40,332 nucleotides of DNA from Ferrithrix thermotolerans DSM 19514 (GTDB taxonomy: Bacteria; Actinomycetota; Acidimicrobiia; Acidimicrobiales; Acidimicrobiaceae), in assembly GCF_900128965.1 (NCBI RefSeq), contig NZ_FQUL01000018.1:5545-45876 (forward strand), read 5' to 3'. Below are positions 1 through 40,332 of this stretch, piece by piece. Position numbers and translations under genes: made by a program. Positions within the stretch are counted from its first letter, which is position 1. Each line of letters starts with the position of its first letter. The notes under the pieces are model-generated. The model was given only the letters and a program-made list of their open reading frames with translations. It did not search any database and was not told where the DNA came from.

Positions 1-259
1 TGGATTGGTCTTTGGTCCACGTTTTCGCGAGAGTGCCTTTGCACTTTGTTGGTCAATCACCCGTCTCCACTTAGGTGATCTGGGAGGAGAATAGTCCCTC
101 ACGCCGCAACAGCTCACCTTTTTGTCCCTGGGGACAAGAGTCATACTCCTTTAGGATCCTCGCCTTGTAGCTCGGAGAGAGTACCCGTCTTGTTGCTTTG
201 GGTGGGACCGTCACCTCTTGGGTTGTTCTGTTCTCCACGGTTTCATCGTACGTAGCCAT
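1..259 (-). pseudogene. IS3-type transposase OrfA, frameshifted and cut by window edge
   Basis: The minus-strand reading from ATG at 259 gives a basic helix-turn-helix protein of the OrfA type found in IS3-family elements (core RRVLSPSYKARILKEYD, then LLRREGLFSSQIT), and then meets TAA at 73-71. Skipping one base there (TAAG read as AAG) restores the family continuation: KWRRVIDQQSAKALSRKRG up to the window edge. The gene is therefore broken by a one-base insertion. It differs in sequence from the IS3-type copies at 468 and 40,092, so it is a different element. The OrfB half, if present, lies outside the window. The family assignment is by motif recognition only. Confidence 0.75.
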
Positions 260-467
260 CTCAACATCTCAGCCTTCTCGCCCTCATTAACTTATTGTTC
301 AATCTGCGTACACACTGATATTGAGACCTAGGGTGACTCCTCCTATGTAAGCCCGTAACTGGCGATGGGCGTCTCTAAAAGTCGACAGCGCTACTGAGGA
401 GCCCCCCAAAAACTAATCCACCCGATATGTGAGTTTTGCCTCCGAAGTAGATATGGAGGAAAACATC

Positions 468-722
468 ATGAAATCCAAGCGACACACCCCAGAACAGGTG
501 ACTAGAAAGCTTGCCGAGGGCGACAAGATGTTGAACGAAGGTAAAACTGTTACCGAGGTTGCTCGTCACCTAGTGGTGATAAAGACCACTTGGCATAGAT
601 GGAAGAACACCTACGGGGAAGTGAAAGCAACAGATGCCAAGAAGCTCAAAGAGCTCGAGATGGAAAATCGCAAGCTCGAGATCATGGTGGCTGAACTCAG
701 CCTAGACATGGCCATGATGTAG
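468..722 (+). CDS. IS3-family transposase OrfA (copy A)
   Basis: This 84-residue protein opens with MKSKRHTPEQV, contains a helix-turn-helix (EVARHL...TTWHRWKNTYG) and ends in a leucine-zipper-like segment (KKLKELEMENRKLE). That is the usual OrfA plan, which binds DNA and joins OrfB by programmed frameshifting. ATG 468 is preferred over the in-frame GTG at 429 because GGAGGA lies at 455-460. The TAG at 720 falls where the OrfA-OrfB junction is expected, and the family's usual end (LDIDML-like) is seen as LDMAMM. The copy at 40,092 is close to it. It probably has no function, since its OrfB is degraded. Confidence 0.7.
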   Translation: MKSKRHTPEQVTRKLAEGDKMLNEGKTVTEVARHLVVIKTTWHRWKNTYGEVKATDAKKLKELEMENRKLEIMVAELSLDMAMM

Positions 723-917
723 CAGTTAGCAACTTAGAAAGTTCTAGCCCCAATCCGTCGAGGTAAGCGGCGCCTTGGTTGTTGCTCAATCGGTTCGGCG
801 CATCAAAGGAGAAGAGTGTGTACAGTCACCGGTTAGCTACCGTCGACCCAGCGATTGATCCTCAAACGGCGAAAGGACAACACCGACGCTGAGATCACGA
901 AATTACTACATACCCTT
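723..917 (+). pseudogene. IS3-family OrfB N-terminal remnant
   Basis: In the same frame as orfA but broken by stops at 735-737 and in the 830s, the translation still reads RRRVCTVTG, then LPSTQRLILKRRKD and AEITKLLHTL. This matches the N-terminal helical part of IS3 OrfB (family pattern: RRVCRVTGQ..STQR..). The DDE integrase core is absent. Similarity stops around 917, so most of the gene is deleted or replaced. Confidence 0.55.
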
Positions 918-1484
918 GTCCTACTCCTCCTTGGTTGTGAGGCTCCTGCAAAGCGTGACGATCCCATTGCCCCCGCCTCTCGCCCTTTAGCCGTTCTCGC
1001 CAATGGCAGCACCAAAGAAGGGCCGATGGTGAGACGATCTACAGCTTTGGCACCCTGCCTGCCCACCTTGGAACCCTTACCAAAACAGGGTTGCCTTTAC
1101 CAAAGGAGTAATGACCGAGCAACTCTCGGTGCCAAACCTCTCTAAAACACAGAGTCTTTGAACTCAGTGGACCGCCAGAGCCCCTATCACTATTTCAGGA
1201 AAGTGATCCGAACAGTAAGACGCATCCCCGACAGACTATCTAATTTAGGGTACTATTGCTCGGGAGATTAGGCGTAGAATTGGGATATTACCGACAAGAT
1301 AAAGTAAGGAGATCGATTCACATAAGAGGCGGACTATGACCACGGTGCCCTATAGGGGAACCCACCAGAGGGATTACCAAATAAATCAAGCACACCGTCA
1401 AGATCTTCTCGCCCATGTAGAGACATCTGGAGCCTATTGTTTCTTGGGAGCCTTCTTATGGAGGCCACTGGAAATATAGAGACG
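918..1484. other. Gene-poor stretch after IS remnant
   Basis: About 570 bp with no gene that I can support. Open frames exist at 855-1145 (plus) and 833-1066 (minus), but they have no ribosome-binding site and no recognisable motifs, and they overlap the IS remnant. I looked for the missing right inverted repeat of the IS copy and did not find it. Confidence 0.4.
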
Positions 1485-2351
1485 CTACGATAGCTGAGCT
1501 ACGTACTCACTTAGCTTAGGCCACAGCTCTTTAGACCACGAGCCAAAATCTCTGCTCGACAAAAAGACCATAAAGCGCTCTATCTCAGGATCCACCCAGA
1601 CTAACGACCCTGACCGGCCAAAGTGCCCGTAAGTGTATCTTGAATTGGATACTCCACTCCAGTGCGGACTCTTGGAGTCCCTTATCTCAGCTCCCAATCC
1701 CCACTGATTATCCTTCATTAGCCCAAATCCAGGCAGCACTCCTGAAATTCCGGGGATGTAGGGAGTTGAGAGCAGTGAAAGTGAACGATAAGAGAGAAGT
1801 TTGGGCCCCGTCATCGCCTCGACCAGCATAACAAGGTCATCCACAGTCCCAACCAACCCTGTCGCCGCTCCGTTGCCACCGTTCACAAAGTGCTCCGAAG
1901 AAAAGTTAGTACCCTTCATTCCTGCAGGGACGATAACTGCATCCATCACATAGTCTTGGAACCTCATAGAGGTCACCTGTTCGAGATGGAGAGCGAGGAT
2001 CTCATACCCCAAGTTGGAATATATCCGCCGTCTTCCTACGGGTGAGATGAAGGAATGATCTTCAGCTGTAAGCGACGGAACACCGTCAGGTGCAATACCG
2101 GAAGAGTGAGATAGAAGCGAAGCCACAGTAACGCATTTGCCCTGTAGCACTTCATCTTCAGGTGAGACGCTTTCATCATCTACCGCCACCAAGAGAGCCA
2201 AGGCGGTAACAAGCTTGGTGACAGAAGCGAAAGGAGCTTTGAATCCGCCTTGCGACGAGAAATCGATCGACACTAATCCGTCTTTAGATATCTTGCCAAA
2301 GGCTAGTGCAAAGTCAAAACCATCCTCGATCGAAAGATCGTTGAAGTTCAC
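1485..2351 (-). CDS. Serine hydrolase, class C beta-lactamase/esterase family
   Basis: A 288-residue protein of the beta-lactamase/penicillin-binding fold. The catalytic SxxK is SVTK at 43-46 (in FASVTKLV). The YxN motif is YSN at 111-113, and a HxG-type third motif is HFGRSG at 243-248. The family also carries LLSHSSGI after the first helix, seen here at 79-86. No signal peptide is visible, so it is probably cytoplasmic. The start is GTG at 2351, just after a G-rich stretch, and 22 bp from the tRNA gene. The family includes esterases, D-aminopeptidases and lactamases, so the substrate cannot be told from sequence. At 288 residues it is short for the family. Confidence 0.8.
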   Translation of the reverse strand: MNFNDLSIEDGFDFALAFGKISKDGLVSIDFSSQGGFKAPFASVTKLVTALALLVAVDDESVSPEDEVLQGKCVTVASLLSHSSGIAPDGVPSLTAEDHSFISPVGRRRIYSNLGYEILALHLEQVTSMRFQDYVMDAVIVPAGMKGTNFSSEHFVNGGNGAATGLVGTVDDLVMLVEAMTGPKLLSYRSLSLLSTPYIPGISGVLPGFGLMKDNQWGLGAEIRDSKSPHWSGVSNSRYTYGHFGRSGSLVWVDPEIERFMVFLSSRDFGSWSKELWPKLSEYVAQLS

Positions 2352-2373
2352 CTTGCCCCCAAATCTTCACCAG

Positions 2374-2456
2374 TACCCGAGGCGGGACTCGAACCCGCAT
2401 GGCCTTGCGGCCCGGGGGGTTTAAGCCCCCTGCGTCTACCATTCCGCCACCCGGGC
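2374..2456 (-). tRNA. tRNA-Leu (anticodon UAA)
   Basis: The minus-strand sequence folds as a class II tRNA of 83 nt. The acceptor stem GCCCGGG pairs with CTCGGGT, including two G-U pairs. The D-arm contains GGCGGAATGGTAGACGC. The anticodon stem GGGGG/CCCCC encloses CTTAAAC (anticodon TAA). There is a long variable arm and a T-arm with GGTTCGAGTCC. The 3' CCA is not encoded (ACTG follows), so it must be added after transcription. A -10-like TATAGT lies about 15-20 bp upstream. Confidence 0.95.
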
Positions 2457-2538
2457 GGGTAACTAACAAATACTATAACCTACCAACAGCGCTATGGCGG
2501 TAGTTCCCCCGATAGGGAAAGACTTCCGATTAAGGAGC

Positions 2539-3012
2539 TTAGGGGTTCAGAGAGATTTTCTTGGCTACCCACTCCCCAACAGGATTAAAGCCACCAACCA
2601 AGTAGTAAGCGAGATGAGAATGAAGGCACTTAACTCCGTTTTTCGCCCCTCCAACCCCTCCTGCAGCCAGATAACGATCTCCGTAGTGTGCTACTAGGGA
2701 GTTTCGTCCCGCTCGATAGGCATTGTGGATCGAAGGAAGAACACTGCTAAATACACGCTCCGCCTCAGATACACCACCTTGGGATTCGAGCCGACCTACA
2801 GCCCTTATCAGATCTCTGTCAACCAGCCAAAACCAGTCCGGGTTTGGATATCCGCTGGGGCGTATAGGGAAAGATTCTATGACTAGGGCTCTACCTTTTT
2901 CACTACGAAGTGCCACCCTGAAAGGAATGGTTGGGGCTCTGCCAATCAGTTCCCCAACCTCGGAACCCTCACGTTCACTCGATACAAAAGCTGCTGGAAT
3001 CTCAAAATCCAT
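2539..3012 (-). CDS. DUF501 family protein
   Basis: A 157-residue protein matching the actinobacterial DUF501 family. It has an N-terminal region with GRAP...RVALRSEKGRALVIES, a central LIRAVGRLESQG, and the diagnostic VKCLHSHLAYYLVGGFNP near the C-terminus. The function of the family is unknown. A longer reading from 3108 would overlap coxG by about 90 bp. I prefer ATG 3012, which is 7 bp after the coxG stop and preceded by a purine-rich AGGAGGAGGAAGAGG. In many actinobacteria DUF501 follows eno and ftsB; here those two are at 17 kb, so the trio is split and the gene rides at the end of the cox maturation operon. Confidence 0.75.
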   Translation of the reverse strand: MDFEIPAAFVSSEREGSEVGELIGRAPTIPFRVALRSEKGRALVIESFPIRPSGYPNPDWFWLVDRDLIRAVGRLESQGGVSEAERVFSSVLPSIHNAYRAGRNSLVAHYGDRYLAAGGVGGAKNGVKCLHSHLAYYLVGGFNPVGEWVAKKISLNP

Positions 3013-3019
3013 GGAGACT

Positions 3020-3745
3020 CTACTTCCTCTTCCTCCTCCTAAGGAGTACTCCCAGTACGACTGCGACCGCAAATACCGGAAGAAGTCTTTTTGCGACTGG
3101 TTTTGCAACCAGCGAAAGTGCGTTTAACTCCTTCCCTTCCTTTCTCTCGTGCCGCTCGGCCATAACCTTATTTACACTACGGACGGTCGTTTCATCGGCT
3201 AGATTTGAATCCTTTACCTCAGTCAAACTCTCTCCAGTTGCGCCTTCAGGTAGTTTGAGCTCTTCCGTCCTATCACCTAGAGCATCAGAGCTTCCACCTT
3301 TCACCCCAAGAACCTCTTCCTCAAGGTTCTCGACGAACTGTTCGACCAGTTTCTGACTTACATCGGCAAGCACTCCTCGTCCAAACTGTGCAACCCTTCC
3401 AGAGATGGTGAGGTTAAGGTGGATTTTACACACCGTCTTGCCGTCTACCTCGGTAAGTTCGGCGGTAATATCAGCTGTCGCATTACCCTGGCCCTTGGTA
3501 TCGCGTCCCTCTGCACGCAGCACTGCACGATGCGCCGTGTCGTCTTTTTCCGCAAACCTTAGCTTTCCCCTGTAGGTGGAGGTTATGGGACCGACCTTGA
3601 TTTTTACAGAACCGACATAGTCCTCCCCCGACACCTCCTCTAGCTTTGCACCTGGCATGCAGGGAGCGATCTTTTCCAGGTCGGTTAGCGTCCGCCACGC
3701 TTGCTCGAGCGGAACGGAAACCGTAAACTCATTATTTATCTCCAT
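3020..3745 (-). CDS. coxG: CoxG-type SRPBCC protein (CO dehydrogenase subunit G family)
   Basis: A 241-residue protein with a CoxG/SRPBCC domain over about residues 1-150. Typical segments are the EFTVSVPLEQAWRTLTDLEKIA opening, CMPGAKLEE, the VGPI..TYRGKL strand and RVAQFGRGVLADVS. A charged linker follows, then one hydrophobic helix and a basic tail (LLPVFAVAVVLGVLL then RRRKRK) at the C-terminus. That suggests a tail anchor on the inner face of the membrane, in keeping with the proposed role of CoxG in recruiting CO dehydrogenase to the membrane. ATG 3745 is chosen because GGAGG lies 8 bp upstream; it overlaps the mocA stop by 10 bp, as expected inside an operon. Confidence 0.85.
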   Translation of the reverse strand: MEINNEFTVSVPLEQAWRTLTDLEKIAPCMPGAKLEEVSGEDYVGSVKIKVGPITSTYRGKLRFAEKDDTAHRAVLRAEGRDTKGQGNATADITAELTEVDGKTVCKIHLNLTISGRVAQFGRGVLADVSQKLVEQFVENLEEEVLGVKGGSSDALGDRTEELKLPEGATGESLTEVKDSNLADETTVRSVNKVMAERHERKEGKELNALSLVAKPVAKRLLPVFAVAVVLGVLLRRRKRK

Positions 3746-4314
3746 CGCTTTAAGTCCTCCACCGTGTCGATGTCGTAGTGCGATCCCTCGCACTCAATAC
3801 ACTCCACCATATCCTGCATTACCCTAAGCAAGTTACGCGCGCCTTCATCCCCTGTCCTTGGTAGCTCATCAAATAACTCTCGGCCTATCCGCACTGGGTT
3901 GCGACGCATTCCGTTGTAGCAGGCCATAGCGAGTTGAGATCCTCTCTGTGCCGCAAGCAGACTCCAACAAGAACTAGTCACAAAGGGCTGGTCTCCCAAC
4001 CCCACTACAATAAAGTCTGCGTCTACCTCTCGTGCAAATGACACCCCCAAATGCAAAGAGGTACCCATACCGTCCCTCCAACAGTCGTTATAGAGTAGGT
4101 TCATACCCGTTGGAACAAAGGGTGACAGATCAACGCATCCCTGAACCACGATCTTGTACTTCAGATTCTCCGACCTGTAAAGGGCCAAGATCGACCTTGA
4201 TACAATAGGCGTGCCTTCTATCGAACTAAGAAGTTTATGTTGTCCACCCCTGAAGCGGCTGCCCGACCCAGCCGCCAGGAGAACCCCCACGCCGGTTTCG
4301 TCTCCGCTCTTCAT
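3736..4314 (-). CDS. mocA: MocA/MobA-like molybdenum cofactor nucleotidyltransferase
   Basis: A 192-residue GT-A fold nucleotidyltransferase. The nucleotide-binding signature LLAAGSGSRFRGGQHKLL is at 12-29, and the metal-binding GLGDQPF at 105-111. Enzymes of this group join CTP (or GTP) to molybdopterin, giving the dinucleotide cofactor used by the xanthine oxidase family. The GLGDQP form and the cox context point to the CTP-using MocA type. The ATG overlaps the xdhC stop (ATGA) and the 3' end overlaps coxG, so it is translationally coupled on both sides. It most likely supplies the MCD cofactor for the Mo large subunits encoded nearby. Confidence 0.85.
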   Translation of the reverse strand: MKSGDETGVGVLLAAGSGSRFRGGQHKLLSSIEGTPIVSRSILALYRSENLKYKIVVQGCVDLSPFVPTGMNLLYNDCWRDGMGTSLHLGVSFAREVDADFIVVGLGDQPFVTSSCWSLLAAQRGSQLAMACYNGMRRNPVRIGRELFDELPRTGDEGARNLLRVMQDMVECIECEGSHYDIDTVEDLKRWR

Positions 4315-5522
4315 TGATCTTTGTGAATGCGTCCTTGACTTCGTTGAAGATTTGGAACAGCTTTACCTTCCCGGTTCGCAATGATCTCTGCTACGATTGA
4401 GATCGCTGTCTCCTCGGGGGTGCGGGCACCGATGTCTATCCCTATAGGTCCGTGCACTCTTGAAGATATCTCATGTTCGCTCACTCCAGCTGCCACGAGC
4501 CTCTTAACCCTTTCATCGTGGGTTCTTCTAGAACCCATGGCTCCTATGTAACCTACTTCGGTTTCAACAGCCGCGCAGATAGCAGGAACGTCAAACTTGG
4601 GATCGTGAGTTAACACACACAGCGCATCCCTCGGTGAAAGCGCAGAGCCAACCTTTTCTAGGTAGCGATCTGGCCAGCTCACGACTACCTCATCTGCAAA
4701 GGGAAAACGTTCACTCGTCGCAAACAATGGTCTCGCATCACACACGGTTACCTCATATCCGAGTACTTTTGCAACCCTGGCTAGAGCAGCTGTGAAGTCG
4801 ACTGCACCAAATATGATCATCTTTGCCGGCGACGCATAAACGTCGTAAAGTACTCCTACCTCTTGAGCTCTGGACTGACCCAGACGCCCGTAGTGTCGTC
4901 TAGAGCTCTTTCCGAGTGACAAAAAGGCAGCCGCATCCCGAGAGACCACCCGATCAAGGTCCGGATTGCCTAAACTGCCTATCAAGGTGCCATCGCCTCT
5001 GACTAGCATCTGAGCTCCCACCTCAGGCAGGCGAACCTTTTGGTTCATCTCTGAGAAGTACTCAGAGTCCTGGCTCGTCCCATCTGCCGCAAATACCGTC
5101 GCTAAGACAAACGGGGTTTTGTTGTCGAGCAACTTGGCTACCTCTTCGAGGTGGTTAGGTGGATTTGGCTGAACCATGATGTGCAAGGTTCCACCGCAGG
5201 TGAGTCCCACAGCAAAGGCCTCATCGTCGGAGTATCCATACTCTAAGGTACGCGCACAGCTAATTGGGGTCGTCGTAGAAGCCACTACACCCAAAGAGCG
5301 CGTCAGAACTTCATCCGCACCTAAAGCTGAAAGCGCCTCAACAACTACAGCTCCCTCAACACAGCCGCCAGAGACCGATCCAACCACCTCAGCCTCTTCA
5401 CTTACCGCCATAGTGGCACCAATGTCTCTAGGGCTAGAACCCTCCGTACCTACCACGGTGGCAAGAGCAAACCTCTTACCTTGTCGCTGCCAACTTAGGA
5501 CCGTGTCGATTATCTCCCGCAT
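4311..5522 (-). CDS. XdhC/CoxI family cofactor maturation protein
   Basis: A 403-residue protein with the two-part XdhC plan. The N-terminal XdhC/CoxI domain contains LATVVGTEGSSPRDIGATM (20-38) and GSVSGGCVEG. The C-terminal Rossmann domain contains MIIFGAVDFTAAL, YIGAMGSRRTHDER and GPIGIDIGARTPEE. XdhC proteins bind molybdenum cofactor, promote its sulfuration and insert it into xanthine-oxidase-family enzymes. The start ATG at 5522 has AGAGGTGATC just upstream and lies inside the end of coxE (47-bp overlap). A later start would remove the conserved LATVV strand. The usual GAVDHAAAL is GAVDFTAAL here, so the His is replaced by Phe. Confidence 0.85.
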   Translation of the reverse strand: MREIIDTVLSWQRQGKRFALATVVGTEGSSPRDIGATMAVSEEAEVVGSVSGGCVEGAVVVEALSALGADEVLTRSLGVVASTTTPISCARTLEYGYSDDEAFAVGLTCGGTLHIMVQPNPPNHLEEVAKLLDNKTPFVLATVFAADGTSQDSEYFSEMNQKVRLPEVGAQMLVRGDGTLIGSLGNPDLDRVVSRDAAAFLSLGKSSRRHYGRLGQSRAQEVGVLYDVYASPAKMIIFGAVDFTAALARVAKVLGYEVTVCDARPLFATSERFPFADEVVVSWPDRYLEKVGSALSPRDALCVLTHDPKFDVPAICAAVETEVGYIGAMGSRRTHDERVKRLVAAGVSEHEISSRVHGPIGIDIGARTPEETAISIVAEIIANREGKAVPNLQRSQGRIHKDQ

Positions 5523-6615
5523 GACTGATCACCTCTACTAACTTCTCCAACGAGTCCAAACAGTGCCCGTCCAAAAACTCATCGACATAAGGAAGAGCTG
5601 CGGACATACCTCTGGTCAGAGGTTGGTACCCTGGCGTTGCCTTAAGTGGATTCACCCAGATGACACTGTGTGCAACCCTTGCAAGCCTCTCCATCTCTTT
5701 CGCCATAACTTCAGGATCTCCCCTATCCCATCCATCCGACAAAAGCACAACGATCGACCCCCGAGCTAGGCCCCGCACTCCGTATAAAGAATTGAAAACC
5801 CCAAGAGACTCTCCAAGGCGAGTTCCCCCAGACCAGTCCTTGACGGCATCCGCCGCCCTTTGCATTGCAAGTTCGAGATCGGATCCATAAAGCTCCTTAG
5901 TTATCCTGGTTAGACGGGTGCCGATGGTAAACACCTCAGCACTGGCTCCCCATAAGGAGGCTTGAGCAAAGCGGATAAGAACTCTGGAATAGGGTTCCAT
6001 TGACCCTGACACATCACACAATATCACCAACTTTCGCTTACGCAAGCCTTTGGATTTCCTAGCCATAGTTATCGTCTCGCCATCGTGTCTAATAATCTCG
6101 GCTATCGACTTGCGCATATCAAGCCTTCGGCCTACCGGTGACCGTCTCTCCCGAAGCGATCTTCGCATCGGAGGCGAGAACTTGATCTTTCGTATGAGGT
6201 CCAAAATCTCGTTCGCCTCCTTCTCATCCATCTCTCCGAAGTCCTTATGCCTCAGAACCTCTCGAGATGAAAAACGAAGTGTCTTTACCTCTTCACCTTC
6301 TTCTAACGCTTCGCCGCCATCGGTGGGTTCTTCGTCATCTTCGATCAAAATCGTAACCGACTCTTTCTTAACCGCAGAGGCTGAGGCGTGAGGTGCCACC
6401 CCAAAGTACATCTCGAACGCACGATTGAATCTATCTAGATCAGCGACCTTGAACAACAGGGTCGAGCGTGCCGCCCAATACACCTCCTCCAGGTCTCCTA
6501 GATCTAGCAGGGATAGCGATTTAGAGAACAGCACCGATGATGTAACGGGGACGCTTAGTCCGGACTCTCGTAGCGTGCTAGCGAAGCCAAGCGCAATCTC
6601 AAGAGGCGTAGCCAC
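5476..6615 (-). CDS. coxE: CoxE, von Willebrand factor A domain protein
   Basis: A 379-residue CoxE-like protein. The N-terminal half is helical with an acidic patch (EDDEEPTDGGEALEEGEE, about 92-109). The C-terminal half is a VWA domain with a complete MIDAS: DVSGSM at 201-206, GGTRLGES around 263-270 and LSDGWDRGD around 292-300. In Oligotropha CoxE works with the AAA+ ATPase CoxD in building the active-site metal centre. The start is GTG, one base after the coxD stop, so the two are a coupled pair. No cysteine-rich or membrane segment is visible. Confidence 0.9.
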   Translation of the reverse strand: MATPLEIALGFASTLRESGLSVPVTSSVLFSKSLSLLDLGDLEEVYWAARSTLLFKVADLDRFNRAFEMYFGVAPHASASAVKKESVTILIEDDEEPTDGGEALEEGEEVKTLRFSSREVLRHKDFGEMDEKEANEILDLIRKIKFSPPMRRSLRERRSPVGRRLDMRKSIAEIIRHDGETITMARKSKGLRKRKLVILCDVSGSMEPYSRVLIRFAQASLWGASAEVFTIGTRLTRITKELYGSDLELAMQRAADAVKDWSGGTRLGESLGVFNSLYGVRGLARGSIVVLLSDGWDRGDPEVMAKEMERLARVAHSVIWVNPLKATPGYQPLTRGMSAALPYVDEFLDGHCLDSLEKLVEVISHAGDNRHGPKLAATR

Positions 6616-6616
6616 C

Positions 6617-7558
6617 TTACTTTACACGCTCCAACGCCGTTCGTATCAAGCTCGAGAGATCAAGGTCCTTGACGCGAGCCTCGTCCTCTCTGTACTTCAC
6701 CAAAACACCTAGGGTCTTGGCAAACACTTCTGCATCGATCTCGTCACTTCCTAGAAGGGACAACGATCGCGCCCAATCGATGGCCTCTGCGATGCCGGGA
6801 GGCTTATACACTCCAAGTCGCCTGACCTCCTGAGTGATGGTGGCTACCTGGGATACCAGCACCTCACTTACCCCAGGTGCTTTTCTCTTTATGATTTCAA
6901 GCTCTCTATCAAAAGAAGGATGCTCAACCCAGTGATATAGACAGCGACGTTTCAAAGCGTCATGCACATCTCTAGTTCTATTGGAGGTAAGAATCGTAAT
7001 GGGAGCCCGTTCAGAAGTCAGCCTACCCAACTCCGGTATCGTCACAGCGTTCTCAGACAAAATCTCCAAGAGGTAAGCTTCAAATTCGTCGTCCGCCCGG
7101 TCTATCTCGTCTATTAGAAGAACTGGCGGGAGCAACTCTGAGTCTTTGACGGTATAGTTCTCACTGTCCAGTGCCCTAAGTAGAGGGCGTCTCACCAAAA
7201 AGCGCTCCGAAAAAAGCTCGTCTTCAAGCTGTTCGAGGTTTTCATCTGACTCTACTCCTCGGACAAGCTCTCTGGTTCTGATATGCAGAAGCTGTCTGGA
7301 GTAATCCCACTCGTAAACGGCCTGTGATACATCGATACCTTCATAACACTGAAGTCTGATCAGCGGAACACCCAGCCAAGTAGACACAGCCTTTGCAACC
7401 TCTGTCTTTCCAACGCCGGCGTCGCCTTCTAACAACAGCGGACGCTCAAGAGCAATTGCTAGGTAAAGTGCAGTAGCTAGACCTTCGTCCGCTACGTAGT
7501 CCTGTCTATCTAGAACTTCTACGAGTTCCTTAGGACCGCTAACCCCAAAGTAATTCAT
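6617..7558 (-). CDS. coxD: CoxD, MoxR-type AAA+ ATPase
   Basis: A 313-residue MoxR/CoxD ATPase. Walker A is GDAGVGKT at 45-52, Walker B is LLIDEID at 147-153, and sensor 1/arginine-finger features lie in ILTSNRTRDVHDALKRR. In the CO dehydrogenase system CoxD is a chaperone-like ATPase acting on the apo-enzyme to complete its metal centre. Here it heads the maturation cluster, directly before coxE. It is separated from coxM by 120 bp holding an intrinsic terminator, so it needs read-through or its own promoter. Length and motif order are normal for the family. Confidence 0.9.
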   Translation of the reverse strand: MNYFGVSGPKELVEVLDRQDYVADEGLATALYLAIALERPLLLEGDAGVGKTEVAKAVSTWLGVPLIRLQCYEGIDVSQAVYEWDYSRQLLHIRTRELVRGVESDENLEQLEDELFSERFLVRRPLLRALDSENYTVKDSELLPPVLLIDEIDRADDEFEAYLLEILSENAVTIPELGRLTSERAPITILTSNRTRDVHDALKRRCLYHWVEHPSFDRELEIIKRKAPGVSEVLVSQVATITQEVRRLGVYKPPGIAEAIDWARSLSLLGSDEIDAEVFAKTLGVLVKYREDEARVKDLDLSSLIRTALERVK

Positions 7559-7618
7559 CAGCTAAAACGTCCTCATCGTTCAGGTCAAAACATACAACCA
7601 TCTCCACGGTATCGGGGC

Positions 7619-7659
7619 AAAAAGAAGATTGAGCCTCGAGTAACAGTTCCCGAGGCTCA
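7619..7659 (-). terminator. Intrinsic terminator after coxM
   Basis: On the minus strand, TGAGCCTCG (7659-7651) pairs perfectly with CGAGGCTCA (7638-7630) across a 12-nt loop. The stem is followed by TCTTCTTTTT. The hairpin starts about 20 nt after the coxM stop and divides the structural genes (coxSLM) from the maturation genes (coxDE...). Confidence 0.8.
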
Positions 7660-7678
7660 GTCCCGACGATAGTCCGAC

Positions 7679-8491
7679 TTAGGAGAGTTCCTCTAAGGCC
7701 CTTCTGGTCAAGACCTTAGCCAAATGAACCCTAAACTCCGAACTTGCATTCAAGTCAGAGGGCGGTTCAATACCTTCAGCAGCTCTCTCGGCCGCTTCCT
7801 CGATCGTTGCACCAGACCTCAACGCATCCTCGCAACCTGTTGAGCGAAGCGGAGACGACCCCATGTTGACAAAGGCAACCTTGGTTGAGCCATTTTTTAC
7901 CGCTGCCACGCCTACAATTGCCCAGTCCTGTGCCCTCCGATTGAACTTCTTGTACGACCATGAAGAGACTCCTTTAGGAACCTTTATCTCCACCAAGAGC
8001 TCGTCTGGACTCAAAGCTGTCTCCAAAAATCCCTTGAAGAACTCCTTGGCCGGAATCTCCCGTCGTCCTGAGGGGCCTACTGCAATCATTGAAGCGTCCA
8101 ATGCAAGAAGTGCCGCTGGAAGGTCAGACGCACCGTCTCCATGAGCAACAGATCCTCCTATGGTGCCCCTGTGGCGAACCTGAGGATCACCCACCAAAGA
8201 TGCGACGTAGGACAACATCGGCAGCTCTGCTTGAAGAAGTTGTGAATGTTCTACTTCAGTGTGTCTAGTAAGCGCACCGATAGCGAGATGATCCCCTTCG
8301 TCTTTGATGTATGACAGATCATGCAGTCCACCGATATCCACTAGTAGCGATGGAGTCGCAAGGCGGAACTTCATCAGAGGCACTAGGGAGTGACCGCCTG
8401 CTATGAACTTCGCCTCTTCATCAGAGGCTATCTTCTCCAGGGCGTCGTCGACACTGAGCGCCCTCACATAGTCAAATTTAGATGGATACAA
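7679..8491 (-). CDS. coxM: CoxM-type FAD-binding medium subunit
   Basis: A 270-residue FAD subunit of a xanthine-oxidase-family enzyme. Both FAD pyrophosphate-binding motifs are present: AGGHS at 31-35 and TIGGS at 110-114, the latter followed by HGDGASDLPA. It passes electrons from the [2Fe-2S] clusters of CoxS to the acceptor. The start is TTG at 8491 with AAAGG upstream. It is last in the coxS-coxL-coxM order, 32 bp after coxL. That order (S-L-M) is the one usual for form II clusters; form I clusters are normally M-S-L. Confidence 0.9.
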   Translation of the reverse strand: MYPSKFDYVRALSVDDALEKIASDEEAKFIAGGHSLVPLMKFRLATPSLLVDIGGLHDLSYIKDEGDHLAIGALTRHTEVEHSQLLQAELPMLSYVASLVGDPQVRHRGTIGGSVAHGDGASDLPAALLALDASMIAVGPSGRREIPAKEFFKGFLETALSPDELLVEIKVPKGVSSWSYKKFNRRAQDWAIVGVAAVKNGSTKVAFVNMGSSPLRSTGCEDALRSGATIEEAAERAAEGIEPPSDLNASSEFRVHLAKVLTRRALEELS

Positions 8492-8523
8492 CTCTATGCC
8501 TTTCTAGTTAGCGAAACGTTTTA

Positions 8524-10899
8524 CTAAGATGCCACAGCGTCTTGGATAGCACGCCACACTCGCTCCGGCGACGCTGGCATCTCAATGTTTGTGACTCCAA
8601 GGTGGCTTAGAGCATCGACTATGGCGTTCATAATTGCTGGAGTAGATGCTATGGTTCCCGCCTCTCCGATACCCTTTACACCAAGCGGATTCGTGGGACT
8701 TGGCGTTACCGTCTGACCCAACTCGAAGCTTGGCATCTCAGCCGCAGATGGAACTAGGTAGTCCGCCAACGATGGATTGAGCAGGTTACCATCTCTGTCG
8801 TAGACAGCCTCTTCGTAAAGGGCCTGAGCAATGCCTTGAACAATTCCTCCGTGAATCTGACCTTCAACTATGAGCGGATTTATCTGGTTCCCACAGTCGT
8901 CGATCGAGAGATACCTCAAAAGCTCTACCTTCCCAGTCTCTTCATCCACCTCTACTACTGCTAGGTGGGTGCCATAAGGGAAAGTAAAGTTGGGTGGATC
9001 CCAACTAACGCTGGCTTCCAAATTGGGTTCCATACCATCTGGCAGGTTATGAGCCGTAAAGGCTTCAAACGCCACACCAGCGAGAGGCATGACCTTCCCA
9101 GGAACACCTTTGACACTGAAGACACCGGAGGAGTACTCTAGATCTTCCTCCGAGACCTCAAGCTGGTGAGCGGCTAGCTTCCTCGCCTTGTCCAAGACAC
9201 GTTCAGTCGCTAGGTGCACGGCTGTGCCACCTACAGAGAGCGATCTTGATCCATAGGTGTCCATACCATGAGGCGCTATTGCAGTGTCAGAGTGCAGAAC
9301 CTCAATGTCCTCTAAGGGTACGCCGAGCTTGTCTGCAACGATCATGGCCCAAGAGGTCTCATGTCCTTGTCCGTGAGGTGCAGTACCGGTAACTACTTGG
9401 ACCTTCGACGTGGGAAGAACCCTGACCGTGGCTGACTCCCACCCTCCAGCAGAGTAGTTCAAAGAGGCCAGAACGCGAGACGGAGCAAGACCACACATCT
9501 CAACGAAAAACGATATCCCGATTCCAAGGTGTCTTCGAGAACCAGATGCCCTGCGTTGCGCCTGTTCTTCTCGAAGCTTGGAGTAACCCAAACGATCCAG
9601 AGCTACCTTAAAGTTCGCCGGGTAGTCTCCCGAGTCGAAGACGAGTCCGGCCGGCGAGTTGTAAGGGAACTGTTCGGGTTGAATTAGATTGCGTCGGCGA
9701 ATCTCTGCTGGATCCACACCAACCTTTCGAGCTAGCGCATCCATGGCTCGTTCTATCGCATAGGTAGCCTCCGGACGTCCGGCCCCTCGGTATGCATCGG
9801 TAGGTGTTTTGTTGGTAAAGACACCGACGGCTTTGAAGCCGTAGTTTTCGACGTGATATACCCCGTGATACAGGAAAGCACCTAAAAGTGGAACGCCAGG
9901 AGTAACCAGCTGCAGGTAAGCGCCCATATCCGCAATGAGACTTACCCTAACACCGAGAAGTTTGCCGTTTTCGTCCGCAGCGAGCTCTATATTCTGCACC
10001 TGCCCCCGGCCGTGTATCGTCGCCTGTCCACCCTCAGAGCGCTCTTCAACCCATCTAACCGGACGACGATGCCTCCGAGATAACGCCAAGCAGAGCAGCT
10101 CCTCAGCGTAAACATTTAATTTCGAACCGAATCCTCCACCAACGGAAGGAGCAATAACACGTAGCTTCGTCTCGGCAATCCCAAGAGTGAGGGCTGCCAT
10201 CACCTTCAAGATGTGCGGTACCTGGGTAGCAGAGTAGAGTGTGTAGTCCCCTCCAATGGGCGATGGAATCGCCAGCACGCCTCTAGGTTCCATGGCGGCG
10301 GGAATCAATCTCTGTTGGATGTAGCGCTCACTAACAACGTACTTCGCAGAACTAAATGCTCTCTCTAAGGCTTCTGGGTTCGGGTTCAGCTCCCATACGT
10401 AGCTCGTGTTTGTTCCCAAAGACTCATGTACTAAATGAGTGTCTTTAGCCGCCTCTTCCAGATCGACGACCGCAGGGAGTTCCTCGTAGGTAACCTCTAT
10501 CAAAGCCGCTGCGTCGGCTGCCTCCTCAGCTCCTTCAGCTACCACCACGGCGACAGCATCACCCACGTATCGAACGGTGTCTTTAGCCAAGGGGTAGTGA
10601 GGTGGATTCTTCATATCTGCAGTCACCGGCCATGCACAAGGCATCGGACCTGCCCACTCCGACTCTAGATCTGCCGCCACATATACAGCGACAACGCCTT
10701 TTGACTCCTTGGCTGCTGTAGTGTCGATCGCTTTGATCCGTGCGTTAGCGGCTGTGGAGCGGAGAACAAAAATGTTAAGGGCTCCTGGCACATCAAGGTC
10801 GGCAACGAACTTGGACTCCCCAGCCAACAAAGCTGGATCCTCACGCCGTAGAACCTTCTTACCTATCACCGACGTCCCTTGCTCTGCTACTTGAGTCAC
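8524..10899 (-). CDS. coxL: Form II CoxL-type molybdenum hydroxylase large subunit
   Basis: A 791-residue molybdopterin-binding subunit of the xanthine oxidase family. Landmarks are GGGFGSK at about 254-260, the active-site loop AYRGAGR at 369-375, GTAPHGQGH, and the catalytic-Glu motif GIGE ending at E746. Form I CO dehydrogenase has AYRCSFR, whose Cys binds Cu. This protein has Gly there, so it is a form II (AYRGAGR) protein without the Cu ligand. CO oxidation by this class is not firmly shown, and the real substrate may be an aldehyde, purine or N-heterocycle. The GTG start overlaps the coxS stop (GTGA). It acts as a heterotrimer with CoxS and CoxM in the cytoplasm. Confidence 0.92.
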
Positions 10900-11369
10900 G
10901 CCTTAACCCCCATCTCGTCGGCGGCCTGAAGAACCGCTTTTACAATATTGTGATAACCGGTGCACCTACAGAGGTTGCCCTCAAGGCCCTCACGAACCTT
11001 CCTCTCGTCTAGCCCAGGGTTCTCCTTGATAAGAGAGAGAGAGGCCATTACCATTCCTGGAGTGCAGTACCCACACTGAAGTCCATGGCACTCCTGGAAG
11101 GCTCTCTGCAGCGGGTGTAGCGTCCCGTCGGGCTCTGCCAACCCCTCTATAGTAGTGATCTCTGCGCCTTCTGCCTGAACAGCCAAGACGGTACAGGACT
11201 TTACCGACTTACCATCCATCAAGACAGTGCACGCTCCACACGATGACGTGTCGCAGCCAACATTGGTTCCTGTCAGCCCTACGTCTTCCCTGATGTAATG
11301 AACCAGTAGACGGCGAGGTTCGACGTCTCTTTCGTACTCAACCCCGTTTATTTTCATGGAGACCTTCAT
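10896..11369 (-). CDS. coxS: CoxS-type [2Fe-2S] small subunit
   Basis: A 157-residue iron-sulfur subunit. The plant-type cluster ligands are C39, C44, C47 and C59 ([13 protein letters not shown]). The second, helical-bundle cluster uses C99, C102, C134 and C136 (QCGYCTPG and LCRCTGYHN). It is the first gene of the structural operon and is coupled to coxL. AAGGAG lies 12 nt before the ATG; an in-frame ATG four codons later is an alternative start. The upstream 126 bp carry the motif shared with the acyl-CoA synthetase promoter region. Confidence 0.93.
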
Positions 11370-11415
11370 CTCGGTATATCTCTCCTTTTAGTCATGCGAA
11401 AATCGTCCGCCTAAG

Positions 11416-11448
11416 TGAAACTATCACAATTTCAACGAAAATGTAACG
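11416..11448 (-). promoter_or_regulatory. Candidate operator/promoter of the coxS operon
   Basis: Minus-strand block CGTTACATTTTCGTTGAAA at 11448-11430 matches 17 of 19 bases of the block upstream of the acyl-CoA synthetase gene (13561-13543). The two start 60 and 64 nt before their start codons. It overlaps an imperfect inverted repeat, TGAAA-N9-TTTCA, at 11416-11434. I cannot place a convincing -10 box at standard spacing here. The regulator is unknown. Confidence 0.45.
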
Positions 11449-11495
11449 ACGTGTTCGATAGTTGTATAAACCTTACGACGCTTATCTAAGTCCAG

Positions 11496-13478
11496 CTAGT
11501 CTCTCTCTTGGAGCTCCGACTTGATCTTGTCTAAAACCTCAGGATCCTCTAATCCTGTAACGTCTCCACTTGAGTCTCCTTCCACAACGATCTCTCTAAG
11601 TAACCTTCGAACAATCTTTCCCGATCTTGTTCGGGGCATCGCTGAGAGTATGTGTATCCGTTTAGGTCGCGCGATCGGACCAATCTCTTTCACCAACTGC
11701 TCCGCTAACTCATGTTCGCTAACTGAGGACACTCCTTGTGCCAGCGTGACGAAACCCACCGGTACCTGACCTTTTGTGTTGTCCTCCACACCAACAACTG
11801 CGGCTTCTCCAACTTGAGGAAGTGAAAGCAGAGCGCTCTCCATCTCCATGGTTGAAAGCCTGTGTCCAGATACGTTTATGACCCCATCGACGCGCCCCAC
11901 AACCCAGATATGTCCGTCTTGATCCACAAGGGCCGCATCTGCAGTGTCATAGTGGTCCCCTCCAAAGCGAGAAAAGTACTGAGCTAGGTATCGACCGTGA
12001 TCTTTCCAGATCGTCCGACACATAGCAGGAAAGGGCTTATCCATCACCAGGTAACCGACCGTTCCTCGACTTACAGCCTTCCCATCATCATCAACGACTG
12101 CGTAGGAGTGACCCGGCAAGGCAACGCCACAAGACCCAGGCTTGGCTGGGGTAACGCCCACAACAGAAGAAGCCCAGGCACTTCCAGTCTCGCTCTGTCC
12201 ATAGGTGTTATTAATCTCCATGGATCCCCTACCGATCTTCGATTGAACCCAATGCCACGTCTTGGCGTCAAGAGGTTCACCCACCAAGGCTACCAACTGT
12301 AATTTAGACAGATCCTTACCCTGGATCCAGCTCTCTCCGTATCGGGCTAGCATCCTTAGTAAGGTAGGGGCAGTGAAGACCTTGTTAATCGCATACTGCT
12401 CAATTATTTTGTAGAACCGGTCGGGCTCAGGAAAGTCGAGCGCTCCTTCGTAGGCCACCATGGTTGCACCGTTTGCCAATCCGCCAACCAGTTCAAAGAT
12501 GGGAAAGGTAAGCCAGCCAGTGTCAGCAGTGCACCAGTACACGTCGTCGGGACCGAGATCTAAAGACATCTTTACGTTGTGATAAGTTCCCACAAGAAAG
12601 CCGACTCCGCTGTGGACTAAACCCTTAGGCTTCGCCGTGGTGCCAGAGGTATAAATTATGAATCCCGGATCGTTAGCCTCGACCGGCACTGGATCAAAGC
12701 CCGGTTCAAACTGTGAAACAAGATCGTCCCAGTAGAGATCTCTACCCTCTCGCATCGACACAGCTTCATTACCGGTTCTGCGGACAACGACTACCTTCTC
12801 AACGCTCTCCAACTCACCAAGCACCGAGTCCAACGTGCTTTTTAACGCAAGTAATTTCCCTTTTCGAATCGCCTCGTCAGCAGTTACAACGACTTTTGCA
12901 CCCGTGTCTGCCACTCTGTCCGCCAACGCCCTTGCGGAAAATCCTGCAAAGATTATGTTGTAGATAGCTCCTAGTCTAAAGCAGGCGTGAACAGCCGCGA
13001 ATGTCTCAAGAAGATTTGGGAGATAGATTGCAACCACATCTCCTTTGGTCACACCAAGCGAAGATAGAGCCTTAGCAAACTTGGTAGTTTCAGTGAGGAG
13101 GTCGGCATAAGTCCATACCCTCTCACTTCCATCCTCTCCTATCCATACGATCGCTCTTTTTTCGGGGTCCTTGAGAGCATGCCGATCAATACAGTTATAA
13201 CTAACGTTCATCTCTGAACCAGGAAAAAACCTGAACCCATGTTGAAAGTCCCCCTCCAAATTCACCTTGGGTGGCCAATTTGTCGTCCAGTCAAGCTCGT
13301 TAGCGACACCTAACCAGTACTCGCCAACGTCACTGATCGAGCGGGCATATACAGATAGGTATTCATTGAAGTCCTTGAACTCTAAAGGATTTCGTCTCGC
13401 CAAGTGGACGCTATCAAGGCGGCTCTCTTTGACCATAGGGGGTAGGTTGGGTAGCACTAAGTCATGTCTGTTGGACAT
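11496..13478 (-). CDS. AMP-forming acyl-CoA synthetase of the acetyl-CoA synthetase family
   Basis: A 660-residue ANL-superfamily ligase with the Acs architecture. It has the ACAS N-terminal segment, the P-loop YTSGTTAKPKGLVHS (276-290), the A5 motif NTYGQSETG (424-432), the hinge region VINVSGHRLST and the catalytic Lys in PRTRSGK (K621). It activates a carboxylic acid with ATP to acyl-AMP and then acyl-CoA. Acetate-specific Acs has a Trp at the second aromatic of WWQTETG that closes the acyl pocket. Here that site is Gly427, so a longer or branched acyl chain is likely. The ATG has AGGAGAG at proper spacing. It is transcribed alone toward the coxS operon and probably shares regulation with it. 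Confidence 0.88.
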   Translation of the reverse strand: MSNRHDLVLPNLPPMVKESRLDSVHLARRNPLEFKDFNEYLSVYARSISDVGEYWLGVANELDWTTNWPPKVNLEGDFQHGFRFFPGSEMNVSYNCIDRHALKDPEKRAIVWIGEDGSERVWTYADLLTETTKFAKALSSLGVTKGDVVAIYLPNLLETFAAVHACFRLGAIYNIIFAGFSARALADRVADTGAKVVVTADEAIRKGKLLALKSTLDSVLGELESVEKVVVVRRTGNEAVSMREGRDLYWDDLVSQFEPGFDPVPVEANDPGFIIYTSGTTAKPKGLVHSGVGFLVGTYHNVKMSLDLGPDDVYWCTADTGWLTFPIFELVGGLANGATMVAYEGALDFPEPDRFYKIIEQYAINKVFTAPTLLRMLARYGESWIQGKDLSKLQLVALVGEPLDAKTWHWVQSKIGRGSMEINNTYGQSETGSAWASSVVGVTPAKPGSCGVALPGHSYAVVDDDGKAVSRGTVGYLVMDKPFPAMCRTIWKDHGRYLAQYFSRFGGDHYDTADAALVDQDGHIWVVGRVDGVINVSGHRLSTMEMESALLSLPQVGEAAVVGVEDNTKGQVPVGFVTLAQGVSSVSEHELAEQLVKEIGPIARPKRIHILSAMPRTRSGKIVRRLLREIVVEGDSSGDVTGLEDPEVLDKIKSELQERD

Positions 13479-13519
13479 TTCACTCTCCTAGCTGGTGCTT
13501 AAGTGGACAAGACAGTAAG

Positions 13520-13561
13520 AGGATATCAAAGTATCGGTCCGCTTTCAACGAAATTGAAACG
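13520..13561 (-). promoter_or_regulatory. Promoter with shared 19-bp motif, acyl-CoA synthetase gene
   Basis: On the minus strand, CGTTTCAATTTCGTTGAAA (13561-13543) is the counterpart of the block upstream of coxS. Its last six bases, TTGAAA, make a good -35. A 17-bp spacer is followed by TATCCT (13525-13520) as a -10. The block is also a perfect inverted repeat TTTCAA-N5-TTGAAA (13543-13559), typical of a dimeric repressor or activator site. Predicted transcription would begin about 35 nt before the ATG. Confidence 0.5.
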
Positions 13562-14317
13562 TCCTCGCACGATAGCGTCACCTCTACCACTAATGGTCAT
13601 AGCTTCGCACAGGCTCTACCTCATCAGCGTCGAAGATGAACCAGGTGCCCGAGATCTGCGTCCTGGCTTCCTGAGAAAAAATACGTGAGTTATGTAGAAA
13701 CTACTCCAACCAGGCAGGTCAGACACTACAAACATCTCGAACCAGGCGTATCTAAGAGAGATACGGGGAAACAGCAGCGCCTGCCCAGCCCTTACCAAAG
13801 CCCTACCATGCATGAACACAGTCTTCGTAGAGGTGGAGACGCCAATTCTTAGAAACTCTGCAGCAAGAGACCAGATCTACACCTCCGCCTTAATGTGCGC
13901 AGGATGGCCCTAAAGGGTCAAAGCAGACGTAGATGTCACCTTGAGTCCTACCTCTCCAAGCAAACAATCACCACGACACTCCCTCCTCACCAAGGCAAAT
14001 GAAGCTCCTACAGCTTGGTTGGGTTCGAAAAATCAGAATTGGTTAGCCGTCTTTGATGTCTAAATTGGGACTTTTTCTAGGGGTCTTGCCCCCTTTTGAG
14101 TACACATGAACAACTACATTCTCCAGCGCTGCTTTGAGCACTTCAGGGTCTCAAGACATCTGAGCTATCGTCAAGTCCTCGACGCTACCCGCCCTTCGAC
14201 AAGTGAAGAACTAAAAGAATTAGAAGAAGAAATCGTCAAGTCCTCGACGCTACCCGCCCTTCGACAAGAGAGCTTTTGGGTCGATCCGACCAGGTTGTGT
14301 TAAGGGCAGACGTTCCC
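13562..14317. other. Gene-poor stretch between acyl-CoA synthetase and second large subunit
   Basis: About 750 bp without a supportable gene. Short open frames (13616-13819 minus, 14106-14303 plus) lack ribosome-binding sites and family resemblance. On the minus strand at about 14,020-13,910 there is a coding-like run (QAVGASFALVRRECRG...) that stops at TAG, possibly a gene remnant. The right part holds the 37-bp direct repeat. Confidence 0.4.
14167..14268. repeat. 37-bp perfect direct repeat, 65-bp period
   Basis: An identical 37-bp unit (beginning ATCGTCAAGTCCTCGACGCT, ending TTCGACAAG) occurs at 14167-14203 and 14232-14268, with a 28-bp A-rich segment between. The unit is not palindromic. 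Only two copies exist, and the period of 65 is not a multiple of three, so it is not a protein repeat. A tandem duplication or a two-site regulatory element are both possible. Confidence 0.85.
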
Positions 14318-16579
14318 TTAGCCCTGGGAGTCGACTATCGCTCGCCAGATTCTCATAGGAGTAAGTGGCATGTCTATATGTTCTACTCCCAAAGGCGCCA
14401 AGGCATCCAAAACTGCGTTGTGCACAGCAGGAGTAGAGCCAATGGTCCCGGACTCACCGATACCCTTAGCACCCAAAGGATTTAAATAGGTAGGAGTCTC
14501 CTGATGTACAACCTCAAAACTCGGAAGCTCTGCAGCCGAGATAAAGGTGTAATCAGCTAAGTTGCCCGTCTGAGGATTCCCGTCTGGGTCATAGGAGAAC
14601 TCTTCAAACAACGCCTGAGCAACGCCTTGTGCTATACCTCCGTGCACCTGTCCTTCCGCAAGCAACGGAGCCACGATCTTACCAGCATCATCAACGGCTA
14701 CGAACCGCAGAAGCTTAACCTTGCCGGTCTCTATATCCACCTCAACAACGGCCAAGTGTGCACCGAATGGGAACGTGGAGTTCGCAGCTTTAAAGTCTGT
14801 CTCGAAAGCAACCTTCCTGCCTAGTTCAGATGCTTTTTCGTAGATCTGAGCATAGCTCACCTTAGAAGCCGGAACGCCTGCTACCGCTAGCCCGCTTCCG
14901 TCCTCCGAGACCACGATGTCCGATGGACTTGCTTCTAACATCTCGGCTGCAACTTCTTTAGCCATGCTTAGGGCGGCGACTGAAGCTTCATGCACCGCAG
15001 CCCCACCAAGCTGAAGCGATCTGGATCCGAAGGTTCCGACACCATGGGGAACTACGTCGGTGTCTCCGGTAATCACCTCGATCTTTTCAAGAGGTATCCC
15101 AAAGATTTCTGAGGCCACCATAGACCAAGCCGTTCGGTGTCCCTGGCCGTGCGGCGAAGTTCCGGAGCGAATGAGAAGCCCTCCTCCTTCGGTGAGCTCG
15201 ACCCCACCGAACTCTGAGCTTGGGAAGGGATTAGTTATCTCCACATATGTGGATACTCCAATTCCAAGCCTTTTGGTGGCGTTGTGCAGAATACGTTCTG
15301 CTTGCTCTCGGCGCAAAGATTCATAGTCAGAGCGTTCCATGAGCTTTTCAACTGCACCTAAATAATCTCCCACATCGTAGGTGGCGCCAGTGGGGGTGTT
15401 ATAGGGAAACTCATCCGCAGGTATAAGGTTCACCTTACGCACCTCAACAGGGTCTAAATTCAGCCTCCTTGCAAGCACGTCGAGCGCTCTTTCAATTGCC
15501 TCGGTAGCTTCCGGTCTTCCAGCTCCCCTATAAGATACGATCGGAGTGGTGTTGGTAACGACAGATGTCGATCTGAACTCAACCTTTGGGATCTTGTAGA
15601 TACCCGGAGCCATCGTCTTGGTAAGCATAGGCAGAAACGCTCCAACGTTAGGATACGCACCGGAGTCCTGGATAACGTCGGCTCTATAGGCTACGATAGT
15701 TCCATCTGACTTCGCCCCAAGGGTCAGAGTTTGAACCTGGGCCCTTCCATGTCCAAGCCCGAGCATATTTTCGCTACGAGTTTCAACCCACGCCACCGGC
15801 TTTTCCAGTTTTAGAGCCGCCCATCCTAGGAGTATCTCCTCGGGGTACTGAGTAGCCTTTGCGCCGAAACCCCCTCCCACGTCTGGAGTAATCACGTGAA
15901 CCTGAGTGGCATCAAGGGATAACGACCTAGATAGCTCCGCTTTCACAGCATGAGGGGTTTGGGTGGATGCATAAAATACCAGACGTCCGTCTTGATCAAC
16001 GTAGGCCATCGCAGCTCTTACCTCAAGCGGCGCCGGCGCAAGACGCTGGTTTCTCAGCTTCAAAGTCACGATCACATCGGAGCCGTCGAAGAACGAGTCA
16101 TCAGTTATCTCTCCGAAAGTAGTAACTTTATTTGAACCGACCTCGTCGTAGATCACTACTTCATCAGAGAACGCTTGCTCTGGATCGACCACTACGGGAA
16201 GAGGCTCATAGTCGATAAAGATAGCCTCTTTTGCATCAGCAGCGACTTCGTATGACGTGGCAACCACCATTGCAACTGGTTCCCCGACGAACCGTACACG
16301 ATCTTTTGCCAGGAAAGGCCTGTTCATAGCCGGCTTATCGCGAAACATCGATGCCATAGGAGCTAGTTCAACATCGTCTGCTGTGTACACCGCAACAACA
16401 CCACTAATTTCCCGAGCCTCCGTAACATCAATCTCAAGGATTTTCGCATGAGCGACGGTCGATGTTACGTAGCTGACATAGAGCATCGCTTCTCGCTTCA
16501 GATCGGCGACGTACTCCCCACCTACGCTAAGTAACTTTGGATCCTCTAACCTAAGGACCTTGTTCCCAAGAATCGACAA
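14318..16579 (-). CDS. Second form II-like molybdenum hydroxylase large subunit (orphan)
   Basis: A 753-residue paralogue of the CoxL protein at 8.5 kb. It has the same order of cofactor motifs: GGGFGAK at 235-241, active-site loop SYRGAGR at 349-355, GTSPHGQGH, and the catalytic GIGE ending at E709. Ala of the usual AYRGAGR loop is Ser here. No small [2Fe-2S] or FAD subunit gene adjoins it, so it must borrow CoxS/CoxM or partners from elsewhere. The start is TTG at 16579 with a GGAAGGA ribosome-binding site. It is full length and intact. The substrate cannot be read from sequence; it belongs to the xanthine dehydrogenase/aldehyde oxidase family, like form II CoxL. Confidence 0.88.
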   Translation of the reverse strand: MSILGNKVLRLEDPKLLSVGGEYVADLKREAMLYVSYVTSTVAHAKILEIDVTEAREISGVVAVYTADDVELAPMASMFRDKPAMNRPFLAKDRVRFVGEPVAMVVATSYEVAADAKEAIFIDYEPLPVVVDPEQAFSDEVVIYDEVGSNKVTTFGEITDDSFFDGSDVIVTLKLRNQRLAPAPLEVRAAMAYVDQDGRLVFYASTQTPHAVKAELSRSLSLDATQVHVITPDVGGGFGAKATQYPEEILLGWAALKLEKPVAWVETRSENMLGLGHGRAQVQTLTLGAKSDGTIVAYRADVIQDSGAYPNVGAFLPMLTKTMAPGIYKIPKVEFRSTSVVTNTTPIVSYRGAGRPEATEAIERALDVLARRLNLDPVEVRKVNLIPADEFPYNTPTGATYDVGDYLGAVEKLMERSDYESLRREQAERILHNATKRLGIGVSTYVEITNPFPSSEFGGVELTEGGGLLIRSGTSPHGQGHRTAWSMVASEIFGIPLEKIEVITGDTDVVPHGVGTFGSRSLQLGGAAVHEASVAALSMAKEVAAEMLEASPSDIVVSEDGSGLAVAGVPASKVSYAQIYEKASELGRKVAFETDFKAANSTFPFGAHLAVVEVDIETGKVKLLRFVAVDDAGKIVAPLLAEGQVHGGIAQGVAQALFEEFSYDPDGNPQTGNLADYTFISAAELPSFEVVHQETPTYLNPLGAKGIGESGTIGSTPAVHNAVLDALAPLGVEHIDMPLTPMRIWRAIVDSQG

Positions 16580-16707
16580 TGGAGTTCCTTCCTAAAGGGG
16601 TTAGATGTTTTGAGCGACTCCCGCTTACAAGACGATCCTAACACTATCGTATCGCTAACGTTACGTCACCTGCCGTCTAACAGAACTAGACTCCGGAACG
16701 AGCAGCT

Positions 16708-18362
<1,655 letters not shown>

Positions 18363-18536
18363 TTATAGGTTACTTCAACTTCATGCAGCCAACTTCAGTC
18401 ACTATCAGCTCAGCAAGGCTCACACCCTAGCGTCTTGACGTCAACGATCGAAACAGAAGACTGAGGATGGCATACGCCTTTCCAGCATCCTAATACCTTG
18501 TCACATTCTCTTCAGAGGAGTTCCGCCTTCACTAGT

Positions 18537-18686
18537 TCAATCATTTGCCGATAGACGACCGAGTCTTCCAAACTTGGGAAGGTTCCTGTCAATCTCATAA
18601 TCCGGCAACCCATGAGCAAGTGGCTCGAACCACCATTTAGGAGGCAGCGTATCGAAAAGCAACGGATTGCGAAAGGGTGTAGACAT
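18537..18686 (-). CDS. Small unrecognised ORF (49 aa)
   Basis: Minus-strand ATG at 18686 opens a 49-residue reading MSTPFRNPLLFDTLPPKWW ... ending in LSAND before TGA at 18539-18537. It starts 11 bp after the stop of the ORF at 18698-19003, as if the two were co-transcribed. The composition is normal for a folded or peptide-like protein, with aromatic and proline residues (PPKWWFEP). I do not recognise it, and no good ribosome-binding site is visible. Confidence 0.35.
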   Translation of the reverse strand: MSTPFRNPLLFDTLPPKWWFEPLAHGLPDYEIDRNLPKFGRLGRLSAND

Positions 18687-18697
18687 GACAACTCTTA

Positions 18698-19003
18698 CTA
18701 GAAAGGCTCCTTCTGCATGGGAATCGAAGTAAGCATCAAAGACGATGCCTGCTCATACACAGTCAAGATCCACTGCGTTCCATCACTAAGTTCAACCACA
18801 TCAGAAACCTTGACAGCAGTCAGGGTGTTACCTTCGACCCTCAAGGTCACGTTGAGTCCTCGTATGACCTTTGTGATGTACCCGATATTGATCTGATGTT
18901 CTCGGTAAATAAGTACTTCGATCGCCATAGTTGTGTCAGTGAGAGCAGCGTTGCTTTGGCGAAAGGTGCCCGATGAAGAATCTGCTAGCGAAAGATAGCC
19001 CAT
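18698..19003 (-). CDS. Unrecognised hypothetical protein (101 aa)
   Basis: A 101-residue reading rich in beta-strand-like segments (IEVLIYREHQINIGYITKV, LNVTLRVEGNTLTAVKV, QWILTVYEQ). It has no hydrophobic helix and no known motif. In frame, coding-like sequence continues upstream of ATG 19003 (TTAQGSLANNPTS) to a TAA, so the original N-terminus may have been lost, with IS3 debris lying immediately upstream. The fold style recalls phage structural proteins, but that is only an impression. A second small ORF follows at once. Confidence 0.4.
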   Translation of the reverse strand: MGYLSLADSSSGTFRQSNAALTDTTMAIEVLIYREHQINIGYITKVIRGLNVTLRVEGNTLTAVKVSDVVELSDGTQWILTVYEQASSLMLTSIPMQKEPF

Positions 19004-19083
19004 GGATGTCGGGTTATTAGCAAGGGAGCCTTGCGCAGTGGTTCCTTACACTATTGGTATTCCCTTGGCAGTAGAGCCGATTG

Positions 19084-19358
19084 AATAGCATAGTAGCTGG
19101 ATACTGTCTCTCCCATGATACCGCACGGTCTATAGGTAAGACTGGTTCGTGCTATGACCACGCGACTGTGGAGTCATTTTGGTCAATCTTCAAGCACGAG
19201 TACTTCTACCGTCACGCCTTTTCAGGCCTCGAAGACTTCTTCGATGGGTCGCCGAATACATAGACATTTACGACAACACTCGCCGCTATTGGAAGATGGG
19301 ATACCTCGCACCCGTAACCTTGGAACTACCATTTACAATACAGGCTTTAGCAAGCTAA
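19084..19358 (+). pseudogene. IS3-family OrfB C-terminal fragment, frameshifted
   Basis: The first frame reads [32 protein letters not shown]..., which is the end of the rve integrase core of IS3 OrfB, including the catalytic Glu in ATVESFW. At about 19,235 the reading must shift by one base and continues [20 protein letters not shown] and MGYLAPVTLEL to TAA at 19,356-19,358. The N-terminal two thirds are missing. It cannot be active. Confidence 0.75.
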
Positions 19359-19490
19359 TTTAGTGTCCACTATTTCTAGGAAACCTCAGCTTGGGTTCAA
19401 GGGGTGAGCGCACCGGTTGCGAAGAGAAGTCGTTCACATTTAAATCAAAACACGAGATGTCAAATGACTGCTACCTGCGCCTTCGGTTCA

Positions 19491-21002
19491 ACGTTGTTAG
19501 AGCCTGGTTCCTCTATGACCTCCAGTCAGAGCGCCGCAGAGAGATCTTTGCCGATGCCAAGTTAGCTCATATCAATCCCTCTGCAACACCAAGAGGCCAC
19601 AGGCCCCAGCCTCACGCATCGCCTCAGTCATGGTCCTACAGACCTTGTACGGACTCTATGATCGAGAGGCACTTGATCAGGTTCGCTATAATCTGCGGTT
19701 CAAGCTTGCGATTGGTCTTGAGCTCGATGACCTAAGGCTTTCACCCCTCGGCACTTACCTGCTGGAGGAAGCGCATCAGTAACTCAGCGACTCCCAACCT
19801 CATACTTGATCTTTCCCATGAGATCACAGATGACACTACGATCCTTCACACCCATACCAAGTGGGTTCCTGACTCAACGACGTTGGTCGATGCCGTCATT
19901 GCGTAAAGCACACCATGACCCAGATCGTGGCCCAAATCAAGCGGGTCTAACAGCTCATCAGAGAGCTTTCTTCGGTTCCTCTTTCCGATAAGATCGCCCA
20001 GACACGGACAAAGCCCAATACCGACTACTCCGACCAAGAGCAGGTAAATAATAAACGATTCATGTTAGTTCATGATGCAAACGTACTTATTGAGCAAACT
20101 AGAGAGCTTGGGTGTTTTCGCGATGACAAGAGTAGTGCACCGTCTCCTCTTGTGCTACCCAACAACTTGGTGCTATTAGTCTTCTTGGGGTGGTCGCTGG
20201 TCGAGACGTTGATCTCGTCGATGAGAAGATTGACACCTACCGTCTCGTCAAGGATCGGGTCGTCTCCACCGTTGATTCTGAGTCTCGCTATGTCCACAAA
20301 TGAGGAAAGAACCACCAGAGCAAGCACAAGGGCCATATCGCTATCGATACCGACACCGAGATGATCACCCCTGCCACCCTGCCCAAGGGTAACGCCTCCG
20401 ATGCATTCCTCGCCAAAGAGTTCTTTGTACAATAGCGTAAATCGGTGCCCGACTATCGGGATAGTGGGCATTTAGCAATAGACCTCTCAGCACCTAGCAG
20501 ATAAAGGTCACACTGAAGTGATCAAGCCACATCCTCTTGGTATGGTGGTCCCAGGGTTTATAGCCTTTATGATCGCGCCGTGACCAAGTCCACCACCGAG
20601 ACACCTGAAAGTGCCACCTCTCCTGTAGGGCACACCGTAACCATCTCAGCTAACAGGAGAGCCTACTTTACCGAGTACTTGAGTGCCTGCCCCTCCAAGA
20701 ATCGCTGCACTCGTTCCGAACTTCGACGAGTGATGAACGTTTATCCATATCACTCCTACGCCAAGGCTAAGCGCAAGCGTTTGAGGGCTGAGGGGACCTA
20801 AGCTGACTACAGAGCGACTCGACTAGAGGTAGACCGGATCCACACCCAGATGAAGCGCAAACTCTATGGTTCAAAGCTCCAATACCGGGGACTAGCCAAG
20901 AACACCATTGACCATAGGCCTCTTAGCGCCGTCTGGAACCTCTAGTTACTCCTGCGAAACACCCTCACTGGAGAAAATCGGAGATGGGTGATAGCGAGTT
21001 GA
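19491..21002 (+). pseudogene. IS1182-family transposase, heavily decayed
   Basis: Stitching frames across many stops and shifts gives one IS1182-type DDE transposase in order: MVLQTLYGLYDREALDQVRY with LRFKLAIGLELDD, WVPDSTTLVDAV, TMTQIVAQIKRV, LVHDANVLIEQTREL, LLGVVAGRDVD with VVSTVDSESRYVHK, SPVGHTVTISANRRAYFTEY, and QMKRKLYGSKLQYRGLAKNT ending LRNTLTGENRRWVIAS and TGA at 21,000. DST, STVD and the late Glu/Tyr region correspond to the catalytic core. The left boundary is approximate. Short open frames in this stretch are pieces of this gene or shadows of it. Confidence 0.8.
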
Positions 21003-21175
21003 TACCACCTCCTCTCCCTTCCTTCTCTAAAGAGAGAGGACCAAACCAAAGACCCAGCAGCCACAGGCCCAAAACATGGTCAAGAACGCAGTTAGACCAA
21101 CGATGGGAAGGAGTATTCAGCAGAGTCCTAAGCTAAGCACGCTTCAAGGTCACAGGTTCCACAGAGAAAGGAATC

Positions 21176-22522
21176 TTAGGATTCCTTGCTTGTGTCTTCG
21201 ATCTTCAAGATCTCGCTCCTAAGCGTTCGAGAAGCCAATCGCAATATAGCATCGATGTCTACCTTGTTATCAAGAGCCGCTAGTACATCGAGGTAAAACT
21301 TGTCATTTGGTTCCGTGGAGGAATCGCCCGACGGTGTCAATCTTTGCAAAGACTCCAGATCACCGTTCAACCCTTTGTACTTCCTGTAGATCTTCTGTAC
21401 CTCTATCGTCGAGGGTAAGGACGCTGAAACGCCCTCAAGTACAGATGAGCGATCCTTTTCGACTTTTTTGAGTTTCTCCCAGTTTGACACGACCTCAGAC
21501 GCAGAGCCGACCGTTACGTCGCCGAAGACATGGGGATGACGGTAGCGTAGCTTGGTGTCAATAGTTTCAGCCACGTCTTCGACTGAGAACCAACCTGCCT
21601 CGCGTGCTAGATTGGCATGGAAGAATACCTGCAAAAGGAGGTCACCGAGCTCTTCTCGCAGGTGCTCCATCGCCCCATCTAAATCCGATCCGCCGACCGA
21701 GAGTTCATCGATCGCCTCTACAACCTCGTAAGCCTCTTCTATGACGTGTCTCGTCAGGGAGGTGTGAGTCTGCTCCGCATCCCAGGGACATCTGACTCTC
21801 AGAGTTTTGACCGTCTCCCACAAAGCCAAGATCTCTCTTACGGGACTCTTGATGCCTTTGAGCATAACGGAGGTGAGATGATCTGGCTGGGCCGATACGG
21901 GCCACGAATACTCCTCGACCTCTATGACCTCTTGGTCTTCAAGACCCAGATGATGAAGGATGATGACCTCGCACTCCAACTCTTCGGCCACATTCAAGAG
22001 GTCATCGACTAAGGTCTGGGAGTAACACTGCATTATCAAAACGTTGGAACCGTAAGCACCAGGTGCTGCTAGAAACTCATAACAGTCGACTATTGAGATT
22101 CCATCTATAGGATCCATCCTCAATTCAGTCCACGCCAAATCCAAAAAAGAAAGGGCTGGACGGAGGATAACTCTTGCGTCTTGTTGCGCCAGGAGCATCT
22201 TTACTGTAGATTCGCCCACGCTTGGAGATCCTGGAACGACATATAGTACCCTGCTACCTTTGCTAGCCTCTTGAACAAGCCTGTCGGAGATACTGTGGTA
22301 GAGTTCTTCAAACTCCTCGGCTTCTTCGTAGAGAAAGTCAAAGGACTCCGCCTCCTTACCGGCTTCATTGCACAATTCAATGAACTCTGGCGCGCTTGGA
22401 TGGTTGACTGTACGTACGAATATAACGTCTGCTGCGTTTATAGATTCAACAAGTGTACGGTCTAAAAGGCTTGTAGGTCCCGGACCCAGTCCGCATACCT
22501 CTATCACTCCTGTAATCATCAC
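21176..22522 (-). CDS. mazG: MazG nucleotide pyrophosphohydrolase fused to tetrapyrrole-methylase-like domain
   Basis: A 448-residue two-domain protein. Residues 1 to about 220 resemble the SAM-dependent tetrapyrrole (corrin/porphyrin) methylase fold (VCGLGPGPTSLL, VLYVVPGSPSVGESTV). Residues from about 230 are MazG: LRVRCPWDAEQTH, the metal-binding EEAYEVVEA (262-270) and LREELGDLLLQVFFHA (288-303). The same fusion is known from Bacillus YabN. MazG hydrolyses NTPs, including damaged or (p)ppGpp-related nucleotides; the methylase part has no settled role. The start is GTG 22522 or the adjoining ATG. It is last in the run behind the foldase gene, 38 bp after it. Confidence 0.9.
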   Translation of the reverse strand: MMITGVIEVCGLGPGPTSLLDRTLVESINAADVIFVRTVNHPSAPEFIELCNEAGKEAESFDFLYEEAEEFEELYHSISDRLVQEASKGSRVLYVVPGSPSVGESTVKMLLAQQDARVILRPALSFLDLAWTELRMDPIDGISIVDCYEFLAAPGAYGSNVLIMQCYSQTLVDDLLNVAEELECEVIILHHLGLEDQEVIEVEEYSWPVSAQPDHLTSVMLKGIKSPVREILALWETVKTLRVRCPWDAEQTHTSLTRHVIEEAYEVVEAIDELSVGGSDLDGAMEHLREELGDLLLQVFFHANLAREAGWFSVEDVAETIDTKLRYRHPHVFGDVTVGSASEVVSNWEKLKKVEKDRSSVLEGVSASLPSTIEVQKIYRKYKGLNGDLESLQRLTPSGDSSTEPNDKFYLDVLAALDNKVDIDAILRLASRTLRSEILKIEDTSKES

Positions 22523-22560
22523 TAAGACGCTAGTCGTTCCCCGCTGTCATGTACCTGGGG

Positions 22561-23586
22561 CTAAGAGGGAGTAGCGAAGAACGCCTTTTGTGCAGCCGCA
22601 GAGGGTGCAGAAGGGGGCAGAACCGATACCTGACCGTTTGCCAGCGACAGTCTCCCGTAAGAGGGATTCACTTCAACCTGCGACGCCTTAGCGAAACTCT
22701 GCACATAGTCCGCCAGCTTCGTTGGCGCAGCGGACCCAAGCAGCTGAGTCACAATATTTGGGACCGCCTGCGTCTCGGGAACCACTGGCTTTGAGGTCAC
22801 CTCGATGAGATACCATCCTTGACTGCCTTGGAAGGGGGAAGAGACTTGGTTCACACCCAAAGAAGATACCTCTTGGGCGAAGCTCGGTCCAAAGGCCTGT
22901 GAGTACTGGGAGAGTAGTCCACACCCTAGAGCGCCACCGTTAGAAGCGGTGTTAGTGTCCTTGGAGTCCTTCTGAGCCAGCGATGCAAATGAAGAACCAG
23001 CCGCTACCTGCTTAGCTATAGAGGCAGCTGCACTTTGAGTCGTCACCAAAATATCTGAGCTACAGTACTCAGTGAACGCTCCTACGTGTTGGTTATAGTA
23101 GTTATTTACCGCCGTGGGAGAAAGGGACTTTCCAACAAGATGAGCCTCAAGAGTGTCGATAGCTGCTGTATCATTTACTAGCTGTGCCTGATAGTTCTTA
23201 GGAAAGCCAGCAAACACGGTTGCGCCCCCAAAACCTGCCGCCGCCTCAGGGTAAGCAACCGCTAAGGCGGACTGGCTCACCGGTAGATGGAGCTTCTTTA
23301 GTGCCTGTTGGATGAGCGTGACCGAGATTCGACGGTTCAAAATCTCTGCGGTAAAGGCTGAACTGAAGGTACCAGCGCCGGAACCATAGATGGAACCCTG
23401 CGACTTCTCGATCTGAGCAACAAAAGGCTTGTTGGATGCTACGTCTTTGAGTTCGCTAACCAACTGGCCTTGGGTGATAACCTGCCCGTTAACTTTGGCT
23501 GCATACTGGGACAGTGAACATGAAGACAACAGCGCTGCTGACAAAGACACAAACGAAATAGCCTTTAGAGGAGTTACTCTCAACAT
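22561..23586 (-). CDS. SurA/PpiC-type peptidyl-prolyl isomerase lipoprotein
   Basis: A 341-residue exported protein. A signal sequence ends in the lipobox LSSC (Cys23), so it should be a membrane-anchored lipoprotein. A SurA-N-like segment follows (AAKVNGQVITQGQLVSEL), then helices and a PpiC rotamase region (SDILVTTQSAAASIAKQVAAGSSFASLA... and the GALGCGLLSQYSQAFGPSF block). The last about 60 residues are low complexity. Rotamase/chaperone proteins of this kind help fold exported proteins, like PrsA in Bacillus. Translation may begin at ATG 23586 or the next codon TTG, given AAGGAG very close. Its place between mfd and mazG is the usual actinobacterial order. Confidence 0.85.
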   Translation of the reverse strand: MLRVTPLKAISFVSLSAALLSSCSLSQYAAKVNGQVITQGQLVSELKDVASNKPFVAQIEKSQGSIYGSGAGTFSSAFTAEILNRRISVTLIQQALKKLHLPVSQSALAVAYPEAAAGFGGATVFAGFPKNYQAQLVNDTAAIDTLEAHLVGKSLSPTAVNNYYNQHVGAFTEYCSSDILVTTQSAAASIAKQVAAGSSFASLAQKDSKDTNTASNGGALGCGLLSQYSQAFGPSFAQEVSSLGVNQVSSPFQGSQGWYLIEVTSKPVVPETQAVPNIVTQLLGSAAPTKLADYVQSFAKASQVEVNPSYGRLSLANGQVSVLPPSAPSAAAQKAFFATPS

Positions 23587-23707
23587 CTCTCCTTGGAAAC
23601 AGTTGATTTATACCATTACCGGCGAATATCGCCTTGGTATCACTATCGATAGATCGTAACGCCAGGTCCATTCAACCAAGACCGTAAGTCTATCAATAAA
23701 TCCTTAG

Positions 23708-26700
23708 CTAGATTGTCTCTATCGCAGCGGTGGTAGAGGATTCATCGAAGATGATCTCGGAGCAAAATCGCTCAACAGCTTCCAGTAAGGGTATTTGGTT
23801 CGATACTGGCACGACCAGCTCACCTTGACCTTCTCTAACTACTGCGGAGCGATAAAGCCGCCTCAGTCGAACGATTCGAGACCTTGGGATAGAGACCGGC
23901 GAAACCCTTAGCTCGTAGTTCACCGCTCCAGGGCGCTTCAACACCGACAACGTAGACACCGACCTCTCAGCTAGCCTCACCTGCAACCTTACTATCCGCA
24001 GAAGGTTCTCTACTGCAACTGGCAGAACTCCAAAGCGATCTTTTAGTTCCGCCTCCATCTCGTCTACATCAAAAAGAGAACTTGCCTTAGAGAGACGGGA
24101 GTAGAAATCTAGCCTCAGGTCTTGACGCTCTACGTAGTCCTCTGGAATGTACGCCTTGACCGGTATGTCTACACTCGGGAGAGGGTTATGCTCTCTTTGA
24201 ACCTCTCCATTTAGATCGGCGACCGCTTCTTTCACCATCTTCACATAAAGGTCGTAGCCAACAGCAGCCATATGACCACTTTGGCTCTCTCCCAAGAGGT
24301 TACCTGCGCCTCTGATCTCCAGATCGCGCATTGCGATCCGATAACCTGACCCTAGCTCCACGTTCTCAGAGATAGTCTTTAACCTATCAAAGGCCAGGTC
24401 GGTAATTCGTTCAGAGTCAGGATAGAAAAGGTAAGCGTACGCTCTTACCCCAGAACGACCTACTCGACCACGAATCTGATGAAGTTGCCCGAGTCCCAAA
24501 GTGTCCGCCCGATCCACTACCAACGTGTTCACCGTAGGCATATCTATCCCAGACTCTATGATCGTAGTACAGACAAGCACATCGTACAGACCTTCCCAGA
24601 AATCTATAACTACCTGTTCTAGGTGGCCTTCATCCATCTGCCCATGAGCAACAGCTACCCTTGCCTCCGGAACAAGTTCACGTAGTCTCTGAGCCACAGA
24701 CTCTATATCGCGAACCCTGTTGTGAACAAAGAAGACCTGACCCTCTCGAATCAGTTCCCGGCGGATCGCCTCCGACACAGCGAACTCATCGTAGGGACCG
24801 ACATGGGTAAGGATCGGCTGTCGCCTCCTAGGTGGCGTCCGTAGCAACGAAAGATCCCTGATCCCCGTAAGAGACATCTCCAAGGTCCTCGGAATCGGCG
24901 TAGCAGTAAGGGTAAGCACGTCAACACCACTTTTGAGCTGTTTTATCTGCTCTTTGTGATTGACACCAAATCGCTGTTCCTCGTCGACTATCAAAAGACC
25001 AAGGTCTTTGAACTGCAGGTCTTTCGCTAAGAGACGGTGAGTCCCGATTACCAGATCCACAGAACCATCCCGAAGACCCTTTACGACATCTCGCGCCTCT
25101 TTACTCGTTAAAAATCGTGAGAGCATCGCTACATTGACGGGCTTGCCTTCGAAGCGGTCAAGAAAAGTTTGGTAGTGCTGCTGTGCTAGCAGCGTCGTTG
25201 GAACCAACATCGCTACCTGCTTTGAGTCCTGGATGGCTTTGAAAGCCGCTCGGATCGCTATCTCCGTCTTACCAAAGCCCACATCGCCACAGACAAGCCG
25301 ATCCATCGGCTTTGGACTCTCCATGTCTGCTTTGACCTCTGATATAGCTCTTTGCTGATCTCTAGTGAGCTCATATGGAAACCGTTCCTCCACTTCGCGT
25401 TGCCATATAGAATCCGCTGAGAAGCTGTGCCCTTCTGATACAGTTCGTTTTTGATAAAGGACTACTAGCTCCTGTGCTACCTCTTGAGCGGCCTTTCTAG
25501 CTTTAGCCTTAGTCACCTGCCAGTCAGAACCGCCTAGCCTTGAAAGTGTTGGCCTTTCGCCACCAAAGTACGGGGTTATTAGAGATATCTGCTCTGTAGG
25601 AACGTAGATTTTGTCAGATCCCTTGAACTCCAATATGAGATAGTCTCGCTCCGCTCCAGCCAGAGTCCTCTTGGTCATACCCCGATATATCGCAATACCG
25701 TGGTTATCGTGGACGACATAGGAGCCCGGCTCTAGTGCCTCAAAGTCCACCTTAGCCACAGCCTGCTTTCTACGAGTGGCCTCATGCCGGTGAGACCTAC
25801 GCCTCCCAGATAGATCTGACTCTGAGAGAACAGCTACCTTGGAAAGTGAGGAGATAGCGCCTTGATAGAGGGGTGCACCTGAGAACACCACGACCTTATG
25901 GCCCTGAGCCGCCTTTGGATCCCATCCAGACTCCGCTAGCGTTGCGTCGACTTCGTGCTCAACAAAAGACGAGACGATGGCCTCCGCGCTACCAGGACTT
26001 TCAACTCCAACAACCACCAAGTATCTCTGGTGGAGAAGGTCTTTGATCTTTCGTACAAGATCCTCGCTCTCCCTTCCTGAAAGACCCCAGCTGCGGACGA
26101 CCTTTTCTTGCCCTAGAGCCGGCTCTACCAGGAACAGTCTCGCATCACTAGAGCCTAAGACGTCGTCCAACCCAACGTGAAATCTTGGGAGATCGATCCC
26201 AGAGTCAAGTCCCCAGCTCGTGGAGATGGCTTTTTTCAAAACCAACTCTTCTTCGATAAGATCGTTTGCCCTGCCACGAAGCCTGCCTGCCTCAAAGAGA
26301 ACCACCTGGTCTTCATCACCAAGCAATGATGCCACCGTCTTCTCTGACGAGCTGAGCCAGTACAGCCAGGACTCGACCCCATCAAAATACTCACCTGATG
26401 CGATACGTTCGAAGTAAGAGCGCCCCTCTGGAATCTCTTTGGCAGCTACCTCAGCTTTTACGCGCACGGCATCGTCGATAAGGCACTCTCGCGCCGGCAG
26501 TAAGTCAACACTTGCAAGGGAGCCTATCCTACGCTGATCTTCTGGGTCGAACTCAAAGATCTCCTCGATTTCGTCCCCAAAGAGATCGACCCTGACTGGC
26601 AGGTCGAACGACGGAGGAAAGAAGTCCACGATCGACCCTCTCACTGCGAACTGTCCCTTTGTCTCTACGACATACTCACGCACATATCCCAACTGGTACA

Positions 26701-27148
26701 GAGATCTTTCAAGAGCATCTAGATCTATATTGTTTCCTACCCTAAGGGTTTTCCCCAATGAAGATGTATTGAAATCGAAGAGTCTCTGCATCAGCGCCCT
26801 TACCGTCATGACTACAACTGTTCCGGACTCTTTGCTACGCGCCTTTCTGAGCGACTCAAGCACCTTTATACGTTGGCCCACGAGGTCTCTTGGGGGGGAA
26901 ACTCTCTCAAAGGGTAAGCTTTCTAGTTGCGGAAAGTACTGAACGGTCTCTTGGCCCAGGTATACCTGTAGATCCTCGAACACCCTCAGAGCCGAGTTTG
27001 TATTAGCACAGACAAGAAACGTGATCGATCCGGGCGTCCGTTGAAGATGCAGAGCGCCAAAAAGTGGCCATCCACTTTCTTCAGCGACCACAGGGGATGA
27101 GCTGACGGGCGCCCCGTAGCTATTTACCAATCGCAAGAGGTCGATCAT
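23708..27148 (-). CDS. mfd: Transcription-repair coupling factor
   Basis: A 1,146-residue translocase that removes RNA polymerase stalled at DNA lesions and recruits UvrABC. In order: UvrB-like N-terminal part (VSSSPVVAEESGWPLFGALH), the RNA polymerase-interacting domain with VHDNHGIAIYRG, the RecG-type motor with Walker A GDVGFGKT (621-628) and DEEQ (722-725), TATPIPRTLEMSLTGIRDLS, the TRG-type QIRGRVGRSG region, and the C-terminal TRCF domain. Length is normal. The ATG overlaps the pth stop (ATGA), so it is translationally coupled. Confidence 0.97.
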   Translation of the reverse strand: MIDLLRLVNSYGAPVSSSPVVAEESGWPLFGALHLQRTPGSITFLVCANTNSALRVFEDLQVYLGQETVQYFPQLESLPFERVSPPRDLVGQRIKVLESLRKARSKESGTVVVMTVRALMQRLFDFNTSSLGKTLRVGNNIDLDALERSLYQLGYVREYVVETKGQFAVRGSIVDFFPPSFDLPVRVDLFGDEIEEIFEFDPEDQRRIGSLASVDLLPARECLIDDAVRVKAEVAAKEIPEGRSYFERIASGEYFDGVESWLYWLSSSEKTVASLLGDEDQVVLFEAGRLRGRANDLIEEELVLKKAISTSWGLDSGIDLPRFHVGLDDVLGSSDARLFLVEPALGQEKVVRSWGLSGRESEDLVRKIKDLLHQRYLVVVGVESPGSAEAIVSSFVEHEVDATLAESGWDPKAAQGHKVVVFSGAPLYQGAISSLSKVAVLSESDLSGRRRSHRHEATRRKQAVAKVDFEALEPGSYVVHDNHGIAIYRGMTKRTLAGAERDYLILEFKGSDKIYVPTEQISLITPYFGGERPTLSRLGGSDWQVTKAKARKAAQEVAQELVVLYQKRTVSEGHSFSADSIWQREVEERFPYELTRDQQRAISEVKADMESPKPMDRLVCGDVGFGKTEIAIRAAFKAIQDSKQVAMLVPTTLLAQQHYQTFLDRFEGKPVNVAMLSRFLTSKEARDVVKGLRDGSVDLVIGTHRLLAKDLQFKDLGLLIVDEEQRFGVNHKEQIKQLKSGVDVLTLTATPIPRTLEMSLTGIRDLSLLRTPPRRRQPILTHVGPYDEFAVSEAIRRELIREGQVFFVHNRVRDIESVAQRLRELVPEARVAVAHGQMDEGHLEQVVIDFWEGLYDVLVCTTIIESGIDMPTVNTLVVDRADTLGLGQLHQIRGRVGRSGVRAYAYLFYPDSERITDLAFDRLKTISENVELGSGYRIAMRDLEIRGAGNLLGESQSGHMAAVGYDLYVKMVKEAVADLNGEVQREHNPLPSVDIPVKAYIPEDYVERQDLRLDFYSRLSKASSLFDVDEMEAELKDRFGVLPVAVENLLRIVRLQVRLAERSVSTLSVLKRPGAVNYELRVSPVSIPRSRIVRLRRLYRSAVVREGQGELVVPVSNQIPLLEAVERFCSEIIFDESSTTAAIETI

Positions 27149-27729
27149 CTGGTATTGGAGTTGAACTCATTCATCGCTTTTTCGACTCCGTCTCTAACGA
27201 TTGATTGAACCGCCATAGCCGCTCGCTCTGTGGCCAGTTCAAGCTGAATCCTCTCGTTGGCATCCGGTCTCGACAAAACCCATCTAGATATGTCAACACC
27301 ATCTCTCGGACGACCTATTCCGACTCTTACTCTAATGAAGTCTTTGCTCCCAGCGTAGCTTGCGATCGACTTGAGTCCGTTATGACCTGCGAGGCCTCCA
27401 CCACGTTTTATCTTTACAACCCCCACCGGAAGATCGAGTTCGTCGTGAATCACCACAAGGGAGTTCACTACCGCTTCGGGATACCTCTTCATCAAACACA
27501 CAACAGCACGCCCGGACTCGTTCATGTAGGTCTGAGGGAAGGAAAGAACGGTTGGGGCTCCACCGATCTCAGCCTCACAAGCCAAAGTCATACAGCTCTT
27601 TACACGACGGAGGGAGACATGAGTCGAGTCTGCAAGCTTTGCTACTACAGCCGCTCCCGCATTGTGCCGGGTTTTCTCATAGCGTTCTCCAGGGTTACCT
27701 AGCCCAGCGACCAAATACAGCTGTGGCAA
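27145..27729 (-). CDS. pth: Peptidyl-tRNA hydrolase
   Basis: A 194-residue enzyme that frees tRNA from prematurely released peptidyl-tRNA. Family residues are all present: N12 and catalytic H22 (GLGNPGERYEKTRHNAG), N70 (PQTYMNESG), D96 (HDELDLP) and N117 (GGGLAGHNGLKS). The start is TTG at 27729, giving the standard distance to the first motif; no strong ribosome-binding site is visible. It lies 15 bp after the L25 gene and overlaps mfd. L25-pth-mfd is a common bacterial order. Confidence 0.96.
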   Translation of the reverse strand: MPQLYLVAGLGNPGERYEKTRHNAGAAVVAKLADSTHVSLRRVKSCMTLACEAEIGGAPTVLSFPQTYMNESGRAVVCLMKRYPEAVVNSLVVIHDELDLPVGVVKIKRGGGLAGHNGLKSIASYAGSKDFIRVRVGIGRPRDGVDISRWVLSRPDANERIQLELATERAAMAVQSIVRDGVEKAMNEFNSNTR

Positions 27730-27744
27730 CTAGACCAACTAGTG

Positions 27745-28272
27745 TTACTCTTCTAGAGCGAGTTTGGCGACCACGAAATCAGTTTCCGCAACCACCTTTA
27801 CGCCTTTAGGCAGTGGAACTAAAGACGCCATTACCTCTCCAGCATCGTTTGCCAGTTCCGCCCCCACCTCAATGGCCGCAGGAATAGAAGATGCGGGACC
27901 TTCGACGTTCAACGCCGCTACCTGAAGGACAAGTGTCGTAGGGGCAGTAAGAGTAACTGCAGAAGTAACTACGTCCTTAGCGTTCATGAACAAAAAGTCC
28001 ACGTGGGTCACTTCACGACGGATTGGATGCACCTGTACATCTTGAACACGCACAATCTGAGACTTTCCATCTATCGAAAGCGTTAGTATCGAACCCTTAG
28101 CAACTCTGTTAGAAAGGGCGCTTCGCAACTCTCTTAGATTGCAAGAGATTGCGATAGGAGACGACTGCGCGCCGTATACGACTCCCGGCACCATGCCCTC
28201 TCTACGAATCCGGCGAGAGGCTCGGCTCCCCGCCTCGCGACCACCTACGGCTTTGACCTCAACCTGGGACAC
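27745..28272 (-). CDS. rplY: 50S ribosomal protein L25/Ctc
   Basis: A 175-residue two-domain L25 of the Ctc type that binds 5S rRNA. The N-terminal L25 domain contains SRASRRIRREGMVPGVVYG and VRVQDVQVHPIRREVTHVDF. The C-terminal TL5-like beta domain follows from about residue 95 and is somewhat short. The start is GTG 28272 with TAGGAGAG upstream. It sits between prs and pth, the usual context. Confidence 0.93.
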   Translation of the reverse strand: MSQVEVKAVGGREAGSRASRRIRREGMVPGVVYGAQSSPIAISCNLRELRSALSNRVAKGSILTLSIDGKSQIVRVQDVQVHPIRREVTHVDFLFMNAKDVVTSAVTLTAPTTLVLQVAALNVEGPASSIPAAIEVGAELANDAGEVMASLVPLPKGVKVVAETDFVVAKLALEE

Positions 28273-28336
28273 AAAACTCTCCTAAGCATGCAGTTTAAGA
28301 AATACCAAATGCAACCAGAATAACCTAGTCGACTCC

Positions 28337-28353
28337 GTGGCAAACCTTGCCAC
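28337..28353. promoter_or_regulatory. Perfect 7-bp hairpin between prs and rplY
   Basis: GTGGCAA and TTGCCAC flank a 3-nt loop in the 132-bp gap between prs and the L25 gene. No T-run follows on either strand, so it is not a standard intrinsic terminator. It could be an attenuator part, an RNA-processing site or an operator. Its role is not known from sequence. Confidence 0.4.
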
Positions 28354-28404
28354 TTGCAGCAACAAAACAGAGCATAGACAGAGTCTTCGATGAACGGCTA
28401 AACA

Positions 28405-29376
28405 CTACGAAAGGTTATCACCTTTGAAGATGTTAGAGACAGAACCGTCCTCGAACACAGCGGCGATAGCATCGGCCAACACCTTGGCGATAGAGAGCAC
28501 TTCTAGCTTGTCGAAGCGTCTTTCTTCCGAGAGTGGCAAGGTATCGGTAACGACCACCCTTGATATGTCCGAGGCCTTTAGACGGTCCACGGCTTGACCT
28601 GAGAGCAGACCATGAGTCGCCATCGCCCATACCTCTGAGGCACCTTTTGCAACTAGCAGCTCTGCAGCCGCACAGATCGTTCCGGCGGTGTCTATCATGT
28701 CGTCGATAAGTACACAACGCCTACCCGAGACCTCACCTACAACATCAAGAGCCTCAACTACATTTGCAGTGCCCTTTGGCCTTCTTTTATGCACAAAGGC
28801 GACGTCGGCGTTTAGGTACTGCGAGTACCTCGAAGCAACCTTCACCCTACCTGCATCAGGGGCGACGATTACAAAGTCTTCGTCAGCATGCCGCTTCAGG
28901 TACTCAATTAGCACTGGCATCGCTGTCAGGTGGTCGACGGGGCCATCGAAGAAACCTTGAATCTGACCTGAGTGGAGGTCCACGGACACTATGCGATCCG
29001 CTCCAGCTGCCGCAAAGAGATCCGAGACAAGCTTTGCCGTTATAGGCTCACGCCCGGCAGACTTTCTGTCTTGGCGAGAGTATCCATAGTACGGACAAAC
29101 AGCGGTTATTCTGTCTGCTGATGCCCGTTTCGCAGCATCGATCATGATGAGTTGTTCGAAGATCGAGTCATTCACGGGTCCTGCATGGGTTTGGAGGATG
29201 AAGACGTCCTTACCTCTTACAGAGTCTCCAAATCTGCAGTATATCTCGCCGTCTGCAAAGTCCTTTAGGACCATAGGGCCAAGGCGAACCTCAAGATGCT
29301 TGGCTACCTCAAGCGCTAGTTCCCTGTGAGCTCTACCCGCATAAAGCTCGAGTCGTCTTCTAAGTACTAGCTCCAT
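28405..29376 (-). CDS. prs: Ribose-phosphate pyrophosphokinase
   Basis: A 323-residue PRPP synthetase that makes phosphoribosyl pyrophosphate from ribose-5-phosphate and ATP. Motifs are YAGRAHRELALEVAKHL near the start, the catalytic/ATP region CPYYGYSRQDRKSAGREPI, VIVAPDAGRVKVA, and the PRPP loop VLIDDMIDTAGT. ATG 29376 is chosen because GGAG lies 7 nt upstream, within the end of glmU; the TTG codon just before is a poorer alternative. It follows glmU by 3 bp, and the glmU-prs pair is common since both feed activated-sugar and nucleotide pools. Confidence 0.96.
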   Translation of the reverse strand: MELVLRRRLELYAGRAHRELALEVAKHLEVRLGPMVLKDFADGEIYCRFGDSVRGKDVFILQTHAGPVNDSIFEQLIMIDAAKRASADRITAVCPYYGYSRQDRKSAGREPITAKLVSDLFAAAGADRIVSVDLHSGQIQGFFDGPVDHLTAMPVLIEYLKRHADEDFVIVAPDAGRVKVASRYSQYLNADVAFVHKRRPKGTANVVEALDVVGEVSGRRCVLIDDMIDTAGTICAAAELLVAKGASEVWAMATHGLLSGQAVDRLKASDISRVVVTDTLPLSEERRFDKLEVLSIAKVLADAIAAVFEDGSVSNIFKGDNLS

Positions 29377-29379
29377 CAA

Positions 29380-30489
29380 CTACTCCATGTTCTCTTTGGA
29401 ACCGATGCTCTGATACGCCGGTACCTTGGTACCAGGTGCGAGGTAAACAAAGGGTCCTACCTTAGCTCCGTCGCCCACATAGGCTTTATTCGCTTCACAG
29501 TATGATAGGCGCACTCTTTCTCCAACAGTGCAGTCGACGAGGTGACATCCAGGTCCTACCACGCTTTGCGAACCTATCGTCGTTGCTCCTTCAATCACGG
29601 CACCAGGCCATATAGTCACGTCCCTGGCCAACTGGGCTCTGCAGTCGATATAGGTGGTGTTTGGATCAACAAGGGTCACTCCCTCTCTCATCCAGGCGTA
29701 ATTAATTCTTCGACGCATGACCTTCTCGGCGTCGCTGAGCTGAGCCCTGTCATTGACCCCCATAACCAGCGAGGCGTCTTCTAACTGAGAGGATCCAATC
29801 GAGTAGCCGGCAGCGGAGAGAACCGCCACTGCGTCTGTCAGATACAGCTCTTGCTGGGAGTTCAAGGGCGCAAGGCGTCTAAGTGCAGCTGGCAGTGGTG
29901 CGGTATCAAACATATATAAGGAGGTGTTTATCTCGTCGATCTGACGTTGCTCCGCAGTGGCGTCGCGTTCTTCGACTATCGCTACCACAGAACCATCTTT
30001 TGACCTTATCACGCGCCCATATCCAAAAGGATTTTCCACTCTGGCCGTTAGCAAAGTGGCCGCACACTTACTACTAAAGTGGGTTTCAACCAACTCATTT
30101 AGAACACTCGACTCGATGAGGGGTACGTCTGCAGGCATCACCAATACAGCTCCCCGACGGCCGCCAAGCTCAACGATAGGGTCGCTGATCCTGGTCATCG
30201 CTACACTTAGGGCGTCTCCTGTTCCCTTTAGACTCTCTTGCCGAACAAACACCAGTTCCAGATCGCCTTGATACAAAGAGAGAAGTTCGGAGCGAATCTC
30301 CTCTTCTTTGTGACCCACAACTATAACCACTCGGTCGATCATGCTCAGTTCGTCAAGCGCGGTCAATATGTGTTCAAGCATCGTCTTGCCACAGAGCTTC
30401 AACAGAGGCTTCGGACGCTCAGACTTCATACGAGTTCCCTCTCCGGCAGCCATTATAACCACGGATAAAGGAGCGTGATAACCGTTCAT
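29380..30489 (-). CDS. glmU: GlmU N-acetylglucosamine-1-phosphate uridyltransferase, C-terminally short
   Basis: A 369-residue protein. The uridyltransferase domain is complete: AAGEGTRM at 14-21, GTGDAL at 89-94, MPADVPL with metal ligand D121, NPFGYGRV, and VEERDAT. A left-handed beta-helix begins around 265 (GVTLVDPNTTYID) but ends shortly after KVGPFVYLAPGTKV. Normal GlmU is about 450 residues, and the missing part holds the acetyl-CoA-dependent active site. The UTP step should work, while acetylation of glucosamine-1-phosphate probably does not. prs follows at once, so no displaced C-terminal piece is hidden downstream. The position in the glmU-prs pair argues it is the real locus. Confidence 0.88.
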   Translation of the reverse strand: MNGYHAPLSVVIMAAGEGTRMKSERPKPLLKLCGKTMLEHILTALDELSMIDRVVIVVGHKEEEIRSELLSLYQGDLELVFVRQESLKGTGDALSVAMTRISDPIVELGGRRGAVLVMPADVPLIESSVLNELVETHFSSKCAATLLTARVENPFGYGRVIRSKDGSVVAIVEERDATAEQRQIDEINTSLYMFDTAPLPAALRRLAPLNSQQELYLTDAVAVLSAAGYSIGSSQLEDASLVMGVNDRAQLSDAEKVMRRRINYAWMREGVTLVDPNTTYIDCRAQLARDVTIWPGAVIEGATTIGSQSVVGPGCHLVDCTVGERVRLSYCEANKAYVGDGAKVGPFVYLAPGTKVPAYQSIGSKENME

Positions 30490-30566
30490 ACGCCTGCATC
30501 TCCAAAGAAACTACAGAAGCAACTAACTAGCGTCAGCCACTCGACTTGATCTATAACTATTAGTAT

Positions 30567-32174
30567 CTACCTTACCCGAAATACATAGGTCAGCACGGAG
30601 TCAGGCGGTATTGAGGCAACAGCGATACTCCCTTTCACATCAGGGAGATCGGCGTTCTTCCAACTAGCACCAGGATCGGTTAGTAGCGCTGCAGTCGGTA
30701 TCAATTCTCCCCTACCAACCTTAGTGTGAGGAAAATCGATCTCCAGAGTCGTCGGCCCTCCCGCTACAGTGCTGTTGCCAACGACGACAGTCCACTCAGA
30801 CCTCGTCCGAGCGGCCAACGCAAACACAGCTGGAGAGTCCGACTGGACGGCGTGTAAAGTAGCGCCCGGAAGAATAAAGCGGGAGAAGTTCCCAAAGACG
30901 TAGTACCTCTTTGTGAGATAGAAGTTTTGGTCTCCATTCTTTGCACCGTTTAGGTCGTAATACGCAAGGCCGTCGTTACGTCCAAGGTAGTTAACCTGAT
31001 TCCAACATCCTGGCGCAGCTAGGGGACTACAGCCCAAGTTGGGCGATACTGCAGTCCACCAGTCGAAAGCCCTGTCTCTGCCGAAGGTTATGTCCGTGTA
31101 GATCGTGTGAGCTAGCCACATTCCAGATACCATCGTGGGGTCGTATTGATATCCAAAGTGCGCCCCATTGTAGCAACAGATCTCAGTCATCCACGATGGG
31201 ATCCCAAGGGGCGAGATCTTGGAGGCCATCTCCGACAGTACGTTGCGATGCGGAAAGTCATAGAGGTGGTGAGCTACAACGGCAAGGTACTTGGCGACTT
31301 GGGGCTGCTTCGCCCACTCGTATAGATGTGGCAGTAAAAGGGTGGACACCTTAGACGACTCATCCGCAATCTCTTTGCACCAAGGGGCATACTTTGCCAG
31401 TTCCTGGCCAACTGCAACGACCAGGCGAGCTCTCAAGCTAACAGGAACCGCCATCCCCTCTTGCTTACAGGAGCCGAAGTTGTTGTCGGGCTCGTTCATA
31501 GGTGAAACGTAGTTGACCTGTACGTGGAAGTGCTCTTTTATACCTTGGATGACCTGTGCAAGATAGGTTGCGTATTGAACGATTTCGTTGGGGTTTAAGG
31601 ATCCTCCACACGCCAGATGATTCGTAGTGAAAGCTGGAGGTGCCGAATTCACAAAACCAACGAGATCTCTTACATGGTATCTATCGGCCATTTCCAGGAA
31701 CTCAATACCTGCTGGATCTGCTCCCCAGTTATAGTTTCCAGGCCCCACATAAAAGGTCGGGGGTGCCTTCCATGGCACTATTACGCCCGCCCCGCCACCA
31801 CCTATGTTGTATCGATACTGCGCAAGATGAAGACCAGAAGCAGAAAAAAGAATTTCACCAAGTCGCTCCTTTGCTTTCCGGGAAAACTGTGACACTGGTC
31901 CTGGCCACCAGGCTCCAGACGCTCCGAACCCTTGCCACTTCAACTCAGCAGTTGGGGAGACCGATAAAGTAGCCTGTTGGATTTGAGCGGGAGACTTATC
32001 ACCATCTGTCGCAGAAGGCCCCTGTGCACCTGAGTCGATAATGAAGATCGCCAGCACCAGTGCTGCAAAGACCAGAACTGCAGAACGAAGAAGGTACGAG
32101 ACCCCGACTCGCTCACCTTTTACGCTCTCACTTCCACCCAATACAATCTCCCACTTTCGCAATTTTCTGACCAT
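30567..32174 (-). CDS. GH30-like glycoside hydrolase, membrane-anchored or secreted
   Basis: A 535-residue protein with a charged N-terminus and a hydrophobic helix at about 28-47 (signal anchor or signal peptide). A TIM-barrel glycosidase follows, with the opening GFGASGAWWPG (82-92), the acid/base Glu in SPMNEPD (E228) and the nucleophile Glu in WMTEICCY (E331). A C-terminal beta-sandwich is suggested after about 430. The pattern is closest to GH30 enzymes of the endo-beta-1,6-galactanase type. The target would be an extracellular polysaccharide, but the exact glycan is not deducible. It is a single gene with its own start at ATG 32174, on the opposite strand from the HAD gene. Confidence 0.8.
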   Translation of the reverse strand: MVRKLRKWEIVLGGSESVKGERVGVSYLLRSAVLVFAALVLAIFIIDSGAQGPSATDGDKSPAQIQQATLSVSPTAELKWQGFGASGAWWPGPVSQFSRKAKERLGEILFSASGLHLAQYRYNIGGGGAGVIVPWKAPPTFYVGPGNYNWGADPAGIEFLEMADRYHVRDLVGFVNSAPPAFTTNHLACGGSLNPNEIVQYATYLAQVIQGIKEHFHVQVNYVSPMNEPDNNFGSCKQEGMAVPVSLRARLVVAVGQELAKYAPWCKEIADESSKVSTLLLPHLYEWAKQPQVAKYLAVVAHHLYDFPHRNVLSEMASKISPLGIPSWMTEICCYNGAHFGYQYDPTMVSGMWLAHTIYTDITFGRDRAFDWWTAVSPNLGCSPLAAPGCWNQVNYLGRNDGLAYYDLNGAKNGDQNFYLTKRYYVFGNFSRFILPGATLHAVQSDSPAVFALAARTRSEWTVVVGNSTVAGGPTTLEIDFPHTKVGRGELIPTAALLTDPGASWKNADLPDVKGSIAVASIPPDSVLTYVFRVR

Positions 32175-32364
32175 AACCTACCGGAAGGTTGTTGAAAGAC
32201 AGTTGAGTAATCTGCGAGTCAATTAGATTACCTAATAAGTCTCCCGCACATGGAAAAGGGAAATGCATCCAAGGAGAGTTCAAGAGTTCTTCATCGCCAC
32301 AGTTCACCTGGCTAACGCCCCTTTTGGGTGACTTTTCGCATCGATTCTCGAGTTACCTTGACAG

Positions 32365-33135
32365 ATGCAAGAGCTTTGGAGGGAGATGACAAAGACCGCC
32401 GCCTTAATCTTCGACGTGGACGGAACTCTGGCCGAGACTGAAGAGGCGCACAGACAGGCATTTAACGACACCTTTGAACGCTTCTCCGTGGAGTGGTACT
32501 GGGACCGATACACCTATAAACGGTTACTAAGAGTAGCGGGGGGCAAGGAGCGGATAAGGTTCTACGCAACCGAAATGCGCACCCCTCTCACAGAATCCGA
32601 TATTCGAGCCCTGCATCTGCAGAAAACCGCACGTTACGCGGAACTCGTCGAGTCCGGGGATGTTGGTCTTCGCATTGGGGTCAAGCGACTGATCGAGGAA
32701 GCGAAGCACTGCGACATAAAGCTGCTAATCGCAACCACCACAAGCTACAGCAACGTCGTGGCCTTACTCGACGCAACACTTGGCAAAGGTTCCGTCGACA
32801 TATTTGACGCTGTGTCTGCCGGTGATACGGTGAGGTTCAAAAAGCCCGCCCCAGACGTATATCAAGAGGCCTTATCGCTCTGCGGTCTCCTACCCGATCA
32901 TTGTATTGCCGTGGAAGATTCAAGAAATGGTCTCTTAGCAGCAGTATCGGCTTCGGTAACGACCGTGGTCACACCCACCGCCTATACCAAGGACGAGTGC
33001 TTTGGTGAAGCTGCATTGGTGCTTGACCACTTGGGCGAGGAGGGTACTCCCTGCTCTGTGCTGATGGGTCCTGAACCACCAGAACCGCTGTTGCGAGCGT
33101 CATGGCTCGACCAACTTCTTCCCAAAGGGCGGTGA
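32365..33135 (+). CDS. HAD-family phosphatase, CbbY/beta-phosphoglucomutase group
   Basis: A 256-residue haloacid-dehalogenase hydrolase. Motif I is FDVDGTLAETEEAHR (nucleophile D17, acid D19), motif II lies in LIATTTSYSN, motif III Lys in RFKKPAPDVYQ, and motif IV in AVEDSRNGLLAA. A helical cap follows motif I, as in CbbY and phosphoglycolate phosphatases. The substrate is a small phosphorylated metabolite, not identifiable from sequence. Two starts are possible: ATG 32365 without a ribosome-binding site, or ATG 32386 (MTKTAALIF) with GGAGGG but only 2 nt of spacing. A weak bulged hairpin overlaps the stop codon. Confidence 0.82.
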   Translation: MQELWREMTKTAALIFDVDGTLAETEEAHRQAFNDTFERFSVEWYWDRYTYKRLLRVAGGKERIRFYATEMRTPLTESDIRALHLQKTARYAELVESGDVGLRIGVKRLIEEAKHCDIKLLIATTTSYSNVVALLDATLGKGSVDIFDAVSAGDTVRFKKPAPDVYQEALSLCGLLPDHCIAVEDSRNGLLAAVSASVTTVVTPTAYTKDECFGEAALVLDHLGEEGTPCSVLMGPEPPEPLLRASWLDQLLPKGR

Positions 33136-33873
33136 CGCCTTTGCCCTCCCACGAGAACGGCTCGAATCGAGGCTCTAAAGCTGCGCCCTAAAGCTCTAAC
33201 TATCAAATTCGTAGCAGAAGACAGAAGGACGGGTATAGGTTGCTTGGGATCAAGTCAACACCGCAGAGATAGAAGCACGATTATTTCGAAATCTAGAGCC
33301 CTTGCGACTATCGACTCTTGGGTCACAAAGATCCTACCGCTTGTAACTATTAGGTCCGCAAGCCAACTAAGGGACCGGGTTAACCGAGCTAGGCCTAAAC
33401 TGCTGTGCAGCTCCACCGAGAGCGATCTGTAGTGCATCTCGGACAGGCTCGATCCGCTGGTAACTTGCGTAGAACCAAGGAGTACATACAGAAAGATCTA
33501 CATATCGCTCTTTCTTGCCTGGGCACAAACCACATTGTCACATCCACTAAAGGTGGCGCAGATCGTTGTCAACGGACATTTAGAACTACGCGAAGACGGG
33601 CACCACTGATAACCTTACACAGCACTACAAAGTCACATGAACCTCTTCAAGGCCCAAAAGTCCCTGAGCCACTGACTCTTGTTCACGTTCCTTAGCAACC
33701 TCGTCGACTGTTGGATCGAACTTTATCCGGTAGCTTGATCGCTAGAGACAACAAGTTACAGCCTCTAACTCGATAACAAAGACCATCCTCTAAAGCTTCA
33801 GCGCTACGTAAATCTTGTAACTTTGAACCTCTAAGCTAACCTACAAAAACAGCTAACTCGGGAGCCACCCTCG
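33136..33873. other. Long intergenic stretch without a recognised gene
   Basis: About 740 bp. Short open frames on both strands (33405-33695 plus; 33255-33437 minus) show no family motif and no ribosome-binding site. No tRNA arm, terminator with T-run or IS similarity was found. The sequence could hold the promoter of the exonuclease gene or a small RNA, but nothing visible proves it. Confidence 0.35.
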
Positions 33874-34473
33874 ATGAGAAGGACAAGAATCAAGCGTAAG
33901 CCAGTCGGTGGACAAAGTTACCTATTCCCACCCCCGGGAAACTACTCTTACGTTGCGCTCGACGTCGAAACAACAGGTCTTGATTCACAAAACGACCGAG
34001 TTTTGCAGTTAGGTGTTGTCCTTGCAGACGAAGGGCTCTTGCCAAGATGGGAGGGCGCTGTCCTCATCGATCCTGGCACTTTGGTACCACCAGATGTGGT
34101 ACGCATTCACGGACTAAGCAACAAGTACGTAGATGGTTGTGTATCGTTCGCTCTCGCCGGAGCCTGGCTCACACCTCTTATCTCAAATAAGTGCATCATC
34201 GGCCACAACATCGACTTTGACCTCAGTTTTTTAGCTGAGGAGTACAAACGATCTAAGATCGAGTTCCCTTACGTGACAGGTATTGTCGACTCTCTGTCGA
34301 TGTCGCGACGACTTTTGCCCCATCTGCGAAGACATCGACTTCAAGACGTCTGCATCGAGCTTGACATCGAAATTACCCAAAGTCACGACGCTTGCTACGA
34401 CGCCCTGGCCTCTTTGTCCGTAGTTAGAACCCTTCTTGCTAGGGAACCAGACTATATCGAGAACCTCATATAG
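33874..34473 (+). CDS. DnaQ-type 3'-5' exonuclease
   Basis: A 199-residue DEDDh exonuclease. Exo I is LDVETTGL with D30 and E32, Exo II is GHNIDFDLSFL with D114, and Exo III is SHDACYDALAS with H171 and D176. It resembles the proofreading epsilon domain but stands alone and has a basic N-terminus (MRRTRIKRK). It may serve DNA repair or turnover of short nucleic acids. It converges with cysS, leaving 16 bp between the stop codons. GGGAG lies upstream of the ATG. Confidence 0.87.
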   Translation: MRRTRIKRKPVGGQSYLFPPPGNYSYVALDVETTGLDSQNDRVLQLGVVLADEGLLPRWEGAVLIDPGTLVPPDVVRIHGLSNKYVDGCVSFALAGAWLTPLISNKCIIGHNIDFDLSFLAEEYKRSKIEFPYVTGIVDSLSMSRRLLPHLRRHRLQDVCIELDIEITQSHDACYDALASLSVVRTLLAREPDYIENLI

Positions 34474-34489
34474 ATGTCTCGAAGGATCG

Positions 34490-35854
34490 TCACGATTTAC
34501 GCACCCTGTATCCCTCCAAAGTGTCCTCAACGAGGTAGCCAGCTGCATGGATCTGATCACGAAGCGCATCAGCTGCAGCAAAGTCTCTACTCCTCTTCGC
34601 CTCCATCCTCAAGGTAGCCAGCTTGGCGATCTCGTTAGGAATGGACTCTTCTACACGGCCCGGCTGTAGCCCCAACACTTTCATGGCCATGGCAACCTGA
34701 GAGGCTAGTGTCTTAGCTGTCCTAAAATCTCCCCGATCGAAAGCCGCATTTCCGGATTTGACTGCTTCAAATATCTCTCTGGTCGCAGCTGGTGTATCGA
34801 GGTCGTTATCCATAGCATCTTCGAAGCGGGAAAGGAAGGATCCACTTTCATCTAGCTCCACCGTTGGATCATCCAAGATAGGACCCATCCGTTGCGCAAA
34901 TTGATCCAGCCTTCGTAGCGCGGAGGTGGCTTCCTCTGCGAGCTCTCTAGTAACCTCCAAAGGAGACCGGTAGTGGGCTCGCACAACTAGTAACCGGTAG
35001 GCTCGTGGATCATAGAGATCAAGCATCTCGGTCAATGTTGTAAAGTTTCCCAAGGACTTGGACATCTTGACCCCTTGCGACTCCACAAAGCCGTGGTGCA
35101 TCCAGATCTGAGCAAATCCGTAACCTAGGGCTTCTGCTTGTGCGCGTTCATTTTCATGATGAGGAAACCTAAGATCAAGACCTCCTCCGTGGAGGTCGAA
35201 GTCGTGACCCAAGATACCTGTAGACATGACAACACACTCGCTATGCCACCCTGGCCTGCCATCTCCAAAGGGCGACGACCAGGTCAGTTCATCCGCCTTT
35301 GCAAACTTCCAAAGAGCGAAGTCAAGGGACTGCCGCTTGTGCTCAGAGGCGTTCCTTTCAGAGCTCTGAACCTTCGAGAGATCCTGCTGGGCTAACAGAC
35401 CATAGTCCTCTACCTGGGAGACATCCATGTATACTCCGTCATCAGAGATGTATGCAACCCCACTGCCTACTAACGTTGCGACCATGTCGACTATCTGTTC
35501 TATCCAGTCTGTTGCTCTCGGAGCCGACTTTGGCTTTAGAACATTGAGCCTGTCCATCTCCGCCCACCAGATCTCCTCATACTTTCGTGCCAAGGCGATA
35601 GGGTGCTGAGACCCCCGCCTGGCACGTTCTATTATCTTGTCGTCAACATCGGTAACGTTAGAGGCGTGATTCACCTCGAAACCTTTATGTTCGAGGTAAC
35701 GTCGCAAGATGTCAAAGGTCAAAACAGACCGACCGTGTCCGATATGGGGAAAGTCGTATACTGTCGGTCCACAGACATACATTTTGAACTCTGGTGGAGA
35801 CAGCGGCGCAACCGCTATGTTGTTACCAAGTAGAGAATTGTAGAGACGCAGCAT
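34490..35854 (-). CDS. cysS: Cysteinyl-tRNA synthetase
   Basis: A 454-residue class I synthetase charging tRNA-Cys. The zinc-binding C28 is in MYVCGPTVYD, the HIGH box is at 37-40 (PHIGHG), further zinc ligands lie in WHSECVVMS and HHENERAQ, and KMSKS is at 263-267. The DALR-like helical end is present (FAAADALRDQIHAAGY). The mycothiol ligase MshC is shorter and similar, but the full-length C-terminal tRNA-binding part favours CysS. The ATG has no ribosome-binding site and lies 9 bp from the divergent valS start. Confidence 0.95.
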   Translation of the reverse strand: MLRLYNSLLGNNIAVAPLSPPEFKMYVCGPTVYDFPHIGHGRSVLTFDILRRYLEHKGFEVNHASNVTDVDDKIIERARRGSQHPIALARKYEEIWWAEMDRLNVLKPKSAPRATDWIEQIVDMVATLVGSGVAYISDDGVYMDVSQVEDYGLLAQQDLSKVQSSERNASEHKRQSLDFALWKFAKADELTWSSPFGDGRPGWHSECVVMSTGILGHDFDLHGGGLDLRFPHHENERAQAEALGYGFAQIWMHHGFVESQGVKMSKSLGNFTTLTEMLDLYDPRAYRLLVVRAHYRSPLEVTRELAEEATSALRRLDQFAQRMGPILDDPTVELDESGSFLSRFEDAMDNDLDTPAATREIFEAVKSGNAAFDRGDFRTAKTLASQVAMAMKVLGLQPGRVEESIPNEIAKLATLRMEAKRSRDFAAADALRDQIHAAGYLVEDTLEGYRVRKS

Positions 35855-35863
35855 ATAAAAGGC

Positions 35864-38470
35864 ATGATAGTCGTGGACTCAAAAGTTTCTTATCCGGAAA
35901 AAGTGAACGTCGAGGGGCTCGAATCCAAGTGGAGTAGGCTGTGGGAGGAGGCCAAAATATATCGGTTCGACGGCTCAGCCCCTAAGCAGCGGATCTACTC
36001 GATAGACACTCCCCCGCCGACCGTAAGCGGGTCTTTGCACATAGGTCACGTCTTCTCTTACACTCACTGCGACATAGTCGCTCGTTACAAACGCATGCAA
36101 GGATTCGAGATCTTCTACCCTATGGGTTTCGATGACAACGGGGTTCCTACCGAGCGAAGAGTGCAAAACTACTACGGGGTGAGGTGCGACCCCACCCTTC
36201 CTTATGTTCCCAATTTTTCAAGCAGTGATCTGACAGGTAAAGAGGTCGTCGCGCTATCGCGACAAAACTTCATAGAGCTGTGCAACGAACTTACACAAAA
36301 AGACGAGCAGGTCTTTGAAGATCTATGGAGGAAGCTTGGCCTATCGGTCGACTGGTCAATCACCTACACGACGGTTGGACAGACCGCAAGACTAATCTCC
36401 CAGAGTTACTTCGTACGAGGAGTTCTAAAGGGAGAGATCTACTCCCTTGACTCGCCAACCCTGTGGGACGTAGACTTTCAAACCGCCATCTCGCAGGCTG
36501 AGCTGGAAGACCGAGAGGTAGAGGGTACCTATAACAGGGTAAGGTTCTACTTCGAAGATGGGACCCCCTTAGAGATAGAGACGTCTCGCCCAGAGCTAAT
36601 TCCCGCCTGTGTAGGCGTTGTTGTCAACCCTGAGGACGAACGGTACAAAGGGATCGTCGGGAAGGTGGTCTATTCGCCACTTTTCGAAGTGCCACTTACG
36701 GTATTTACACATCCCTTGGCAGATCCAAACAAGGGCACAGGCGCAGCTATGGTGTCAACCTTTGGAGACCTTACCGACGTGACATGGTGGAGAGAACTCT
36801 CTCTTCCGCTTAGGAACATAGTCAATCGGGACGGAAGGTTAGTGAAGGAGATACGCTTTGACGAGGAGAACTGGCCATCTCGAGATCCTGCGACGGCGCA
36901 GGGTTTCTACGAGGCGCTCGCTTTAAGGACAACCAAGCAAGCTCGCGAGACTGTCGTCCAACTGCTCAAAGACAATGGTCACCTATCTGGCGATCCCAAA
37001 AAAATACGTCATGTGGTGAAGTTCTACGAAAAAGGCGAACGACCACTAGAGGTAGTCACCTCACGTCAATGGTATGTGAAGACCCTTGTCCACAAAGACG
37101 ACCTGTTGAGACGTGGACTGGAACTGAACTTTATCCCCTCAAGTATGCGCGTACGCTACGAAAACTGGGTTCGGGGACTGAACGCAGACTGGAACATCTC
37201 ACGGCAGCGGTACTTTGGAATCCCGATCCCGACCTGGTACGAGGTTGGCGCCGACGGCGAGGTTCTCTACGATCGACCCATAGTTCCAAAGGAGACGCAG
37301 CTACCCATCGATCCACAGGTCGACACGCCAGAGGGTTATACCGAGTCGCAGCGAAATCAGCCTTTCGGCTTTACAGCTGATCCAGATGTCATGGATACCT
37401 GGGCCACTTCGTCTCTTACGCCATTTATTGCGATCGCGTCGGCTTCAGACAGGGTCGATCTAGACAGATGCTTTCCGATGGATCTGCGCCCTCAGGGACA
37501 AGACATCATTAGGACCTGGCTGTTCTACAGCGTCTTGAGATCAGAGCTGGAGTATAAAACCCTTCCATGGGAAAACACGCTGATCTCTGGTTTTGTGTTA
37601 GATCCCGATCGCAAGAAAATGTCTAAATCAAAGGGAAATGTAGTAACGCCGATGCCTCTCATAGAGAAGTTCGGCGCAGATGCACTTAGATACTGGAGTG
37701 CCTACGGTCGCCCCGGCGTTGACACAGCAGCGGATGAGTCACAGATGAAGGCGGGAAGAAGACTTGCGATAAAGATAGGAAACGCTTCCAAGTTCGTCTT
37801 AGCCGTCACTAGTCTCCAGAAAAAAGGGGATGAAGAGGCACTGCGCCCTAGATCTCTTATACCTATCGACAAAGACATGCTTCTGGCACTAAAAGAGTGC
37901 ATAGAACAGGCCACTGACGCTATGGACGCCTACGAGTACACAAGATCCCTGGAACTGATCGAGGATTTCTTTTGGGGATACTGCGACAACTACATAGAAC
38001 TTGTGAAGGTCCGTGCCTATGGAGAAGACGATGCACAAAAGTCAAGAGAGGGATCGCTCTCGGCTCGATACACCCTATTGAAGTCGCTCTCTATACTTCT
38101 GCGTGCATTCGCACCGTTTCAGCCTTATATAACAGAAGAGGTCTGGTCATGGTGGCAGCACGGCTCGATCCATCGGGCACCTTGGCCCCTAGGGAAAGAG
38201 ATCGACTTTATACTAGGAGATACATCCCAGACCAAATCCAAGGGCTCCTACGAACTGGCGTCCACGGTTCTTTCAGAGATTCGCAAGGCTAAGTCCAGCG
38301 CAAAGGTGTCTATGAAGACGGCGGTGAAAGAGCTAATCTTTGAAGCAGATGACAGCCTTGCCTCTGTGTTTGAGACGATAAGAGGCGATGTCATCCACGC
38401 TGGAGTGGTCAAAGAGGTCAAGACTCTAACCGGGGACTATAGGGTCCAGGTCGAGCTCGATCTCGCTTGA
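35864..38470 (+). CDS. valS: Valyl-tRNA synthetase
   Basis: An 868-residue class I synthetase. HIGH is at 59-62 in PPPTVSGSLHIGHVFSYTH, the CP1 editing domain includes IETSRPELIPACVGVVV, and KMSKS is at 585-589. The C-terminus (to VQVELDLA) lacks the long coiled-coil arm typical of E. coli-like ValS. With the PPPTVSGSLH start this resembles the archaeal-like ValS type also seen in some actinobacteria and rickettsiae. ATG 35864 has only a weak AAAAGG near it; a GTG at 35873 is an alternative. It is divergent from cysS with 9 bp between start codons. Confidence 0.94.
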   Translation: MIVVDSKVSYPEKVNVEGLESKWSRLWEEAKIYRFDGSAPKQRIYSIDTPPPTVSGSLHIGHVFSYTHCDIVARYKRMQGFEIFYPMGFDDNGVPTERRVQNYYGVRCDPTLPYVPNFSSSDLTGKEVVALSRQNFIELCNELTQKDEQVFEDLWRKLGLSVDWSITYTTVGQTARLISQSYFVRGVLKGEIYSLDSPTLWDVDFQTAISQAELEDREVEGTYNRVRFYFEDGTPLEIETSRPELIPACVGVVVNPEDERYKGIVGKVVYSPLFEVPLTVFTHPLADPNKGTGAAMVSTFGDLTDVTWWRELSLPLRNIVNRDGRLVKEIRFDEENWPSRDPATAQGFYEALALRTTKQARETVVQLLKDNGHLSGDPKKIRHVVKFYEKGERPLEVVTSRQWYVKTLVHKDDLLRRGLELNFIPSSMRVRYENWVRGLNADWNISRQRYFGIPIPTWYEVGADGEVLYDRPIVPKETQLPIDPQVDTPEGYTESQRNQPFGFTADPDVMDTWATSSLTPFIAIASASDRVDLDRCFPMDLRPQGQDIIRTWLFYSVLRSELEYKTLPWENTLISGFVLDPDRKKMSKSKGNVVTPMPLIEKFGADALRYWSAYGRPGVDTAADESQMKAGRRLAIKIGNASKFVLAVTSLQKKGDEEALRPRSLIPIDKDMLLALKECIEQATDAMDAYEYTRSLELIEDFFWGYCDNYIELVKVRAYGEDDAQKSREGSLSARYTLLKSLSILLRAFAPFQPYITEEVWSWWQHGSIHRAPWPLGKEIDFILGDTSQTKSKGSYELASTVLSEIRKAKSSAKVSMKTAVKELIFEADDSLASVFETIRGDVIHAGVVKEVKTLTGDYRVQVELDLA

Positions 38471-38578
38471 AAACGATACTTTGGACGATTCGTTACTGCG
38501 TGGTAACATTGGGGGGCGTCCTCAAGGGAAGAACGACACGGATAGGGTTCTCTCTGATTTAGTTAAGGGAGGTTAAGT

Positions 38579-39790
38579 ATGGAGTTCTCTCTATCACTCA
38601 ACGAAGATCAACTAGAGATTCAAAAGTGGGTTCACGACTTCGCAGAGAAGGTAATTCGGCCGGCAGCAAGAGAGTGGGATGAGCGGGAAGAGACTCCGTG
38701 GCCGATAATCCAAGAGGCTGCAAAGGCCGGTTTATACTCCTTTGACTTCATCGCAAATGGGTACGCAGACAAGAGCGGCCTGACACTGGCATTAGTCAAC
38801 GAGGAGATGGCCTGGGGTGACGCAGGCATCACCTTAGCGATATTTGGATCGACGCTAGCCGTTGCAGGCATAATGGCTAACGGTACCCCCGAACAGATTG
38901 CAGAGTGGGTACCACAGTGTTTTGGAACAGCGGACGATATAAAACTTGCGGCCTTTGGGGTATCTGAGCCAGACGCCGGCTCAGACGTGTCGTCTCTTCG
39001 GACCAGAGCCACTTATAACGAGGCCACCGACACCTGGACGCTCAACGGAACCAAAACCTGGATCACGAACGGAGGCATCGCCGACCTACACGTAATTGTA
39101 GCCAGCGTCGATCCGGATCTAGGAGCTCGTGGTCAGGCTAGCTTCATCGTTCCCCCAAATACTCCTGGACTCCGTCAAGGACAGAAGTTTAAGAAAATGG
39201 GCATAAGGGCTTCCCACACCGCAGAGGTTGTACTAGAAGACGTAAAGGTGCCGGGAAGTTGTCTCCTTGGCGGGAAAGAGCGTCTGGACGAAAGACTCGC
39301 TCGCTCACGGCGCGGAGAGAGGTCAAACAATCAAGCAGCGATGGCAACCTTCGAAGCCTCGCGCCCTATCGTCGGAGCACAGGCCGTAGGGGTTGCTCGA
39401 GCAGCTTACGAATACGCCCTTGAGTACGCAAAGAACAGAACGCAGTTTTCCCGAGCGATCATTGAGAATCAATCGATTGCATTTCGATTCGCAGATATGG
39501 TCACCAAGATAGATGCCGCAAGATTACTTTGTTGGAGAGCGGCATGGATGGGAGCCAACGGAGTCCCCTTCAACCATGGAGAAGGTTCTATGGCGAAGCT
39601 TTACGCAGGCGAAACTGCTGTTTGGGTCACAGAACAGGCTATTCAGATACTTGGAGGTTATGGATACGTTCGAGAGAACTACGTAGAACAGTGGCACCGT
39701 GACTCAAAAATCTACACAATCTTTGAGGGTACATCAGAAATACAGCGCCTAATCATCTCAAGAGCTCTTTCCGGAGTCCACATCAAATAA
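38579..39790 (+). CDS. Acyl-CoA dehydrogenase
   Basis: A 403-residue FAD flavoprotein that oxidises acyl-CoA to enoyl-CoA. Family signatures are FGVSEPDAGSDVSSLRT (FAD and substrate contacts), TWTLNGTKTWITNGG, a central FEASRPIVGAQAVGVARAAY, and the C-terminal IFEGTSEIQRLIISR with catalytic base E383. GGGAGG precedes the ATG by 6 nt. It stands alone after valS. Linear short or medium chain substrates are likely, but branched-chain or glutaryl types cannot be excluded. It could use the CoA ester made by the synthetase at 11.5 kb; that link is speculative. Confidence 0.92.
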   Translation: MEFSLSLNEDQLEIQKWVHDFAEKVIRPAAREWDEREETPWPIIQEAAKAGLYSFDFIANGYADKSGLTLALVNEEMAWGDAGITLAIFGSTLAVAGIMANGTPEQIAEWVPQCFGTADDIKLAAFGVSEPDAGSDVSSLRTRATYNEATDTWTLNGTKTWITNGGIADLHVIVASVDPDLGARGQASFIVPPNTPGLRQGQKFKKMGIRASHTAEVVLEDVKVPGSCLLGGKERLDERLARSRRGERSNNQAAMATFEASRPIVGAQAVGVARAAYEYALEYAKNRTQFSRAIIENQSIAFRFADMVTKIDAARLLCWRAAWMGANGVPFNHGEGSMAKLYAGETAVWVTEQAIQILGGYGYVRENYVEQWHRDSKIYTIFEGTSEIQRLIISRALSGVHIK

Positions 39791-40018
39791 AGCAGATCTA
39801 TCTTGCCTGGTACACGAGCACCCAAAGACGCTTAGGTGTTCCAAAGAAGCGGCACGGTATCACAGACAATTTCGAATCACAAATAGGAACAAGGGTCTAA
39901 TAACTAAGGTAGCGGGATCTACCAAGAAAAATAGCATCCACCTAAGTGGTGTATTGACTATCAAGTATTTCGGTGTAAAACCTAGCCTTGCATAAACAGT
40001 GCCGCTGTTTGATCCTTA
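39791..40018. other. Intergenic region between acyl-CoA dehydrogenase and IS copy B
   Basis: No gene seen. A 7-bp stem with one G-U pair (GAGCACC with GGTGTTC, 39816-39841, 12-nt loop) follows the dehydrogenase gene but has no T-run; at best it is a weak terminator. Confidence 0.35.
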
Positions 40019-40332
40019 TGAGGGGCTCCCCAGAAACTAACCCACCCGATATGTGAGTTTTGCCTCCGAAGTAGATGTGGAGGAAAACACCATGAAATCC
40101 AAGCGACACACCGAAGAGCTGGTGATCAAAGAGCTTGCCGAGGGCGACAAGATGCTGAGAGAAGGTAAAACTGTTGCCGAAGTTGCTCGCAACCTAGGCG
40201 TGATAAAGACCACCTGGCATAGATGGAAGAACACCTATGGGGAAGTGAAAGCAACAGATGCCAAGAAGCTCAAAGAGCTCGAGATGGAAAGTCGCAAGAC
40301 TCAAGACGATTGTTGCCGATCAAGCACTTTGA
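40019..40332 (+). mobile_element. IS3-family element copy B, left part, cut by window edge
   Basis: It starts TGAGGGGCTCCCC and aligns without gaps to copy A at 395 through the end sequence, the leader with GGAGGA and most of orfA, in the same orientation. The remainder is outside the window. The left terminal sequence inferred from both copies is TGAGGRGCYCCCC, typical of an IS3-family inverted repeat beginning TGA. Confidence 0.7.
40092..40332 (+). pseudogene. IS3-family OrfA (copy B), frameshifted
   Basis: The reading from ATG 40092 (MKSKRHTEELVIKELAEGDK...) is close to copy A up to KKLKELEMESRK. There one extra A (about 40,300) shifts the frame. The displaced frame continues the family sequence as LKTIVADQAL, and the unshifted one as TQDDCCRSST. 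The helix-turn-helix is intact (EVARNLGVIKTTWHRW). Compared with copy A it keeps a more canonical LGV in the helix, so neither copy is derived simply from the other. Confidence 0.7.

Follow-up and report, generated by a model that had tools for sequence, protein, structure and literature searches.

The short glmU and its neighbourhood

GlmU is commonly regarded as the enzyme that supplies bacteria with UDP-GlcNAc, and its acetyltransferase activity is generally considered essential and a target for antibacterial drugs. The window, i.e. the whole stretch of 40,332 nt of Ferrithrix thermotolerans DSM 19514 that was analysed, carries a short glmU at 29380-30489 on the minus strand. According to the open reading frame, the match to the GlmU profile TIGR01173 and the alignments, the gene encodes the uridyltransferase half only (369 aa). 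The base directly after its stop is the start of prs for ribose-phosphate pyrophosphokinase (28405-29379, minus strand), followed on the same strand by a rplY/ctc-like bL25 gene (27745-28272) and a pth-like gene for peptidyl-tRNA hydrolase (27145-27729). These three context genes were named by eye. On the other side, upstream of glmU, the 535-residue protein at 30567-32174 (minus strand) resembles a secreted glycoside hydrolase by eye.

The protein consists of two parts. The nucleotidyltransferase domain is intact and spans approximately residues 1-255 (29725-30489, minus strand; Pfam NTP_transf_3/NTP_transferase, boundary set by eye). It aligns over its full length with Mycobacterium tuberculosis (Mtb) GlmU, showing small gaps and having AAGEGTRMKSERPK, MPADVPL and MGVNDRAQL in place, which we take to be the catalytic signatures of the uridyltransferase. 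Judged by these motifs, this half appears to be that of a regular bifunctional GlmU. The remainder, approximately residues 256-369 (29383-29724, minus strand), is a remnant of the left-handed beta-helix with a Pfam Hexapep match at residues 287-317, which in the alignment with full-length GlmUs stops short of the acetyltransferase core. It terminates at GPFVYLAPGTKVP, and the C-terminal end of the protein reads GPFVYLAPGTKVPAYQSIGSKENME. TIGR01173 is matched at profile positions 2-342 of 452 with 330.4 bits, i.e. below the curated cut-off of 366.85 bits. An earlier note on this DNA had described a GlmU of 369 residues stopping shortly inside the beta-helix, with intact uridyltransferase motifs and prs immediately behind it, and all of this agrees with our results. 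Its estimate of about 80 missing residues was too low, as ~110 profile positions are lacking at the C-terminus.

The window protein was aligned with 26 of 29 relatives tried from the order Acidimicrobiales (three could not be extracted) and with 5 of 6 full-length actinobacterial GlmUs. The segment K..HLSYxGDA..NIGAGT..NYDG is present with small variations in all five full-length proteins, whereas it is absent from the window protein and from 26/26 relatives. Moreover, the Arg of the RPG/RPE/RPA motif of full-length GlmUs is replaced in the window protein and in the same 26 relatives. Because the segment is missing in this alignment, the acetyltransferase half is absent and not just divergent, and the window protein has no complete beta-helix acetyltransferase half as in bifunctional GlmU. 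Compared with the bifunctional enzymes of TIGR01173, the N-terminal uridyltransferase half and the gene order glmU-prs are shared, whereas the acetyltransferase half and a score above the curated cut-off are not.

Extent of the truncation

A TIGR01173 search of 397 genomes of the order gave GlmU matches at E <= 1e-40 in 279 genomes and none in 118. Among the matches listed, which are the best-scoring part of the 279, all end at profile positions 328-362 of 452 (three of them read through a stop). Seven of the 397 genomes pass the curated cut-off, and GlmU is short there too. The 26 aligned relatives have 361-387 aa and a common end point. Since they all end at the same place, the truncation is no sequencing error.

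The phylum was sampled with 296 genomes of at least 90% completeness, 27 from the order and 269 others. The GlmU cut-off is passed by 253 of the 296, and none of the 27 order genomes belongs to the seven passing ones mentioned above. A pass is no proof of full length, because four short GlmUs of family f70 (see below) pass as well. In the same class but outside the order, seven of eight genomes reach scores typical of a full-length GlmU (E 5.5e-150 to 5.1e-161), and the match in the eighth, G572, is cut by the contig end. From these comparisons, the acetylating half of GlmU seems to be lost throughout this order of wall-building bacteria.

Short forms are found elsewhere in the phylum as well. 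In f70, which lies outside the order, eight genomes (G415, G441, G510, G528, G537, G555, G564 and G574; loci L166-L171, L175 and L176) have a short GlmU with matches ending at 324-356 of 452, the one in G574 at a contig end. The short glmU adjoins prs in the loci inspected (six of the eight), and other f70 members score as full-length. Two f91 genomes (G437 and G606; loci L172 and L174) retain the last helix coils (GAGSVIT) with the middle of the acetyltransferase domain, the helix core, deleted, a pattern which on sequence grounds is a third kind of GlmU loss. In a further f91 genome, G561, the GlmU match covers only positions 2-240, and the frame of 271 residues that carries it does not lie at a contig end. 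Altogether 26 genomes outside the order were re-inspected for a weak GlmU score or for presence of the acetyltransferase described below. GlmU is full-length in G495, G631, G615 and G639, and pieces of the C-terminal half are visible in G600, G513, G642 and G621. The matches in G572, G517, G482 and G432 run off the contig end and carry no information on length, and in G578, G593 and G658 GlmU was not matched at any E-value below 1e-18.

Search for a second GlmU or a detached acetyltransferase half

In the F. thermotolerans genome (2.49 Mb, 98.8% complete) nine proteins match TIGR01173 at E <= 0.001, only two of them extending past position 342. By eye these two are CysE, encoded beside cysK, and a protein resembling DapD, not a GlmU C-terminal half. 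A detached beta-helix half was found neither with TIGR01173 (E <= 0.001) nor with PF00132 (E <= 0.1). The hexapeptide proteins of the genome, named by eye instead of by a family search on each, look like CysE, DapD, gamma-carbonic anhydrase and sugar nucleotidyltransferases. The PF00132 search additionally gave an 862-residue nucleotidyltransferase fusion and a low-complexity frame of 45 residues.

The earlier note had concluded that another acetyltransferase or another route is needed, seeing no frameshift, proposing to look for a separate beta-helix acetyltransferase, and naming a second full-length glmU or a sequencing error in the reading frame as what would speak against it. No second glmU, no detached C-terminal half and no frameshift were found, which supports this conclusion. 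The comparison of GlmU lengths across related genomes, also proposed there, yielded the order-wide extent of the short form, which, like the candidate acetyltransferase described below, goes beyond what the note had claimed.

On contig C49, glmM (472.9 bits, cut-off 447.55) lies directly beside glmS, hence the de novo supply of GlcN-phosphate looks intact. Of 59 order genomes, 54 contain a GlmM match at E <= 1e-100. Inspection by eye of the 19.6 kb stretch around both genes revealed no acetyltransferase gene between them; the sole GNAT in this stretch, ~7 kb downstream of glmS, is RimI by eye, in agreement with the PF00583 search described next.

Locus and distribution of a candidate GNAT

Ten GNAT proteins of the genome exceed the cut-off of Pfam PF00583 (Acetyltransf_1). 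One of them, encoded outside the window at G000:C93:10860-11351 on the minus strand, is the candidate followed here. Counted from the first start codon it has 164 residues, or ~147 if the start is placed as in its relatives. Against four small genomes, all of a single genus within the order, it is the reciprocal best hit in 4/4 with 49-56% identity and thereby the best conserved of the ten GNATs, although this is weak as independent evidence because the four are close relatives. The MshD-like L056 and the RimJ-like L061 are also reciprocal best hits in 4/4, at lower identity, and RimI and L054 in 3/4 (names by eye).

With the candidate as query, one match per genome was obtained in 94 of 99 order genomes (E <= 1e-12), including 78 of the 79 better assemblies. 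Among the five genomes without a match, G055 and G062 (86% and 77% complete) have a short GlmU, and G030, G068 and G083 have no convincing GlmU either. In the phylum sample (E <= 1e-10) the GNAT is present in 27/27 order genomes, in all of which GlmU is short or undetected, versus 6/269 others. It is absent from all eight same-class genomes outside the order and gives no match in the eight f70 genomes with short GlmU. Outside the order it occurs together with a full-length GlmU in G495, G615, G631 and G639, with a GlmU split over two frames in G621, and in G578, where GlmU was not found. Gain of the GNAT and loss of the GlmU half may go back to a single event in the ancestor of the order, so that the 27/27 co-occurrences are not independent counts. 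Moreover, the profiling across order and phylum covered this one candidate, and other order-specific genes would give the same pattern.

In 23 of the 99 order genomes GlmU was not matched at an E-value below 1e-40, and 20 of these 23 have the GNAT. In G027, one of the genomes without a GlmU match, a GlmU-like frame of 336 codons (L321:2080-3087) lies upstream of prs and is devoid of the nucleotide-binding motif AAGxGTRM. Some families of the order may thus be losing still more of GlmU and yet keep the GNAT. A UAP1-type pyrophosphorylase (PF01704) was rejected as a stand-in for missing GlmU, being found in 1/36 genomes, G006, which has a short GlmU. As a separate observation, order genomes such as G033, G034, G186, G035 and G054 have the GNAT, and neither a convincing GlmU nor a PF01704 pyrophosphorylase was found in them.

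The gene neighbourhood of the GNAT was viewed in 80 loci with names given by eye. NUDIX-like genes are seen in 46, GlnD-like genes in 35 and citrate synthase in some, and no link to amino sugars was seen in these neighbours.

Conserved residues and predicted fold of the candidate

The top PDB sequence match of the candidate is 3fb3/3i3g (E 3.8e-11). 3I3G is listed as TbGNA1 of Trypanosoma brucei with the substrate GlcN-6-P in a table of a GNAT review (PMC4964394) and is named TbGNA1 in PMC3413214 too. In a profile search with the GNAT, TbGNA1 ranked second behind 1z4e, an uncharacterised protein from Bacillus. The stretch IEDVVVD is identical in the candidate and TbGNA1; where the GNAT family and TbGNA1 carry Glu-Asp, 1z4e has Glu-Gly and 2dxq Glu-Asn. 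An alignment of 57 homologues, chosen from 79 extracted out of the 80 loci, shows 27 invariant columns including Q28-L29, I82-E83-D84-V85, L118-T119-S120-R121, R124, Y131 and R145. A second alignment comprised 25 sequences.

In CeGNA1, Glu104 and Asp105 bind the 3-OH and 4-OH of the sugar, Tyr149 stabilises the CoA thiolate, Lys136 binds the phosphate and Cys141 is a conserved active-site residue (PMC3413214). These residues were mapped onto the GNAT by counting along the TbGNA1 alignment. The pair Glu104/Asp105 thereby corresponds to E83 and D84, which are invariant in both alignments (25 and 57 sequences), and so is Y131, which aligns with the Tyr of TbGNA1. The position of Lys136 is occupied by Ser in the genome's GNAT and mostly by Thr, sometimes by Ser or Asn, in its relatives. 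The position of Cys141 is Ser as well, as it is in TbGNA1. Since the phosphate-binding lysine is absent, we do not file the candidate as a GNA1. NCBIfam offers no name for it; the best match, RimI, scores 33-43 bits where its cut-off is 86.4 (three members searched).

A structure model of the L193 orthologue, 66% identical to the candidate, has a mean pLDDT of 94.8. The GNAT fold is consistently indicated by this model, by its fold matches and by Pfam Acetyltransf_1. Using Foldseek and VIA-align, the GNA1s of C. parvum, T. brucei, Arabidopsis and yeast rank near the top (Z 17.0-17.9), tied in score with aminoglycoside, polyamine and N-terminal acetyltransferases, and the best two matches are the uncharacterised 1z4e and 2dxq. 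A fold search alone does not separate GNA1 from other GNATs. Eukaryotic GNA1 (EC 2.3.1.4, including the apicomplexan enzymes) is the best characterised sequence match of the candidate and among its best fold matches. Both share the GNAT fold, the Glu-Asp pair and the conserved Tyr, whereas the candidate, as likened from sequence and model, differs by lacking the conserved Lys and Cys and by a longer, Arg-containing LTSRPSR loop. By analogy, it most likely works like a GNA1. It appears to be the best candidate to replace the lost acetyltransferase of GlmU, to which it is unrelated.

A possible route to UDP-GlcNAc and its alternatives

We consider it somewhat favoured by our data that the short GlmU of the order is a pure UDP-GlcNAc pyrophosphorylase and that N-acetylation has moved to the separate small GNAT. 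GlmS would provide GlcN-6-P, which the GNAT would convert to GlcNAc-6-P in the manner of GNA1 in eukaryotes and mimivirus. GlmM would then act after acetylation as a GlcNAc-phosphate mutase, and the short GlmU would form UDP-GlcNAc from GlcNAc-1-P and UTP. GlcN-6-P is the most likely substrate because of the precedent of GNA1 and mimivirus. In an almost equally likely variant, GlmM would still yield GlcN-1-P and the GNAT would acetylate GlcN-1-P. The most far-reaching version remains tentative: the whole order might make the UDP-GlcNAc of its cell wall by a route like that of eukaryotes and giant viruses, with a GNAT of independent origin acetylating GlcN-6-P before the mutase, GlmM acting on GlcNAc-6-P and GlmU serving as pyrophosphorylase only. 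The GlmU acetyltransferase would thus have been replaced by a non-homologous enzyme, with the rest of GlmU decaying in some branches.

Several observations count against the GNAT route, namely the f70 genomes with short GlmU and no GNAT, the four genomes having both the GNAT and a full GlmU, the short GlmUs of G055 and G062 without GNAT, and the GNAT without convincing GlmU in 20/99 order genomes. The Ser in place of the phosphate-binding lysine, the tied fold scores of unrelated GNATs and the gene neighbours likewise speak against it. Another acetyltransferase might take over the step and the conserved GNAT have a different substrate, a rather unlikely but serious alternative: f70 manages its short GlmUs without the candidate, PF00583 misses some acetyltransferases, the profiling followed a single GNAT, and two other unassigned GNATs, L061 and L054, are reciprocal best hits in 4/4 and 3/4 of the small relatives. 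The latter two are, however, less conserved than the candidate (35.7-38.0% for L061, 39.5-40.7% for L054 where it is a reciprocal best hit), and the Glu-Asp pair occurs in 0/8 of the other GNATs read (there are nine others; L056 was left out).

The short GlmU might instead uridylylate GlcN-1-P to UDP-GlcN, which would be acetylated as a nucleotide sugar, possibly by the same GNAT. A changed specificity of the uridyltransferase is compatible with the data, and the missing phosphate-binding lysine of GNA1 in the GNAT speaks for it; however, the motifs of the N-terminal domain look ordinary and we know of no precedent for formation and subsequent acetylation of UDP-GlcN, so that we regard this as improbable. 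Still less should be expected of uptake of GlcNAc or GlcNAc-1-P in place of de novo acetylation. Uptake from the host has been proposed for Rickettsia, whose GlmU is devoid of the same half (PMC5615194), whereas in our case glmS and glmM look intact, GlmM is widespread in the order and the order genomes of up to 6.9 Mb are unlike those of host-dependent parasites. An assembly or sequencing error that conceals the C-terminal half is refuted by the stop position shared by 26 relatives and by the listed order matches, all of them short; nothing was found in its favour and its probability is close to nil.

Relation to known systems

Loss of this half of GlmU is known from Rickettsia, where it was read as host uptake (PMC5615194), and from Chlorobaculum limnaeum, for which no replacement is given in the pertinent part of PMC7725333. 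The identical half is missing in the order; different from what is described in those sources, the loss extends over a whole order whose genomes do not resemble those of parasites, and we propose a replacement. Mimivirus pairs the GNAT L316 with R689, a monofunctional GlmU-N-like pyrophosphorylase, and L316 is described to acetylate both GlcN-6-P and GlcN-1-P with a five-fold preference for GlcN-6-P (PMC9614988). A separate GNAT next to a GlmU-N-like pyrophosphorylase would be common to both systems, but there the host of the pair is a virus, whereas here it would be cellular bacteria in which the product feeds peptidoglycan. GNA1 activity is reported to have evolved independently in Apicomplexa (PMC5838249). 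In titles and abstract openings of open-licence PMC papers, we found no report of a GlmU truncation in Acidimicrobiia or of this GNAT, and no open-licence PMC paper containing both 'Acidimicrobiia' and 'GlmU'. Hence, the loss as such is known before, and its order-wide occurrence together with the GNAT is, as far as seen, not in print.

If the GNAT route holds true, an order-wide loss with a single-copy candidate replacement would fill a hole in pathway annotation and represent a bacterial counterpart to the mimivirus pair. Inhibitors of the GlmU acetyltransferase would then be predicted to have no effect on the order. Moreover, it becomes testable whether bacteria that make a wall can exchange acetylation ahead of the mutase for acetylation behind it.

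In a library of viral structures, a Yasminevirus UDP-N-acetylglucosamine diphosphorylase of 447 residues (BFVD A0A5K0UB38) was found at rank 7 with the GNAT model (TMq 0.80); this protein may combine both activities, acetyltransferase and pyrophosphorylase, in a naturally fused chain. The labels of the 80 GNAT relatives, from which the order was taken to be Acidimicrobiales, comprise 44 Acidimicrobiia taxa, 29 given as actinobacteria or similar only and 7 others. A close homologue (49% identity) is located at L263:2668-3099 on a contig labelled Bacteroidetes. As GlmS or GlmU is reported missing in the FCB group (PMC7725333), the GNAT may matter there, too.
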